From NCBI GenBank assembly GCA_018817385.1, contig JAHIUA010000099.1:27629-91628 (forward strand): a DNA stretch of 64,000 bases, in the 5' to 3' direction. The notes below the pieces were generated by a model. That model had not been told where the DNA came from, did not search any database, and saw only the letters and a program-made list of their open reading frames with translations. A program made the translations under genes and the position numbers. Shown here one piece after another: positions 1 to 64,000 of this stretch (position 1 is its first letter; every line of letters starts with the position of its first letter). This stretch comes from Pseudomonadota bacterium. Its GTDB lineage: Bacteria > Desulfobacterota > Desulfobulbia > Desulfobulbales > Desulfocapsaceae.

Positions 1-16
1 ACAACATTCAGGATAT

Positions 17-537
17 ATGATGGTCACTGAACAGACAAACAGAGGACAAAATGATACCAACGCCCAGATCATCACCATCGATAATGGCAGGATCTACAAA
101 CCAAGAAATTTATTAAATGGTATATCCGAGATCCAGCAATTCTATGTTATCGAAAGCAAGGGACAAAACATTCCGGCGGAATTCCTCACTCTGGATCGAA
201 CCCTGGACTTTTTCAAGATCGGCTTAAAAAGTGGCTTCCATGAAGGCGTTGCCCTGATCCTCCTTTTCCCGTTCTTCCATTTCTACCTCTTCCCCTTTGT
301 TTTCCAAAAACTTGATTTCTTCACTCACATCATTTTCGGCAGCATCCCCTATCTTGTCCTGATCATCAATACTGCAATCTGTTCCTATATCAGTCGCTAC
401 TATGTTGGCAACGAGAGTTTGTTATGGCCTTTTCTGACTATACCGCCAGACTGAGCAAACGAATACGGTTCCGCTATTACACACCCCGAGAGATCAGTGA
501 ATTCATGAAAACGGATCAAGAAAGGGATGCGGAATAA
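17..537 (+). pseudogene. Small membrane protein, frameshifted
   Basis: An open frame from 17 to 454 encodes 145 residues with a polar N-terminus (about 60 residues) and two hydrophobic stretches around residues 78-100 and 104-125, so an inner-membrane protein is likely. AGGA at 10-13 is a Shine-Dalgarno site that fits ATG 17 or ATG 20. Near 415-430 the frame seems to slip: reading from 427 in another frame continues with a charged tail (SDYTARLSKRIRFRYYTPRE) to a TAA at 535-537, which looks like a natural cytosolic C-terminus. The 454 stop is therefore probably caused by an indel, either a true lesion or a sequencing error. I do not recognise the family. Confidence 0.5.
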
Positions 538-602
538 TCTTGCAATATGTATAGTGCGTTACTATCTCAGTAAGAAATATAGTTATCGTCCTATAAGATC
601 TA

Positions 603-713
603 ACACCGGTGATGAACGGTAAGCCGGCACTCAGTACAGTACCCCATTGAGGGGTGAAAGTACCTTCACAAAATTCTTTTCAAAAAACACGAAAATAATT
701 TCTAAGATACTAA
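603..713. repeat. 111-bp imperfect repeat, copy 1
   Basis: This stretch aligns over its full length with 11490-11600. Both copies contain the core GGTGATGAAC, AAGCCGGCACTCAGTA and GGGGTGAAAG followed by an A-rich tail ending ACTAA. Each copy can form two small hairpins, (A/G)CCGG...CCGGC and CCC(C)...GGG(G). The left copy ends about 20 bp before the HU start codon, so it would be in the hup leader. It could be a miniature mobile element, a remnant of a structured RNA, or a shared leader; the sequence alone does not decide. Confidence 0.7.
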
Positions 714-734
714 AAAATACAACAAGGAGAATTC

Positions 735-1007
735 ATGAACAAAGGTGATCTGATAGAAAAAGTGGCAACAGATTGTAACATAAGCAAAGCCGTAGCCGAT
801 CAAGCCGTGAGCAGCGTCCTTGCTGCAATCACCGATGCTGTGGCAAAAGGTGATAAAGTCACCCTAATTGGTTTTGGAGCATTTTCCGTTACCGAACGAG
901 CAGCTCGCGAAGGTCGCAATCCCCAAACCGGCAAAACCATGCAGATTCCCGCCAAAAAGATCGTTAAATTCAAAGCCGGCAAAACACTTGCCGATGCAGC
1001 GAACTAA
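735..1007 (+). CDS. hup: HU family DNA-binding protein
   Basis: The 90-residue product has the complete HU/IHF fold. It starts MNKGDLIEKVA, carries the GFGAFSV turn that precedes the DNA-contacting arm, and has the arm signature GRNPQTGKTMQIPAKK followed by VKFKAGK. HU is a dimeric nucleoid protein that binds bent DNA without sequence preference. The ATG at 735 has AAGGAG five bases upstream (724-729). The gene stands alone. It is preceded by a non-coding leader containing repeat copy 1 and followed 13 bp after its stop by the integrase relic on the other strand. The family is certain; HU rather than IHF is likely from the QTGK arm. Confidence 0.95.
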   Translation: MNKGDLIEKVATDCNISKAVADQAVSSVLAAITDAVAKGDKVTLIGFGAFSVTERAAREGRNPQTGKTMQIPAKKIVKFKAGKTLADAAN

Positions 1008-1020
1008 GAATCTCCGAAGG

Positions 1021-1923
1021 TCAGTTACCAAGTCCTTCCAGTTGATCGATAGCCTTTATTTTATGATCATCCAGCAGGTGCCTGTATCGCTGTACCATCT
1101 GCATGATGCTGTGGCCCAGGATCTCCGCCAGGGTGCGCAGATCGACCCCGGCCATTAACAAATGACTGGCTGCGGTATGCCGCAGATCATGCAGATGGAA
1201 GTCTTCAATCTTTGCTTTTTAAATGGCGTTATCAAAAGCCCGACGGAAGAACAAATTGGGCCGTCGCTGGACGGTTTCTGATATTTTCTCCAGTAAAAAA
1301 AACAGATTCTTTGCTGTTACATTTTTCCGGCATGATATCAAGCAGGATTTCAGGGCTTGGTCTTGGTTATGGTCAAATCGATGATTCTGGCATCTATATT
1401 GACTTGTCCCCATGCCACTCCAGCAGCTTCCGATGGCCGCATGCCCGTATGAAGCAAAAGCTGCACATAGTGATACAGTTTTTTATTACGGCTCATTTTG
1501 CATATTTCCAGTAAATTCCTTGCTTCATCTTTACTCAAAAGTCGTAATCTGCCAGAGGGCTTCGCCGGTTTTCTGATTGCCGCGACTGGATTGTTTGTTT
1601 CCAAAGCCCATTCCATCCTGGCAATCGTATACAGATGGGACAACAGAGCCAGATCTTTCTGAAGCGTTGATGGCCCAACACTTTGCAACCGTTTGTCCCG
1701 AAAGGCAGCGACCAGCGCTGGGGTAATTTCTTTCAGACTCAACCTTGAAAAGCCCGCCCGCAATGCATTGGCCGAAGTTATTTCCCGGGCCCTTGTCTTC
1801 GGCCCAGCGCTGAGCATCGGAGAGACGGTCAAAGGTCTGGGAAAGAGGGGAATGACCTTTTATCCTGACCTCTGCCTTATATGTCGTACCCTTTTTTCGT
1901 TTAATAGTTTTTATATAGGCCAT
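1021..1923 (-). pseudogene. Tyrosine recombinase (integrase) relic
   Basis: Joining three frames rebuilds a phage-type integrase of about 300 residues. The N-terminus from ATG 1923 (MAYIKTIKRKKGTTYKAEVR) is an arm-binding domain. A frame change near 1795 leads into a core-binding domain and HTGMRPSEAAG, which holds the first catalytic Arg. A second frame change near 1355 leads to LFFRRAFDNAI, where an in-frame TAA near 1218 interrupts the reading frame. The same frame then continues with HDLRHTAASHL, LAEILGHS and a YRHL tyrosine context to a TGA at 1021-1023. At least three lesions mean it is dead. It lies about 140 bp from tRNA-Arg, a common integration target, so this is probably the last trace of an element that used that tRNA. 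Confidence 0.9.
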
Positions 1924-2021
1924 ATCATTTTTGGGCGGAATTCCGGGCAGAATAAATGGCAAATCGTTGCTGTTTTCAGTCAATTTATGCCAAACACAGC
2001 TAAAAAGCAACTGAAACAAAA

Positions 2022-2057
2022 AAGGCCAAAACCCCATTATTGGTGGGCTTTGGCCTT
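2022..2057 (-). terminator. Rho-independent terminator of tRNA-Arg
   Basis: Read on the minus strand, AAGGCCAAAG pairs with TTTTGGCCTT across a short loop and is followed by a run of six T. It lies nine bases past the CCA end of tRNA-Arg. Confidence 0.8.
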
Positions 2058-2065
2058 AATTTATT

Positions 2066-2141
2066 TGGTACCCGCGGTTGGAATCGAACCAACGACTCCA
2101 GGATTAGGAATCCTGTGCTCTATCCCCTGAGCTACGCGGGC
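2066..2141 (-). tRNA. tRNA-Arg (anticodon CCT)
   Basis: The minus strand folds into a full cloverleaf of 76 nt. The acceptor is GCCCGCG/CGCGGGT with a G-U first pair, the anticodon stem CAGGA/TCCTG encloses TTCCTAA so the anticodon is CCT (reads AGG), the T arm contains GGTTCGATTCC, and the 3' CCA is encoded. It has its own promoter and terminator. The integrase relic beside it suggests that it once served as an attachment site, but no duplicated 3' end is visible within the window. Confidence 0.96.
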
Positions 2142-2157
2142 ATGCTAGAAGCTCAGG

Positions 2158-2185
2158 AATATACCTGAGTGAGGTAAAAACGCAA
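2158..2185 (-). promoter_or_regulatory. Candidate sigma-70 promoter of tRNA-Arg
   Basis: On the minus strand TTGCGT (2180-2185) and TATATT (2158-2163) are separated by 16 bases. The -10 box ends 16 bases before the mature 5' end of the tRNA, which is normal spacing for a short tRNA leader. Confidence 0.6.
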
Positions 2186-2197
2186 TATTTTTTAAAA

Positions 2198-3463
2198 TCA
2201 GAGTGTTTCCCCGTCTTCAATTTCCTTCCCAGGATATGCTTCTTCTTTGGTCTTGCAATTAATAATACAGTTACGACCTATGGACACTCCTGGGGGAACG
2301 ACTGCTTCTTTGCCTATCAGGGTAATACCGGTATAGAGATGTTTCGGTTGCTGTCTATTCGCTATTTCATGGTTGTTGCCCGCTCCCACAACAGCCTCTG
2401 CCTGAATCCGCACTCTTTTATCGCAGATAGTCAAATCGACCACACTGTTTTTCTCGACAATACAGTCGGCGAAGAGGATTGAATCCCGAACTATGGCCCC
2501 CTCTGCCACCACTACACCTGGAGCCAGGACCGAGTTCTGTACCGTTCCCCGTATGGAACAACCAGCAGAGATCATGGAACAACTCACACTGGCATGGCCT
2601 CCGAAATAGGCTGGTGAACGATCGAAAGGCAGACCGCTGGTCTCCATATTGGTCCGAATCCCCCACAGCTCAGGCGAGATGCCACTGTTCTTGCGAATTA
2701 TATCCATATTCGCTTCCCAATAGGCCTGAATGGTTCCCACATCCCGCCAATAGCCGTAAAACGGATAGGCAAAAACATTATCGTTGGCAATGGCTCGAGG
2801 AAGGATATGCATACCAAAATCGTTTTCTTCCCGATCCCTGCTCAGCGTATCGAGAAGATACTGTCGATCGAAGATATAAATACCCATGGAAGCCAGATTC
2901 GTTCTGGGCTTTTCTGGTTTTTCCTCCCAGTCGACAATCCTGTTCTCATGGTTGATTATTCCGGCGCCAAACTGGTGAATCTCACTCATGGGAACCACCA
3001 TCATGCCCACGGTCACATCGGCTTTTTTATAACGATGATATTCGAGCATGGCGTGAAAATCCATGTAATAGATATGGTCGCCAGAAAGAATGACCACTTC
3101 ATCGGCAGGGTTTCTCTCTAAAAAGTCAATGTTTTGCCGTACAGCATCCGCCGTTCCTTTATACCAGTCAGAATCCTTGAATCCGGTATGGGGGGGCAGG
3201 ATCTTTACCCCCCGACTGCGTCCGGTAAAATCCCAGGCCTCGCCCATTCCCAAGTGGCGCATCAATGACATTGGTTTATACTGGGTCAGAACACCGACCT
3301 TTGTCAGCCCGGAATTCATGACGTTACTGAGACTGAAATCGATGATGCGGTACAAACCACCAAAGGGAACAGCCGGCTTGGCACGATTCTGGACCAGAAT
3401 ATTCAATCGACTGCCAACCCCGCCGGCAAGAAGAAGAACCAATGCCTCCTTTTTCACCCTCAT
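2198..3463 (-). CDS. glgC: Glucose-1-phosphate adenylyltransferase (catalytic type)
   Basis: This 421-residue protein makes ADP-glucose from ATP and glucose-1-phosphate, the first committed step of glycogen synthesis. It has an intact nucleotide-binding loop, AGGVGSRLN, at its N-terminus, then KPAVPFGG, the WYKGTADAV segment, SGDHIYYMD with the metal-binding Asp, and WEEKP near the sugar-phosphate site. The last 150 residues are a left-handed beta-helix of hexapeptide repeats. A longer frame begins at 3499, but ATG 3463 is preferred because it overlaps the stop of the upstream paralogue as ATGA, with GGAG upstream. It is the second gene of a two-gene ADP-glucose operon. Confidence 0.93.
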   Translation of the reverse strand: MRVKKEALVLLLAGGVGSRLNILVQNRAKPAVPFGGLYRIIDFSLSNVMNSGLTKVGVLTQYKPMSLMRHLGMGEAWDFTGRSRGVKILPPHTGFKDSDWYKGTADAVRQNIDFLERNPADEVVILSGDHIYYMDFHAMLEYHRYKKADVTVGMMVVPMSEIHQFGAGIINHENRIVDWEEKPEKPRTNLASMGIYIFDRQYLLDTLSRDREENDFGMHILPRAIANDNVFAYPFYGYWRDVGTIQAYWEANMDIIRKNSGISPELWGIRTNMETSGLPFDRSPAYFGGHASVSCSMISAGCSIRGTVQNSVLAPGVVVAEGAIVRDSILFADCIVEKNSVVDLTICDKRVRIQAEAVVGAGNNHEIANRQQPKHLYTGITLIGKEAVVPPGVSIGRNCIINCKTKEEAYPGKEIEDGETL

Positions 3464-4719
3464 TTCAACACTCCCCCTGCCTCGACCCGATTTATCCACT
3501 GTTCAGGAGTCAGGTTTGGATAAACAGTGGCCCCTTCACCAATGATTGTTCCATCCGGTATTTTATTATTCCAACCAATGAGGGTGACCTGATCGGCCAC
3601 GGTCCCAACCTCAGGCCCAATGAGCACTCTCTCCCCAATAACAGAGTTCACATCGGTGATCACCTTGTTTAAACGACAGTCCGCTCCGATACAATTATTA
3701 AAGAAAAGGACAGAATTCTCTACAATGGCCCCCTTTTTCACCTTGACTCCGGGAAAAAGAACGGAATTTATCACCGTCCCTTCTATGACACAGCCATTAT
3801 ATACCAGGCTGTTATGAATCACTCCGTTGTCTTCAATCAGGGCCGGTTGGGCGTCCCGAATACCTCGATGTTCCAGGTTGGTACGCAGTCCCCATGCTTG
3901 CATATCGATGAGTGGATTTTCACCGAGGAGATCCATATTCGACTGCCAATACTCCTCTATGGTTCGAGTATAGCCCCAATACCCATGGTGTTTATACCCA
4001 TATACCCTGCAGTCCCAGGACATAAGAAGAGGAATGATATCCCTGCCGAACTCAAAGGAATGACTCTTCTGATTTTCTCCCAGGGCGCGGTACAAGACCT
4101 CAGGCTTGAAGACCATCACAGTAAGAGAGGCCCAATCCGCCTCGGGGGCAGATTGAGGTTTTTCCCAATAAGCCGTCACTCGCCCACCCTTCTCACCATC
4201 CTCATCGTCAATAGCAGCGATACCGAAACGATGGGCCTTTTTTTTATCAACTTTGATTACACCGAGGGTCAAATCAGCATTTTTACGGTAGTGATAATCG
4301 ATCATATCCTGATAATCCATCTTATAGATATGATCCCCAGACAGGATAAGGATATCTTCCGGCTCGTGGTACTCGACAAAATCGAGATTTTTGTAAACGG
4401 CATCAGCCGTCCCCCGATACCAGTCGGATTGATCCATATTGTCTTTAAAGGGAGGAAGGATGGAAATTCCACGATGACGGCCAATCATATCCCAGGCAGC
4501 ACCTGTGCCGATATGATTGATAAGGGAATACCCTCGGTACTGAGAAAGGATGGCTATCTGTTCAATGCCTGAGTGGAGAAGATTGCTCAGAGGAAAATCA
4601 ATGACCCTGGCAAAGCCACCGAAGGGAACTGCTGATTTAGGACGATAATAAGTAAGAACATCCAGCTCATCGACACGGCTACCAGCCAGAATCATTGCAA
4701 GTGTTGAAGGTTTGATCAT
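3460..4719 (-). CDS. Glucose-1-phosphate adenylyltransferase paralogue with altered nucleotide loop
   Basis: At 419 residues this protein has the same two-domain layout as the next gene: RPKSAVPFGG, WYRGTADAVYKNLDF, SGDHIYKMDYQ, WEKPQ and a C-terminal beta-helix. The usual GGxGxRL triphosphate loop is replaced by ILAGSRVDELDVLTYYRP, with one Gly and a displaced Arg. It could be a divergent catalytic enzyme or a regulatory subunit comparable in role to GlgD, forming a heteromer with the overlapping glgC product. ATGA coupling of the two genes favours equimolar production. The family is sure; the division of labour is inferred. Confidence 0.85.
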   Translation of the reverse strand: MIKPSTLAMILAGSRVDELDVLTYYRPKSAVPFGGFARVIDFPLSNLLHSGIEQIAILSQYRGYSLINHIGTGAAWDMIGRHRGISILPPFKDNMDQSDWYRGTADAVYKNLDFVEYHEPEDILILSGDHIYKMDYQDMIDYHYRKNADLTLGVIKVDKKKAHRFGIAAIDDEDGEKGGRVTAYWEKPQSAPEADWASLTVMVFKPEVLYRALGENQKSHSFEFGRDIIPLLMSWDCRVYGYKHHGYWGYTRTIEEYWQSNMDLLGENPLIDMQAWGLRTNLEHRGIRDAQPALIEDNGVIHNSLVYNGCVIEGTVINSVLFPGVKVKKGAIVENSVLFFNNCIGADCRLNKVITDVNSVIGERVLIGPEVGTVADQVTLIGWNNKIPDGTIIGEGATVYPNLTPEQWINRVEAGGVLK

Positions 4720-4909
4720 TGTTCACCAACAATTTAATGATGACGCCATAAAAACTCTTCATCTGCTTCTTTATTACAAATTTAAAGTCACTAAGACGTA
4801 GCCTGTGCACGCCCCATTCCCTCTCGTTGATAAGCCTCGCAGATATTTTTTTGTGTAGCCACCCTGAAATTTGACCTGTTGCGAGTCTCTCAACTATTCC
4901 AACAACATG

Positions 4910-5932
4910 CTATGTCATATGCCTGGTAGCCAGACGTTTCAACATCAGAGTCGTAAATTCTTTATCACCGAGGGAAAGATTTTTCAAGGGGACCTCTGCC
5001 CGAGCGGACTCCTTGTGTCCGCCAGCTGATCCAATGGCACCGAATATACGCTCCGCCATCTTTCCGGCATTTTTACGATACCCGTCACAACGAAAGATGA
5101 CCACCAGTTTTTCACCATGAATCCCTGAAACCATAACCCAGTCGGTCTCATCAACATGATTAAGAAAATCAGCGAGAATCACGAGAACATCAGGACTTCG
5201 CACCCGTCCGACATGGCTGTAAAAACGGCCCTTGGAGTACTTGAGTTCAGCAAGGCCGATGTTAAAATATTTGAGCTCAGAACGACGAAGATCCGTGAGC
5301 TCGATCTTTTTGACCAGATTACGATTGGCAATGTTAAAGAGATAGCGAAAAGAAATGCCATCTGCCAGTTCAGACTGCTTGGCGAAATCCTGAGTATCCA
5401 CCTTGATTGCATAGAAAAGGGCTGTGGCCAGGACAACAGAGGGCTTCATACGGGCAGCCCGCAGATATTCCACCAGCATGGTAGAGCAGGCTCCATACTG
5501 GGGACGAATATCTACAAATTGGGTCTGATATTCTGCGACCAGAGGATGGTGATCGATGATGACATTAAAGTCAATCTTTTCAAAAACCGGCAGATGAGTC
5601 GGCTGTGAATCAACCAGGATTTTTTTTGAATAGTCCTTAACCTTCAAATTATTGAGGCGTTCCAGAGGGATCTTCAGGCGTTCGACCATGGCCACATTAT
5701 TCAACCGACGAATCTCGTTTGGATGGGCAATGATGACACTTTTCACCCGATAACGAAGCAGACGTTTAATAGCCAAGGCACAGGCCAGGGCATCCGGATC
5801 GGCATTAATGCAGACAAGGACATCGTCTTCCTTATCAAAGACACCCCAAAATCTCTGGAGACGCTCCTTGGCAGACTTATGTACATTTTGGCCACCCACA
5901 GCTGGACAGCACTTATTTCTTTTTTTTACCAT
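4910..5932 (-). CDS. DHH/DHHA1 family phosphoesterase
   Basis: The 340-residue protein has the DHH-family motifs in order: NADPDALA (usually DxDGxxS/A), VDSQ, the name-giving DHHPL, and KVDTQDF, which together bind two metal ions. The C-terminal DHHA1 domain ends in GSAGGHKESARAEV, the substrate-gripping GGH motif. Relatives include NrnA-type nanoRNases/pAp phosphatases and c-di-AMP phosphodiesterases. No PAS, GGDEF or membrane part is present, so a soluble nanoRNase-like enzyme is the best guess. It is followed, 190 bp away, by the ADP-glucose pair, with no sign of a functional link. Confidence 0.85.
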   Translation of the reverse strand: MVKKRNKCCPAVGGQNVHKSAKERLQRFWGVFDKEDDVLVCINADPDALACALAIKRLLRYRVKSVIIAHPNEIRRLNNVAMVERLKIPLERLNNLKVKDYSKKILVDSQPTHLPVFEKIDFNVIIDHHPLVAEYQTQFVDIRPQYGACSTMLVEYLRAARMKPSVVLATALFYAIKVDTQDFAKQSELADGISFRYLFNIANRNLVKKIELTDLRRSELKYFNIGLAELKYSKGRFYSHVGRVRSPDVLVILADFLNHVDETDWVMVSGIHGEKLVVIFRCDGYRKNAGKMAERIFGAIGSAGGHKESARAEVPLKNLSLGDKEFTTLMLKRLATRHMT

Positions 5933-6270
5933 GTAAAGTACAGCGATAAGCTGACCATCACCACAAGAAGAATTAACTATTCACTTGAACACCATCCACT
6001 CAGGACCCTAACTCCGGCTAAACATCCCAGTCGATGAAGATGCGTTCCCCTGCCACCATAGCAGAGGGTGAGGACAATTTCACCACTCGTTCCTTTCATT
6101 TTTTAACCTGCCACCTTACAAACTGACCGGAAACGGAACCAGGCATATAGTTCAGCTCCTCAAAAACACTCATCTTTTCCAGTGAATGGGGAGCAACATC
6201 TCAAACCATACCATACCATTTCACAAAAAAGCAAGCCCCCACAAGGTCATCTCCCAGGAAGTATTCCTCA
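5933..6270. other. Non-coding interval
   Basis: This 338-bp gap lies between the end of the RACo-like gene and the start of the DHH gene, both on the minus strand. I see no convincing coding frame, RNA fold or strong terminator. It presumably carries the DHH promoter. Confidence 0.4.
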
Positions 6271-7890
6271 TTACTCTCTGCCATTAAAGGAAGGAACAGA
6301 AGGAAAAAGGGAGGAATCGGTGTGAGGAATAAAGCGAGCCCCCGAAAAACGAATCATAAATTCCTGATTTACGTTGAGCTCCAGGTAGGTGATGCTGGAG
6401 ACGATCTTTTCGCAGGCAAGACGGCTAGCCCTATCGAGGAGCACCTCTTCAGCCCCACGGAGAGAGCTGTTGCCAATGGCACGATATACTGACAGGGGAA
6501 GATCAGGGAGCATGCCAAGGGTAATGGCCCGCTCTGGATTGATATGACGACCAAAGGCACCAGCCACCACTATCTCTTCAAGATCAGAAAAATCCAGACC
6601 GACCTGACTGATCAGTGTTTTCAAAACCGCATACATGGCGGCCTTGGAACGGATCATGGCATCCAGGTCAATCTGCTCCAGAAGGACTGCTCTCCCCTCA
6701 AAGGATTCTTTTTCACCGACAACCAGAAACGACCGCATGCCATCCCGCTCCCGGATATGTGCCTTCATGAAAGCGGCCCTGGCCTGATCCTGCTCTTTTT
6801 TCGGATCCCGTATTTTCCCCCGGATATCAATCACCCGGCTGAGATAGAGAGCGGCCACCAAATCAATCAGACCAGAGCCGCATATTCCCCTTGCCGGGAC
6901 ATTGGCAATGGTTCGACAGGTCAGATCATAGGATTCCAGATCAATGCTTACATACTCAATGGCCCCGGGGCCGGCCCGCATGCCCATGCGGGCGACCCCA
7001 CCCTCCAGGGCCGGCCCGGCAGCCCCGGCACAGGCTATCAACCACTCCCTGTTGCCAATGACCACTTCGGCATTCGTCCCCACATCAATGAGCATCCGGG
7101 TCTTATTCGATTGGGCCATACCGGAAGCAAGGATCCCTGAAATCAGATCCCCGCCGAAATAACTTCCTACTGAAGGCATAATCCACACCGGTGCTGCTCT
7201 ATGGATGGCAAGTTTTAGCTGCCCAGCCTCCAAGGCAGGAGCACAATTAAAGAGAGGGATATAAGGTTCCCGACAGATATGATAGGGGTCGATGCCAAGA
7301 AAGAGATGGGCCATGGTGGTATTACCGGACACGGAAAGGGCACGAATTGCATGAGCTTCTAAGCCCGCCGCAGCTGCCAGCTGCCCAGCCAGTTCATTAA
7401 TTGCAGCAATAATGGTCTCCTGCAGTTCCCGGAGGCCCGGATCGAGAAAGTCTGGAGCAGGCTGTTTCTGTTGTCTCCGTTTGGCTGTGGCATAGTGGAT
7501 ACGACTGAGGATATCGGCACCAAAGGATATCTGGCTGTTTTCCAGATTTCCTGAAGCCAGCACATTTCCCCCTTCCAGGTCCAGGAGTGTGGCTTCCAGG
7601 TGGGTCGTTCCCAGGTCCAGAGCCATACCGGCAAGGACCTGCGGCTTCTCTGCCAGAAAGTCTGCCAGGACCCATCCTTGCTCCTGATCGTTGAGCAGGG
7701 CATAGCCAGCGAAACCGGACTCCCGAAAAACTCGAGCAACAGGGACCATGCGCTCAAAGGGAATGGTCAGGAAACGGTCATCAGCCAGGGCGGCCAACAA
7801 AGCCTGCCGCAGGCGATCAAGGTCTGCGGTATTATCGTGCAGAGCGGGAGGTGCTGCCTCCACCCGAACCGAACATACAATGGACTTCAT
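6271..7890 (-). CDS. RACo-like ASKHA ATPase lacking the 2Fe-2S domain
   Basis: The 539-residue product belongs to the ASKHA family that includes RACo, the ATP-dependent reductive activator of corrinoid proteins. Visible ATPase signatures are ALDLGTTHLEATLLD near residue 90, SGNTTMAHLF, MLIDVGTNAEVVIG, GPALEGG and VAGAFGRHI. RACo homologues normally start with a 2Fe-2S ferredoxin domain, whereas the first 80 residues here have only one Cys (Cys6) and no CxxxxCxxC. The protein therefore cannot carry its own cluster and would need a separate electron donor. It stands alone; no corrinoid or methyltransferase gene is near. AAGGAG directly precedes ATG 7890. The family is clear and the substrate unknown. 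Confidence 0.85.
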   Translation of the reverse strand: MKSIVCSVRVEAAPPALHDNTADLDRLRQALLAALADDRFLTIPFERMVPVARVFRESGFAGYALLNDQEQGWVLADFLAEKPQVLAGMALDLGTTHLEATLLDLEGGNVLASGNLENSQISFGADILSRIHYATAKRRQQKQPAPDFLDPGLRELQETIIAAINELAGQLAAAAGLEAHAIRALSVSGNTTMAHLFLGIDPYHICREPYIPLFNCAPALEAGQLKLAIHRAAPVWIMPSVGSYFGGDLISGILASGMAQSNKTRMLIDVGTNAEVVIGNREWLIACAGAAGPALEGGVARMGMRAGPGAIEYVSIDLESYDLTCRTIANVPARGICGSGLIDLVAALYLSRVIDIRGKIRDPKKEQDQARAAFMKAHIRERDGMRSFLVVGEKESFEGRAVLLEQIDLDAMIRSKAAMYAVLKTLISQVGLDFSDLEEIVVAGAFGRHINPERAITLGMLPDLPLSVYRAIGNSSLRGAEEVLLDRASRLACEKIVSSITYLELNVNQEFMIRFSGARFIPHTDSSLFPSVPSFNGRE

Positions 7891-8219
7891 TCTCCTTCCT
7901 CGTCTCCCTGAGAGACTGCTAAAAAATCAGATTCCGAAACGGGGCAACAACTCGGAGCAACACTCCGGAACAGCTTCATAACTTGAGGGTGTACCTGGGC
8001 AGAAATACGGCACAGGGAGAAACACTGCCGGAACTGAAAGCTTTGCAGACACAAAGCGGATATTTTTTTTTAGGATGCCAATCTTTTTCTGCATCGCGCC
8101 TTCCCCTTGACGAGAATCTTCTATGATGGTACCTACTGACATTCTGAGACATGGGCTGATGCCACTGAAATACTGACAACAAAACGAACATACTCTATTT
8201 AAACAAATTCTCAAACGAG
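7891..8219. other. Divergent intergenic region
   Basis: This 329-bp gap separates the divergent RACo-like gene and crcB and should hold both promoters. I see no reliable gene. A partial resemblance to the fluoride riboswitch near 8121-8175 was rejected because the first stem cannot form. Confidence 0.4.
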
Positions 8220-8600
8220 ATGGATAAAATATTTGCAGTGGCCCTTGGCGGTGCAAGCGGATCCCTGGGAAGATATGTCATTGCCATTGGAGTTGCAAAA
8301 CTACCGGTTCATGGTTTCCCGTCAGCAACCTTTCTTGCCAATTTGCTGGGATGCCTGCTGATTGGCATATTCTGGAGTCTCTTTGACCGTATTCATATCA
8401 ATAATGAATTCAGGCTGTTTCTCTTCACCGGATTTCTTGGCGGATTCACAACCTTTTCCACCTTTGCCAGAGAATCGGTACAACTCTTCAAGGCTGGCGA
8501 ACATTTACAGGCGATTGGCTATATCCTCCTTTCAAATATTTTCGGTCTGAGTATGGTCGGTCTCGGATTTTACATAGCTCACCGTTACCTTCGAGGATAA
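8220..8600 (+). CDS. crcB: Fluoride channel CrcB/FluC
   Basis: The 126-residue protein has four hydrophobic segments and all family signatures: GGASGSLGRY at the N-terminus, the NLLGC segment in helix 2 with the pore-lining Asn, and TGFLGGFTTFSTF in the broken helix 3. FluC forms dual-topology dimers in the inner membrane that export fluoride. Its length is normal. The Shine-Dalgarno site is weak. An 11-bp hairpin with a T tract follows the stop, so the gene is probably transcribed alone. Confidence 0.95.
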   Translation: MDKIFAVALGGASGSLGRYVIAIGVAKLPVHGFPSATFLANLLGCLLIGIFWSLFDRIHINNEFRLFLFTGFLGGFTTFSTFARESVQLFKAGEHLQAIGYILLSNIFGLSMVGLGFYIAHRYLRG

Positions 8601-8646
8601 ATCGAGAAGACTCTTTGGCGTCTTGCCATGAGGGCTGCGAGTGTCT

Positions 8647-8693
8647 CAGCTACAGGTATTCAGCAGATGAGCACCTGTAGCTGGTAATTTTTT
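8647..8693 (+). terminator. Rho-independent terminator after crcB
   Basis: CAGCTACAGGT and ACCTGTAGCTG form an 11-bp perfect stem. GTAATTTTTT follows. It separates crcB from lptG. Confidence 0.85.
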
Positions 8694-8735
8694 GGTCCTC
8701 CAACATAAGAAAATTATATTAAAAAACAAGCTGCT

Positions 8736-9818
8736 GTGATTCTCCTTAACCGATACATACTTGCCCAGTTCACCCGCACCTTTTTCACCGTTGCCGGTGC
8801 CTTTATCGCCATTTATATCCTTGTCGACTCTCTCGAAAAGATAGACAACTTCATGACGGCAGGGAAATCTATCGGTCTGATTGTCAAATTCTTTTTGCTG
8901 AACATCCCCTTTATTATTGACCAACTTGGACCCATCCTGATCCTCCTGGCCGGAGTTATCAGTCTCGGTCTTCTCAACCATAACAATGAACTCACAGCCA
9001 TGATGGCCGGAGGGCTTTCCCTGCGTACCATCGTCAAACCAATTCTTATCGGTGCCCTTCTCTTCACCACATTTTTTCTGGCCATGGCCCAATGGATCCT
9101 GCCCCACACCATAGCCGCCACCAATACCATCTGGTATGAAGAGGTGAACAATATGGTGCCGCTGGGAATTTTCCGCAATGGCCGTTTTTATTACCAGGGC
9201 AAGGAAGGATTCTTTTCCTTTGCCCGCCCCTGGCTCGATAAAGATATATTCATCAATTTCTCCTACTCAAGCTGGAACAACGATTACAGCCTGCAGACCC
9301 TGGTCACCGCCAAAAAAGCTGAATGGAAAAACTTCACCTGGAAACTCTCCGAAGGCCAGATACAGGAGAAAAGTAGTCCCGACAATTACACGACCGCCCT
9401 CTTTGAGAGCAAAGAATTCACTTTTCCGGAAACACCGGACCAGTTCTTTGTACCCGAGTATCAGGCTGCCGAACTGTCACTGACCGAGCTCTTTCAAAGT
9501 TCCGTCAATCAGAGTAATCACAAGGAAACAATAGAGGCCAAGACCAATTTTTACAGCAGGATCTCCTACACTCTTCTCGGCCTGCCCCTGCTTCTCCTTG
9601 GTTTACCTGTGCTTCTCATATCCTACAAAAAATGGGGGAAAGATCTCTCTGTGGCGATACCTGCAAGCTGCGCCATGGCCTTTATCGCCTGGGGTGTGTG
9701 GGGAGCGCTGCAATCCCTGGCCAGGGCAGATTACTTTTCACCCTTTCTGGCTGCAGTGCTCATCCATATCCTCTTTGGTGGTGCAGGCTTCCTCCTTCTC
9801 CATAAACAGGGAACCTGA
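8736..9818 (+). CDS. lptG: LptF/LptG-family lipopolysaccharide export permease
   Basis: The 360-residue protein has the YjgP/YjgQ layout: N-terminal NRYILAQFTRTF, a first block of three membrane helices (to about residue 120), a soluble periplasmic jellyroll of roughly 150 residues, and a last block of three helices (LLGLPLLLLGLPVLLISYKK onwards). Together with LptB and its partner it extracts LPS from the inner membrane. The start is GTG at 8736; no ATG lies before the first helix. Its usual partner lptF is not adjacent. LptG rather than LptF is a guess. The next gene follows with only 4 bp between them. Confidence 0.88.
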   Translation: MILLNRYILAQFTRTFFTVAGAFIAIYILVDSLEKIDNFMTAGKSIGLIVKFFLLNIPFIIDQLGPILILLAGVISLGLLNHNNELTAMMAGGLSLRTIVKPILIGALLFTTFFLAMAQWILPHTIAATNTIWYEEVNNMVPLGIFRNGRFYYQGKEGFFSFARPWLDKDIFINFSYSSWNNDYSLQTLVTAKKAEWKNFTWKLSEGQIQEKSSPDNYTTALFESKEFTFPETPDQFFVPEYQAAELSLTELFQSSVNQSNHKETIEAKTNFYSRISYTLLGLPLLLLGLPVLLISYKKWGKDLSVAIPASCAMAFIAWGVWGALQSLARADYFSPFLAAVLIHILFGGAGFLLLHKQGT

Positions 9819-9822
9819 GCCC

Positions 9823-10569
9823 ATGACAATAGCACGCACACTGCGTGTCGGCATTGTCGGTGTACCACCGCTCTCAGTCATGCAGACGCTTACGGCTCCT
9901 CATATCAAGGTGTACGACCTTGATGAACCCCAAGGCAGGATAGATATTGAAACGGCCTCTCCCTTTCTGCCCCAGGTCTACTGTGGTATCCTGCGAACCG
10001 TCATGGCCAACAGTCTGATTATCAGACCCGATGTCATCTATATAGATATCGGCCCTGGTAAATGTGATTGTGCCGTACATACGGCAACGGTTCTCGAGGA
10101 TACCCTGCCCAAAACCCGAATTATCCGGACCAGAAATCAGGACAGCACTGATTTTGGCACACCTCTGTGCACGACCCGCATGGATTTGCTAAAAAAGATG
10201 CAGGCCATCACGGCCTCCGTGCAATCCACCACCCCCTACCACAGCCTGCAACCCTGTAAAGCGGTGGCCGGCTTCTGGGGAGTTCCGCCACGGGATTTTT
10301 CCCTGCTCAGCCTCTTTCCTGACACCACCCATGTCTACGGCTGGGCACGCTGTATGGAAAACAAGACACCGGACAATCTGAAACTCGAACTCCACTATAA
10401 TCCTGATATTCCTACAGTCTTTTTCGCCCAGTCCTTCTGCGCCAAGACGGCTTTGGCCCGCCACCTGGCCACAAAACATCCACACGCCCTCTACCTTGAC
10501 TGTGATGTAACTGCCGGAAACAGTGCCAAGGCAAAAATTCAGGCCTTTCTCGAGCTATCAGGAATATGA
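9823..10569 (+). CDS. Unassigned Cys-rich protein paired with activase
   Basis: I do not recognise this 248-residue soluble protein. It has no signal peptide or membrane helix. It contains eight cysteines, with notable contexts YCGILRTV, GKCDCAVHTATV, WARCMEN, SFCAKTALARHL and LYLDCDVTAGN. A frame open from 9598 exists, but ATG 9823 is preferred because the longer reading overlaps lptG. The small ASKHA activase follows after 69 bp. ASKHA activases of the BadF/HgdC type normally reduce an iron-sulfur partner, so a role as that partner or as a scaffold is possible, but the Cys pattern does not match the HgdA/B dehydratase subunits. Confidence 0.7.
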   Translation: MTIARTLRVGIVGVPPLSVMQTLTAPHIKVYDLDEPQGRIDIETASPFLPQVYCGILRTVMANSLIIRPDVIYIDIGPGKCDCAVHTATVLEDTLPKTRIIRTRNQDSTDFGTPLCTTRMDLLKKMQAITASVQSTTPYHSLQPCKAVAGFWGVPPRDFSLLSLFPDTTHVYGWARCMENKTPDNLKLELHYNPDIPTVFFAQSFCAKTALARHLATKHPHALYLDCDVTAGNSAKAKIQAFLELSGI

Positions 10570-10638
10570 GCCCCGCGGCCGTCTTTTCATCGTCTTCCAG
10601 CACCTCTTTTGGCCACGCCGCTTTTCAAGGACTCCTTC

Positions 10639-11295
10639 ATGCTTCTTGCTGACTTCGGCACCTCCTACTCTAAGATTCTGGACACCAGCTCGACAAACGG
10701 ACCGCAACTCATTGCCAGTCGAGACCTTGACCGTAACCTGCAGGTAGATATCGGAACCGGCCACAACGGCAAACGGCATTGCCGCCACTATGTCAATGAA
10801 CTCACAGCCCTGGCCAGAGGTGGGATCAGCCTCATCGACGCAGAGTCATTCACCCTTCTTGACTGCGGCAGCCGCGATATCAAGTATGTTGCCTACAGTG
10901 AGGGAAAAATAGAGGATATGGGCTGGAATGCCGAATGCGGAGCCTCCATGGGCTTCACCATTGAGCTCCTGGAAAAATATTACGATCTCGACTTTAGAAC
11001 CATTGAGGTCCCTGCGACCTCTTTTTCCGTTACCTGCGGGGTCTTGGGAATGAGTCACATCTTCGATGCCGTGGTAAGCGGCAGCAGCGAAGCAGAGGCC
11101 GTGGCCAAGTTTGTCAAAGGAATTGCCATTAATGCCTATAACTTCGCCAAACGTCCGCAAAGAATTTATCTCTCCGGAGGACTCTGCGACAATCCCCTTT
11201 TTGTCAGCGCATTCCCCTGTCCTGTTGTTCCCCTGGGACGCTTTGTTCTCCTCGACGGACTGAAGGCCTCCTGTGAGCAATTGGGGCTGCAGTAG
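10639..11295 (+). CDS. Small ASKHA (BadF/HgdC-type) ATPase activase
   Basis: The 218-residue product resembles activators of 2-hydroxyacyl-CoA dehydratases and benzoyl-CoA reductases. LLADFGTSYSKILD is the phosphate-1 loop, LLDCGSRDIKYVAY corresponds to the DIGGQDxK motif, NAECGASMGF corresponds to the NDKCAAGTG motif with its cluster-binding Cys, and VTCGVLGMSH may supply the second cluster Cys. IYLSGGLCDNP is the adenosine site. The family is usually about 260 residues. ATG 10639 has AAGGA seven bases upstream, so it is preferred to ATG 10609. No dehydratase or reductase subunit is in the window; the unassigned gene just before it is the likely partner. Confidence 0.78.
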   Translation: MLLADFGTSYSKILDTSSTNGPQLIASRDLDRNLQVDIGTGHNGKRHCRHYVNELTALARGGISLIDAESFTLLDCGSRDIKYVAYSEGKIEDMGWNAECGASMGFTIELLEKYYDLDFRTIEVPATSFSVTCGVLGMSHIFDAVVSGSSEAEAVAKFVKGIAINAYNFAKRPQRIYLSGGLCDNPLFVSAFPCPVVPLGRFVLLDGLKASCEQLGLQ

Positions 11296-11390
11296 AGTAT
11301 GACTGCCTAAGAAGGGCCAGCACATGGCTTAACGGATACTGCCAATTCTATTTCTTGTGACCTTCAGTCAACGAGGAAAATCTTTACTCG

Positions 11391-11530
11391 GAGTGTGGCC
11401 CTGGTAAACGGGATCTTTGCGCCAAAGGTCAAGACTCTCACCCGGCAGTTGTCAGGGAACAACGTGGAAACCTCAGCAGGAAACAGCTGACGCCGGTGAT
11501 GAACAGCAAGCCGGCACTCAGTAGAAGTAC
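11391..11530 (+). other. Possible group II intron 5' fragment
   Basis: From the GTGTG at about 11397 the sequence contains stem-loop pieces (GGCCCTGGTAAACGGGATC, TTTGCGCC, GTTGTCAGGGAACAACGTGG, GACGCCGG...CCGGC) that recall domain I of bacterial group II introns, which begin GUGYG. No intron-encoded protein or domain V is found nearby, so at most this is a relic. The 3' part overlaps repeat copy 2. This is recognition by eye only. Confidence 0.3.
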
Positions 11531-11600
11531 AGCCCAAGGGGTGAAAGGACCTTTACCAAATTCTCTGCAAAAAAAATGAAAAGAATTTCTCAGGCACTAA
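11490..11600. repeat. 111-bp imperfect repeat, copy 2
   Basis: This is the second copy of the element at 603-713, with the same length, the same GCCGG...CCGGC hairpin and the same A-rich 3' tail ending CACTAA. It lies in a 620-bp non-coding stretch between the activase gene and the riboswitch, about 200 bp before the aptamer. Similarity to copy 1 stops on both sides. Confidence 0.7.
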
Positions 11601-11744
11601 GGCCTGCAACTGCCTGCAAGCGACTGACAGGACCATGAACAGTTTCTATCTCTCTCTCCCCTCCCAACCCTTTCAGTCATATGGTCTCTCTGCTGTTCTT
11701 CCCGCCCCTCCCCCTCTTTCTGCCCCATGTACCACGTCGTGCAA

Positions 11745-11773
11745 TTGACGCAAGATGGTTTCTTGCATACCAT
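11745..11773 (+). promoter_or_regulatory. Weak candidate promoter upstream of riboswitch
   Basis: TTGACG (11745-11750) and TACCAT (11768-11773) are separated by 17 bases and lie about 30 bp before the aptamer. The -35 box is good and the -10 box is poor. Confidence 0.35.
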
Positions 11774-11802
11774 AATACAAGAAGAACATTCCATTTGATT
11801 GG

Positions 11803-11880
11803 CTCAAGATAAAGCCAAACTTGCCGTGAGGCAGGGACGGAAAGCAAACGGGTCTCAATAGATAGCCGGGCTGCCTTGAA
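11803..11880 (+). ncRNA. Cyclic-di-GMP-I (GEMM) riboswitch
   Basis: The sequence fits the GEMM-I aptamer. P1 pairs TCAAG (11804-11808) with CTTGA (11875-11879). The first internal hairpin is CTTGCC-GTGA-GGCAGG with a GNRA loop (11820-11835). GGGACGGAAAGC follows, and the 3' half contains GGTCTCAATAGATAGC and CCGGGCTGCC. Aligned to the Vibrio Vc2 aptamer, the position equivalent to G20 is G (11814), which favours c-di-GMP over cyclic AMP-GMP. The 21-46 pair, G-C in Vc2, is C-G here (11815 and 11840), a compensatory change. A terminator overlaps the 3' half, so ligand binding should allow transcription of the downstream exported protein. Confidence 0.85.
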
Positions 11881-11902
11881 AGAGGGTAGTCCGGCTTTTT
11901 TT
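11864..11902 (+). terminator. Riboswitch expression-platform terminator
   Basis: AGCCGGGCTGCC (11864-11875) pairs with GGGTAGTCCGGCT (11884-11896), followed by a run of seven or more T. The 5' arm is also the 3' half of the c-di-GMP aptamer, so the two folds exclude each other. Confidence 0.85.
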
Positions 11903-11919
11903 ATTGAAGGAGAAATGCA

Positions 11920-12639
11920 ATGAAACGAAAGATCACTCTTACTGTAACATGTGCTTATCTCATCATCGCGTTAACGACATTGCTCACTGGCATACCAGCT
12001 TACGGCCAACAAGTTGTAACGGCTCCTTATTTCCCCCTCTATCCTGGTAGCTGGTGGAAGTATAGCAAAAATGGAACAGAGACATATGTTGAGACAGTAC
12101 TGACAGATCCAGTTGTTGTGAATTCTGTCCTTACAACGGTCATAGCGAGACCAGAAGAAATGGAATATGTCACCAACGATTCATTCGGTATTCGCGAGCA
12201 TAGAATAAAAGAGAACTCTTTTGATTACACGGTAACGTTCATACCACCGGTATTGCTCTCCCCTCCTCTGGCCACACTGGGTCAACTGACAGACAGTCAG
12301 GGGACTGCTCGTTTTGACATTCCATCAACAGGGACATTTGACATCGCCTACCGTGCCAGTACAGTACCATTGACTTTTGAATCAATTTCTGTCCCTTACG
12401 GAACATTTGAATCGGTTAAAATCAAAACGACATTCAGGATGTTTGGCACCATTAATGGGATGACGGTTGACGAATCGTCAACCGCGTATACTTGGCTTGC
12501 CAAAAATATTGGCAGTGTAAAGAGGATCGAGTATTACGACGGGAAAGCAGATGAGGAAGTTCTGATAGACACAAATTTACCCATGATAAAGCCCATCCTC
12601 TCTCCACTCCATTTTCTTCTACTCAAACGAGAGAGCTGA
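11920..12639 (+). CDS. Exported protein of unknown function under c-di-GMP riboswitch
   Basis: The 239-residue product starts with a clear signal peptide: MKRK, a hydrophobic core TCAYLIIALTTLLTG and a cleavage site after PAYG. No lipobox Cys is present, so the mature form should be periplasmic or secreted. The mature part begins with YFPLYPGSWWKYSKNG, a pattern seen in small exported proteins whose function I do not know, and is rich in beta-prone Val/Thr. AAGGAG precedes ATG 11920. It is the only gene between the riboswitch and a terminator. Regulation by c-di-GMP suggests a role in surface attachment, matrix or motility, but that is inference. Confidence 0.85.
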   Translation: MKRKITLTVTCAYLIIALTTLLTGIPAYGQQVVTAPYFPLYPGSWWKYSKNGTETYVETVLTDPVVVNSVLTTVIARPEEMEYVTNDSFGIREHRIKENSFDYTVTFIPPVLLSPPLATLGQLTDSQGTARFDIPSTGTFDIAYRASTVPLTFESISVPYGTFESVKIKTTFRMFGTINGMTVDESSTAYTWLAKNIGSVKRIEYYDGKADEEVLIDTNLPMIKPILSPLHFLLLKRES

Positions 12640-12646
12640 TCGGTCC

Positions 12647-12672
12647 CTTCTCTTCGGGAGAAGATTTTTTTT
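12647..12672 (+). terminator. Rho-independent terminator
   Basis: CTTCTC-TTCGG-GAGAAG followed by ATTTTTTTT, eight bases after the stop of the exported-protein gene. Confidence 0.88.
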
Positions 12673-13018
12673 GCACAGCGATGCTGCCTTCCAGTACATT
12701 CCTGGGCCCTAAAAGTCTTTTTAGCTGGACCGACGAGACGAAGCCACAGCGGACAAAAAAGGATAGCTATCCAGCAGACAAGTGGTTTTTGGCGCTGCGA
12801 TCGCCTTCCTCTGCGGAGCGTGTCCTCAGTCAAATAATGGTTCGTTGCTGCAAGAGCTCGAATGCAACCTATTGCGCTGTGGGATATGGCCAAAACCGGA
12901 CAGCAACAAATCTCCTATCAATCGTCAGCCAACAGGCCTGACAAATAACTTCCCCTTCCGCACTGATGCCTTGAGGCAGCAGCGCCAAGAGTGCCACTTG
13001 ACAATGACTGCCAATCAG
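12673..13018. other. Convergent intergenic region
   Basis: This 346-bp stretch lies between convergent genes. Overlapping frames on both strands have no recognisable protein features, and I see no RNA fold or repeat. It contains one GCGATCGC octamer near 12798. Confidence 0.4.
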
Positions 13019-13813
13019 CTACCTCCAGGTTATTTTCAGTTCATCTCGCTGAGGGATGTGACGATAGCGGAATTTGGGATAGCCAAGCATCAGTGCCGTA
13101 TAGACCTGATGATTTTCAGGAAGATCAAGGGCTGCGACAATCGGCTCATAATGCTGGGCAGCCTGGACAAGAAAGCCGGCCCAGCAACTGCCAAGCCCGT
13201 AACTATGGGCAGCCAGATCGAGGTAGGCGGTGGCCAGGGTGCAGTCTTCAATCGGATGTTCACTGGAGAACGGATTGGCATGGGCAATAGCCAGGTGAGG
13301 GGCACCTCGCAATACCTTGTCCTGGCCCTGCCCCCAGGCCCGGGTGAGACCGGGAAAGATCTTCAACTCCTTCATCCAATCGACCACCAGACCGGCTAGC
13401 CGCTTCACTTCATCGCGATTTTCAACCATCAGCCAGTGAACCGGCTGACCATTATGGGCGCTGGGGGCATAGCGACTGACGTCAAGTATGCTTTTTAAGG
13501 TAGAGTGGTCAACGGCTCTTTTTTTATAGGTCCGGATGGAACGTCGACTGAGAAGAAAATGTTCAACTGCATCTGGAGAGGGCAAAAGACTCGCCTCTAT
13601 GGCAAGACTCCCGGCAAAGGGTGAAACTGTTATATCCAGAGCATCAGATATGCAGACGGCCATACAGTGACCGCAGCGAATACATTTTTTAATCGCTGCC
13701 TTGCGTAACTGGGGAAATCCCTCTTTGTCCTGATTTATGAGATCAAAGGGGCATTCTGCTATACAGGAGTAACATTTTTTACACTGCTCCTGGTCGACAC
13801 TGAGACTAATCAT
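13019..13813 (-). CDS. Ferredoxin-nitroreductase fusion
   Basis: The 264-residue protein joins two domains. Residues 1-65 hold two 4Fe-4S sites, CKKCYSCIAECP and CIRCGHCMAVC, as in bacterial ferredoxins. From about residue 85 a nitroreductase domain follows, with the FMN-binding SRRSIRTYKKRAV, RYAPSAHNGQPVHWLMV and GLGSCWAGF motifs. Such fusions occur in anaerobes and use ferredoxin-level electrons to reduce a substrate on FMN; the substrate cannot be told. No signal peptide is present, so it is cytoplasmic. It is a single gene, divergent from the DUF362 gene 283 bp away. Confidence 0.92.
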   Translation of the reverse strand: MISLSVDQEQCKKCYSCIAECPFDLINQDKEGFPQLRKAAIKKCIRCGHCMAVCISDALDITVSPFAGSLAIEASLLPSPDAVEHFLLSRRSIRTYKKRAVDHSTLKSILDVSRYAPSAHNGQPVHWLMVENRDEVKRLAGLVVDWMKELKIFPGLTRAWGQGQDKVLRGAPHLAIAHANPFSSEHPIEDCTLATAYLDLAAHSYGLGSCWAGFLVQAAQHYEPIVAALDLPENHQVYTALMLGYPKFRYRHIPQRDELKITWR

Positions 13814-14096
13814 AATGACAACTCCGAAATATATTACAAGAGAGAACAGCTAAGGCCAATACAGACCACTTGCCCTGAAACAGGTTATTGAACTTTGCCG
13901 TATCAGAGCGGACCCGGTCCCTATCATTGCCATTGTCAAATCAAGGCCAACCTACTACTATCACCTACGCAAAAAGAGGCCTGCTCTTCCTGCCCTGAAG
14001 ACTCAGGACGACAGACAGGCAGGACATGCATAAACCAGCTTCCTGCCAGAACATTGCCCAGAAACTGAATGCATTTCCGGGCTGAGGTCCACCTGT

Positions 14097-14912
14097 ATGC
14101 GCAATCCGAGACTCTATACGACCCCTATCACATCGCTGCAAGAAAACCTTCCGCCTCTACTGGATGCAGCAGGCCTTCCAAACCTCATACCAAGCGGCAA
14201 GACCATCCTCATCAAACCTAACCTGGTGGAGGCCCTGGCCCCGCCTGTTACCACCCCGGTACAACTGGCTGCCCTTCTCGTCGATTACCTGCAGAATAGG
14301 CTCCCCGGCAATCCTATCCTCATCGGAGAGGGTACGGGCTCTTTGCAATATGATACCCATTACCCCTTCCAAATGCTGGGATATACTGACCTGGCAGCAG
14401 CGAAAAACATTCCTCTTCTCGACCTCAATCAGGAAAAGCTGACCAAGAGAGAAGACACGCGCTGCAAAAGATGGCCGATCATGTATCTCCCCGCCATCCT
14501 GGACGAAGTCTTTTTGCTTTCGGTCCCTGTGCTCAAGGCCCATACCCTAGCGGGGGTCACACTGACCATGAAAAACATGATGGGCTGCGCTCCCCCTTCT
14601 CACTTTCGCGGCCAGGGCGGCTGGGGTAAATCTGCATTCCATCGGCAGATCCAAGAGGCCATCTTTGACCTCAATCGCTACCGAACTCCGGATTTCACTC
14701 TCCTTGATGCATCCATTGGTATGGCCAAGGCCCATCTCTGGGGTGCCCATTGTGAACCGCCGGTCAATCAACTGGTCGCCTCTGCAGATCCTGTGGCCAT
14801 TGATGCCTACGGCGCCGCACTCCTCAACATCGACTGGAAGAACATAGGACATATCCACATGGCCAACTCGATTCTGGGATCGGCCCATACAGCACCTGTA
14901 GAGATTCCATAA
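14097..14912 (+). CDS. DUF362 family protein
   Basis: The 271-residue product has the DUF362 signatures: GKTILIKPNLVEA near residue 35, VPVLKAHTLAGVTLTMKNMMG in the middle, and SADPVAIDAYGAALL near the C-terminus. Many family members carry a C-terminal 4Fe-4S ferredoxin domain; this one has none and is the short form. The function of the family is not established. A GAGGT motif lies about eight bases before ATG 14097. It is divergent from the ferredoxin-nitroreductase gene, which could provide redox partnership, but nothing proves it. Confidence 0.85.
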   Translation: MRNPRLYTTPITSLQENLPPLLDAAGLPNLIPSGKTILIKPNLVEALAPPVTTPVQLAALLVDYLQNRLPGNPILIGEGTGSLQYDTHYPFQMLGYTDLAAAKNIPLLDLNQEKLTKREDTRCKRWPIMYLPAILDEVFLLSVPVLKAHTLAGVTLTMKNMMGCAPPSHFRGQGGWGKSAFHRQIQEAIFDLNRYRTPDFTLLDASIGMAKAHLWGAHCEPPVNQLVASADPVAIDAYGAALLNIDWKNIGHIHMANSILGSAHTAPVEIP

Positions 14913-15116
14913 TACGTTCTGTCTCTCGTCAATACTCAGTTTACAAAGCCGGAATGCTCTGGGATAGACAACTCTTTCAGCAACCGACTGGACTCTCGGG
15001 TGCAATGACTCTCAGATACTGCAAGAATGGAGGTTGCCCTCTCTTCTTTTCGCCCCAATTCCCCTGAAAAGCCACCTAAAAAAAGGCACCAACAGTCAAG
15101 TCACTTGGGTCTCTAC

Positions 15117-15148
15117 AAAAAAAGGCCCCGATGTAATACACCAGGGCC
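15117..15148 (-). terminator. Rho-independent terminator of fkpA operon
   Basis: On the minus strand GGCCC and GGGGCC pair around a 14-base loop and are followed by seven T. It lies 22 bp past the small Lys/Cys-rich gene. Confidence 0.75.
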
Positions 15149-15169
15149 TGTAAACGAAAAAAGAAAAGC

Positions 15170-15319
15170 CTATTCTTTATCCTTTTTGCCTTTCTTCTTG
15201 TCTTTTTTCTTGTCTTTTAGTTTCGCCACTTCTTTCTTGACAAGTTTAGGAAGAGGGCAGCTCTTGCAGGAGATGCCCTTCTTTTTTATCTTGTTGCAGC
15301 ATTTCTTTTTCGTACCCAT
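15170..15319 (-). CDS. 49-residue Lys/Cys-rich protein
   Basis: ATG 15319 to TAG 15170 encodes 49 residues. The first 21 residues hold four cysteines, in KKKCCNK and SCKSC, suitable for one metal ion or cluster. The second half is almost entirely charged and very Lys-rich (KLKDKKKDKKKGKKDKE). GAGGA lies about six bases upstream; a second in-frame ATG two codons earlier is less well spaced. It follows the FKBP gene by 37 bp and is closed by a terminator, so both are probably in one transcript. I do not know the family. A nucleic-acid or metal-binding role is possible, and low-complexity coding cannot be fully excluded. Confidence 0.65.
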   Translation of the reverse strand: MGTKKKCCNKIKKKGISCKSCPLPKLVKKEVAKLKDKKKDKKKGKKDKE

Positions 15320-15356
15320 TGTCATTCCTCTTGGTTATGGAGAGTAGTACAATGAA

Positions 15357-16109
15357 TTATTCCTTTGCTTCCTTTTCAGTGGAGACTTCCTTTTCAGTGG
15401 AGACTTCCTTTTCAATGGAGATCAGCTCCACATCAAAGAGGAGAACAGAATTAGGTTCGATCATCGGTGGAACTCCTTGATCACCGTAGGCCAGGTTCGA
15501 GGGAATAGCAACTTTTAAAACAGACCCCTCTTTCATGAGCTGAAGGGTCTCTGTCCAGCCTGGAATGACCTGACTTACCCCAAAGACGACAGGTTCACCT
15601 CGTTTATAGGAATCATCAAAAACAGTACCGTCAATCTTTGTTCCCTTATAATGGACTTTGACCATATCCTCAGCCGCAGGTGTGGCGCCTGTCCCTTCTT
15701 TTACCACCTCGTACTGGAGACCGCTTGCAGTGACAATCACTCCTTTGTTCTCTTTATTTTTGGCAAGATATTCATCCCCTGCTTTCTTATTCTCTTCCTG
15801 CAATTCTTTTAGCTGGGCTTCCTGTTTTTCCTGCATTTTCTGAGAAAATTCGCTCTGTACAGCCTGCATTTCCTCTTTGCTGAGCAGAGGAGGCTTTCCA
15901 TGAAACGAATCATCAAGGCCTTGCACTAGAATTTCATAATTCAGATCTTCACCCATCCCTTTAAAATAGGTTCCCACATCAAGTCCCAGACTGTAGCTGA
16001 GTTTCTCTTCAAAGGTCTTCAGTTCGTTCGTTTTTACGGCATCTTCTGCCTGGATTTGTCCAGGTAAAATCAGACATGCAAACAGGGCAATCCCTACAAT
16101 TTGTTTCAT
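15357..16109 (-). CDS. FKBP-type peptidyl-prolyl isomerase (FkpA/Mip-like)
   Basis: The 250-residue protein has a signal peptide (MKQIVGIALFACLILPGQIQA), a helical FKBP-N dimerisation domain (about residues 32-115, YSLGLDVGTYFKGM through a long charged helix), and an FKBP domain with VKVHYKGTKIDGTVFDDSY, VIPGWTETLQLMKEGS and IPSNLAYGDQG. It should act as a periplasmic foldase or chaperone. The C-terminus ends in a short tandem repeat (KEVSTE twice) encoded by an 18-bp DNA repeat. It is followed by the 49-residue Lys/Cys-rich gene. Confidence 0.93.
   Translation of the reverse strand: MKQIVGIALFACLILPGQIQAEDAVKTNELKTFEEKLSYSLGLDVGTYFKGMGEDLNYEILVQGLDDSFHGKPPLLSKEEMQAVQSEFSQKMQEKQEAQLKELQEENKKAGDEYLAKNKENKGVIVTASGLQYEVVKEGTGATPAAEDMVKVHYKGTKIDGTVFDDSYKRGEPVVFGVSQVIPGWTETLQLMKEGSVLKVAIPSNLAYGDQGVPPMIEPNSVLLFDVELISIEKEVSTEKEVSTEKEAKE
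15369..15420. repeat. 18-bp tandem repeat inside the FKBP gene
   Basis: The unit TTCCTTTTCAGTGGAGAC is present almost three times (15369-15386, 15387-15404, and a partial third copy with one change). It adds KEVSTE units to the C-terminal tail, so unit number could vary by replication slippage. Confidence 0.85.
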
Positions 16110-16549
16110 CTATTCACTCCTTTAAAATTATAAATATAACGTGATTAAGGAGACCTCAGGGAAGGATATATTGCTTCCACCTTTCAACTTCAACCCATTG
16201 GAGGGCCGATCTGGAAAGGTAAGGACCGCAACCGAGATCTGCCAAACCTGAACTCTCATGTCCCCAACATCTTTTTGAATAACTCCTACCAATCACACCA
16301 ATATTTGCAAACAGGTAAGCACTCTTTTGGATGGTGCAAGTTTGAAAATAAATTTCCATAACGACACCCTCACAAAATCATAAAGCCAGGGCGCAAGCGA
16401 GTGGACCTTAGTGACTCGAGAACAAAAGCCCTTTAACAACGAAGGACGGGGGCCTGCTCCCTGCAACTGGGAAGAAAGGAACAGCAAAATTTATTTAGAA
16501 CAAGAACGACTCGCTGCCTCTGCCCCGGGCCACTCGCCTCGACAGCGGT
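16110..16549. other. Non-coding interval
   Basis: This 440-bp gap lies between the Smr gene and the FKBP gene. Short frames on the minus strand have no recognisable features and no good ribosome binding sites. I looked for tmRNA, 6S-like and riboswitch signatures and saw none. It should contain the FKBP promoter. Confidence 0.4.
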
Positions 16550-17005
16550 TTAAAATACGACAACAATGGTAATCCCTTTGTTATGTCGATTGAGATGGGG
16601 ATGGTCTGAGAGTTGAGGGAATCTACTCAAGAGCTGTTTTGTGGACCCCTGACGGCGACTAAACTCTTCCCCTGGAATGAAGCCCTTGATCTCGCCCCTG
16701 CGCCAAAGATAATCAAGTTTCTTTCTGCACTCTTTGCGGATGGCTCCGCCTTTGCCACTGGATCCGTACCCGTGAATCAGGGTTACCAGGCGCACGCGCT
16801 CCAACCGCGCTGCACAGATCTCTTGTTGTAAACGCTGTAAGGCCTGCTCAACCGTGGGCAGCCCCTGCTCTAAATTAACCGTCTTGCGGAGAAACAGCTT
16901 TGTTGCTGTACCATCCCCTTCCTCGCTGTCCTGAGTACTCCCGCAATAGGGGCAACGCAAAAGCGCGGAGGAAATTTCATTGCCGCAGATATGGCAAAGT
17001 TGCAT
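16550..17005 (-). CDS. Zinc-ribbon Smr-domain protein
   Basis: The 151-residue protein starts with a zinc ribbon, CHICGNEISSALLRCPYCG. After an acidic linker and a Glu/Arg-rich helix comes an Smr-like domain with VTLIHGYGSSGKGGAIRKE, the counterpart of the LIHGxGxG motif, and a C-terminal strand GITIVVVF. Smr domains bind or nick nucleic acids; some act in ribosome rescue or recombination. The combination with an N-terminal zinc ribbon points to RNA or DNA binding. It follows the 91-residue unassigned gene with a 9-bp gap, so the two are likely co-transcribed, downstream of the RelA/SpoT gene. Confidence 0.8.
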   Translation of the reverse strand: MQLCHICGNEISSALLRCPYCGSTQDSEEGDGTATKLFLRKTVNLEQGLPTVEQALQRLQQEICAARLERVRLVTLIHGYGSSGKGGAIRKECRKKLDYLWRRGEIKGFIPGEEFSRRQGSTKQLLSRFPQLSDHPHLNRHNKGITIVVVF

Positions 17006-17014
17006 GGATAGGTT

Positions 17015-17290
17015 TCAGGGATGAAGTTTAGAAACAGCCGCTTTCATTTCAAGAATGATCTTTTCCAATTGTAACGAGTGAAAACGCTTGATCCTTTTTA
17101 TCAGAGCCGCAAATGCTCCCTCTGCTTCGGAGTCTGGATTCTGAAACGCATCAAAACAATTGACAGCGACACCGCCTGCCATGGACCTTCCTGCCCGCTT
17201 AATGACAAAACATTTTCCCGGAAGGGCCATTTTCTCGGCCCGAGGGCTACAGTTTCTTCTGCCATATTTGCCTGCAATCTGTTCTTTCAC
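17015..17290 (-). CDS. Small protein of unknown function
   Basis: I do not recognise this 91-residue protein. A central segment, KCFVIKRAGRSMAGGVAVNC, looks structured and is followed by a helical C-terminus (FAALIKRIKRFHSLQLEKI). It has two cysteines besides one in the N-terminal part and no membrane segment. The best start is GTG 17290, which has GGAGG five bases upstream; the frame could extend to a TTG at 17308. It lies between the RelA/SpoT and Smr genes, all on the same strand. Coding is supported by frame, spacing and a sensible Shine-Dalgarno site only. Confidence 0.6.
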   Translation of the reverse strand: MKEQIAGKYGRRNCSPRAEKMALPGKCFVIKRAGRSMAGGVAVNCFDAFQNPDSEAEGAFAALIKRIKRFHSLQLEKIILEMKAAVSKLHP

Positions 17291-17400
17291 ACTCTCCTCC
17301 CAAGGCAATTATGAAGTTAAGCGTCTGATGGATTGCGACATGTATCTGCGGCAAACTTGACAAGTCGGTCCATATTTCCATGGCTTTTCACTGACTGGCC

Positions 17401-19590
17401 CTACTTTCGTCTTACGCTAATAACATGCTCCATCTGCCGAATATGCTGGATAACATTCTGCAAATGGGCCAATCCTTCCACCTCTAGTACGATATATAAC
17501 TCAGCTATATCTGCCGGAGTTGTATGGGCAGAAATTTCGACGATGTTGGCATCATCTGCGCTGATCGTCGAACTGATGGCAGCAAAGATCCCCTTTTTGT
17601 TTTCGGCACTCACCTGAATCTCGACCCGATATCCGGACTCATGAGAGCTGAACCACTCCACCTCAATCCAGCGTTGCGAATCAGTACTCAACAGGTTCGC
17701 ACATTCGGCCTTATGTACAGAAATACCACGGCCATTGGTAATAAAACCGATGATATTGTCACCGGGAACAGGATTGCAGCAACGACTGATCTTCACCATC
17801 ATATCTTCTATGCCGGCGATATGAATCCCTGAGCCACTGCCCTTTTTTCCCTGAATGGAGGACGAACCAGTAACCAACCTGAGCGTAGTATCTGTGGCTG
17901 CAATTCTACTTCCACTTTTTCCTTCAAGAAGTTCGGGAGGCTGGAGGAATCTGACCAGGTGCTGGACGGTAATAATACCGCTTCCCACCTTGACCAGCAT
18001 ATCATCGAGAGAATTACAGTGTAAATTCTTGAGAAGCAGTTTGATATGACCACTTTTGACCATTTTTTTCAGGGTGGTCTCCTGCTGTTTCAACTCCTTG
18101 TCACAGATCTCACGGCCAAGATTCAAGGCCTTCTCCCGCTCTTCTTTCCTCAGCCAGGAACGAATCCGAGATCGAGCCCTGCTGGTCTTCACCAGATTAA
18201 GCCATCCCCGGCGCGGTCTCTGTTTTGCTGAGGTAATAATCTCTACGATATCACCATTCTGAAGCTGATATTTGAGGGGAACCAGTTTCCGGTTGACCTT
18301 GGCACCCACACAATGATCCCCAACCTCCGTATGGATAGAATAAGCAAAATCGATGGGACAGCTCTTGGCTGTAAACTCTTTGACTTCCCCGCCAGGAGTA
18401 AGGGCATAGATTTCTGGAGTATAGAGCTCACTGTGCACAGACTCCAGAAATTCTCTCGGATCTTCAACCTCCTGAAGATTTTTGACCAGATTTTTGAGGT
18501 TTCTAAACAGTTTTGCATCGCCTACAGTGGCGCTCTGCCCCTCTTTATAGGCCCAATGCGCAGCGACACCCTCCTGAGCGATAAGGTCCATCTGCTCTGT
18601 GCGAATCTGAATCTCGATAAAATGGCCTCGAGGACCGATTACGGTGGTATGCATGGACTGATAGTTATTGGTCTTGGGGACCGAGATAAAATCCTTTATA
18701 CGCCCTGGAACCGGAGACCAGTTGGCATGGATAACCCCTAGCACCTCATAACATTCCTTCACCGTGTTGACAATAATACGAAAGGCGACTTTGTCATACA
18801 CCTGTTCCAGGGGAATTTTCTGAACGATCAACTTTTTAAAGATGGAATAAAGATGTTTGGGCCTGCCAATGATCCGTGTAGGTCTGACATGGTTCTCATC
18901 CAATTTCTGGTGAAAAATGGAGATCACCTCATTGACGTAATTCTGCCTATCTTCCAGAGAAATCTCCAGCTTGCTGACCAGATCAAGATATTCACCAGGG
19001 TAGAGATACTGAAAGGAGCGGTCTTCCAGCTCACGTTTCAACCAGTCAATTCCGAGCCTTGAAGCAAGAGGAGCATAGAGATCCATGGTCTCACGAGCTA
19101 TTTCCTGTTGCCGTTCCGCTGACACCATGTCCAATAGACACATATCATGAAGCCGATCAGCCAATTTGACCAGCAATACCCGTATATCACTGGCAATGGC
19201 CAGCAGCATCTTACGGACATTTTCTGCCTGAAAAACCAGTTTAGAATTGTACTGGACATTTGTAATACGGGTGCACCCATCAACGATGCGGGCAACACTG
19301 TCCCCAAACTTCTCCCGCAGATCTTCGAGGGTAACATCCCCTCTCATGATCCCGTGCAGCAATCCGGCCACTACGGTATCCAGATCCAGGTGCATCGAAG
19401 CCAGGGTTGAAGCCACCTGCAGGGTATGATCCGGATACGATATTCCGGAAAAATGTTTCTCCCCGGCATGGACCCTGACCACCAGTTTCCAGGCCTTGTC
19501 GATGGGACTGAGGTCGGTCCCGTGGAGATAATTCCGAGCCAGTATCTTCAACCCTTCCGGGTTGAGCATGTCGGACAATTCTTTATCCAT
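17401..19590 (-). CDS. RelA/SpoT homologue with degenerate hydrolase motif
   Basis: The 729-residue protein has the full Rel layout: N-terminal hydrolase-type domain, synthetase domain (about residues 230-345), TGS domain (YALTPGGEVKEFTAKS), helical linker and C-terminal ACT domain. The synthetase is well preserved (GRPKHLYSIFKK, VYDKVAFRIIV, NYQSMHTTVIGP, EIQIRTEQM) and has RIKD, the RxKD signature of bifunctional Rel proteins. The hydrolase HDxxED motif is lost: the normal LLHDtvEDT reads LLHGIMRGDVT (His79-Gly80), and LADRLHNM reads LADRLHDM. It should therefore make (p)ppGpp but probably not degrade it. It follows proS by 5 bp. Confidence 0.93.
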   Translation of the reverse strand: MDKELSDMLNPEGLKILARNYLHGTDLSPIDKAWKLVVRVHAGEKHFSGISYPDHTLQVASTLASMHLDLDTVVAGLLHGIMRGDVTLEDLREKFGDSVARIVDGCTRITNVQYNSKLVFQAENVRKMLLAIASDIRVLLVKLADRLHDMCLLDMVSAERQQEIARETMDLYAPLASRLGIDWLKRELEDRSFQYLYPGEYLDLVSKLEISLEDRQNYVNEVISIFHQKLDENHVRPTRIIGRPKHLYSIFKKLIVQKIPLEQVYDKVAFRIIVNTVKECYEVLGVIHANWSPVPGRIKDFISVPKTNNYQSMHTTVIGPRGHFIEIQIRTEQMDLIAQEGVAAHWAYKEGQSATVGDAKLFRNLKNLVKNLQEVEDPREFLESVHSELYTPEIYALTPGGEVKEFTAKSCPIDFAYSIHTEVGDHCVGAKVNRKLVPLKYQLQNGDIVEIITSAKQRPRRGWLNLVKTSRARSRIRSWLRKEEREKALNLGREICDKELKQQETTLKKMVKSGHIKLLLKNLHCNSLDDMLVKVGSGIITVQHLVRFLQPPELLEGKSGSRIAATDTTLRLVTGSSSIQGKKGSGSGIHIAGIEDMMVKISRCCNPVPGDNIIGFITNGRGISVHKAECANLLSTDSQRWIEVEWFSSHESGYRVEIQVSAENKKGIFAAISSTISADDANIVEISAHTTPADIAELYIVLEVEGLAHLQNVIQHIRQMEHVISVRRK

Positions 19591-19595
19591 CGTAA

Positions 19596-21308
19596 TTATA
19601 CATTACTCTTTGATGCATCAATAATCTCAAGAACTCGGGCAGACACCTGCTCAGGTGTCAATTCTTCACTGCTTCCGTCTCTGCGTTGACGCAGTTCCAC
19701 CACTCCATCCTTGGTCAGTCGTTGGCCGACCATAACGCGCAGAGGAATACCGAGGAGGTCAGCATCTTTGAATTTGGAACCGGGCCGTTCATCTCTGTCG
19801 TCAAGGAGGATTTCCACCCCTTTTTGCACCAGCTCCTGATAGAGTGACTCTGCCACCGCCGTAACCTCTTCGTCATTAATCCCCAAATTGAGAAGAATGA
19901 CCTGGACAGGGGCGAGAGGCATGGGGAAAATCATACCGTTCGCATCATGGTTCTGTTCAATGGCTGCTGCTACAATACGGCTGACGCCGATGCCATAACA
20001 CCCCATGACTATCGGTTTTTCCTGACCATCACTGTCCTGAAAGAGCGCGCCCATGGCCTGGGAATAACCGGTACCCAATTTGAAGATATGTCCGACTTCA
20101 ATCCCCTCCTTGAGTCCGAGCTCTGCACCACAGTGCGGACAGGGATCCTCCTTTGTAATCTGGCGAAGATCCGCCACCGCAAATGCTTCAAAATCCCGCC
20201 CGGGATTGACATTTTTCAGATGATAATTTTTTTCATTGGCGCCGATGACAAAATTTCTCATCCCGGCCACCTCCTGATCAACAAGCAACTTGATCTTTAT
20301 GTTCACCGGCCCAAGATACCCTGTGGGGACCCCGGTGGCCTCATAAACCTGCTTATCATCAGCCATCTCTACCTCAACGGCCCCCAGGAGATTCTTCAAT
20401 TTCACCTCCTGGACTTCCCGATCCCCCCGCACCAGCACCGCCACCGGATTACCATCTGCCAGATAAACCATGGTCTTCACCAAACCACTGGCTTCTATTC
20501 CCATAAATTCACAGACGGCGGCCACTTTGCGTATGCCAGGTGTTTCCACCTTTTCCATCTCCAGCATAGGGCTCTCATCCGCATCCAGAGGGGCAATTGC
20601 CGCCTTTTCAATATTGGCAGCATAGTCGCAGCTACTGCAGATGACCAGGGTATCTTCCCCGGTATCGGCAAGGACCATAAACTCATGGGAAAAATTGCCG
20701 CCTATGGTGCCGGTATCGGCATCCACAGCCCGGAACTGAAGACCACAGCGGGTAAAGATACGCTGATAGGTATCATACATTCGCTGATAGGCGATTCCTG
20801 CCTGGGTATCATCCACGTCAAAGGAATAAGCATCCTTCATGATGAACTCACGTCCCCGCATCAGGCCGAACCTGGGCCTGATCTCATCCCGGAATTTGGT
20901 CTGGATTTGGTAGAGGTTCTGCGGCATATTGCGATAGGAACGGATCTCCCTGCGGGCAAGATCCGTAATCACCTCTTCGTGGGTCGGTCCCAGACAGGAC
21001 TCACGCTCATGACGATCACGAAACCTGAGCAGCTCGGGACCATATTTTTCGTAACGCCCTGTTTCACGCCAGAGATCTGCAGGTTGGACCATGGGCATAA
21101 GTAATTCCTGAGCCCCTGCCCGGTTCATCTCTTCACGGACAATCTGTTCTACTTTACGAACAGCGGCCAACCCCAGGGGCAGATAGGTATACACCCCTGC
21201 GCTGAGTTTCCTGATAAAACCGGCTCGTAAGAGGAGACGATGACTGATGACCTCTGCCTCTGCAGGGGTCTCTTTGAGTGTGGGAATAAGTGATTGTGAA
21301 TATCGCAT
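19596..21308 (-). CDS. proS: Prolyl-tRNA synthetase (bacterial type)
   Basis: The 570-residue enzyme is a class II synthetase of the bacterial form. Motif 1 lies near LPLGLAAVRKVEQIVREEMNRAGAQE, motif 2 in YQIQTKFRDEIRPRFGLMRGREFIMKDAYSF (TKFRDE and RxRFGLxRxREF), and motif 3 in GCYGIGVSRIVAAAIEQ. A YbaK-like editing domain that clears Ala-tRNA(Pro) is inserted at about residues 230-390, and an anticodon-binding domain ends the protein. It lies 40 bp after ispG and 5 bp before the rel gene. Confidence 0.97.
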   Translation of the reverse strand: MRYSQSLIPTLKETPAEAEVISHRLLLRAGFIRKLSAGVYTYLPLGLAAVRKVEQIVREEMNRAGAQELLMPMVQPADLWRETGRYEKYGPELLRFRDRHERESCLGPTHEEVITDLARREIRSYRNMPQNLYQIQTKFRDEIRPRFGLMRGREFIMKDAYSFDVDDTQAGIAYQRMYDTYQRIFTRCGLQFRAVDADTGTIGGNFSHEFMVLADTGEDTLVICSSCDYAANIEKAAIAPLDADESPMLEMEKVETPGIRKVAAVCEFMGIEASGLVKTMVYLADGNPVAVLVRGDREVQEVKLKNLLGAVEVEMADDKQVYEATGVPTGYLGPVNIKIKLLVDQEVAGMRNFVIGANEKNYHLKNVNPGRDFEAFAVADLRQITKEDPCPHCGAELGLKEGIEVGHIFKLGTGYSQAMGALFQDSDGQEKPIVMGCYGIGVSRIVAAAIEQNHDANGMIFPMPLAPVQVILLNLGINDEEVTAVAESLYQELVQKGVEILLDDRDERPGSKFKDADLLGIPLRVMVGQRLTKDGVVELRQRRDGSSEELTPEQVSARVLEIIDASKSNV

Positions 21309-21347
21309 TTTTTCTACTGTAGTCTATTGATAACGAAGCGAAATGAA

Positions 21348-22427
21348 TCAAATCGATTCTTCACTCTCCATTTTTTTTAACTCTGCAAGAAAGGTCTCCA
21401 ACAGGTCAACCTCTTTCACCTTTTTATACAACTCGCCCTTCTTAAAAATAATACCTACCCCGTTGCCGCCGGCGATCCCGATATCTGCCTCCCGGGCTTC
21501 ACCAGGTCCATTCACTACACAGCCCATGACGGCAATCTTTAACGGTTTTTTCATGGTCTGGACATAGCGTTCCACCTCTTCGGCAATGGAGAAGAGATCT
21601 ATCTGAGTCCTGCCGCAGGTGGGACAGGAAATCAATTCCGGACCCCGTTCACGGATCTTCAGGGAACGGAGGAGTTCAAAGCCGACTCGGATCTCTTCCA
21701 CAGGATCACGGGTAAGCGAGATACGGAAGGTATCTCCTATTCCTTGATAAAGGAGAATCCCCAGGGCCACACTTGACTTGACTGTTCCGGCAATCAAGCC
21801 CCCGGCCTCGGTCACTCCTAAGTGGAGAGGATAATCTGTCAGCTTGGATAACTGCTGATAACCGCTGATAGTCGTCAGGGTGTCGGACGATTTGATAGAG
21901 ATTTTTATCTCTTCAAAGCCGTACTCCTCCAGGAGACGAACGTTTCTCAAGGCGCTTTCGATAAGGGCGGTAGGATTTTCCGCGCTGGGATAACCGTGTT
22001 TTTGCAACAGGTCCTTTTCAATGGAACCGCTGTTCACCCCGACCCGGATGGGGACCTTATGGGACTTGGCAGCTGCCACCACCCGAGCCAATTTTTCGGG
22101 CCCACCAAGATTCCCCGGATTAATGCGGATCCCCTGAGCCCCGTTTTCCATGGCTGCCACGGCCAGACGATAATCAAAGTGGATGTCAGCTATAAGAGGG
22201 ATAAGGATCTGTTCCCGAATCTGGCGAAGGGCAACAGCTGCTTCCGTATCGAGAACTGCCACCCTGATTATTTCACAGCCGACATCCTGCAATCGTTGTA
22301 TCTGGGCCACAGTTGCTGCCACATCTCTGGTATCGGTATTGGTCATGGATTGAACAGCAATAGGACTCCCTCCGCCCACGGCCACGCTCCCCACATGGAT
22401 TTTCCGGCTCTGTCTTCGAAGTATCAT
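21348..22427 (-). CDS. ispG: 4-hydroxy-3-methylbut-2-enyl diphosphate synthase
   Basis: The 359-residue enzyme catalyses the penultimate step of the MEP pathway, converting MEcPP to HMBPP with a 4Fe-4S cluster. The N-terminal TIM-barrel part shows SMTNTDTRD and ADIHFDYRLA, and the C-terminal part has the cluster ligands in SCPTCGR and MGCVVNGPGEA. The start overlaps the tsaB stop as ATGA (22424-22427). With dxr upstream in the same run of genes it marks the MEP route as the isoprenoid source. Confidence 0.97.
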   Translation of the reverse strand: MILRRQSRKIHVGSVAVGGGSPIAVQSMTNTDTRDVAATVAQIQRLQDVGCEIIRVAVLDTEAAVALRQIREQILIPLIADIHFDYRLAVAAMENGAQGIRINPGNLGGPEKLARVVAAAKSHKVPIRVGVNSGSIEKDLLQKHGYPSAENPTALIESALRNVRLLEEYGFEEIKISIKSSDTLTTISGYQQLSKLTDYPLHLGVTEAGGLIAGTVKSSVALGILLYQGIGDTFRISLTRDPVEEIRVGFELLRSLKIRERGPELISCPTCGRTQIDLFSIAEEVERYVQTMKKPLKIAVMGCVVNGPGEAREADIGIAGGNGVGIIFKKGELYKKVKEVDLLETFLAELKKMESEESI

Positions 22428-23149
22428 TTGCCTTGTTCCTTTTTGACTACCAAGCTGAGTTCTGCATCCGAAGCCCTGACATAGAGGGGGGCTGCGGAAT
22501 CGAGATCCATGATCTCACCCTGTAACAGCTGTTCACAGCACAAAAAGCCGATACAGTCGGCTGAGGGATAGTATAACGGAAATGGAGCCATGGCCAGGAG
22601 ATTTCCCAGCCGTTCTTGAAAAAATTTTCCATAGGCAAAGAGCCCGTCTCCCACCATCAGGACCGGCTCCTTGATCTCACCTGCCAACTGCTGCGGGGGA
22701 AGGGCACGAATCTCACCCTGCCTGCGCTGCACCCCTTGTTCATCTTGGCCATACCAAGCCGTATAGACCTCTCTTTTCCTGGCATCAAGGAGTGCACAGA
22801 CCGGTTTTTTGCCAGTACAGCGCAGAGCCAGGGCATCAAGGGTGGAGACTCCCAACAAGGGTTTACCGGCAGCCATGGCCAATCCCTTGACCGTGGCCAT
22901 GGCAATGCGCAGCCCGGTAAAGGAACCAGGTCCAAGTCCCACTGCCAGTCCATCAAGATCAGGCAAAGAAAGGCCACTCTCAAGCAGCAGCCAGTCAAGA
23001 GCAGAGAGTAAACGCCGAGAGTGGGTCACCTTGCTGTTCAAGGTGAGTGAAGCCAGTAGCTCACCGCTGTGGATGTCTCCAGCGGTGAGGGCCACAGACG
23101 TGCAGGAGGTCGCCGTGTCAACGGCCAGGATAAGTGGACGCTCGTTCAC
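22424..23149 (-). CDS. tsaB: tRNA t6A37 modification protein TsaB
   Basis: The 241-residue ASKHA-fold protein partners TsaD and TsaE in adding the threonylcarbamoyl group to A37 of ANN-decoding tRNAs. Family signatures are AVDTATSCTSVAL at the N-terminus, HSRRLLSALDWLL, GLAVGLGPGSFTGLRIAMATVKGLA, and DARKREVYTAWY. The frame opens at TTG 23152, but GTG 23149 overlaps the rseP stop as GTGA and is the better start. It is coupled at both ends. Confidence 0.95.
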   Translation of the reverse strand: MNERPLILAVDTATSCTSVALTAGDIHSGELLASLTLNSKVTHSRRLLSALDWLLLESGLSLPDLDGLAVGLGPGSFTGLRIAMATVKGLAMAAGKPLLGVSTLDALALRCTGKKPVCALLDARKREVYTAWYGQDEQGVQRRQGEIRALPPQQLAGEIKEPVLMVGDGLFAYGKFFQERLGNLLAMAPFPLYYPSADCIGFLCCEQLLQGEIMDLDSAAPLYVRASDAELSLVVKKEQGK

Positions 23150-24222
23150 CAACCCAATATCCTTGCAATGTCATTGTAAAAGACAAAAATCATCAATGTC
23201 CCCAGGCAGGCCATACCAATCTGCTGAGCCACGATCTGGATTTTTTCAGTCATGGGTTTCCTGCGCACCGCCTCAACACTCAAAAACATCAAATGACCAC
23301 CATCTAAAACCGGGATAGGCAGAAGATTGAGGATACCAAGATTCACACTGAGCAGTCCCATGAAATAGGCAAGGTTAATCCAGCCGGCCTGCATCTGTTT
23401 GCCAGCAATCTGGGCTATGAGTATGGGACCGCCGAGCTCTTTGACCGGAACCACCCCCTGGGCGAGCTTGACAAAACCCATCACCGTAAGCGAAATATAC
23501 ATCCAGGTCTGAGAACAGGCAGCAACAAAGGCCCCAGTCACTCCGGTCGAGGTGTAAAAAAGTTCCTCGGCCTTGACAATTCCTATCATATAGCGTTGTT
23601 CAACCTCCTCCCCAAAGACGCTCTTCACCATATCGACGCTGGGAGTCACCACAAGCTGCAATTCCTTGTCTGCCCGCTGCACCTGGAGAATCAGCTCCTT
23701 GCCATTGCTGTCCTTGACCATATTCAGGACATCCATCCACTGCAGAGTAGGCTGGCCATTGATGGAAAGAATAGTATCGCCCGCCTCTATCCCTGCTTCA
23801 GCTGCTGGGGAATCCACATTCACATGGCCAACCCGAGTAGTATCAAGACTGTCCGGCAAACCGACAAAGAAAAAAATCAGGAAAAAGAGAAAGACACTGA
23901 AGAGGAGGTTGAAAAGTGGACCGGCAAGAACAATGATAAAACGCTCCCACACCGTCTTGTGAGCAAAGGATGCCGCCTTCTCAGCAGCAGCTCCCTCCTG
24001 CTCGTCCGGATTTTCGCCAAACATTTTGACATAACCGCCCAGGGGAAAAGCACTGATGACATACTCGGTCTCTCCGATTGTCCTCCCGAACAGTTTGGGA
24101 CCAAAGCCCAGGGAAAACTTGAGAACTCTCACCTTGAAAAGCTTGGCAAAGAGAAAATGTCCCAGCTCATGAACAAAAATGAGAATGCCGAGAACAATGA
24201 TAAAGGAAACAAAGGTATTCAT
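23146..24222 (-). CDS. rseP: Site-2 protease RseP (M50 family)
   Basis: The 358-residue membrane metalloprotease has the zinc motif HELGH in the first helix, one PDZ domain (about residues 115-205, with VDSPAAEAGIEAGDTILSING), and the second metal motif NLLPIPVLDGGHL in a late helix. E. coli RseP has two PDZ domains; this shorter form has one, as is common outside Gammaproteobacteria. It cleaves anti-sigma factors and signal-peptide remnants within the membrane. It follows dxr by 176 bp. Confidence 0.95.
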   Translation of the reverse strand: MNTFVSFIIVLGILIFVHELGHFLFAKLFKVRVLKFSLGFGPKLFGRTIGETEYVISAFPLGGYVKMFGENPDEQEGAAAEKAASFAHKTVWERFIIVLAGPLFNLLFSVFLFFLIFFFVGLPDSLDTTRVGHVNVDSPAAEAGIEAGDTILSINGQPTLQWMDVLNMVKDSNGKELILQVQRADKELQLVVTPSVDMVKSVFGEEVEQRYMIGIVKAEELFYTSTGVTGAFVAACSQTWMYISLTVMGFVKLAQGVVPVKELGGPILIAQIAGKQMQAGWINLAYFMGLLSVNLGILNLLPIPVLDGGHLMFLSVEAVRRKPMTEKIQIVAQQIGMACLGTLMIFVFYNDIARILGW

Positions 24223-24398
24223 GCGAACCTCGTTGATTGAGAGCAGTTATAATTGTACATCTACAACATCTACCGGCTATATTTTTGAATCTTACTTCTA
24301 CTCATCGCTGTTTTTCCTGTACAGAACACGCCAGGCTCCCGCCAGCAGGCGACTCTTGTTATGAAACCGAGTCTCATGACGGAAAACAGTACCAGCCG

Positions 24399-25565
24399 TC
24401 AGGCTCCATTCCCGGTATTGATAACAGCGGTAGCCTCTTCCCGGGCCAAACGATCTGCTGAGAGAATATCATCAATACTCTCTTCACTGCCCTTGTGCAC
24501 CTTTTTCATTACTTTTGCCACTGTCAGAGCAATGTCAAGAAAAGAAATCCGACCCTCGAGAAAGGCGGCCACAGCCACCTCGTTGGCAGCATTCAGGACT
24601 GCCGGCAGGACGCCTCCCCCTTTAATGGCAGCAAAGGCCAGCGACAGGGCGGGAAACCGTTCATAATCCGGTTCATAAAACTCCAGGCTGGCACATTGAG
24701 CCAATTTCAGCGACTCGAGACGCAGGGGCAAGCGCCTGGGATACGACAGAGCATAGGCGATGGGAATACGCATATCAGGAATACCCAGCTGGGCCACCAC
24801 AGATCCATCTTGAAACTCGACCAGTGAATGAACAATGGACTGGGGATGCACGACAACATCGATGGAATCCACAGAGACATCAAAGAGCCATTTGGCCTCA
24901 ATGACTTCCAAACCCTTATTCATCAGAGTAGCAGAGTCGATGGAAATCTTCTGGCCCATAGTCCAGTTGGGATGGGCCAAGGCCTGGGCAGGAGTTACAC
25001 ACTGCAACTCCTGTTGACTTTTTTGCCTGAACGGACCTCCAGAGGCTGTGAGAATAATCTTGGCCAGGTCTTGATGATGGCCGGCCTCCAGGGCTTGGAA
25101 AATGGCACTGTGCTCGGAATCTACAGGCAACAGATTGATCCCCTTGCGCTGACAACTGTCCATGACCAGCTTGCCGGCCATAACCAGCGTCTCCTTGTTG
25201 GCCAGACCTATATCCTTTCCAGCCTCTATGGCGGCAAGTGTCGGCAAAAGACCGGCAGCACCGACTATGGCAGATATGGTCATGGCGGCCGAGTTCACGG
25301 CACCAACCTCCTGGGCGCCACTGCTGCCATGGAGAATACGATCCCGGTAATGCACAGGAAGTTCATGGCGAAGCTTTTCTGCATCCTCTTCCTCAGCCAC
25401 CGAGATCAATTCAGGCTTAAACTCCAACACCTGTTCCTGCAGCTTTTTTATATTTTTTCCTGCAGCAAGACCAACAACAGTATAGAGATCTGGGAAACTA
25501 CGAACGACATCCAGCACATTACAGCCTATGGAGCCTGTTGAACCTAAGAGCGAAAGCGTTTTCAT
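24399..25565 (-). CDS. dxr: 1-deoxy-D-xylulose 5-phosphate reductoisomerase
   Basis: The 388-residue enzyme makes MEP from DXP with NADPH, the first committed step of the MEP pathway. Signatures: [16 protein letters not shown] (NADPH fold), [28 protein letters not shown] (metal and substrate Asp/Glu), LTASGGPFR, and [27 protein letters not shown]. It overlaps the cdsA stop as ATGA (25562-25565). Confidence 0.97.
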
Positions 25566-26359
25566 ACGGTCCCCGATGCAAGCAAAAGATAATACAGGAC
25601 CGGAGCTGCAAAAAGAAGAGAATCTCCTCGGTCCAAAATGCCGCCATGACCACCGAGCAGATCTCCAGAATCCTTTGTTCCGGTCGCTCTTTTGAGCACG
25701 GATTCAGTAAGGTCCCCACTAATTCCGACAATACCGAGAAAAAGGGCAACGGGAAGAAGAAAAGTCCAAGGTACAGACGCAAAGAGGAACATTGCCAAGA
25801 CAGCTGAGGTGACCATTCCGGCCAGCAGGCCGCCCACCGCGCCTTCTACGGTTTTTTTGGGACTGATCAAAGGACTGAGTTTGTGTTTACCAAAAGCTCT
25901 TCCGCAGTAATAGGCTCCGGAATCTGAGCCGGCGGTAATTCCGGTCAGTATGAGTAGCCAGCAGTTTCCTTGGGGAAGCTCCCGGAGGAGCAGGAGATGC
26001 GCTCCCAAAAAACCGATATAGAGAAGACCCAGACTTGCGCGACTGAAAAATCCATAGGCATCAAAGCCCTCCCCGTATTTGGCAAGAGTCCAGAAGGCCA
26101 AGAGGAGAAAGGCAAGACAAAGTCCTCCACCGATGCCGTATCGTGGCCTGAAAAAGACGATAAGAAGGGGAAGGATGGAGAGCAGAGCAAAAGAGAGGCG
26201 GAAGAAAAACGATTGTTCCGAGAAGGCCATCTTGCCATATTCATAGGCGCCGATAGCGAGGATTGGCACCAGGACCAGGACAAATATGGTCACGGACCCT
26301 TTCAAGAGCAGGAGCAGCCAACAAACGGCAAGAACAAGACCTGGAATAACCCGATTCAT
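25562..26359 (-). CDS. cdsA: Phosphatidate cytidylyltransferase
   Basis: The 265-residue multi-helix membrane enzyme makes CDP-diacylglycerol from CTP and phosphatidic acid. The conserved C-terminal signature is [35 protein letters not shown], preceded by [15 protein letters not shown] 26362 is an alternative start one codon upstream. The gene begins directly after the uppS stop and overlaps dxr. Confidence 0.96.
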
Positions 26360-26362
26360 CAC

Positions 26363-27109
26363 TCAGCCGCTTCCCAATTGAGCACTGACACGACCAAAAC
26401 GTCGTTCTCGTCCTTGATATTCCGCAATGGCATCATAAAAGGCCTCCTGACGGAAATCAGGCCACATGGTATCGGTAAAATAAATCTCGGCATAAGAGGC
26501 CTGCCACAAAAGAAAGTTGGACAATCTGGCTTCACCACCCGTACGAATCAAGAGATCTGGTTCAGGCAGACCAGCAGTATAGAGATGAGTAGTGATAAGG
26601 TTTTCGTCTATCTCATCGAGGGACAGTCGCTCAGCCACGACTTCAGCGCTAATATTACGAACTGCCCGGATAATCTCATCCCGCCCGCCATAGCTGAGAG
26701 CAAGATTGAGAATAAGTCCGTCATTTCCTGCAGTCTCTTGCATGGTCTTTTCCAGTACCTCCCGTACGTCACGGGGAAGCTTCTGCGTATTACCAATAGA
26801 AACGAGACGAACCCGATTTTGAACCATTTTTGCCAGTTCTGAGAGCAGATAGCCCTTTAGAAGAGCCATAAGCCCACTCACTTCATCGCTGGGACGTTTC
26901 CAGTTTTCGGAGGAAAAGGCATAGAGGGTCAGGACCTTGATTCCTAATTCACTGGCGCATGAGACTATCTTCTGAACTGATTCGACACCCACCTTATGAC
27001 CATAAAGCCGAGGCCTGTTTTTTTCCTGGGCCCAGCGCCCATTTCCATCCATAATAATTGCTACATGGATGGGTAACCGATCAGGATCTATCAAATTTTG
27101 GTCTAGCAT
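26363..27109 (-). CDS. uppS: Undecaprenyl diphosphate synthase (cis-prenyltransferase)
   Basis: The 248-residue enzyme condenses IPP with farnesyl-PP to make the C55 carrier lipid for peptidoglycan and O-antigen. HVAIIMDGNGRWAQ holds the catalytic Asp, YAFSSENWKRP and LIRTGGEARLSNFLLWQASYAEIYF are the other family motifs, and DFRQEAFYDAI follows. The order frr-uppS-cdsA-dxr-rseP is widely conserved in bacteria. Confidence 0.97.
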   Translation of the reverse strand: MLDQNLIDPDRLPIHVAIIMDGNGRWAQEKNRPRLYGHKVGVESVQKIVSCASELGIKVLTLYAFSSENWKRPSDEVSGLMALLKGYLLSELAKMVQNRVRLVSIGNTQKLPRDVREVLEKTMQETAGNDGLILNLALSYGGRDEIIRAVRNISAEVVAERLSLDEIDENLITTHLYTAGLPEPDLLIRTGGEARLSNFLLWQASYAEIYFTDTMWPDFRQEAFYDAIAEYQGRERRFGRVSAQLGSG

Positions 27110-27165
27110 GGTTGCCGTGGAGGAATTGCTCCTGGTTACTCAGGACAGAAAATGAGTGAATCGTT

Positions 27166-27720
27166 TTAGACTTCCATCATTTCCTTTTCTTTATGAACGG
27201 TAATCTCATCGATTTGTTTGACGTAGATATCCGTCTCTTTTTGCGCTTCGTCCTGCATTTTAAAGAGATCGTCCTCGGAAATTTCTTTGTCCTTCTTCTG
27301 GGCCTTGAGATGATCAATGGCTTCACGTCGACTGTTGCGAATTGTTACCTTGAACTCCTCGGCAACCTTTCTCACCTGTTTCACCAACTCCTTACGACGT
27401 TCCTCAGTCAGCTGAGGGATGGTGAGACGAATGACTTTACCATCATTAGCAGGAGTGAGGCCAAGATTGGATTTCATGATTGCTCTTTCAATGGCAGGAA
27501 CCATTTGCGGATCCCAAGGTTGAATAGCTATCATTCGACTCTCTGGGATAGTCATGGTGGCAACTTGATTCAGAGGCATTGGGCTGCCGTAGGCATCAAC
27601 GGATATTCCATCAAGAAGTGATATAGAAGCTCGTCCAGTTCGTACCTTTGACAGCTCATTTTTAAAAGAGTCGACGCTTTTTTCCATCTTGTCTACCATT
27701 TCTAATATCACTGCACTCAT
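27166..27720 (-). CDS. frr: Ribosome recycling factor
   Basis: The 184-residue product is a complete RRF, which splits post-termination ribosomes with EF-G. KVRTGRASISLLDG, YGSPMPLNQVAT, ESRMIAIQPWD and LTEERRKELVKQVRKVAEEFKV are characteristic. The frame opens at 27756, but ATG 27720 has AGGAG upstream and gives the normal RRF length. Confidence 0.97.
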   Translation of the reverse strand: MSAVILEMVDKMEKSVDSFKNELSKVRTGRASISLLDGISVDAYGSPMPLNQVATMTIPESRMIAIQPWDPQMVPAIERAIMKSNLGLTPANDGKVIRLTIPQLTEERRKELVKQVRKVAEEFKVTIRNSRREAIDHLKAQKKDKEISEDDLFKMQDEAQKETDIYVKQIDEITVHKEKEMMEV

Positions 27721-27790
27721 AAATCTTCTCCTATCCAATTGACACAATTGATACAATCAAGAACACTAACCGAAACTCGCGGTCATGCTC

Positions 27791-28504
27791 CTAACAAGTA
27801 ATAACACTTCCCACAGCTTCGCCATAGACTGCACGGCGAATGTTTCCAGATTTGGTCATATTCAAGACCATAATCGGTTTACCGTCTTCTTTGGCAATGG
27901 CAATACCTGCAGCATCCATAACCCGTAAGCCTTTAGTAAGGACTTCATCATAACTCAAAGTCTCATATTTTACAGCATCCGCATGTTTCACAGGATCCTT
28001 ATCGTAAACACCGTCTACTTTGGTAGCCTTGATAATGATATCTGCGTCGATCTCCAAAGCCCTGAGAACTCCGGCCGAGTCGGTGGTAAAGTAAGGATTC
28101 CCTGTACCAGCTGCAAAAATAACAACCCTTCCCTTCTCAAGATGACGGGTAGCTCGACGACGGATGTAGGGTTCACAAACCAGACGCATGGGAATGGCGG
28201 ACAAGACACGGGTGCCCACCCCAATGCGCTCCAGGGTATCCTGAAGGGCCAGTGAATTAATCACTGTTGCCAGCATTCCCATATTGTCAGCAGTAGTACG
28301 ATCCATTCCCTGGCTGGCCCCCTTGACACCGCGAAAGATATTGCCGGCGCCAATAACAATGCCTACCTGTACCCCAAGAGATACGATCTCCTTAATTTCC
28401 TCTGAAATAGTAGCGAGAACAGTGGTGTTGATGCCATAACTGTCATCACCCATCAGGGCTTCACCACTCAATTTCAACAGTATTCGCTTATATTTCAATT
28501 CCAT
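27791..28504 (-). CDS. pyrH: UMP kinase
   Basis: The 237-residue enzyme phosphorylates UMP to UDP and belongs to the amino-acid-kinase fold. Signatures: [74 protein letters not shown], and VDGVYDKDP. It lies between tsf and frr, a common arrangement. Confidence 0.97.
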
Positions 28505-28538
28505 GACCGATCCTTTTCAGAGGGACAAACAAGAGGGT

Positions 28539-28573
28539 GCACATCGAAAAGTTTTCTTCCCTTTCCGATGTGC
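28539..28573 (-). other. Hairpin between tsf and pyrH
   Basis: GCACATCG pairs with CGATGTGC in the 80-bp spacer, extended by AAAG/CTTT-type pairs. No U tract follows, so it may be a processing site or attenuator that lowers pyrH expression relative to tsf. Confidence 0.45.
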
Positions 28574-28584
28574 CACAAGAGAAA

Positions 28585-29178
28585 TCACACACCTACCTGA
28601 AAACGAGAGAAACGCTTAACAGAGATACTTTCTCCCATTTTTCCGATGAGATCAGTGATGAGCTCCTGAATGGTAAGATCGGGATTTTTGACAAACTTCT
28701 GTTCGAGCAGGCAAATCTCGGCCAGAAATTTGTCCATCTTTCCACCAACCATTTTTTCAACAATATTTTCTGGTTTTCCTGAATCCAATGCCTGCTGGAT
28801 ATAGATCTCTTTTTCCCTTGCCACGACATCCTCGGGAACTTCCTCCCTGGTGATGGCAATGGGATTAGAAGCGGCTATGTGCAGTGCCAGATCGCGAGCA
28901 AATTCCTTAAAGACATCAGTCTTTGCCACAAAATCACTTTCACAGGACAGTTCCACCATAGCAGCAATCTTTCCACCTGCATGGATATAACATTCTATGG
29001 TTCCTTCGCTTGTTGCCCGACCTGCTCTTTTTGCGGCCACAGCCAGACCTTTCTGACGCAGTAAATCAACAGCCTTTTCCATATCGCCATCAGTCTCACT
29101 GAGGGCCTTTTTACAATCCATCATTCCTGCGGCGGTCTTATCACGGAGATCCTTGACCATCTGACTCGTAATTTTCAC
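28585..29178 (-). CDS. tsf: Elongation factor Ts
   Basis: The 197-residue factor recycles EF-Tu from GDP to GTP. It has the N-terminal UBA-like domain (MVKDLRDKTAAGMMDCKKALSET), the core contact TDFVA-type sequence CESDFVAKTD, and one dimerisation subdomain; it is the short form of the family (E. coli EF-Ts is 282 residues). The open frame starts at 29274, but GTG 29178 with GGGAG upstream matches the N-terminus of homologues. Confidence 0.95.
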   Translation of the reverse strand: MKITSQMVKDLRDKTAAGMMDCKKALSETDGDMEKAVDLLRQKGLAVAAKRAGRATSEGTIECYIHAGGKIAAMVELSCESDFVAKTDVFKEFARDLALHIAASNPIAITREEVPEDVVAREKEIYIQQALDSGKPENIVEKMVGGKMDKFLAEICLLEQKFVKNPDLTIQELITDLIGKMGESISVKRFSRFQVGV

Positions 29179-29274
29179 AATATTTCTCCCAAATCTCTCT
29201 ATAATATTTCTCCATTCCTTCTTGTCACCAGCATTAACGACAACAATCAGGAAGAGAAGAATTAGATATAACAA

Positions 29275-29293
29275 AGGGGCTTATACAGCCCCT
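29275..29293 (-). terminator. Attenuator-like hairpin between rpsB and tsf
   Basis: On the minus strand AGGGGCT-GTATA-AGCCCCT is followed by the T-rich TTGTTATATC. The stem is strong but the T tract is imperfect, so partial termination is likely. Confidence 0.45.
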
Positions 29294-29345
29294 GATTTAC
29301 TCTACAGCTCAGTTCCTGCCTCCAAGGGGCAAGATCAAAAAATGC

Positions 29346-30131
29346 TTATTCTTTGGCGTCTTCAACACCCTCAGCGCTCATAGCCTGATCAGCACCAGCA
29401 TCACTCATGGCAGCAAGCATTGCCTCATCGGAGGCATCCTCACCATCACGCTGAGCCTGTCCAGCAAGAACTGCCTCTGCTATCTGATTTGTCACCAGGC
29501 GAATGGAGCGAAGGGCATCATCGTTCCCGGGGATAAGGAAATCAATCCCATCAGGATCACAGTTCGTATCGGCAAGAACGACAAGGGGAATATTGAGTTT
29601 GCGGGCCTCAGCGACCCCGATTGTCTCTTTTTTAGGATCAACAACAAAAATGACCGAGGGAAGATTGCGCATGTTCTTGATGCCACCTACATTTCTCTCA
29701 AGTTTGATACGCTCTTTCTCCATAAGAAGAATCTCTTTTTTAGGAAAACGATTGATAGAGCCGTCTTCCTGCATAGATTCTATCGATTTAAGTCGCTCGA
29801 TAGAGTTCTTTATGGTCTGAAAATTGGTCATCATACCACCAAGCCAACGATGGTCGACATAGTGCATCCCGCAACGTTTCGCCTCATCTTTGATGATGGC
29901 TTGAGCCTGCCGTTTGGTGCCCACGAAGAGCATATTTCCACCCTTTGCCACTGCACTGGAGACAAAATCACAGGCGGCATCAAACATGCGCTTACTCTTA
30001 TCAAGATTGATGATATAAATACCATTACGCGGCCCATAAATATAGGGTTTCATTTTCGGATTCCAACGACGGGTCTGGTGGCCAAAATGAAGACCAGCTT
30101 GAAGCATTTCTTTTACACTTGCATTTGACAT
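29346..30131 (-). CDS. rpsB: 30S ribosomal protein S2
   Basis: The 261-residue protein has the S2 signatures [24 protein letters not shown] sequence at the N-terminus ([19 protein letters not shown]), [26 protein letters not shown] and the later [28 protein letters not shown]. About 35 residues of acidic, Ala-rich tail extend past the core. Confidence 0.97.
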
Positions 30132-30171
30132 ACTTTTTTCCTTTTCCGGTTAAGCCTCCATCCCTCCTTCA

Positions 30172-30204
30172 TCATTGTCATCTTGAGACAAGATGCTCAA
30201 TGAC
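30172..30204 (-). promoter_or_regulatory. rpsB leader hairpin
   Basis: A near-perfect stem, TCATTG/CAATGA outside and CATCTTG/CAAGATG inside, lies 40 bases before the rpsB start. It could be the S2-responsive leader known in other bacteria, or an mRNA-stability element. Confidence 0.4.
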
Positions 30205-30289
30205 ACCAGAATGCGGGGGATGTGTGTATTTTGTTCTGCCCTGCCCATTGCAGAGAAAAACGACTCCTTCAAAAAATCATAAACAAAAC

Positions 30290-30318
30290 AGATTACCATG
30301 CCGTGAAAATTCGTGCAA
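30290..30318 (-). promoter_or_regulatory. Candidate rpsB promoter
   Basis: TTGCAC (30313-30318) and TAATCT (30290-30295) with a 17-base spacer on the minus strand, about 160 bp before rpsB. Confidence 0.4.
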
Positions 30319-30535
30319 CTTTTCACGGTTCCAAAATGTCAAATAGACCATTTTCGCTTGGTCCAGTTCTAAGACACTCCCCTCTCTGATTTGGAGAAGA
30401 AGACGAGTAACGACCCATAAAAACAGCAACAGGATAGGCATGGGAACGAACAGGGAGTGGAGACGCTTCACACACAGCAACTATACACTCCCCTCGCAGC
30501 ATCGAAAAAAGACAAGATGGGTTTCCAACGCTCCC

Positions 30536-31303
30536 TTAACTGGCAATCAACGAGGAGGGGGCCCCTAAAAAATATTTAAGCCACTCAAAGGCAAATTTTA
30601 ACAGTTCTACATCCGATTCTTTTATTCGCCGTTTTTGATCGCGAGAGAGTCTAAATCGATCAAGCAGGGAATGTTTAGCCACCATGAGACGAAAATTATC
30701 GATGTCATAACAAGCAGTAAATGCTATCTGCTGCTTAGGTCCCCCGCTCCCCTCACCAGCCCATGGATTTCCGGAAAAAACAGTATCAACCTCAGCCCAG
30801 AGATCGTCCATAAGATTATAATCGTCTAACCTCTGGTCCCTAATCCATTTTTTGACCGTAAAGGTCTTTTTTTCGTGATGGCCAAGGCAATAGGCATGGT
30901 CGGTCATAAAATAAAAATCAGTACTGGCCCCTTTTTCAGGCGATCGATCTACTGCACGTTCTAAAGGATAGGTTCTGCAGGAAGAAGGACGGTCAGCATA
31001 GACGCCACATCCTTCTTCCTTCAAAAATGGACAGGCCTTGGTCTCATCAGCAGCCAAGCGAAGCATTACAGAAGGAAAATAGGAATGGGACACCCCTTTT
31101 ACTAAGTGAGTATACTGTTCCATAAATTGCTGTGAGGAAATCTGTAAACGTTGCTTGAGACGAATCACATCGTAGGGATAAAGAAACATATCCACATTCC
31201 TGCAGCAAGTCATATAACAGCCAACACCAGGATGACAGTGAAATGGGAATTCGTCTTTGCCCAGTGGTTCCATTCCTAAAGGAAAGTCTTTTGTAGTTTT
31301 CAT
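30536..31303 (-). CDS. YkgJ-family cysteine cluster protein
   Basis: The 255-residue protein has the CxxxxCC plus CPFL...CGVYADRPSSCRTYP pattern of the YkgJ/FliB-type Cys-cluster family, here GVGCYMTCCRN near residue 30 and KACPFLKEEGCGVYADRPSSCRTYPLE near residue 100. The cysteines probably bind zinc or an iron-sulfur cluster; function is unknown. The frame opens at a TTG (31327), but ATG 31303 is preferred. It lies alone between the alpha-operon terminator and the rpsB unit. Confidence 0.85.
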   Translation of the reverse strand: MKTTKDFPLGMEPLGKDEFPFHCHPGVGCYMTCCRNVDMFLYPYDVIRLKQRLQISSQQFMEQYTHLVKGVSHSYFPSVMLRLAADETKACPFLKEEGCGVYADRPSSCRTYPLERAVDRSPEKGASTDFYFMTDHAYCLGHHEKKTFTVKKWIRDQRLDDYNLMDDLWAEVDTVFSGNPWAGEGSGGPKQQIAFTACYDIDNFRLMVAKHSLLDRFRLSRDQKRRIKESDVELLKFAFEWLKYFLGAPSSLIAS

Positions 31304-31445
31304 GAGAGTGTGATCATTTGAAATCAAGGAGTAACATGAATAGCAGGCAATCTGGTAACGTCGCTTAATCGACCACCTGAGTTACAGTTCACTTCCAAAG
31401 CAAGCGATTGGTACCGTCTTTTGGCAGGTACAACAACAGCAGGAC

Positions 31446-31491
31446 AAAAAAATAAAAAAAAAGCTGATATGAAAAAGTTTCATATCAGCTT
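31446..31491 (-). terminator. Strong terminator of the alpha operon
   Basis: On the minus strand AAGCTGATATGAAA and TTTCATATCAGCTT form a 14-bp perfect stem with a three-base loop, followed by a T tract of 15 bases with a single A. It lies 25 bp past rplQ and ends the long ribosomal transcript. Confidence 0.96.
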
Positions 31492-31516
31492 AGCCCAACT
31501 GCATAGTGGAAAAAGG

Positions 31517-31903
31517 TTAACTATCGCTCTCTTCAATTGCTGCTTCACTATAACTTACCAATTCAAGGATAGCCATAGCTGCGCAATCTCCACGACGATT
31601 ACCTGTCTGGATAATTCTGGTATACCCACCGTTTCTATCGATAAATTGTTCTTGAATCTCTCCAAAGAGCTTAGCAACCACATCCCTACTTCTGATGAAG
31701 CTTAAGGCCTGTCGCTTAGCATGAAGGTCACCACGTTTGGCCAGTGTAATCATCTTGTCCGCAACCTTACGAACTTCTTTGGCCTTGGGTGTTGTGGTGA
31801 CGATACGCTCATGTTCGAACAGTGACGTGACCATATTACGTACCATGGCTTCTCTGTGTGAACTGGTGCGACCAAGTCTTCTACCGGTTTTTTTATGTCT
31901 CAT
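31517..31903 (-). CDS. rplQ: 50S ribosomal protein L17
   Basis: This 128-residue protein starts [20 protein letters not shown], the unmistakable L17 N-terminus, and continues with [21 protein letters not shown] and NRGGY-type [10 protein letters not shown] ([19 protein letters not shown]). It is the last gene of the alpha operon, after rpoA. Confidence 0.97.
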
Positions 31904-31967
31904 TATTCTATCCTCAACTCAACTTTAAGCAATACTATAAGTTGAAATGTTGTTAGCAGCGTTCTCT

Positions 31968-33014
31968 TTACAGTTCCTTATCTTCCTCGGTATCTACTAC
32001 TTCCGGTGGAACCCAGTTTTCAAACTTCATCCCCAGACTTAAGTCCATTTCGGAGAGAAGTGTTTTAATTTCATTCAATGATTTACGACCGAAGTTCTTG
32101 GTCTTCAACATTTCCTGATCTGTTTTCTGTGCCAACTCACCAATAAAATTAATGTCAGCATTCTTTAAACAATTCGCAGACCGAACAGAAAGTTCAAGAT
32201 CTTCTACAGGCTTATCAAGGAAGGGATTTAATGGATCCTCCCTGCCTGAAGATTCGTCTACAGTCTCGGGTTCTGCCCTTTCCTCATCGAAGTTGATAAA
32301 TATGGTCAGCTGAGATTTAAGTATTTTTGCAGCATAGGCTAATGCATTTTCAGCTTTGATACTTCCATCGGTTTCAATTTCAATGGTTAATTTGTCATAA
32401 TCTGTCTGCTGGCCAACACGGGCCTGGGAAACGCTATATTCGATCTGACGAATCGGCGTAAATATGGCATCAATGGGAATCTGACCAATAGTCAGATTCT
32501 CTTTCGACTGTTTTTCTGCCGGTTGATACCCCTTTCCCCACTCGACCGTTAACTCAGCATGAAATTCTGTATCACCTGTGAGGGTACAAATAAGCTGATC
32601 ACCATTCATCACCTCAACAGTTGTATTTCCTGCGATATCAGATGCAGTAACTCTACCAGGACCTTTTTTATTGATGGTAACGGTCTCGGATTTATCAGAA
32701 TTGAGTTTTAATCGAACCTGTTTGAGATTCAATATGATCTCACTGACGTCTTCTTTCACATCTTGCATAGAGGTGAATTCATGCAAGGCGCCTTCAATTT
32801 TAACTGTAGTGATGGCTGCTCCCTGTATAGAGGAGAGCAGAATCCTTCTTAATGAATTCCCTATAGTGGCAGCAAACCCTCTTTCTAGTGGGTGACAGAC
32901 GAACTTACCAAACGTATTAGTATGCCTCGCCTTATCCACCTCAAGCTTTCCGGGTTGAATAAGCTCGTGCCAGTTGCGATAAATAGGGAGATTCTCTTCA
33001 GCAATTTGAGTCAT
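31968..33014 (-). CDS. rpoA: RNA polymerase alpha subunit
   Basis: The 348-residue subunit has the assembly domain (FVCHPLERGFAATIGNSLRRILLSS, the signature contacting beta) and a C-terminal domain (about residues 260-330) that binds UP elements and activators: LELSVRSANCLKNADINFIGELAQKTDQEML followed by NFGRKSLNEIKTLL. An acidic linker separates them. Co-transcribed with rpsD and rplQ. Confidence 0.97.
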   Translation of the reverse strand: MTQIAEENLPIYRNWHELIQPGKLEVDKARHTNTFGKFVCHPLERGFAATIGNSLRRILLSSIQGAAITTVKIEGALHEFTSMQDVKEDVSEIILNLKQVRLKLNSDKSETVTINKKGPGRVTASDIAGNTTVEVMNGDQLICTLTGDTEFHAELTVEWGKGYQPAEKQSKENLTIGQIPIDAIFTPIRQIEYSVSQARVGQQTDYDKLTIEIETDGSIKAENALAYAAKILKSQLTIFINFDEERAEPETVDESSGREDPLNPFLDKPVEDLELSVRSANCLKNADINFIGELAQKTDQEMLKTKNFGRKSLNEIKTLLSEMDLSLGMKFENWVPPEVVDTEEDKEL

Positions 33015-33075
33015 GAGTTTCCTACTTTCTAAAGTTGCAATACGTATATCACGGCAATGGTGTAGAGCTCACAGA

Positions 33076-33705
33076 CTATTTAGAATACAACTCAACAATG
33101 AGTTGCTCCTGAATAGGCATAGTAATTTCATCACGATTAGGCAGGGTTTTAACCGTAGCGCTAAACGCATCCTTATTCAGCTCAAGCCAAGCCGGAACTC
33201 CCCGCCTGTCGATAGCCTCAAGACTTTCAACAATGTGGCTGTTCGTACGGCTTTTTTCCTTTATAGTGATAGTATCGTTTACATCGACAATAAAAGAGGG
33301 AACGTTTACTTTTGCACCATTAACGAGAATGTGTTTGTGGCGAACGAGTTGTCTGGCATGATTTCTTGATGAGGCAAAACCAAGACGAAAAATAGTATTA
33401 TCAAGCCTGCGCTCAAGTAAGATAAGCAAATTTTCGCCTGTTACACCTTTCTGCAAATCAGCCTTGTGAAAATACCTGCGGAACTGTCCTTCGAGCATTC
33501 CGTACATACTTTTCACTTTCTGTTTTTCCCGTAACTGGACTGCGTAGTCAGACACCTTCTTAAAACGTGACTGTCCATGCTGGCCCGGACCAAACGCTCT
33601 TCTTTCAAATGAACATTTATCTGAATAACACCGATCTCCTTTGAGATACAGCTTCAGGTTTTCTCGTCTGCAACGACGGCAGGCGGCGCCTATATTTCTA
33701 GCCAC
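33076..33705 (-). CDS. rpsD: 30S ribosomal protein S4
   Basis: The 209-residue protein has the zinc-type N-terminus with CRRCRREN and [11 protein letters not shown] (a CxxC-like set that would bind zinc), FGPGQHG, then the S4 RNA-binding domain [31 protein letters not shown]. The start is GTG 33705 with GGAGA upstream. S4 starts 30S assembly and often represses its own operon. Confidence 0.96.
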
Positions 33706-33757
33706 TTCATTCTCCGATTATTATATTGTAAAGATAAAGAATTTCAAACGGGACAGA

Positions 33758-34156
33758 TCAAACCCGACGACGTTTCGGCGGTTTACATCCGTTGTGAGGA
33801 ATAGGTGTGACATCGATGATCTTCGTCACATCAAGTCCTGTGGTAATCAGAGCCCGCAATGCTGCCTCACGACCTGGTCCTGGTCCCTTTACGCGAACTT
33901 CTACCTTCCGCATGCCTTGATCAGTTGCTTTCTGAACAGCTTCACTCGTAGCATTTTGTGCAGCGAAGGGAGTACTCTTACGTGAACCCTTAAAACCAAG
34001 AACACCTGAAGAACACCAGGAAATTACATTACCCTGTTTATCTGAAATCGTTACAATTGTATTATTAAAAGTCGAATAGATATAGACTATCCCTTCTGGG
34101 ATATTCTTTTTGACTCTTTTCTTAGTTCGTGCTCCGGCACGTTTTGCTCCAGCCAT
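33758..34156 (-). CDS. rpsK: 30S ribosomal protein S11
   Basis: The 132-residue protein shows [56 protein letters not shown] and the C-terminal [18 protein letters not shown], all typical of S11. It lies between rpsM and rpsD. Confidence 0.97.
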
Positions 34157-34178
34157 TCTTTACACCTGTTTAGAAATA

Positions 34179-34547
34179 TTAGTTACGGCGGGCAGCAGCT
34201 CCGCGACGGGGCCCTTTTCTGGTCCTGGCGTTTGTTTTGGTCTTCTGACCTCGACAGGGAAGGCCCATCCGATGTCTACGACCACGATAACAGCCCAAAT
34301 CTGTAAGCCGTTTTATATCCATTGAGACTTCGCGCCGCCTGTCACCTTCTACAACGTATTCAGCTTCAATAACCTTTCTGATACGGTTAATATCATCAGC
34401 ATCAAGATCATCACTGCTCATTGTATATGGCAAATCAACCGAGTCCAGGATTCGCCTTGCAGAGGTGAGTCCAATTCCATGGATATAGGTCAACGCCCTC
34501 TCCATGTGTTTGTTTTTAGGAAGATCTACTCCTGCTATACGTGCCAA
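34179..34547 (-). CDS. rpsM: 30S ribosomal protein S13
   Basis: This 122-residue protein starts [26 protein letters not shown] and ends in the basic tail [22 protein letters not shown]. The start codon is TTG 34547, supported by AAGGAG seven bases upstream. It sits in the head of the 30S subunit, contacting the P-site tRNA. Confidence 0.96.
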
Positions 34548-34609
34548 ATTCTTACTCCTTAAAAAAAAGACAGTGAGATATACTAAAACCTGTCATCCAA
34601 AATGATCAA

Positions 34610-34723
34610 TTAGCCCTGCCGCTGCTTATGTTTTTTAACCTTACAGCTGACCCGAACGACGCCTTTACGCTTAAATACTTTGCAATCACTACACATTTTT
34701 TTAACAGATGACCTGACTTTCAT
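34610..34723 (-). CDS. rpmJ: 50S ribosomal protein L36 (zinc type)
   Basis: A 37-residue protein reads [20 protein letters not shown] at its N-terminus and has CxxC, a third Cys 12 residues later and a His after four more (SCKVKKH), the zinc-binding C+ form of L36. It lies between infA (12 bp) and rpsM. Confidence 0.97.
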
Positions 34724-34735
34724 TTATATACTCTC

Positions 34736-34972
34736 TTATTTTTTCTTTTTACTGTTTTTCGCTCGAAAGGTAACTCTGCCCCTGCTTAAGTCATAGGGAG
34801 AGAGCTCAATTGTTACTCGGTCACCGGGTAAAATTTTAATAAAATGCATGCGCATTTTACCGGATATGTGAGCGAGTACCTTATGCCCATTATCTAACTC
34901 AACGCGAAACATAGCATTGGGCAGCGGTTCGATAATAGTTCCTTCAACTTCAATGGCCTCTTCTTTTGCCAT
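34736..34972 (-). CDS. infA: Translation initiation factor IF-1
   Basis: The 78-residue OB-fold protein has [52 protein letters not shown] and RGRVTFRAK, the standard IF-1 sequence, with a short extra Lys-rich tail. It blocks the A site during initiation. Confidence 0.97.
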
Positions 34973-35054
34973 AATTACTCCTGGATCGCAGACTGTCAGA
35001 TCGAAAAAGAGACTATAATAATATAAGTACTCGAAAAAGAGAAGTACTATTTCA

Positions 35055-35855
35055 CTATGGTCTCAAAAATTTATCTCGTGAACTAAGAACTAATGGACCT
35101 TCTGCCGTTACCGCTACTGAATGCTCAAAGTGAGCAGATGGTTTTTTATCTGCGGTTATAACTGTCCAGCCATCTCGAAGAACCTTCACCTTATGCGTTC
35201 CTATGTTCACCATAGGTTCAATGGCAAGGACCATCCCTTCGATCAATCGCGGAGACTGACCACACTGAATATAATTCGGGATTTCCGGCCCTTCATGAAG
35301 CGAACTCCCTATCCCATGACCGACAAACTGTCGAACAACTGAATAACCTTTTTTTTCGACGTGGTCCTGTACTGCCTTAGAGATATCAGAAATTCTATTA
35401 CCAATCACAACCTGTTGAATGGCAAGGTCAAGCGATTCCTCTGTTGCATGGAGTAGATCATACTTTTCTTTACTGATGATCCCGACTGGTATAGTGACGG
35501 CAGAGTCACCATAAAAACCTTTATAGCAGACTCCGAAATCTACAGAAAGGATATCACCTTTCTTCAGTTTTCTTTTCCTCGTAGGTATTCCATGCACGAC
35601 CTCTTCATTCAATGACACACAGAGGCTCGCTGGAAATCCATGATAGCCTTTAAATGCAGGTGTTGAGTTCCTCTTCCTGCAAAGATCCTCTGCCATCCTG
35701 TCGAGTTCAAAGGTTGTTATTCCCGGCTCTACAACATCAAGCAACATACTAAGGGTTTCGGCAACAATCTGATTGGCGTCCTGCATGAGTTTGATTTCAT
35801 CAGGAGTTTTTATCAATATAGGCTTGCCTTCCTGCCTTCCGTCAGAACAACTCAC
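35055..35855 (-). CDS. map: Methionine aminopeptidase, type I
   Basis: The 266-residue enzyme removes N-terminal Met. The five metal ligands are seen in [19 protein letters not shown] (two Asp), [14 protein letters not shown] (His), LAIEPMV (Glu) and HFEHSVAVT (Glu). It begins at GTG 35855, two bases after the secY stop. The adenylate kinase gene often found between secY and map is absent here. Confidence 0.95.
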
Positions 35856-35857
35856 AT

Positions 35858-37162
35858 TTAATTCCGTCCGCGTATTCTGCCCTGTTTCATAAACCCTTCA
35901 TAGTTTCGCATAACCATATGTGATTCCACCTGAGAGATGGTATCTATGGCTACGCCAACTATAATCAGTAATGCTGTTCCGCCAAAATAGAATGGAAGGT
36001 TGAACTTGGCAATCAGGATAGTCGGCAAAACGCAAACAACGCTGAGATAGGTAGCACCAACAACTGTCAAACGAGTTAAGACCTTATCGATGAACTCAGC
36101 AGTTCTCTTCCCTGGCCTGATTCCTGGAACAAATCCACCATTTTTCTTCAGGTTCTCAGCAACATCATCAGGCTTAAAGGTGACAGCTGTATAGAAAAAA
36201 CAGAAAAAGACAATCATAGCCACATAGAGTAAATAATAATAGACGCTACCCGGGGCCATGGCCGAAGAAACTTTTTGCACCCATTCAACCTGGACAAAAC
36301 CGCCAATAGTCGCAGGAAACATCATCAGAGATGATGCAAAAATAGGTGGGATAACGCCGGCTATATTAATCTTCAGGGGGAGATGTGAACTCTGTCCACC
36401 GTAAACTTTTCTCCCCACTACTCTTTTGGCATACTGTATTGGGATGCGCCGTTGAGACGTCTCAAAAAATACAATGACACCAACCACTGCAACCATGAAG
36501 GCGATTATGAGCGGGACGAAAAAAAGTGTTATCTCCCCAGCTTTAATCAGTTGAATGGAGTTGACTAAGGCAGCAGGACCTCGGGCAACGATACCGGCAA
36601 AAATGATTAAGGATATTCCATTCCCTATACCCCTTTCCGTCATCTGCTCCCCAAGCCACATGATAAAAGCTGTACCCGCCGTCAGGGTCAACATGGTCAT
36701 TAATATAAAAGGCGTCCCAGGATTGATAACAATCATCTCACCACCAGGTCCGGTCATACTCTGCAGGCCACTGGCGATAAATGTGCCTTGAATGATACTC
36801 AGAGCCACCGTTCCATAGCGAGTGTACTGGGTGATTTTTCGCCTGCCGGCCTCTCCCTCTTTTTTCAGCGTCTCCAATTGAGGAATGACAACAGTTAAGA
36901 GTTGAATAATAATAGAGGCGGAAATATAGGGCATAATTCCCAGGGCAAAGATGGAAAAGTTTTCCAACGCACCACCTGAGAACATATTAAACATCCCGAA
37001 AAGTGTCCCTGCATTTTTAGCAAAGAAAGCAGCAAGGGCCTCACCATTAATACCCGGGGTTGGAATTTGAACGCCAATCCTGTATACGGCCAGCATGGCC
37101 AAGGTAAAAAATATTCGCTTGCGTAGTTCAGGTATATTGGCAGCGCTTTGCAGTCCACTCAT
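35858..37162 (-). CDS. secY: Protein translocase subunit SecY
   Basis: The 434-residue protein has ten predicted membrane helices, the N-terminal IPELRKRIFFTLAMLAVYRIGVQIPTPGIN, the conserved GIMPYISASIIIQLL, the cytosolic loop with KRVVGRKVYGGQSSHLPLKIN, and a C-terminal basic tail. It forms the export channel with SecE, whose gene is at the far right of the window. Confidence 0.98.
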   Translation of the reverse strand: MSGLQSAANIPELRKRIFFTLAMLAVYRIGVQIPTPGINGEALAAFFAKNAGTLFGMFNMFSGGALENFSIFALGIMPYISASIIIQLLTVVIPQLETLKKEGEAGRRKITQYTRYGTVALSIIQGTFIASGLQSMTGPGGEMIVINPGTPFILMTMLTLTAGTAFIMWLGEQMTERGIGNGISLIIFAGIVARGPAALVNSIQLIKAGEITLFFVPLIIAFMVAVVGVIVFFETSQRRIPIQYAKRVVGRKVYGGQSSHLPLKINIAGVIPPIFASSLMMFPATIGGFVQVEWVQKVSSAMAPGSVYYYLLYVAMIVFFCFFYTAVTFKPDDVAENLKKNGGFVPGIRPGKRTAEFIDKVLTRLTVVGATYLSVVCVLPTILIAKFNLPFYFGGTALLIIVGVAIDTISQVESHMVMRNYEGFMKQGRIRGRN

Positions 37163-37221
37163 GTTTTTTTCCGTCCAGAAACTTAAAGATACCGGCTAAG
37201 GGGTGATTTTCAAAAAGACAA

Positions 37222-37668
37222 TTATTCTTTTGGATCCACTACCTTTCCGCCAGCAGCTTCAATCTTTGTTCTGGCATTAGTACTGATCTTCTCAACATTA
37301 ACAGTGATAGCCTTATTCAGCTCGCCATTGGCCAGGATTTTTACCGGTCGTCCTTTCCGCGCGATCCCCTTTGCAATAAGAACATCGCTAGTCACTTCGC
37401 TGCCAGCCTCAAACAAATCAAGATGGTCGAGTGAGACAAGGGAGTACTTAACGGTGTTAATATTTGTAAAGCCACGCTTGGGCAGGCGACGCTGAAGGGG
37501 CATCTGACCGCCTTCAAATCCCGGTTTGATCCCGGAGCCAGAACGAGCCTTAAATCCTTTATGACCACGACCGGCAGTTTTGCCGTGACCGGAACCCGGA
37601 CCTCGGCCTACACGTTTTCTTTGCTTATTAGCCCCCTTGTTCGGGGAGAGATTTCCTAAATTGATCAT
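37222..37668 (-). CDS. rplO: 50S ribosomal protein L15
   Basis: The 148-residue protein has NLSPNKGANKQRKRVGRGPG, GHGKTAGRGHKGFKARSG, and FEGGQMPLQRRLPKRGF, the typical Gly/Arg-rich L15 N-terminus. It lies between rpmD and secY. Confidence 0.97.
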   Translation of the reverse strand: MINLGNLSPNKGANKQRKRVGRGPGSGHGKTAGRGHKGFKARSGSGIKPGFEGGQMPLQRRLPKRGFTNINTVKYSLVSLDHLDLFEAGSEVTSDVLIAKGIARKGRPVKILANGELNKAITVNVEKISTNARTKIEAAGGKVVDPKE

Positions 37669-37669
37669 A

Positions 37670-37852
37670 TTATGCCTCCTCGACCCGGATCAGATGCTTG
37701 ACCTTGGTCAGCATGCCGCGAATCTCCGGGGTATCTTTACGGGTAACCGTCTTGTTCATTTTAGTCAGACCCAGACCCGTAAGAGTGGCATGAATTTTCT
37801 TATTACTGCCAATTCCACTCTTGACCTGTGTAAATGTAATTGTATCGGACAT
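37670..37852 (-). CDS. rpmD: 50S ribosomal protein L30
   Basis: This 60-residue protein has ITFTQVKSGIGSNKK, LTGLGLTKMNKTVTRKDTPEIRGML and VKHLIRVEE, the compact L30 pattern. It ends one base before the rplO start. Confidence 0.96.
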   Translation of the reverse strand: MSDTITFTQVKSGIGSNKKIHATLTGLGLTKMNKTVTRKDTPEIRGMLTKVKHLIRVEEA

Positions 37853-37936
37853 TTGACTACCTTCGATTTTCTAATAAATAGAAAAAGAACAGCTCACTAT
37901 TGGCATTAACCTGCCTGCAATAAGCTATTACTTTAA

Positions 37937-38449
37937 TTAAGCCTGGATTTCTTCTACGGTTTTTCCGCGAAGTTCTGCAATTTTCTCTGCAGAACGAAGA
38001 TTTTTGAGACCATCAAGGGTGGCTTTAACCATATTGTGAGGATTATGGGAGCCCAGACATTTAGTCAATATATTGGTCACTCCTACAGCCTCAAGAACCG
38101 CACGTACAGGTCCACCCGCAATAACACCGGTTCCTTCAGAAGCCGGTTTAAGAAGAACTTTGCCTGCACCATAGCTACCGGTAATCTGGTGAGGTATGGA
38201 TATATCAGTGAGGGAAACAGAAGTCATATCCTTCCTGGCCTTTTCCACACCTTTGCGAATAGCCTCAGGAACAAGATTGGCTTTACCCAGTCCATATCCA
38301 ACTTTGCCCTTCCCGTCTCCAACTACGACGATAGCACTAAAGCTAAATCGACGACCGCCCTTTACAACTTTGGCGACGCGATTGATGAAAACAATTTTTT
38401 CGATAAGTTCATCAGAACTTTCGTTCTTAGAACGTTTAAAATCTGCCAA
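37937..38449 (-). CDS. rpsE: 30S ribosomal protein S5
   Basis: The 170-residue protein carries [43 protein letters not shown], and [22 protein letters not shown], the fidelity-related S5 sequence. The start is TTG 38449. The N-terminal GGRRFSF loop is where spectinomycin-resistance changes map in other bacteria. Confidence 0.96.
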
Positions 38450-38476
38450 GGGGCACCCCCGTTACTCGTAATTTCA

Positions 38477-38842
38477 TTAAAATTGCATTCCGCCTTCCCG
38501 TGCTCCTTCGGAAAGTGCTTTTACCCTGCCATGATATATGGATCCGCCACGATCAAAAACAACCTTGCTGACACCGGCACTTTTTGCCTTTTCGGCAAGT
38601 AAGATACCAACCTGTTTTGCGACTCCAGTCTTGCTCTTATCCTCAGGATCCGTGAATCCCTTATCAACAGTGGACATAGCAGCCAATGTTTTTCCGGATT
38701 GATCATCTATGATCTGGGCGTAAATATGTTTGTTACTCTTAAAGACTCTAAGACGGGGCTGCTCACTGGTTCCGTTAATCTTTTTACGAATTCGAAGAAC
38801 CCGTTTGGCCCTGGCTGTATTCTTAGGATTTGTCTTAGCCAT
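38477..38842 (-). CDS. rplR: 50S ribosomal protein L18
   Basis: The 121-residue 5S rRNA-binding protein has [34 protein letters not shown], and the C-terminal [26 protein letters not shown]. Normal length. Confidence 0.97.
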
Positions 38843-38892
38843 TTTTCCTTACCATTACGTTAGATCGATTACCTGCAGTAAACGATCATTAA

Positions 38893-39432
38893 TTATTTCG
38901 AACCAGCTTTACCAACTTTACGTACGATATGCTCATTTTCATAGCGGATACCTTTTCCTTTGTAAGGTTCAGGTTTCCTTATCTGACGAATTTTGGCAGC
39001 AGTAAGACCAAGCAGTTCTTTATCGATGGATTCGACAACGATTTTATTATTGCCCTCAACAGCGATAGTAATCCCTTCCGGAAGAGCAAACTCTACCGGG
39101 TTGGAATACCCAACATTCAGAGTCAGGGTGTTACCTGACATATTTGCCTTGTAACCTACCCCTTCAATAAAGAGGATTTTTTTAAAGCCCTTATCAACAC
39201 CCACGACCATGTTATCAATCAAGCTTCTGGTCAGGCCGCGAAAGGCATTGGTCCTTTTACTGTTATCTCTTTTTTCAACAAGGATTTCTTCACCCTGCAT
39301 TGAAACTTTTATCTCAGGCAATACTAAGCGTTCCAGGTTTCCTTTGTTGCCGGAAACCAAGATCTTCTGGCCAATAATATCCACTTTAACGCCTGATGGC
39401 ACAGGGATAGGCTGTTTTCCAATACGAGACAT
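38893..39432 (-). CDS. rplF: 50S ribosomal protein L6
   Basis: The 179-residue protein has SRIGKQPIPVPSGV at the N-terminus, two L6 repeats, and the C-terminal IRKPEPYKGKGIRYENEHIVRKVGKAG. It helps form the GTPase-factor binding region. Confidence 0.97.
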   Translation of the reverse strand: MSRIGKQPIPVPSGVKVDIIGQKILVSGNKGNLERLVLPEIKVSMQGEEILVEKRDNSKRTNAFRGLTRSLIDNMVVGVDKGFKKILFIEGVGYKANMSGNTLTLNVGYSNPVEFALPEGITIAVEGNNKIVVESIDKELLGLTAAKIRQIRKPEPYKGKGIRYENEHIVRKVGKAGSK

Positions 39433-39456
39433 GATTACCTCCGTTATTTGCTGGTC

Positions 39457-39855
39457 TTACCAGACCTCGCAAAGAATCTCACCGCCTACATTACTGGCCC
39501 TTGCGGTACTGTCAGTAATAATGCCTTTTGAGCTTGAAAGGATGGCAATACCTAATCCATTAAGAACCTTAGGAATATTACCAACCTTGGCGTATTTTCT
39601 TAAACCTGGCTTGCTAACACGTTTGATTCCGGTAATGACGGGTGTCATGTCGGAACCATACTTCAAATCAATACTGAGGGTTCCCTGGGGTCCCTCTTCA
39701 CTGACATGATAGCCAAGTATATATCCTTCTTCTTTCAGGACCTTGGCAATATTGATCTTTGTATTTGATCTCGGCATAACTACAGAGTCAAATTTTGCCA
39801 TCACTCCATTTCTGATCCTGGTCAGCATGTCTGCCAGGGGATCGCTCATAGACAT
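39457..39855 (-). CDS. rpsH: 30S ribosomal protein S8
   Basis: The 132-residue protein starts MSMSDPLADMLTRIRNG and ends STARASNVGGEILCEVW, typical of S8. ATG 39855 has AAGGAG eight bases upstream and is preferred to the frame opening at 39864. In E. coli S8 regulates the spc operon; I did not identify its target site here. Confidence 0.97.
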   Translation of the reverse strand: MSMSDPLADMLTRIRNGVMAKFDSVVMPRSNTKINIAKVLKEEGYILGYHVSEEGPQGTLSIDLKYGSDMTPVITGIKRVSKPGLRKYAKVGNIPKVLNGLGIAILSSSKGIITDSTARASNVGGEILCEVW

Positions 39856-39903
39856 AGCGAACACTCCTTATTAAATATTGTATTCGTTCAGGTGGTTACA
39901 ACC

Positions 39904-40089
39904 TTACCAGGAGGATTTCGTTACACCAGTAACTTCGCCACGAGATGCCAAGGAACGAAAGCATATACGGCAAATGCCGAACTTACGGATAAATGCTCTC
40001 GGACGACCACAGAGTGGACACCTGTTGTATTGCCGAACCTTAAATTTTGGCTTTCGTTGTGCTTTCGCAATGAGAGATTTTTTTGCCAA
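39904..40089 (-). CDS. rpsN: 30S ribosomal protein S14, zinc type
   Basis: A 61-residue protein with [20 protein letters not shown], the two CxxC pairs of the zinc-binding short S14. The end [11 protein letters not shown] is characteristic. Confidence 0.97.
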
Positions 40090-40138
40090 ACCGACCTCCA
40101 GTTCTCTTTAAAGAATATTTCTATATACGGATTGCGTA

Positions 40139-40678
40139 TTAACTTTTAAAAGGCATACCCAGATGTTTCAGGAGAGAAAGTGCTTCCTGATCCGTTCGGG
40201 CAGTAGTTACAATGGTAATATTTAAACCTTTTATCTTATCAATCTTATCATACTCAATCTCTGGGAAGATGATCTGTTCCTTGATGCCAAGAGAAAAATT
40301 ACCACGGCCATCGAAAGATTTTGGAGAGATCCCACGAAAATCACGTACCCGAGGAAGAGCGATATTCATCAGTTTGCTTAAAAAATCGTACATGATATCT
40401 GCACGTAACGTAACCCGGCATCCGATGGGCATCCCTTCACGAAGCTTAAATCCGGCTATCGACTTTTTAGCCCTTGTTACCACAGCACGACGTCCTGATA
40501 TACGAGTGAGCTCTTCCACAGCACCATCGATTATCTTAGGATTCTGTACAGCCTCACCCAGACCCATGTTCAAAACAATCTTATCGATCTTGGGGGTCTG
40601 CATAATATTTGTATAACCAAACTCTTTTTGCAGAGCAGGTTTACATTCATTGATATAATGGTCTTTCAGCGCGCCCAT
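40139..40678 (-). CDS. rplE: 50S ribosomal protein L5
   Basis: The 179-residue 5S rRNA-binding protein has [45 protein letters not shown], and IPLPRVRDF-type [14 protein letters not shown], then [19 protein letters not shown]. Normal length and position. Confidence 0.97.
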
Positions 40679-40711
40679 TTGATACTCCCGGCAATTGCGT
40701 TTTTACCGCTA

Positions 40712-41044
40712 TTATTTACTTTCGATGGATTCGCCGCAGCTTTTACAAAAGCGAACTTTTGTTCCATCTTCTAAGCTTTTTTTCCCAATACGACCAGTTT
40801 TTGTACACTCTGGACATATTAACTGCAGATTCGATACATGAATAGGTGCTTCACGATTAACTATCTGTCCTTGCTGGTTCATTTCAGTTGCTTTGGTATG
40901 ACGCTTGATCATATTAATACGTTCTACCAATGCCTTATCGTCGGACGGGAAGACCTTCAGAATTTTACCAACTCTTCCTTTATCCTTACCAGTTATCACT
41001 TCTACCTGATCATCTTTTTTCAGGTATGTTTTACCCTTTGCCAT
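40712..41044 (-). CDS. rplX: 50S ribosomal protein L24
   Basis: The 110-residue protein has a KOW motif ([18 protein letters not shown]) and a C-terminal zinc ribbon ([11 protein letters not shown]...RFCKSC). ATG 41044 is chosen; the frame opens at 41095 but the extra 17 residues match nothing in L24 and overlap the rplN end. Confidence 0.95.
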
Positions 41045-41098
41045 TTTCAATACCTTTTTATCAATCGAACCGTGATGGGCTGAATTGTTTGACAAGTT

Positions 41099-41467
41099 TT
41101 ATAAAACTTCGGGTGCCAGCGAGATGATTTTCATAAATCCCTGGTTACGCAGTTCTCTTGCCACCGGTCCAAATATACGTGTCCCTACTGGTTCACCATT
41201 AGGGTTAAGAATAACCGCTGCATTCTCATCAAATTTAATCCAGGTATCATCCATACGTTTAATTTCTTTTGCTGTACGAACGATAACTGCCTTTAAGACA
41301 TCACCCTTTTTTACCTTAGCGTGTGGAATTGCTTCCTTAACGGCAACAACAATAACATCACCGATGGATGCATATCTTCTTCTGGTTCCACCCAGGACCC
41401 TGATGCAGAGAACCTTTTTTGCTCCTGAATTGTCTGCGACATTCAGTACTGTTTCACTTTGTATCAT
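41099..41467 (-). CDS. rplN: 50S ribosomal protein L14
   Basis: The 122-residue protein begins [20 protein letters not shown] and contains [13 protein letters not shown] and [26 protein letters not shown]. Normal length. Confidence 0.98.
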
Positions 41468-41526
41468 AATTTCACCAGATTACACAGCGACTGTGCTTTC
41501 TAAATAAATGAGGACTGGCAATTGGC

Positions 41527-41787
41527 TCAAACAGCCTGCCGGATAATATTGCGCAAACGCCACCGCTTCTTTTTACTCAACGGACGGCACTCTTCTATCT
41601 GGACAATATCCCCAATATTGCAACTGTCTTCCGGATCGTCTGCAAGATATTTCACACTTTGCTTAATATATTTCCCATAGAGCTTATGACGAACCTTTCG
41701 TTCTACACGGACAACAATGCTTTTTTCCATTCTGTTACTAACAACAGCACCTGTCCTGGTTTTCTTTGTTTTTTTTGTCTCACTCAT
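41527..41787 (-). CDS. rpsQ: 30S ribosomal protein S17
   Basis: This 86-residue OB-fold protein has [30 protein letters not shown] and [21 protein letters not shown]. Normal length. Confidence 0.97.
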
Positions 41788-41858
41788 GATCGACTCAATT
41801 TGAGTTATAGTATTACCGGGCTACGGTTTTGTACTGAATATAGAGTATGTATTAATTC

Positions 41859-42041
41859 TCAGTTCTCATTGAACAGAGTATGAATACGAGCAATATCTTT
41901 CCGAAGCTCATTTAAACGAGCCGTATTCTCAAGAGGCCTGATCTTGTGTTGAAAAGAAAGTTTTCCAAGCTCATTTTTAAACTCGATCTCCTTTTTCTGC
42001 AGATCCTCAGGGGACATTGAGCGCAGGTCCGTCATTTTCAT
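41859..42041 (-). CDS. rpmC: 50S ribosomal protein L29
   Basis: The 60-residue two-helix protein has [28 protein letters not shown] and [17 protein letters not shown]. Its start overlaps the rplP stop as ATGA (42038-42041). Confidence 0.97.
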
Positions 42042-42454
42042 AATGTCTTCCTTTTGGTAATTACCTTTGTTTTGAAAGGTAGTTTTGCTGCAGCAAGGGT
42101 CAGCGCACGAATGGCAAGTACTTCATCGACACCGGCGAGTTCATAAATGATCCTGCCAGGCTTGGCGATGGCAACCCAGAATTCCGGACTACCTTTACCC
42201 TTACCCATACGAGTTTCTGCAGGTTTCTTAGTCATGGGTTTATCTGGAAAAACACGTATCCAGACCTGACCACCACGTTTGATTTTTCTGTTGATTGCAA
42301 TACGAGCTGCCTCAATCTGTTGGGCAGTGAGCTTACCGCTTTCCACAGCTTTCAACGCGTAATCCCCAAAGGATATTGTAGAGCCCCGGTGCGCTTTTCC
42401 GCGAACCTTTCCCTTGAATACCTTTCTATGTTTAACCTTTTTAGGACTTAACAT
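42038..42454 (-). CDS. rplP: 50S ribosomal protein L16
   Basis: The 138-residue protein has [57 protein letters not shown] and the expected end [12 protein letters not shown]. It lines the A-site tRNA path. Confidence 0.97.
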
Positions 42455-42501
42455 GCTTTAACTCCAAAATATCTAACGGATTTAAAAGTGGTTAGACTGA
42501 G

Positions 42502-43152
42502 TTATTGAACTTCTATAACGTCGTCACTACTCAGTACTTCACCTTTAAAGATCCATACTTTTATTCCAATGATACCATAAGTGGTGTTTGCCTCAGCCAA
42601 TGCATAGTCCACATCAGCACGAAGGGTATGCAGAGGAACACGTCCCTCACGAACCCACTCACAACGAGACATTTCTGCTCCACCTAATCGACCGGAACAG
42701 GAGATTTTGATACCCTGGACCCCAAAGCGCAGAGCTGAATTGACGGCTTTCTTCATTGCTCGCCTAAACGCAACCCTTCTCGCCAGTTGTTGGGCAATAT
42801 TTTCTGCAACTAACTGGGCATCTGCTTCAGGACGTCTTACTTCCTGAATATCAATAACCGCTTTCCGATTAATAAGTTTCTCTAAATCCTTTTTCAAGGC
42901 TTCGATTTCGGACCCTTTTTTTCCAATCACAATACCAGGGCGTGCGGTAAAGAGCTTGACACGAACCTTTTCCCCCGTACGCTCAAGTATGATTTTGGAA
43001 AGACTGGCATGCTGAAGACGCTTTTTGAGAAATTTCCGTATCTTCTGATCTTCAATGAGAAAATCTGAGTAATTCTTATTGGCATACCAGATTGAATCCC
43101 ATGTCCGAGTAATATTAAGTCTGATCCCTAACGGGTTAACTTTCTGCCCCAA
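42502..43152 (-). CDS. rpsC: 30S ribosomal protein S3
   Basis: The 216-residue protein starts [20 protein letters not shown], has the KH domain with [22 protein letters not shown], and the end [14 protein letters not shown] [16 protein letters not shown]. The start is TTG 43152, with GGAGG upstream. Confidence 0.96.
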
Positions 43153-43233
43153 AATAATCCTCCACCAAAACGCTTAGTTCATTGAAATTAAAAAATTGAG
43201 AGTCATACCCTTTACTGTTGCTAAAGTAAAGAC

Positions 43234-43566
43234 TTATTCTTCATCAAGCACAACAGTAATATGACTTGTCCTTTTAATAATACCTGTGGCACGTCCCATT
43301 GCCCGAGGGCGAATACGCTTAAAAGAGGGACCACCGTCTATAAAAATCTTTTTTATATAAAGATTGTCAACATCGATTTGGTCGTCTTGAGTGGCATTAG
43401 CCACTGCAGACTCGATGACTTTGCGCAAAATTAAAGCACCTTTCTTGGGCATGAATTTGAGAGTGGTAACTGCTTTATCCACATCCATTCCCCTAACAAC
43501 ATCAGCAACCAGTCTTGCTTTCTGAGGAGAGATGCGAATACGTCTCCCTACTGCGCGAGCTTCCAT
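43234..43566 (-). CDS. rplV: 50S ribosomal protein L22
   Basis: The 110-residue protein has RRIRISPQKARLVADVVRGMDVDKA, the loop with RIRPRAMGRATGIIKRTSHITVVL that reaches into the exit tunnel. Normal length. Confidence 0.97.
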   Translation of the reverse strand: MEARAVGRRIRISPQKARLVADVVRGMDVDKAVTTLKFMPKKGALILRKVIESAVANATQDDQIDVDNLYIKKIFIDGGPSFKRIRPRAMGRATGIIKRTSHITVVLDEE

Positions 43567-43611
43567 ATTATATACTCCTGCGAATTCTTACCTAAACCCT
43601 TGAAGGGTCTA

Positions 43612-43881
43612 TTAACGTTTTCTATCAGATGCATGACCATAAAAAGTCCTGGTGGGAGAAAACTCACCAAGTTTATGACCAACCATATTTTCAGAAACGA
43701 AGACCGGGATAAATTTTTTCCCGTTATGCACTGCAAAGGTCAGACCAACCATATCCGGTGTAATATCCGATCGTCTGGACCATGTTTTAATAACCTTACG
43801 AGACCCACTATCATTGGCAGTGATGACTTTTTTCATCAAATGATCGTCGATGAAAGGTCCTTTCTTGACTGAACGAGCCAT
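43612..43881 (-). CDS. rpsS: 30S ribosomal protein S19
   Basis: The 89-residue protein has [65 protein letters not shown] sequence, typical of S19 in the 30S head. Confidence 0.97.
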
Positions 43882-43898
43882 TGTTTGCTCCTTGTTGA

Positions 43899-44720
43899 TT
43901 AACGACGCTTCTTGACAATATACTTGTCGGATTCGCTATTGGTTCTGGTCTTGTATCCCTTCGTTGGGTAGCCCCAAGGTGTACATGGATGACGCCCACC
44001 TGAACTCTTTCCTTCACCACCACCCATAGGATGGTCGACCGGATTCATTGCAACACCACGTACGTGGGGACGTTTGCCCAGCCACCGTTTCCGACCTGCC
44101 TTCCCAAGTTTCTGGCTTTCGTATTCACGATTACCAACCTGGCCAACACATGCCCGGCAGAGTTTGTGAAATTTGCGTACTTCACCAGATGGCAGGCGAA
44201 CTAGAACATACTGGCCTTCTTTGGCCATAAGCTGTGCCGAAGTTCCTGCACTTCTTACAAGTTGCGCACCTTTGCCAATCTTCATCTCAATATTATGAAT
44301 AATAGTTCCAAGAGGAATATTGGTCATTGGCAAGCAATTACCCGGTTGAATATCTACATTGTCGCCAGCAATAACCTGGTCACCAACAGAGATACCTTCT
44401 GGGGCAAGAATATAGGTCTTAGCGCCATCAAGATATGTCAACAGGGCAATATTTGCTGATCTGTTGGGATCATATTCGATGGAAATGACCTTGGCACCGA
44501 TTTCAGTTTTGTTGCGCTTGAAATCAATGATACGATATTTCCGTTTATGACCACCACCGATATGTCGTGATGTGATCCTTCCATAATTATTTCGTCCACC
44601 GGACTTTGACAGGCTTGAGAGTAAACTCTTCTCTGGACCGTTTTTAGACAGTTCCGAGCTCTGTATCGACACATGGTGTCGTTTACCGGCTGATGTTGGT
44701 TTGTATGTCTTAATTGTCAT
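43899..44720 (-). CDS. rplB: 50S ribosomal protein L2
   Basis: The 273-residue protein has [31 protein letters not shown], and the conserved C-terminal [26 protein letters not shown], whose His is needed near the peptidyl transferase centre. Confidence 0.98.
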
Positions 44721-44805
44721 GATTACTCAATCGCTCCATCAAGGTATGTTGGAATGATAGCTAGATTAGATCTCTTTTATGCAATCGCTCAAACAGGTTA
44801 TAATT

Positions 44806-45093
44806 TTACAGTTCATCCGTAAAATTGACTTTGCCTTCAGACAGGGTCACATATGCTTTTTTCCAATCATTGGTAAAGCCGGTGAATTTTCCCACCCGTT
44901 TCTGTTTGCCATGCATGTTGGCAGTATGGACATGTTTAACTTTCACATCAAACATCTGCTCTACTGCCGTCTTAATGTCAATTTTATTCGCCTTGGGATG
45001 TACCTTGAAAACTATCTTGCCATCAACCTCTTGTTGAATATTAGCTTTCTCAGTAAGGCAGGGCGCTTTTAGTATCTTATGTTCGCTCTTCAT
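44806..45093 (-). CDS. rplW: 50S ribosomal protein L23
   Basis: The 95-residue protein has ILKAPCLTEKANIQQEVDGKIVFKVHPKANKIDIKTAVEQMFDVKV, typical of L23 at the tunnel exit, the dock for SRP and trigger factor. It overlaps the rplD stop as ATGA. Confidence 0.97.
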   Translation of the reverse strand: MKSEHKILKAPCLTEKANIQQEVDGKIVFKVHPKANKIDIKTAVEQMFDVKVKHVHTANMHGKQKRVGKFTGFTNDWKKAYVTLSEGKVNFTDEL

Positions 45094-45713
45094 GGCATCA
45101 ACCTCTCTTCAAGACTGCTAATAACCGGTTGTACCAGCATCAGTTTCTTGTGCAGGAGAATATCATAAACATTAAGTCCTTCGGAGGAAAGAATCTTAAA
45201 GCCGTTCACATTGCGAGCTGATTTGCTTACAATTTCATTAGGACCATCAGTGATAATCAAACAGTTATCAAACTCAAAGCCTTTCATAATACCGACAAAG
45301 TCTTTGGTCTTAATGGCATCCATGACAAAACTGTCAAGAACTACAAGATTACCCTCTTTCAACCTGGCACTCATAGCCATAGCTACAGCCTGTTTTTTGA
45401 CCTTCCGATTCAGTTTAAAACTATAATCTCGAGGCTTGGGTCCAAAACTGACACCACCACCTCTCCACAAAGGAGAGTTCCTGGTACCGGCACGAGCACG
45501 TCCAGTACCCTTTTGACGCCAAGGCTTAGCCCCTCCACCTCGCACTTCAACTCTTGTTTTTGTGCAGGCATTACCTGCACGTTTTGCGGCGCGCTGCATT
45601 CGCACGAAGTCGTGGAGGAGGTGCTCCTTGACTTCGAGATCAAATACCTGGGCATTCAATTCTATCTCGCCGACTTTTTCATTGCTGATGTTAACTATAT
45701 CTGCAGTTGACAT
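45090..45713 (-). CDS. rplD: 50S ribosomal protein L4
   Basis: The 207-residue protein has RGGGAKPWRQKGTGRARAGTRNSPLWRGGGVSFGPKPRDY, the tunnel-reaching loop of L4, and RKVKKQAVAMAMSARLKEGN. In E. coli L4 represses the S10 operon; no matching leader is visible here because the S10 genes follow tuf directly. Confidence 0.97.
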   Translation of the reverse strand: MSTADIVNISNEKVGEIELNAQVFDLEVKEHLLHDFVRMQRAAKRAGNACTKTRVEVRGGGAKPWRQKGTGRARAGTRNSPLWRGGGVSFGPKPRDYSFKLNRKVKKQAVAMAMSARLKEGNLVVLDSFVMDAIKTKDFVGIMKGFEFDNCLIITDGPNEIVSKSARNVNGFKILSSEGLNVYDILLHKKLMLVQPVISSLEERLMP

Positions 45714-45749
45714 TGTTTACTCCTTAAGCCAATCAATCTTCTGGCTGAA

Positions 45750-46379
45750 TTACTTGCTGAAAAGCTTGAGAAGACCCTGTTTGGCCCCTGGTACAGATCC
45801 CTTTACAAGGATAAGATTTTCATCACCACGAACATCAATTACCAGTACGTTTTTCTTCAAAACAGTGTCATTACCCATACGGCCAGGCATTTTTTTCCCT
45901 AGAACTACTCGTGAAGGCCAGGCACTGCATCCGATAGATCCAGGCGCTCTGTGAAAGTTTGAACCATGGGTCGTACAGCCGCCACGAAAACCGTACCGCC
46001 GGACAACACCCTGGAACCCCTTACCTTTAGAAATACCCTGGACGTCAATAACATCACCCGTCTTGAACAGCTGCTCAAGAGTAACTTCTTGACCAGCCTG
46101 AAACTTCTCAGGATTTTCAATTCTAAATTCCCTGATATGATAAAACCCGTCAACATCGGCCTTTTTGCAATGACCGGCAATGGGTTTATTTACCCGAGAT
46201 GCTTTTTTCTCACCGAACCCGACTTGAATCGCATTATAGCCTTCCTTAGCCTGCGATTTGACCTGGATTACCTTACAGGGTCCAGCCTCTATAACGGTGA
46301 CAGGAATAACAGCACCTATTTCATTATATACGCGGGTCATACCAACTTTCTTGCCTAATATACCCATTGTGTTTGGCAT
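45750..46379 (-). CDS. rplC: 50S ribosomal protein L3
   Basis: The 209-residue protein has MGILGKKVGMTRVYNE, GKGFQGVVRRYGFRGGCTTHGS and the RAPGSIGCSAWPSRVVLGKKMPGRMG loop. M5 would be an alternative start giving the more usual N-terminus. Confidence 0.97.
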   Translation of the reverse strand: MPNTMGILGKKVGMTRVYNEIGAVIPVTVIEAGPCKVIQVKSQAKEGYNAIQVGFGEKKASRVNKPIAGHCKKADVDGFYHIREFRIENPEKFQAGQEVTLEQLFKTGDVIDVQGISKGKGFQGVVRRYGFRGGCTTHGSNFHRAPGSIGCSAWPSRVVLGKKMPGRMGNDTVLKKNVLVIDVRGDENLILVKGSVPGAKQGLLKLFSK

Positions 46380-46419
46380 AAGATTACCTATACATCTTAT
46401 AGTTTAGCAATAACAAAAG

Positions 46420-46734
46420 TTATGGCAATTTTATCTCTACATCAACACCTGCTGATAACTCCAGCTTCATCAACAGATCGATAGTCTGCTGAGTTGGCTC
46501 AAGAATGTCAAGCAAGCGACGATGAGTTCTCATTTCGAACTGTTCTCGAGATTTCTTATCAACATGAGGCGAACGTAGCACACAAAACTTGTTGATTGAT
46601 GTAGGAAGCGGAATCGGTCCGGCTACAGCTGCTCCGGTCCGACGTGCTGTCTCTACAATCTCGTGAGTAGATTGATCAAGTAATTTGTGATCATATGCCT
46701 TAAGGCGAATGCGAATTTTGTCTGTAGGTATCAT
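46420..46734 (-). CDS. rpsJ: 30S ribosomal protein S10
   Basis: The 104-residue protein has [57 protein letters not shown], identical in layout to S10/NusE, which also works in antitermination with NusB. It starts 9 bp after the tuf stop. Confidence 0.98.
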
Positions 46735-46743
46735 ATTCCTTCC

Positions 46744-47934
46744 TTATTCAATAATCTCGCTGATAACGCCAGCACCTACCGTACGTCCGCCCTCACGGAT
46801 GGCGAAACGAAGTCCGACATCCATGGCAATGGGAGTAATCAGCTCAGCCTCAGCGGCCATGTTATCTCCTGGCATTACCATCTCCACGCCTTCGGCAAGG
46901 GTCAAGATACCAGTTACATCAGTCGTTCTGAAATAAAACTGGGGACGATATCCATTAAAAAACGGGGTATGACGACCACCCTCATCTTTGCCCAGGATAT
47001 AGCACTCAGCCTTAAATTTGGTATGGGGCTTAATGGAGCCGGGCTTTGCCAGAACCTGACCACGTTCAATATCATCACGCTTTACTCCGCGGAGAAGGGC
47101 ACCAATATTATCACCGGCCATACCCTCATCAAGGAGTTTACGAAACATCTCAACACCAGTACAAGTGGTCTTGACGGTGTCGCGAATACCAACAATCTCA
47201 ACCTCATCACCAACGTGAACCACGCCGCGTTCTATACGGCCGGTGGCAACAGTACCACGACCAGAGATGGAGAAGACATCCTCAATGGGCATAAGGAAAG
47301 GTTTATCGATATCACGTTTTGGCTCGGGGATATAAGAGTCAATGGCTTCCATCAGGTCCCAGATGCACTTGGCTGCTGCCTCATCAGTGGGATTCTCTAA
47401 CGCCCTCAGAGCAGAACCTTGAATAATAGGAATATCGTCTCCTGGATACTCATACTTGTCGAGGAGCTCACGAAGTTCCATCTCAACGAGTTCAATCAGT
47501 TCCGGATCATCGACCATGTCGCATTTATTCAGGAAGACCACCATGGCAGGAACACCAACCTGGCGGGCCAGGAGGATATGCTCACGAGTCTGAGGCATGG
47601 GGCCATCATCAGCACCTACCACCAGAATAGCTCCATCCATCTGGGCAGCACCGGTAATCATGTTTTTGATATAGTCGGCATGACCGGGACAATCCACATG
47701 GGCATAATGGCGCTTTGTAGTCTCATACTCTACATGGGCGGTGGCGATGGTGATTCCACGCTCTTTCTCTTCCGGGGCCTTGTCAATATTACTGAAATCA
47801 GTAAATGTAGCCTGACCCTTGGTTGCCAGTACAGCGGTAATTGCAGCAGTCAGAGTAGTCTTACCATGATCAATATGACCTACGGTACCTACATTGACAT
47901 GCGGTTTAGTTCTTTCAAATTTTGCTTTTGACAT
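46744..47934 (-). CDS. tuf: Elongation factor Tu, copy 1
   Basis: The 396-residue GTPase delivers aminoacyl-tRNA. P-loop [10 protein letters not shown], switch [19 protein letters not shown] and GSALRAL G-motifs are complete, followed by the two beta-barrel domains. It follows fusA by 23 bp and leads into rpsJ. A second copy is cut by the right edge of the window; the 3' parts differ at 9 of 220 bases. Confidence 0.98.
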
Positions 47935-47957
47935 AGTTTGACCTCGAAATGAATAAG

Positions 47958-50036
47958 CTATATTCCTCTTATCTTTTTTATAATTTCGTTTGACTTGATT
48001 GTTGGTACAATATCATACTTTTCAAACTGCATAGTGAAATTAGCTCTTCCCTGAGTAGCAGACCGGAGAGATGTCGAATATCCAAACATAGCGGCCAGTG
48101 GAGCATGAGCCTTCACTACCTGCATCTCATTGGAGGATTCAACTCCCACAATCTTTGCTCGCTTGGAGTTGAGATCGTTCATCATATCTCCAAGGTATTC
48201 ATCGGGACAAACCACTTCGACCTGCATTATCGGCTCAAGCAGCAGGGGCTCAGCATCAGCGGTTGCCCGTCTGATTGCCATGGCCGCTGAAACACCAAAG
48301 GCCATTTCCGTTGATTCCTCTTCACTGTATGAACCACCAATCAGAGAAACCTTTATATCTGTAAGGGGGTAACCGAGTAACGGGCCAGCATCCAGACTGT
48401 CCCTGACCCCCCTTTCAATGCCTTCGAGAAAAATCGCTGGAATCTGATTGTCTTTGACATGACTTTCAAAGACAACGCCCATTCCACGTTCAAGCGGTTC
48501 GACCCGCAGCACGACATGACCATACTGGCCCTTGGCCCCAGTCTGCTGGTCAAATTTCCCTTCGGCATCAGTTGATTTACCAATGGTCTCTTTGTAGGAT
48601 ACCTGAGGTTTTCCAACATTGGCATTGGCCTTGAACTCATTGAGAAGCCTGTCGATAATGATTTCAAGATGAAGCTCACCCATACCTGATATGATTGTCT
48701 GCCCGGTATCCTCATTTTTGGTGATACGAAATGAGGGATCTTCCAAGGCGATCTTAGCCAGGGTTTCTTCAAGCTTTTTTTCGTCAGCCTTACTCTTTGC
48801 CTCTATGGCCACGCCTATTACCGGTTCCGGAAAATCCATACTCTCCAGAACAATAAAGTCACCGCTGCCGCAGAGGGTATCTCCTGTGGTGCTAAACTTA
48901 AGGCCTATAACAGCACCTATATCTCCAGCACCTAGCTCAGCAACCTCTTCCCTCTTATTCGCATGGAGATGAAGAATCTTACTGATCTTTTCTTTTTTCT
49001 TTTTGCCAGGATTAAATACCTTGTCTCCAATCTTCAATACTCCGGAATAGACACGGATAAAGGCAAGATTTTCAACGAAGCTATCACTCATCAACTTGAA
49101 AATCAGAGCAGAGAATTTTTCTCTCTCATCGGCTTTTCTGCTGATTTTGGCCCCGTCCTTGCCTTCTCCCACCACTGGTGGGACATCGAGCGGAGACGGC
49201 AGATAACGGATGACAGCATCCAACAAGGGCTGTATCCCCTTGTTCTTAAAAGCACTCCCACAAAGGACCGGAACTAAATTCAACTCCAGAGTCGCTTTCC
49301 TGAGTGCGCTATATATTTCAGTCGCAGATACAGGTGTATCTTCAAGGAATTTATCCATGATCTCCTCATCGAAGTCGGCCAACTTCTCGAGGAGCACCAT
49401 ATGTGCGGCCGTAAATCTGTCCCGATATGCTTCCGGGATTTCGCTTTCTATGACTTCCTGTCCTAATGACTGCTGATCAAAGCTATACATCTTGCCTTCG
49501 ATCAAGTCGATAACGCCCTCAAACTCGGCTTCGCTACCTACAGGAATTTGTATGACGGCCGGGTTTGCCCCTAACCGTTTTTCAATCATTGCCACAGCCC
49601 GATAGAAATCGGCGCCGACCCTATCCATCTTATTGATGAATGCAATCCGCGGAATGGCGTAGCTATCTGCCTGCCTCCATACCGTCTCAGACTGCGGTTC
49701 AACACCGCCTACGGCACAGAAAACAGCAACTGCCCCATCGAGTACCCGTAAACTGCGTTCGACCTCTACTGTGAAGTCGACATGCCCAGGCGTGTCAATG
49801 ATGTTAATTTTTTGAGACTTCCAGTTGCAGGTTGTTGCCGCCGAGGTTATTGTTATCCCTCGCTCCTGCTCCTGTTCCATCCAGTCCATGACAGCATTCC
49901 CGTCATGAACTTCACCGATCTTGTACGAGCGACCGGTGTAATACAATATTCGTTCAGTTGTTGTTGTCTTCCCGGCATCAATATGGGCCATAATGCCAAT
50001 ATTACGCACAGTAGAAAGATCATTCCCAGCACTCAT
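47958..50036 (-). CDS. fusA: Elongation factor G
   Basis: The 692-residue translocase has [19 protein letters not shown] (P-loop), [35 protein letters not shown] and [10 protein letters not shown], then domains II-V ending in a C-terminal domain with [16 protein letters not shown]. It is the only EF-G in the window. Confidence 0.98.
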
Positions 50037-50120
50037 CAGCTTCTCTCAACATTAAGACCATTCTCAGCTGATGCAGGGCAACAACAAACAGAAGGAGTTG
50101 ACCGCCTATTATCGCTACAA

Positions 50121-50594
50121 TCACCAACGATAGTGAGCAAAAGCCTTATTCGCCTCGGCCATACGATGGGTATCGTCACGTTTTTTGACCGCAGCGCCTC
50201 TATTGTTATAGGCATCCATAAACTCTGCAGCAAGTTTCTCAGACATAGACTTTCCAGACCGAGACTTGGCAAAGGTAATGATCCAACGTATTGCCAGAGC
50301 GTTCCTTCTCGTCTGCCGAACTTCCATGGGTACCTGATAGGTAGCACCACCAACACGTCGAGATTTAACCTCAACCTTTGGGCGAACTTTATCCATGGCC
50401 TCTTCAAAGACAGTCAAAGGATCATCATCTGTTATCTTGGCAGCTACTATATCCATCGCATCATAAAATATTCTTTGAGCGATGCTTTTTTTACCACATT
50501 CCATAATTCCGTTTGTAAACTTACTAACCAGAACGGAATTAAATCGTGGGTCAGGTGTCACCTGACGTTTTTCAACAATCTTTCTACGTGGCAT
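50121..50594 (-). CDS. rpsG: 30S ribosomal protein S7
   Basis: The 157-residue protein starts [20 protein letters not shown] and has [20 protein letters not shown] and [21 protein letters not shown]. It starts assembly of the 30S head. Confidence 0.98.
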
Positions 50595-50630
50595 TATATT
50601 CCTCTCTTAACCAACTCTAGGGGGGGGAGA

Positions 50631-51002
50631 CTATTTCGGACGCTTGGCGCCATACTTCGAACGGCCCTGTCGCCTGTCAGACACACCAAGGGTATCCAAA
50701 GTACCACGAACAACATGGTAACGAACACCAGGAAGATCCTTAACACGGCCGCCACGAATCAACACCACCGAATGCTCTTGCAGATTATGGCCGATACCGG
50801 GAATGTAGGAAGTTACCTCTATTCCATTTGTCAAGCGAACCCTTGCAACCTTCCTCAGAGCCGAGTTAGGCTTCTTCGGGGTGGTTGTATAAACCCTGAC
50901 ACAGACACCACGTTTTTGAGGACACCCTTTCAAAGCCGGAGTGGTAGTCTTCTTCACCTGTTTTTTTCTGCCCTGCCGAACGAGCTGATTAATAGTTGGC
51001 AT
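50631..51002 (-). CDS. rpsL: 30S ribosomal protein S12
   Basis: The 123-residue protein has [43 protein letters not shown], and [17 protein letters not shown]. Lys42 in TPKKPNS, the residue usually altered in streptomycin resistance, is the wild-type Lys. It is the first gene of the str operon, preceded by a good promoter. Confidence 0.98.
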
Positions 51003-51096
51003 TATCCTTACTGCTCCTGTTCACATATATCTTAAATGGCAATTTTAAATCTATCTGGCCCGGTCTCAAACATCTTCACCGAGCACGAAGGGACAA

Positions 51097-51125
51097 TAAA
51101 TACTCTATCATCCTTCTCCTGTCAA
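51097..51125 (-). promoter_or_regulatory. Promoter of the str operon
   Basis: On the minus strand a consensus TTGACA (51120-51125) and TATTTA (51097-51102) are spaced 17 bases. The -10 box ends 95 bp before rpsL. The TTGACA lies inside the loop of a TTCTCC/GGAGAA palindrome. Confidence 0.7.
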
Positions 51126-51203
51126 GGAGAAAAAGATTTCCTTGCTGCAATTTTGTTCATGCAATGGTCCCAGTGGAACCTGCTGCAATCTGCTCTATCC
51201 TCT

Positions 51204-54200
51204 TTAAAACGACCTTCCCAGGCCAGTACCAGCTGAAATAAGCCGGCCCATAATAACATTTTCTTTTAATCCTACTAGCTCATCAACCTTTCCTGCCATA
51301 GCAGCATTGGTCAACACCTTGGTTGTCTCCTGAAAGGAGGCGGCCGAAATAAAACTCTCGGTTGACAGTGATGCCTTGGTTACTCCAAGGAGCAGAGGTT
51401 CAGCCATTGCAGGCTGCAAGCCTTCCGCAAAGAGACGATTACGCTCATCTTCAAACTTCCACCACTCGACCTGTTCACCGATCATAAACGTCGAATCACC
51501 GGCATTAGTAATCTGTACCCTGCGCAACATCTGACGAACGATAACTTCAATGTGTTTATCGTTAATCTTAACACCCTGCAGGCGATACACCTCCTGGATC
51601 TCATTAACCAGGAATTTGGCCAGTTCTTTCACTCCGAGAACCCGGAGGATATCATTGGGGACAACAGTCCCATCCATTAATGGCTCTCCAGCCTGAACAT
51701 AATCGCCTTCGTGGACGATAATATGTTTGATCTTAGGAATGAGATATTCCTGTGGTTCACCATACTCTGGAGTAATGATAACACGTAGTTTTCCCTTCAA
51801 TTCCTTCCCAAAACTGACTCGACCGTCAATTTCAGTAATAATAGCCGGTTCCTTCGGTTTGCGTACCTCGAACAGTTCAGCAACTCGAGGCAAACCACCA
51901 GTGATATCCTTTGTCTTAGTGGATTCTCGTGGAATCCTGCCAAGAATTGCTCCGGCTTTGATATCATCTCCCTCTTCTACTGAGATAATGGAACTGACCG
52001 AAAGGCTGTACCTGGCAAAAGATTCGGTGGTGGGTAATTTTAAGGTTTTGCCTCGTTCATTTTTGATGGAGATACGCGGTGAAAGCTGCTGACCTGAGGG
52101 AGTAGGAATAATCACCTTGCTGGACTTACCGGTAATCGCATCCACCTTCTCCTGCATGGTGACACCTTCAATAATATCACCGAATTTAACCTTACCAGCG
52201 ACCTCAGAGACGATGGGCATGGTGTATGCGTCCCATTCAGCGAGAATGGTTCCTGCCTCCACGTTTTGACCATCCTTGACAAGGATAAAGGCACCATAAT
52301 TTACTTTGTGCTCAAAGGTTACCCCTACGTTATCTGTTATTGTTATCTTGGCATTACGATTCATGACGATCTTAACGCCCTCTTCATTCTCTACGTAATG
52401 AAAGTTCAAAAATCCTACAGTACCGGCGTGGTGCGTCTGAATCTCAGCCTGTTCAACCGAACGACTGGCGGTACCACCAATATGGAAAGTACGCATGGTC
52501 AACTGGGTTCCGGGTTCACCAATGGATTGGGCCGCTATAATGCCGACAGCCTCACCACGATTAACCATATGCCCACGCCCCAAATCACGTCCGTAACACA
52601 TGGCACAGACCCCTCGCCGGGCTCGACAAGTGAGAACCGAGCGGATCTTGACCCGATTAATGCCCGAATCTTCGATGACTTTGACTAATTTTTCTGTGAT
52701 TTCCTGACCATCCCGAAGAATAAGCTTCTCTGGAGAAACGGGATCATACACATCACCAAGAGCCACACGACCAAGAATACGATCGCCAATAGGGACGATA
52801 ACATCACCACCATCCATCAGAGGTTCTGCCACAATACCATCGAGAGTCTGACAATCCGCCATGATAATAGTGGAATCCTGGGCCACATCCACCAGTCTCC
52901 TGGTCAGGTATCCGGAGTTTGCGGTTTTCAGAGCCGTATCAGCAAGACCTTTTCGAGCACCATGGGTGGAGATGAAATATTCCAGAACTCCTAGCCCTTC
53001 CCGGAAATTTGCCTTGATGGGTGTTTCAATAATTGCACCAGATGGTTTTGCCATCAGACCACGCATACCAGCGAGCTGACGAATCTGATCCCGTGATCCC
53101 CTGGCCCCAGAATCAGCCATAACATAAATGGAATTAAAACTAGGTCCTTCAACTCTTTTATTATCCTTATCCAGGAAATAATCGACCTTGATATCATCCA
53201 TCATCTCATTGGCTACATCTTCTGTGACCTTTGACCAGATATCAACGACCTTGTTATACTTCTCACCAGATGTAATCAGACCATCAGAGTATTGCTGGCT
53301 GACATCGACCACTTCTTTCTCTGCTTTTTCAACAAGCTCCTCTTTGTTGAGAGGAATCTTCATATCATTGATGCAGATAGAAATACCGGCTCGCGTCGCA
53401 AATTCATAGCCGATGTCTTTGAGACGATCAGCAAGAATAACCGTATCCTTTGTACCAGCATGGCGGTAGGTATAATCGATAAGTGCCGCCAGGGCTTTTT
53501 TACTCATCACCTTGTTCACTTCACTAAAAGGAACAGCTGGTGGCAAAAGGTCGCCCAGAAGGACACGCCCCATGGTGGTATCAACTATTTTTCCATCCAT
53601 TCTTACCTTGATTTTGGCCTGGAGGTCGACGGCATCGTAATCAAAGGCAATTCTGGCCTCACCAGAACTGGAAAATATTTTCCCTTCACCCTTGGCATTA
53701 ATACGGTCACGACTCATGTAATAGAGTCCGAGAACAATATCCTGCGAAGGAATAATGATGGGTTCTCCATTGGCTGGTGAAAGGATATTATTGGTGGACA
53801 TCATCAGGACCCGGGCTTCTACCTGAGCCTCCACAGACAGCGGTACATGCACCGCCATCTGATCACCATCAAAGTCAGCATTAAAAGCAGCACAAACCAA
53901 CGGATGCAGTTGGATAGCCTTGCCTTCGATAAGAACGGCTTCAAAGGCCTGCATACCGAGACGATGGAGAGTTGGTGCGCGATTGAGGATGACCGAACGC
54001 TCGGTAACCACCTCATCAAGCACATCCCACACCTCTTTTGCCCCTTTTTCGACCATCTTTCTGGCACTTTTGATGGTGGTTACAAAACCCCTGTTTTCCA
54101 GTTTGTTGTAGATGAAGGGCTTAAACAATTCCAGGGCCATCTTTTTCGGGATACCGCATTGGTGCAAGCGAAGATGGGGTCCCACAACAATAACGGAACG

Positions 54201-55253
54201 ACCCGAATAATCGACACGTTTTCCGAGAAGATTCTGACGAAAACGCCCCTGCTTGCCTTTGAGCATATCTGATAAAGATTTGAGCGGCCTTTTATTGGCA
54301 CCAGTAATGACCCGGCCCCGCCGTCCATTGTCAAAGAGGACATCCACCGCCTCTTGCAACATTCTTTTTTCATTGCGGATGATAATGTCTGGGGCATCAA
54401 GCTCCAAAAGACGTTTCAAGCGATTGTTCCGATTAATAACCCGTCGATAGAGATCATTGAGATCAGAAGTGGCAAAACGTCCACCTTCGAGGGGTACCAG
54501 AGGACGAAGATCGGGAGGAAGTACAGGAATGACCTGAAGCACCATCCACTCAGGCCGATTACCGGAGTCACGAAAGGCCTCAATTACATGCAGGCGTTTT
54601 CCATACTTCTGCCGTTTTGTCTTGGAGTTGGTGGCTGCCATCTCCTCGCGCAGGGTCTTGGAAAGCTCGATAAGATCCTGAGTAGCAAGGAGTTCATGGA
54701 TAGCCTCAGCACCGATTCCTACCTCAAATTGTCCAGGATATTCCTCTCTGGCCTGACGATACTGCTCCTCGGTAAGGAGGCTGGCGACAGGAACAGCTTC
54801 AACATCCGAATAGGTTACTGCATACTGTTCAAAATAAAGGATTTTCTCAAGCTGTTTCAAAGTCATATCAAGAACAGCACCTATCTTTGAGGGCAGACTC
54901 TTGAGAAACCAGATGTGAGCCACTGGGGCTGCGAGCTTGATGTGGCCGAGACGTTCCCGCCTCACCTTAGATTGAATGACCTCGACACCGCATTTTTCAC
55001 AGACCACTCCGCGGTGTTTCATACGCTTATATTTCCCGCAATTACATTCGAAGTCCTTTACAGGACCAAAGATTTTGGCGCAAAACAGGCCATCTCTCTC
55101 AGGTTTGAATGTACGGTAATTGATAGTTTCAGGTTTTTTTACCTCACCATGTGACCAATCCATGATCTTTTCTGGTGAAGCCAATGAAATCTGAACTTTA
55201 CTGAACTTGACAGGACCTTTCGGTTTTTGAAAAAAATTGAATAGCTCTTCCAC
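51204..55253 (-). CDS. rpoC: RNA polymerase beta' subunit
   Basis: The 1349-residue subunit has the N-terminal zinc finger ([20 protein letters not shown]), the rudder and bridge regions, the catalytic [16 protein letters not shown] with three Asp, a second zinc site ([13 protein letters not shown]), and the long insertion region with [15 protein letters not shown] of the long beta' type. The start is GTG 55253 ([11 protein letters not shown]). It lies 220 bp after rpoB, a long spacer with an attenuator-like hairpin. Confidence 0.98.
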
Positions 55254-55282
55254 GAAAGTACATCCCCCTCAGCGTATAGGGT

Positions 55283-55313
55283 TAATAAAAACAGAACCAG
55301 GGAAAATCCCCGG
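55283..55313 (-). terminator. Attenuator-like hairpin between rpoB and rpoC
   Basis: On the minus strand CCGGGG-ATTTT-CCCTGG is followed by TTCTGTTTTTATT. It lies 30 bp before rpoC and could lower readthrough from rpoB. Confidence 0.5.
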
Positions 55314-55473
55314 TAGCCTGTTTGAAAATCAGAGTCGAATCGGCAATGGTTTTGGGAAAAGACTCACATCCAGGGCCAGTGAAGTCAGGGGCAGCCGGCA
55401 TAGAGTCAACATACCCCCCGCGGCCTTCCTGGTTCGTACCCAGAAGGAGATGAGTTTTTCCAAAGCCGTCACA

Positions 55474-58400
55474 CTATTCAAGCAATTCCATATCCAGACA
55501 GAGCCCTTGCAGTTCCTTCACCAATACATGGAACGATTCAGGAAGTCCTGTGGTCAAGAAGTTATTTCCTTTAACAATGCGCTCATACATAGTGGTACGC
55601 CCTTCTACATCATCAGATTTTGCTGTCAAGAATTCTTTCAGGGTATAGGCCGCGCCATAGGCCTCCATTGCCCACACCTCCATCTCACCCAGTCTCTGTC
55701 CACCGAACTGAGCCTTACCACCCAGCGGCTGCTGGGTAACCAAGGAGTAAGGACCGGTAGAGCGGGCATGGATCTTGTTATCAACCAGATGGTGCAGCTT
55801 CAACATATACATGACGCCTACGGTGACTTTGTTGGCAAAGGGTTCACCTGTAAGTCCATCATAGAGCTGGCTCTGTCCTACTTCGTCGACGCCTGCCTCT
55901 ACCAGAAGCTGACGAATTTGGGCTTCTTCTGCCCCATCGAAGACAGGAGTTGCCATATGAATGCCACGATAATGTTTGCGGCACCAATCAAAGAGCTCAT
56001 CATCACTCACTCCAGCAGTGATAGCCGCATACTCTTCCGCTGAATAGATCGCCTGCAACTTTTTCCTGATCGCATCTATCTCATTGGTCTTTGCCAAATC
56101 ACTCAGCTGTTTTCCAAGTTTTTTGGCAGCAAACCCAAGGTGTACTTCCAGCACCTGGCCTACGTTCATACGAGAAGGCACACCCAAAGGATTGAGGACA
56201 ACATCAACAGTCGTACCATCAGCGAAAAAGGGCATATCCTCTTCAGGCAGCAATCTGGAGACAACACCTTTATTCCCATGACGGCCAGCCATCTTATCCC
56301 CGACGGACAGCTTCCTTTTGGTAGCCACATAGACCTTGACCATCTTGACCACACCTGGAGGAAGATCATCTCCCTTCTTCATGCGGTCAATGATTCCGTC
56401 ATAACGCTCTGAAATCAGTGTCCTCTGTTTTTCATAGCGTTCATAGACGGCCTTGATCTCATCTTCAAATTTAGATTTTTCGGAAAATTCAACCTTAAAA
56501 AGACCGGAAAAACCAATCTCCTCGGCCAATTCACCTTTAAAGTTTTTACCGAGTTTGATCAGGACATTGCCCTTTTTGTCACAGATATCCTGTTTGACAG
56601 TCCTGCCGTCCATGATTTCACCAAGCTCTCGGCAAACACCCCTTTTGAGACTGGCAAGTTCATCCAGCTTGTCTTTGGTCAGACGCTCGATCTCTATATC
56701 CTCTATCATGAGCGAGCGCTCATCTTTGTCCACACCTTTGCGGGAAAAAACCTTGGCATCAATAACCACGCCCTCAACTCCTGGCGGGACTCTGAGAGAA
56801 GAATCTTTCACATCCTGGGCCTTCTCACCAAAGATAGCACGCAGGAGTTTTTCTTCTGGAGAAAGCATGGACTCTCCCTTTGGAGTGACCTTGCCAACCA
56901 GTGTATCTCCTGCATGGACATCGGCACCTATTCTGACAATCCCAGAATCATCGAGATTACGAAGAGTTTCCTCACTGACGTTGGGGATATCACGAGTAAT
57001 CTCCTCTTTACCCAGTTTGGTATCTCGGGCCATGGTTTCAAAAACCTCAATATGAACCGAGGTGAAGGTATCTTCCTTCAAGAGTTTCTCATTAATAAGA
57101 ATCGAGTCCTCAAAGTTGAATCCACGCCAAGGCATAAAAGCGATGGTGACATTTTTTCCCAGTGCCAGTTCGCCCTGCTCACATGAAGGTCCATCGGCAA
57201 GTACTGCTCCCTTGCTGACGCGAAGACCAGGCAGCACGAGAGGGGTTTGCGTAAAACAGGTATTCTGATTCGATTTCTTATACTTACCAAGACGATAAAC
57301 ACCGACTCCGGTATCAAAACCATCCACACCTGGATTATCATAACGGACGACAATACGATTAGAATCAACTTCTTCAACCACACCGTCATCTGCTGCCAGC
57401 AGACATGCTCCTGAATCTCTGGCCACATATCGTTCCATGCCAGTACCAACCAAAGGGGCGGCATTGACCATCAGCGGCACTGCCTGACGCTGCATGTTTG
57501 ATCCCATGAGAGCCCGGTTAGCATCATCATTTTCCAGGAAAGGAATAAGCGATGCGGCCACACTGACAAGCTGATTAGGGGCAATGTCCATATAACTGAT
57601 ATTATCTGCCCCTGTCGTAACAACCTCGCCTTCATCTCGGGCAATCAACATCTCTGGGAGGATGCGATTATTATCATCAAGATCCGTAATTGCAGGGGCG
57701 ATGACCTGCTTTTGTTCCTGCAATGCACTCAAGTACTTTACATCGTCTAAAACTATACGATTTTCTACCTTCCTATATGGTGTTTCAATGAAACCATAAG
57801 GGTTAATACGGGCATAGGTAGCAAGAGAGACAATGAGTCCGATGTTGGGTCCCTCAGGAGTTTCGACAGGGCAGATACGACCGTAATGAGTTGGGTGAAC
57901 GTCTCGTACCTCGAATCCGGCCCGTTCCCGAGACAAACCTCCTGGTCCGAGGGCACTCAATCTCCGTTTATGGGTCACTTCTGACAAGGGATTGGTTTGA
58001 TCCATAAATTGAGAGAGCTGACTGGTACCAAAAAACTCCTTGATCGCAGCTGAAATAGGTTTAGGATTAACCAGATCATGGGGCATCATGGTCTCAACTT
58101 CCTGAAGAGTCATTCGCTCTTTGATTGCCCGTTCCATGCGTACGAGCCCCATTCGGTACTGGTTTTCCACCAGCTCTCCCACTGTCCGTACACGACGATT
58201 GCCCAAGTGATCAATATCATCAACCCCTCCCTGACTATCCTTCAAACGGACAAGATAACGAATGGAAAAGACAATATCATCCTTGGTCAGGGCCCGATGG
58301 GTAATATCTGTTTCAAGGCCTAAACGGGCATTAATTTTATAGCGACCAACCTCAGAGAGATCATACAGATCCGGGTTAAAGAAGAGATTATCAAAAAAGG

Positions 58401-59550
58401 TCTGCGCCACCTCAAGCGTTGGAGGGCTTGAAGGCCGCAAACGACGATAAATCTCGAGGAGGGCCTCTTCCCCATTGCTGACCTTATCAAGGGCCAGGGT
58501 CTTGCGAAAAGAATCACTATAGGTAATGCCATCGATATGGAGAATTTCGAACTCCTGAATACCGGCTTCCCGGAACGATTCCAATACAGCCTCGGTGACC
58601 TCGCTATTACAGGCAGACAACAATTCGCCAGTCTGGGGATGGAAGCAATCAGCCACAAAGAATTTTCCAAGGAGATTCTCAGTGGAGATCTGGAGAAAAT
58701 CAATACCAGCAGTTTTGATTCGCTTACACAGGGCCCTGCTTAGTTTTTTTCCCTCTTTCCCAAGTACTTCTCCCGTTCCTGGATCGACCAGATCAAATTC
58801 CAGGCGTTGTCCCTGGACGGTTTCAGGGGTAAATTGACTGAAATATGAATCCTTATCTCGTTTTACCGTGGTCGTAAGGTAAAATTGACGGAGCAATTCT
58901 TCACTGTTAAAGCCAAGGGCTTTGAGGAGGGTAGTTACCGGAAATTTACGACGTCGATCGATACGAACATGCAGAACATCTTTTATATCAAATTCAAGAT
59001 CAATCCAGGAACCACGTACCGGAATAATACGTGCAGAATAGAGATGTTTGCCACTGGAATGACTTTTACCAGCATCATGGGTAAAAAATAACCCGGGCGA
59101 ACGCTGGAGTTGTGAGACGATGGCACGTTCGGTTCCATTAATTACGAAAACGCCGTCTCCAGTCATAAGCGGCAGAGAACCGAGGAAGACTTCCTGTTCT
59201 TTTATATCTCTGATGGTCTGCACACCAGTTTCTTCATCAACGTCAAAGGTGATGAGTCGAACAGTAATTTTAACTGGAATATCATAGGTCATTCCCCTTT
59301 GTTGACACTCAGCGACGGTATATTTCGGTACACCGAAAGTGTAACGAACAAACTCAAGGGAACAGAGGCCGTTAAAATCATTGATAGGAAAGACATTCTT
59401 AAAAATACCCTGTAATCCGAAATCCTCGCGAGAATCCGGATCTACATCAATCTGCAGAAACTGTTCATAGGAAATACGCTGCATAGAGATCAGGTGCGGC
59501 GGCTCCAGAATTGAGGCGGCTGTGGCAAAATTCTTTCTGACTCTTTCCAT
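55474..59550 (-). CDS. rpoB: RNA polymerase beta subunit
   Basis: The 1358-residue subunit has the rifampicin region [31 protein letters not shown] without the usual resistance changes, then [29 protein letters not shown], the [13 protein letters not shown] sequence and a C-terminal [51 protein letters not shown] clamp. The full length matches Desulfobacterota relatives. Confidence 0.98.
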
Positions 59551-59881
59551 GATTAACCTCGGGATGCGTTAAAAATAATTGTATACCCCATACCAGCCAG
59601 GGGACGACTGGGGACAGGGATTAAACGGCTCTGCTGCATCTGTAGCTGAGCCAGGGAAATTCAGATGATATAATAATGCTGGCACTGGGAAAGCGTACCG
59701 AGACTAGAGTGATAAACTGTGAAGCACATTGGTCGAGTAACCTGTTTTTGGGTCATATTTACATTCATAGCGATACTCGGAGGTCTGTTAAAACCAAATC
59801 TGATAGATGAGAAAGCGGCAACAAACATCTGCCTGATATTCCGACCTTTTCCAATTCACACTTTACTGCTTGCTGAAAGCA
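59551..59881. other. rpoB leader region
   Basis: The rest of the 417-bp spacer has no gene on either strand. No convincing promoter is seen, so rpoBC expression probably depends on readthrough past the attenuator. Confidence 0.45.
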
Positions 59882-59917
59882 CGATACGCTACGCGGCATT
59901 TTGCCCGTAGCGTATCG
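59882..59917 (-). other. Long hairpin between rplL and rpoB
   Basis: CGATACGCTACG and CGTAGCGTATCG form a perfect 12-bp stem, extended inside by GGC/GCC. It lies directly after the attenuator and has no U tract, so an RNase III-type processing site is plausible. Confidence 0.55.
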
Positions 59918-59919
59918 CG

Positions 59920-59952
59920 AAAAAACGATTGTCAGCCTGCAAGCAGACAATC
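59920..59952 (-). terminator. Attenuator after rplL
   Basis: On the minus strand GATTGTC and GACAATC pair, followed by G and six T. It lies 15 bp past the rplL stop and about 370 bp before rpoB, the position of the partial terminator in the E. coli rplL-rpoB spacer. Confidence 0.75.
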
Positions 59953-59967
59953 AGATGAAGAATTAAA

Positions 59968-60348
59968 TTACTTGATTTCTACTGTACCACCTACTTCTTC
60001 AATCTTTTTCTTGATCTCTTCTGCCTCTTCTTTGGTTATTCCTTCCTTGATGGCCTGAGGAGTTCCTTCAACAAGTGCTTTTGCCTCTTTTAAACCAAGA
60101 GAGGTGATGGCACGAACTTCTTTGATCACTTTAATTTTCTGATCACCAGGGCCAGTGAGAATAACATCAAATTCGGTTTGGGCCTCTGCAGCAACACCAG
60201 CATCAGCGGCGGCTCCAGCGACAGCGACAGCTGCGGGAGCTGCGGCTGAAACACCAAACTTATCTTCAAATTCTTTAATAAGCTCAGAAAGCTCGAGAAC
60301 TGACATGTTAGAAATGAATTCGATTACATCTTCTTTTGATACAGCCAT
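59968..60348 (-). CDS. rplL: 50S ribosomal protein L7/L12
   Basis: The 126-residue protein has an N-terminal dimerisation domain ([31 protein letters not shown]), an Ala-rich hinge and a C-terminal domain with [36 protein letters not shown]. It forms the flexible stalk that recruits translation factors. Confidence 0.98.
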
Positions 60349-60419
60349 TATAAATACCTCGTGTTTTTTAGTCGTTATAAAGTGATGGTGTTCCCTCTCC
60401 GGTCGTCACCATTTCAACA

Positions 60420-60941
60420 TCATGCTTGTTCTTTCTGATCCTTTATCGCCTGCAAACCATAAAGGAATTTGCGTGGAACTCCTGAAAGCACCCGAACAAG
60501 ACCTGTAGGTACTCCATTGAGAACAGAAAGAAACTGGCCAAGAAGAGCTTCCTTGCTTGGAAGCTTGGACAGGGCAAGCAGTTTATCCGATGAAATTTTC
60601 TCTCCATCAAGGGCGGCAGCACGAATCTGTAACTTTGCATGCTCTGCGGCAAATTTGGTCAGTGCCTTTGCCGGTGCAACCGGATCATTATAGCCCATTA
60701 CTATAGCTGTAGTACCGATGAAATCCTCAGTAAGAACGTCATTGGCTGTATCCGTAACTGCCCTTTTCAGAAGAGTATTCTTTGCAATACGAATCTCAGA
60801 GTCACAAGCACGCAATTGAACGCGCAGCTCCTGCAACTCAGAAACCGTTAAACCACAATAGTCTGTAACCACAGTAAATTTGGCTCGACTGAATGAGTCA
60901 TTCAGCTGGGAGACTATTGCTGATTTGTCATCACGGTTCAA
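60420..60941 (-). CDS. rplJ: 50S ribosomal protein L10
   Basis: The 173-residue stalk base has FTVVTDYCGLTVSELQELRVQLR, IRIAKNTLLKRAV and a C-terminal helix that binds L7/L12 dimers. The start codon is TTG 60941, with GGAGG upstream. Its leader folds as an L10-binding RNA. Confidence 0.96.
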   Translation of the reverse strand: MNRDDKSAIVSQLNDSFSRAKFTVVTDYCGLTVSELQELRVQLRACDSEIRIAKNTLLKRAVTDTANDVLTEDFIGTTAIVMGYNDPVAPAKALTKFAAEHAKLQIRAAALDGEKISSDKLLALSKLPSKEALLGQFLSVLNGVPTGLVRVLSGVPRKFLYGLQAIKDQKEQA

Positions 60942-61054
60942 AGTACTCCTCCTTTATCGGTTTAAGATTACTCTTTTGCCTAAAACAGCAGATACGATTA
61001 TAGAGTCCATCAAAAGAGATCAGGGAGAAAAAGATACTCTTTGTTTTCCCTGAT

Positions 61055-61133
61055 AAAAAAAAGATCGGCTCCGTCTCGGCGGGTCACGTACTGTGATTAA
61101 ACCTCAAATGAGGTACCTGCTGTCTTCGACCTT
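61055..61133 (-). ncRNA. L10 (rplJ) leader with intrinsic terminator
   Basis: On the minus strand AAGGTCG (61127-61133) pairs with CGATCTT (61061-61067), closing an internal region with GACAGCAGGTACC...GGTTTAATCAC...CCGCCGAGACGG, which matches the known L10-leader pattern (GACAGCAGG and CCGCCGAG arms). Eight T follow directly. The fold suggests feedback by L10-L7/L12 through termination before rplJ. A second long hairpin (ATCAGGG/CCCTGAT) lies between it and the rplJ start. Confidence 0.75.
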
Positions 61134-61170
61134 GTGTTACACGTTATATAATTATAAAAAATTACTCTGC

Positions 61171-61875
61171 TTAATTAGCCTTTGCCCGCAGAGCAATGGG
61201 ATCAAGCTTAACCCCTGGACCCATGGTGGAAGTTATGGTAACAGAACGCAAATACACGCCCTTGCTGGTAGAGGGTTTGAGTTGAATGATTTTCTCAACA
61301 AAGGCGCTGAGATTTTCTATTAAATTTGTATCGCCAAAAGAAATCTTGCCAATCCCGGCATGGATAATACCTGCTTTATCAACCCGAAAATCGACTTTAC
61401 CACCTTTAATATCTTTGATCACATTGGCAAGATCGAAGGTGACAGTTCCAAGCTTGGCATTAGGCATTAAGTTTCTCGGACCAAGAACGCGACCGATTTT
61501 ACCTACCGTCCCCATCATATCTGGAGTGGCGACGGTTTTATCAAATTCAAGCCATCCACCCTTGATTTTTTCTACAAGGTCATCTCCACCAACATAATCA
61601 GCACCCGCCTCTCTAGCTTCAGCCTCTTTATCGCCTTTGGCAAAGACCAGAACTCGAGTAACTTTACCTGTTCCATGTGGCAGAACAACTGAAGAACGGA
61701 CCATCTGATCAGCATGTCTCGGATCAACACCGAGTTTTAAAGCGATATCGACAGTCTCATCAAATTTGGCATAACTGTTGGCAATGACCATTTTAATGCC
61801 ATCTTCGACACTGTACAACGCAGATCTGTCAAACAGTTCGACCTTGTTTCTATATTTTTTTCCATGTTTCGGCAT
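61171..61875 (-). CDS. rplA: 50S ribosomal protein L1
   Basis: The 234-residue protein has [61 protein letters not shown] and [15 protein letters not shown] [17 protein letters not shown]. It forms the L1 stalk and in other bacteria represses its own operon. Confidence 0.98.
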
Positions 61876-61944
61876 ATCAGCCTCCTACTCATGAACCGCT
61901 TCCAGCAGAGAACGGTTACAGCAGTTTGTTTAGATTAAATGGTA

Positions 61945-62370
61945 TCACGATATAACGGTTATGCCCATGCTACGGGCAGTCCCCATGACAATTTTACTCG
62001 CCTTGTCGATATCATATGCATTGAGATCAGGCATTTTTGTCTCGGCGATCTCGCGTATCTTATCCATACTGATTTCAGCCACACGCTCAGATTTTGGATT
62101 GGATGATCCTTTCTGTAACCCTGCGGCTTTCATCAACAATATCGATGCCGGCGGAGTTTTGGTAATGTAACTGAACGACCTGTCCTGATAGACAGTAATG
62201 ACAACTGGGATGATGGTATCACCCATCGTCTGTGTTTTAGCATTAAACGCTTTACAGAATTCCATGATATTCACACCATGTTGACCCAAGGCGGGTCCAA
62301 CAGGGGGTGAAGGATTGGCTTTTCCAGCCGGAATCTGAAGTTTGATGTATGCCGTAATTTTTTTGGCCAT
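61945..62370 (-). CDS. rplK: 50S ribosomal protein L11
   Basis: The 141-residue protein has [38 protein letters not shown] and [18 protein letters not shown], then [10 protein letters not shown]. It supports the stringent-response and thiostrepton-binding region of the 50S subunit. Confidence 0.98.
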
Positions 62371-62446
62371 TTCTAACTCCTGCTACACAGTAGATTATTT
62401 CTTAATAACGTGGTCGATTCGTGCTTGAACCGCCCATCTTGAAAAT

Positions 62447-62472
62447 ATAAAAAAAGGTTTTACCCTCACCTT
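62447..62472 (-). terminator. Weak terminator-like hairpin between nusG and rplK
   Basis: On the minus strand AAGGT and ACCTT pair around a nine-base loop, followed by a run of seven T. The stem is short. Confidence 0.35.
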
Positions 62473-62489
62473 ATCCTCAGCGGACAGCG

Positions 62490-63023
62490 TTAGGTATTGG
62501 AAACCTGTATATATTCCAATTCAACAGGGGTTTCCCTGCCAAAAATAGAAACCATGACTTTAACTCTTCCCTTCTCAGGGAACACTTCATCAACAACACC
62601 TTGAAAATTAGCGAAGGGACCGTCTACCACGCGTACCGCCTCCCCAACTTCAAAAATAACTTTCGGTCGAGGTGCTTCAGCACCATCTTGAATACGACTG
62701 ATTATCTTTGCTGCATCTTCGTCTGGAAGCGGTGTTGGGTGTTGATCATCACCAACAAAACCGACGACACGAGGCATATTTTCATGCAGCACATGCCAGG
62801 TCGTGTCATTAAGATCCATGGATATAAGCATATACCCGGGAAAAAATTTCCTTGAGGAGGTCTTTCGAGCCCCCTTGATCATCTCAACCACCTGCTCAGT
62901 GGGAACCAGAATTTCTCCAAATGATTCCTCCAGGCCCTCATTCTTGATGCGTTCCTCAAGAGTAAGTTTTACCTTATCTTCAAATCCGGAGTGAACCTGC
63001 AATATATACCAATGTCTTTCCAT
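62490..63023 (-). CDS. nusG: Transcription antitermination factor NusG
   Basis: The 177-residue protein starts MERHWYILQVHSGFEDKVK and has VVEMIKGARKTSSRKFFPGYMLISM, and a C-terminal KOW domain with GEAVRVVDGPFANFQGVVDEVFPEKGRVKVMVSIFGR. ATG 63023 matches the usual N-terminus; the frame opens at 63059. NusG joins RNA polymerase to Rho or to S10. Confidence 0.97.
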   Translation of the reverse strand: MERHWYILQVHSGFEDKVKLTLEERIKNEGLEESFGEILVPTEQVVEMIKGARKTSSRKFFPGYMLISMDLNDTTWHVLHENMPRVVGFVGDDQHPTPLPDEDAAKIISRIQDGAEAPRPKVIFEVGEAVRVVDGPFANFQGVVDEVFPEKGRVKVMVSIFGRETPVELEYIQVSNT

Positions 63024-63111
63024 GAGTTTGTAACCACTAATTAGTATTGCCTGAAACAATCTGCGCCAGGCGAAAATAGTAACGAATCAGGAAGGTAAAC
63101 GATTGCACTTC

Positions 63112-63360
63112 TCAGCGAAGAAAAGAGTCCAGGAGTTTTCCCAACAACAGATCAACAGAACCAAGATACGCAGATGCAAGAATCGAAAAAACGATTACTA
63201 TGCCGGTCAAGCTAAAGGTCACCTTCTTGTCAGGCCAAACAATCTTGGTGAATTCGACTTTAACTTCATCAAAAAACTTCTTAATCTGGGCAGGTGAAAA
63301 ATTGTTTTTTTCTTCAACCTCTACCTGAATTTTTTTGCTGATTTTTGTCTTCTTTCCCAT
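63112..63360 (-). CDS. secE: Protein translocase subunit SecE
   Basis: The 82-residue protein has a charged N-terminus, KKFFDEVKVEFTKIVWPDKKV just before its single membrane helix (VTFSLTGIVIVFSILASAYLGSVDLLL), the hallmark of SecE. ATG 63360 is preferred over the frame opening at 63399. It lies between tRNA-Trp and nusG. Confidence 0.95.
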   Translation of the reverse strand: MGKKTKISKKIQVEVEEKNNFSPAQIKKFFDEVKVEFTKIVWPDKKVTFSLTGIVIVFSILASAYLGSVDLLLGKLLDSFLR

Positions 63361-63445
63361 GATTTCTGAACAATTCCTTCGACAACAGGTTCTACGCAAC
63401 GAGGCAGATTATCGCCAATAATTTCACAGCTGCTTAAAAACAAAA

Positions 63446-63522
63446 TGGCAGGCCAGGAGGGACTCGAACCCCCAACATCCGGATTTGGAGTCCGGCGCTC
63501 TACCAATTAGAGCTACTGGCCT
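63446..63522 (-). tRNA. tRNA-Trp (anticodon CCA)
   Basis: The minus strand gives a 77-nt cloverleaf with acceptor AGGCCAG/CTGGCCT, D arm TAGCTCTAATTGGTAGAGC, anticodon loop CTCCAAA (CCA), T arm GGGGGTTCGAGTCCCTC and an encoded CCA end. The order tuf-rpmG-tRNA-Trp-secE-nusG is widespread. Confidence 0.97.
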
Positions 63523-63529
63523 GCGGACG

Positions 63530-63679
63530 TTATTTTGTCTCTTTATGCGGCGTATGCGTCCGACAGAACGCACAATATTTTTTCAACTCCAGTTTTCCTG
63601 GAATAGTTTTTTTGTTCTTCGTTGTCGTATAGTTACGACGTTTGCATGTACCACACGCAAGAGTCACAATATCTCTCAT
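63530..63679 (-). CDS. rpmG: 50S ribosomal protein L33, zinc type
   Basis: A 49-residue protein, [21 protein letters not shown] at the N-terminus, with two CxxC pairs (CGTC and CAFC) of the zinc-binding form. ATG 63679 has AGGA upstream; the longer frame from 63760 adds a hydrophobic stretch not found in L33. Confidence 0.96.
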
Positions 63680-63742
63680 GATAAGTCCTATTCCACGTAA
63701 ACAAAAATTACAAAGGCATAAAATACTGTAAAAGCAAATGAA

Positions 63743-63764
63743 CCCCATGGCCAAGGCCATGGGG
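63743..63764. terminator. 22-bp palindrome between tuf and rpmG
   Basis: CCCCATGGCC-AA-GGCCATGGGG is a perfect 10-bp hairpin with a two-base gap. It lies 16 bp past the tuf stop. The minus strand after it is only moderately T-rich, so it may act as a partial terminator or processing site. Confidence 0.5.
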
Positions 63765-63780
63765 TGCCTCTATCTGTTAC

Positions 63781-64000
63781 CTACTCAACAATTTCACTGA
63801 TAACGCCAGCACCTACCGTACGTCCACCCTCACGGATGGCGAAACGAAGTCCGACATCCATGGCAATGGGAGTAATCAGCTCAGCCTGAGCCGCCATGTT
63901 GTCTCCTGGCATTACCATCTCCACGCCTTCGGCAAGGGTCAAGATACCAGTTACATCAGTCGTTCTGAAATAAAACTGGGGACGATATCCATTAAAAAAC
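63781..64000 (-). CDS. tuf: Elongation factor Tu, copy 2 (5' end outside window)
   Basis: Only the last 72 codons are present, ending SEIVE and TAG at 63781-63783. The sequence is co-linear with copy 1 (offset 17037). Of 220 bases 9 differ, all within 121 bases of the stop, and the outer 99 bases are identical. Two residues change: MAAEAEL to MAAQAEL and the final EIIE to EIVE. Confidence 0.97.

Follow-up and report, generated by a model that had tools for sequence, protein, structure and literature searches.

The RNA described here belongs to the class covered by the Rfam families c-di-GMP-I (RF01051) and c-di-GMP-I-GGC (RF03167). The pilM riboswitch of Geobacter metallireducens is an ON switch whose terminator takes the 3' strand of the aptamer and sequesters C75, the cytosine that pairs with the ligand; it senses cyclic AMP-GMP (3',3'-cGAMP) and is associated with pilus assembly (PMC9262584). 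Mutant G20A of this class binds cGAMP (PMC7288161), and an engineered form carrying G20A and C92U binds c-di-AMP (PMC7288161, PMC9049102). Regulons with many copies, linked to surface or envelope genes, are described for Geobacter sulfurreducens, with 17 GEMM-I riboswitches, and Clostridioides difficile, with 16 predicted ones (PMC6456294, PMC6200980), and the G. sulfurreducens set is mostly of the cyclic AMP-GMP type, with 13 GEMM-Ib members (PMC8835794). The close known kin of the protein encoded at our locus are exported proteins similar to YmcC and GfcB (PDB 4fvs, 3fzx and 2in5; Pfam PF21347, DUF3108_like). The literature search, which returned listings, contained nothing on point about GEMM copy numbers, about a regulon of this kind in related sulfate reducers, or about YmcC, GfcB or DUF3108 together with a riboswitch.

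The window is the whole stretch of DNA analysed, 64,000 nt long, and positions without a contig name refer to it. A scan of the entire window against Rfam with cmscan shows only one riboswitch above cut-off (Table 1), whose scores exceed both the gathering score of RF03167 (59; E 3.5e-13) and the cut-off of RF01051 (35). The sequence-only reading had proposed a full GEMM-I aptamer from 11803; the aptamer is there in full, and it begins at 11805. It resembles the members of both families in its full-length match, in the three pocket bases G20, A47 and C92, all present in the covariance-model alignment, and in the hairpin with a GNRA loop, and it differs from them in a C-G pair at 21-46 and, from the GGC variant, in A47. 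Taken by itself, the window switch is a real and ordinary class I c-di-GMP riboswitch.

Table 1. Features of the riboswitch-gene unit and its surroundings (base names follow the Vc2 numbering, in which we take G20 to be 11814, C21-G46 to be 11815-11840, A47 to be 11841 and C92 to be 11874).
Feature	Positions	Strand	Basis
Segment holding the riboswitch-gene unit	11270..13019		Flanking-gene comparison, 8 same-genus genomes
Promoter-like element TTGACG, 17 nt, TACCAT	11745..11773	+	Consensus scan, 9/12
Class I c-di-GMP riboswitch aptamer	11805..11879	+	RF03167 65.3 bits, full length; RF01051 55.9 bits
Vc2 G20 equivalent, base G (predicts c-di-GMP, not cyclic AMP-GMP)	11814	+	Covariance-model alignment
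Hairpin, GUGA (GNRA) loop at 11826-11829	11820..11835	+	Covariance-model structure line mapped to sequence
G46 (partner of C21 at 11815) and A47 equivalents	11840..11841	+	Covariance-model alignment
Intrinsic terminator hairpin, 14 bp	11864..11896	+	Pattern scan and script; U tract 11897-11902
C92 equivalent, within terminator 5' arm	11874	+	Covariance-model alignment and stem coordinates
Ribosome-binding site AGGAG	11908..11912	+	Read directly
Gene of the likely exported protein (239 aa; DUF3108_like; YmcC-like fold predicted)	11920..12639	+	PF21347; model pLDDT 89.4; signal-peptide rule
Terminator-like hairpin past the gene	12647..12663	+	Pattern scan; single-gene unit

An adenine at position 20 is the mark of the cyclic AMP-GMP (GEMM-Ib) class. 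The window RNA shows a G in its place, as the earlier reading had seen, and G20, A47 and C92 together point to c-di-GMP over cyclic AMP-GMP as the predicted ligand. The same pocket was followed in 53 copies of the genus: the genome that contains the window (G000, 5.38 Mb) contributes all its 22, a second genome (G018) 19 of its 23 and a third (G002) 12 of its 13. A script reads G20, C21 and C22 opposite G45, G46 and A47 in 50 copies, and the other three, examined by eye, show G20, the C21-G46 pair and A47, two of them with a U-A pair at 22-45. Position 92 is C in 49 copies by script and in L102 by model alignment, U in two, and unreadable in L029. In one locus from each of 29 of the 32 relatives in the order that have a match, read by eye in stretches confined to the aptamer, the 21-46 pair is C-G in 22 and G-C in seven, and A20 occurs in one (L050). 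The earlier reading treated the swap of this pair from G-C to C-G as covariation supporting the local fold. The pair is C-G as described and the covariation is real; however, since all 53 genus copies and 22 of the 29 relatives carry it, the swap backs the pair across the order and says nothing special about the window copy, for which it was rejected as independent covariation. The swap thus marks a clade.

The host very likely makes c-di-GMP, given that its genome has 37 matches to the GGDEF domain (PF00990). The selectivity site was read in 30 of these loci: 27 have Asp, one has Ser (L143, G000:C19:13224-13694, VVDTHGHLNGS), one has Ala (L148, G000:C40:116768-117238, VVDTHGHLLGA) and in one the site was not located (L142). 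Serine there is the mark of Hypr synthases of cGAMP (PMC6456294), so this host may also contain another cyclic dinucleotide. It is very improbable that the true ligand of the RNA is cyclic AMP-GMP, as in the GEMM-Ib riboswitches of Geobacter, and not c-di-GMP. The platform layout is the same as that of the cGAMP-sensing pilM riboswitch (PMC9262584), and the single Ser locus and the single A20 relative can be read in favour of cyclic AMP-GMP, but the Asn used by GacA is missing from L143, most GGDEF loci have the ordinary Asp, G20 is present in all 53 genus copies, and the window copy, with both G20 and C92, led to the rejection of cGAMP as its ligand. Elsewhere in the genome, at G000:C57:27553-28428 (L024, L147), the end of a GGDEF domain lies some 320 nt ahead of a same-strand riboswitch, behind which a likely exported protein is encoded.

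The two copies with U in place of C92 are orthologous (L006, G000:C99:76410-76484, and L084, G018:C95:38484-38558), and in the proteins encoded behind them the signal peptide is followed by KVVVIPL or NVVIIPI. By analogy with the engineered G20A/C92U form, which binds c-di-AMP, the natural G20/U92 form may prefer a ligand that contains adenine, and the two copies offer a natural test of whether switches of this kind can change their ligand. Another variant arrangement is found in L089 (G018:C121:5032 and 5160), where two aptamers stand in tandem, their starts 128 nt apart, with a terminator arm each.

The terminator stem has 14 pairs, eight of them G-C, a loop of 5 nt and a T-rich tail immediately following, and three terminator-like sites are found between 11640 and 12720 by pattern scan, against a shuffle mean of 0.7. 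Its 5' arm is part of the aptamer, as had been claimed from the sequence: each of the 14 bases falls within it, C92 and the 3' side of P1 among them. Folding of the full leader is predicted at -41.4 kcal/mol when the terminator forms and at -24.6 kcal/mol when the aptamer pairs are enforced. As the terminator fold is the more stable one, termination is the default (OFF) state and the ligand must act during transcription; with a gap of 16.8 kcal/mol, kinetic control is the sole option left. The promoter-like element upstream is one of two sites given by the consensus scan, against a shuffle mean of 1.6, which is not above chance alone.

The sign of the switch cannot be deduced from the riboswitch class alone. 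The leader is built like that of the pilM ON switch, which predicts that c-di-GMP turns on the gene at 11920-12639, in agreement with the direction proposed by the sequence-only reading; the window RNA differs from pilM in its c-di-GMP signature and in preceding a gene for a DUF3108_like, likely exported protein. At low c-di-GMP, the 3' half of the aptamer, namely the P3 strand, C92 and the P1 strand, would pair with the downstream arm, and this terminator pairing would halt transcription ahead of the gene. At high c-di-GMP, the ligand would clamp C92 and P1 while RNA polymerase is still near, the terminator would come too late to form and the mRNA would be completed. It is considered highly probable that the 3' part of a class I c-di-GMP aptamer doubles as the 5' arm of a terminator and that c-di-GMP blocks this terminator and switches on the one gene behind it, whose product is likely exported. 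The aptamer, its overlap with the terminator and the single gene are seen in the sequence itself, and ligand and sign are inferred from it.

The terminator-aptamer overlap is widespread among the copies. In the genome of the window, the 5' arm of the best terminator lies wholly inside the aptamer in 19 of the 22 copies (script, at most one mismatch); L019 and L029 are exceptions and L028 fits only with two mismatches. Under a looser rule, with at most two mismatches and an arm starting within the last 25 nt of the aptamer, 51 of the 53 genus copies have the stem, and the two without it are again L019 and L029, both of the window's own genome. Over nine pairs in 49 anchored copies, 98.2% of the pairs are standard, against a shuffle mean of 94.4%, and the Watson-Crick fraction reaches 0.828, whereas the 2000 shuffles average 0.750 and peak at 0.798, none being as high; the shuffle preserves columns, and kinship between copies remains in this statistic. 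Throughout these 49 copies the stem has retained its two arms, which covary.

This conservation bears on a further alternative, that the unit turns its gene off or is just a non-functional relic, and that the terminator forms at any ligand level or another antiterminator reverses the sign. The energy gap in favour of the terminator agrees with such a reading, which is nonetheless held to be very improbable: the arms are kept and covarying; by eye, the 40 nt between the aptamer and the start codon hold just the 3' arm of the terminator, its tail and the ribosome-binding site; and a paralogous unit on contig C28 keeps the aptamer, a 12-bp terminator and the gene despite drift of the aligned unit to 72% identity. 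A different, perhaps non-standard ligand, suggested by the assignment to the GGC variant and by the higher score with RF03167 than with RF01051, can hardly be credited, because 'GGC' presumably names bases 20, 47 and 92, the RF03167 consensus has G at 47 and the window RNA has A, so that the name does not fit it, was rejected as a sign of another ligand and led to the aptamer being left out of that variant, and because RF01051 scores at least as high as RF03167 in some copies (64.8 against 64.5 bits at C44:98386; 64.2 against 59.3 at C10:4494).

The gene behind the c-di-GMP-type aptamer starts 7 nt past AGGAG, and the terminator-like hairpin downstream closes the unit, so the single gene of the earlier reading is borne out. 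By a crude rule, the N-terminus of the protein is signal-peptide-like. The protein matches PF21347 with 32.9 bits (cut-off 27), best over residues 153-209, and its structure model, of high mean pLDDT (Table 1), has a predicted YmcC-like fold; an earlier AlphaFold2 model built from three sequences reached a pLDDT of 34 and was discarded. The protein differs from GfcB and YmcC in two respects: its N-terminus (...TGIPAYGQQ) has no cysteine at the likely cleavage site where a lipobox would place one, and its gene is single, with its own leader and terminator-like hairpin, and not part of a capsule or exopolysaccharide operon. The nearest genes encode a Fer4/nitroreductase protein and a BadF-type protein, the latter by a weak Pfam match that stays under the cut-off. 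The description of the product as an orphan does not quite hold, in view of the Pfam match, the predicted fold and a paralogue, 54% identical, that also lies behind a riboswitch. We infer its role from the predicted fold and the company of its gene: the product may be an envelope or secreted beta-sandwich or barrel protein that helps to build a sessile cell surface or matrix, and it might do so jointly with products of the sister riboswitch genes, which include adhesin-like, outer-membrane and polysaccharide-processing proteins, both steps being weaker than the predicted switching.

The protein is lineage-restricted. Homologue searches with the protein and with a three-sequence profile return the same three proteins, the query included; a wider profile reached 28 proteins, and a search of contigs gave only two distant relatives, in Moorella and in an uncultured Clostridia bacterium. 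The paralogue is encoded on contig C28, in the riboswitch-led unit mentioned above, which also keeps TTGAC and much of the -10 stretch of the window's promoter-like element. The last 133 nt of this contig (L036) are identical to its first 133 nt and to the start of contig C64 (L013), which may point to a unit of 5.3 kb, circular or repeated in tandem, that carries the paralogous riboswitch gene; by eye, this unit also holds a substrate-binding protein and a chemotaxis receptor.

No copy of the protein turned up in 19 further genomes of the genus. The genes flanking its own, BadF-type (10609-11295) and Fer4/nitroreductase (13019-13813), are 1.72 kb apart in the window and direct neighbours in five of eight same-genus genomes (G012, G008, G001, G004 and G006), where the aligned ends are 11-395 nt apart. 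In the remaining three they are 12.5 kb apart (G003), on separate contigs (G002) or without a close second gene (G018); G002 and G018, which have the most similar flanking gene, thus tell nothing about the empty site. Ten of these loci show no Rfam family at cut-off. The missing protein and the adjoining flanks suggest that the riboswitch-gene unit probably arrived recently in the lineage, although loss of the unit in the relatives could also have left these sites empty. With the recent arrival as the preferred reading, the window gene illustrates how a new exported gene can come under the control of a second messenger.

The window riboswitch had been regarded as dedicated to one gene; it is instead one of 22 in its genome, mostly located before likely exported proteins. 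These 22 RF03167 matches have E values of 7e-4 or better, ten of them above the cut-off of the family, and 21 are above the cut-off of RF01051, the weak one being C82:1099. Like the regulons of G. sulfurreducens and C. difficile, this set comprises many copies linked to surface or envelope genes; unlike them, all its copies are of the c-di-GMP type with G20, and 19 of the 22 have terminators that overlap the aptamer. The set outweighs the single switch: of its 22 c-di-GMP-type aptamers, 19 show the layout predicted for ON switching, and the majority of the 22 stand before likely exported proteins.

The first gene behind the aptamer, picked by eye from lists of ORFs, was readable for 21 of the 22 copies; at C37:244 the contig ends. 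By the crude signal-peptide rule, 17 of the 21 look exported, against seven of 56 window ORFs (Fisher p 2.6e-8), a background of long, non-overlapping ORFs rather than curated genes, with the window gene included, that may contain spurious ORFs, so that its exported rate may be too low. The four first genes that fail the rule are L013, L023, L026 and L029. Pfam scans of six of the 27 downstream proteins show an FG-GAP repeat protein, a GH16 protein and an omptin-type outer-membrane protein, and three without a family; by eye, the downstream proteins also include a collagen-like protein, large proteins with repeats and acetylation proteins of the MBOAT/AlgJ-like type. The riboswitch thus provides, from sequence alone, a list of likely surface-life genes in a dsr-carrying (sulfate-respiration) lineage. 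At C37:121041 (L023), the riboswitch directly precedes dsrJ and dsrO, each scoring above its NCBIfam cut-off; part of a sulfate-respiration electron-transfer complex would thereby come under c-di-GMP.

Two short motifs recur behind the copies. PWPMFxPA occurs five times in the genome, three of them in the first gene behind a riboswitch, and KVVxxP[LF] occurs 12 times (two for the reversed pattern used as control), four of them in the first or second gene behind one. The chance of this for random sites, counting 2.5 kb behind each copy, is about 1e-6 and 3e-7, respectively, uncorrected for the excess of exported genes in these stretches. PWPMFxPA and KVVxxPL recur in likely exported proteins of the same genome at C16:19616, C33:68989, C57:14448 and others. 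Several of the surface proteins carry one of these hydrophobic tags, with KVVVIPL following the signal peptide or WPMFLPAI at an end, and the tags may be a sorting or anchoring signal.

Seven copies of the genome (C35:1308, C57:16206, C16:32142, C37:121041, C43:5231, C76:586 and C15:160121) are alike at 76-84% identity over a cassette of about 200-250 nt that contains the promoter, the aptamer, the terminator and a little further. Relative to the first base of the aptamer, the pairwise matches start between -16 and -110, mostly around -60 to -105, and stop between +95 and +178. By eye, the genes behind these seven copies differ and look unrelated, and C76 has no clear gene closer than 1.2 kb. 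The same hairpin sequence is found in seven such copies in G018 among those read and in one in G002. The window copy is outside this group. It is tentatively proposed, as a possibility short of an even chance, that a portable promoter-riboswitch module allows the clade to bring exported genes that are lineage-specific and newly acquired under a single surface programme induced by c-di-GMP. The upstream half of the cassette shows, by eye, an inverted repeat similar to TGAAT-N4-ATTCA, and this half is present without an aptamer at five further places (L150, L151, L152, L153 and L154). L151 precedes a gene with an RVVVIPL tag, and L152 precedes or lies in an ORF that ends in FFWPMFLPAITG and a few more residues; the tags at these two aptamer-less places suggest a transcription-factor regulon that overlaps the riboswitch regulon.
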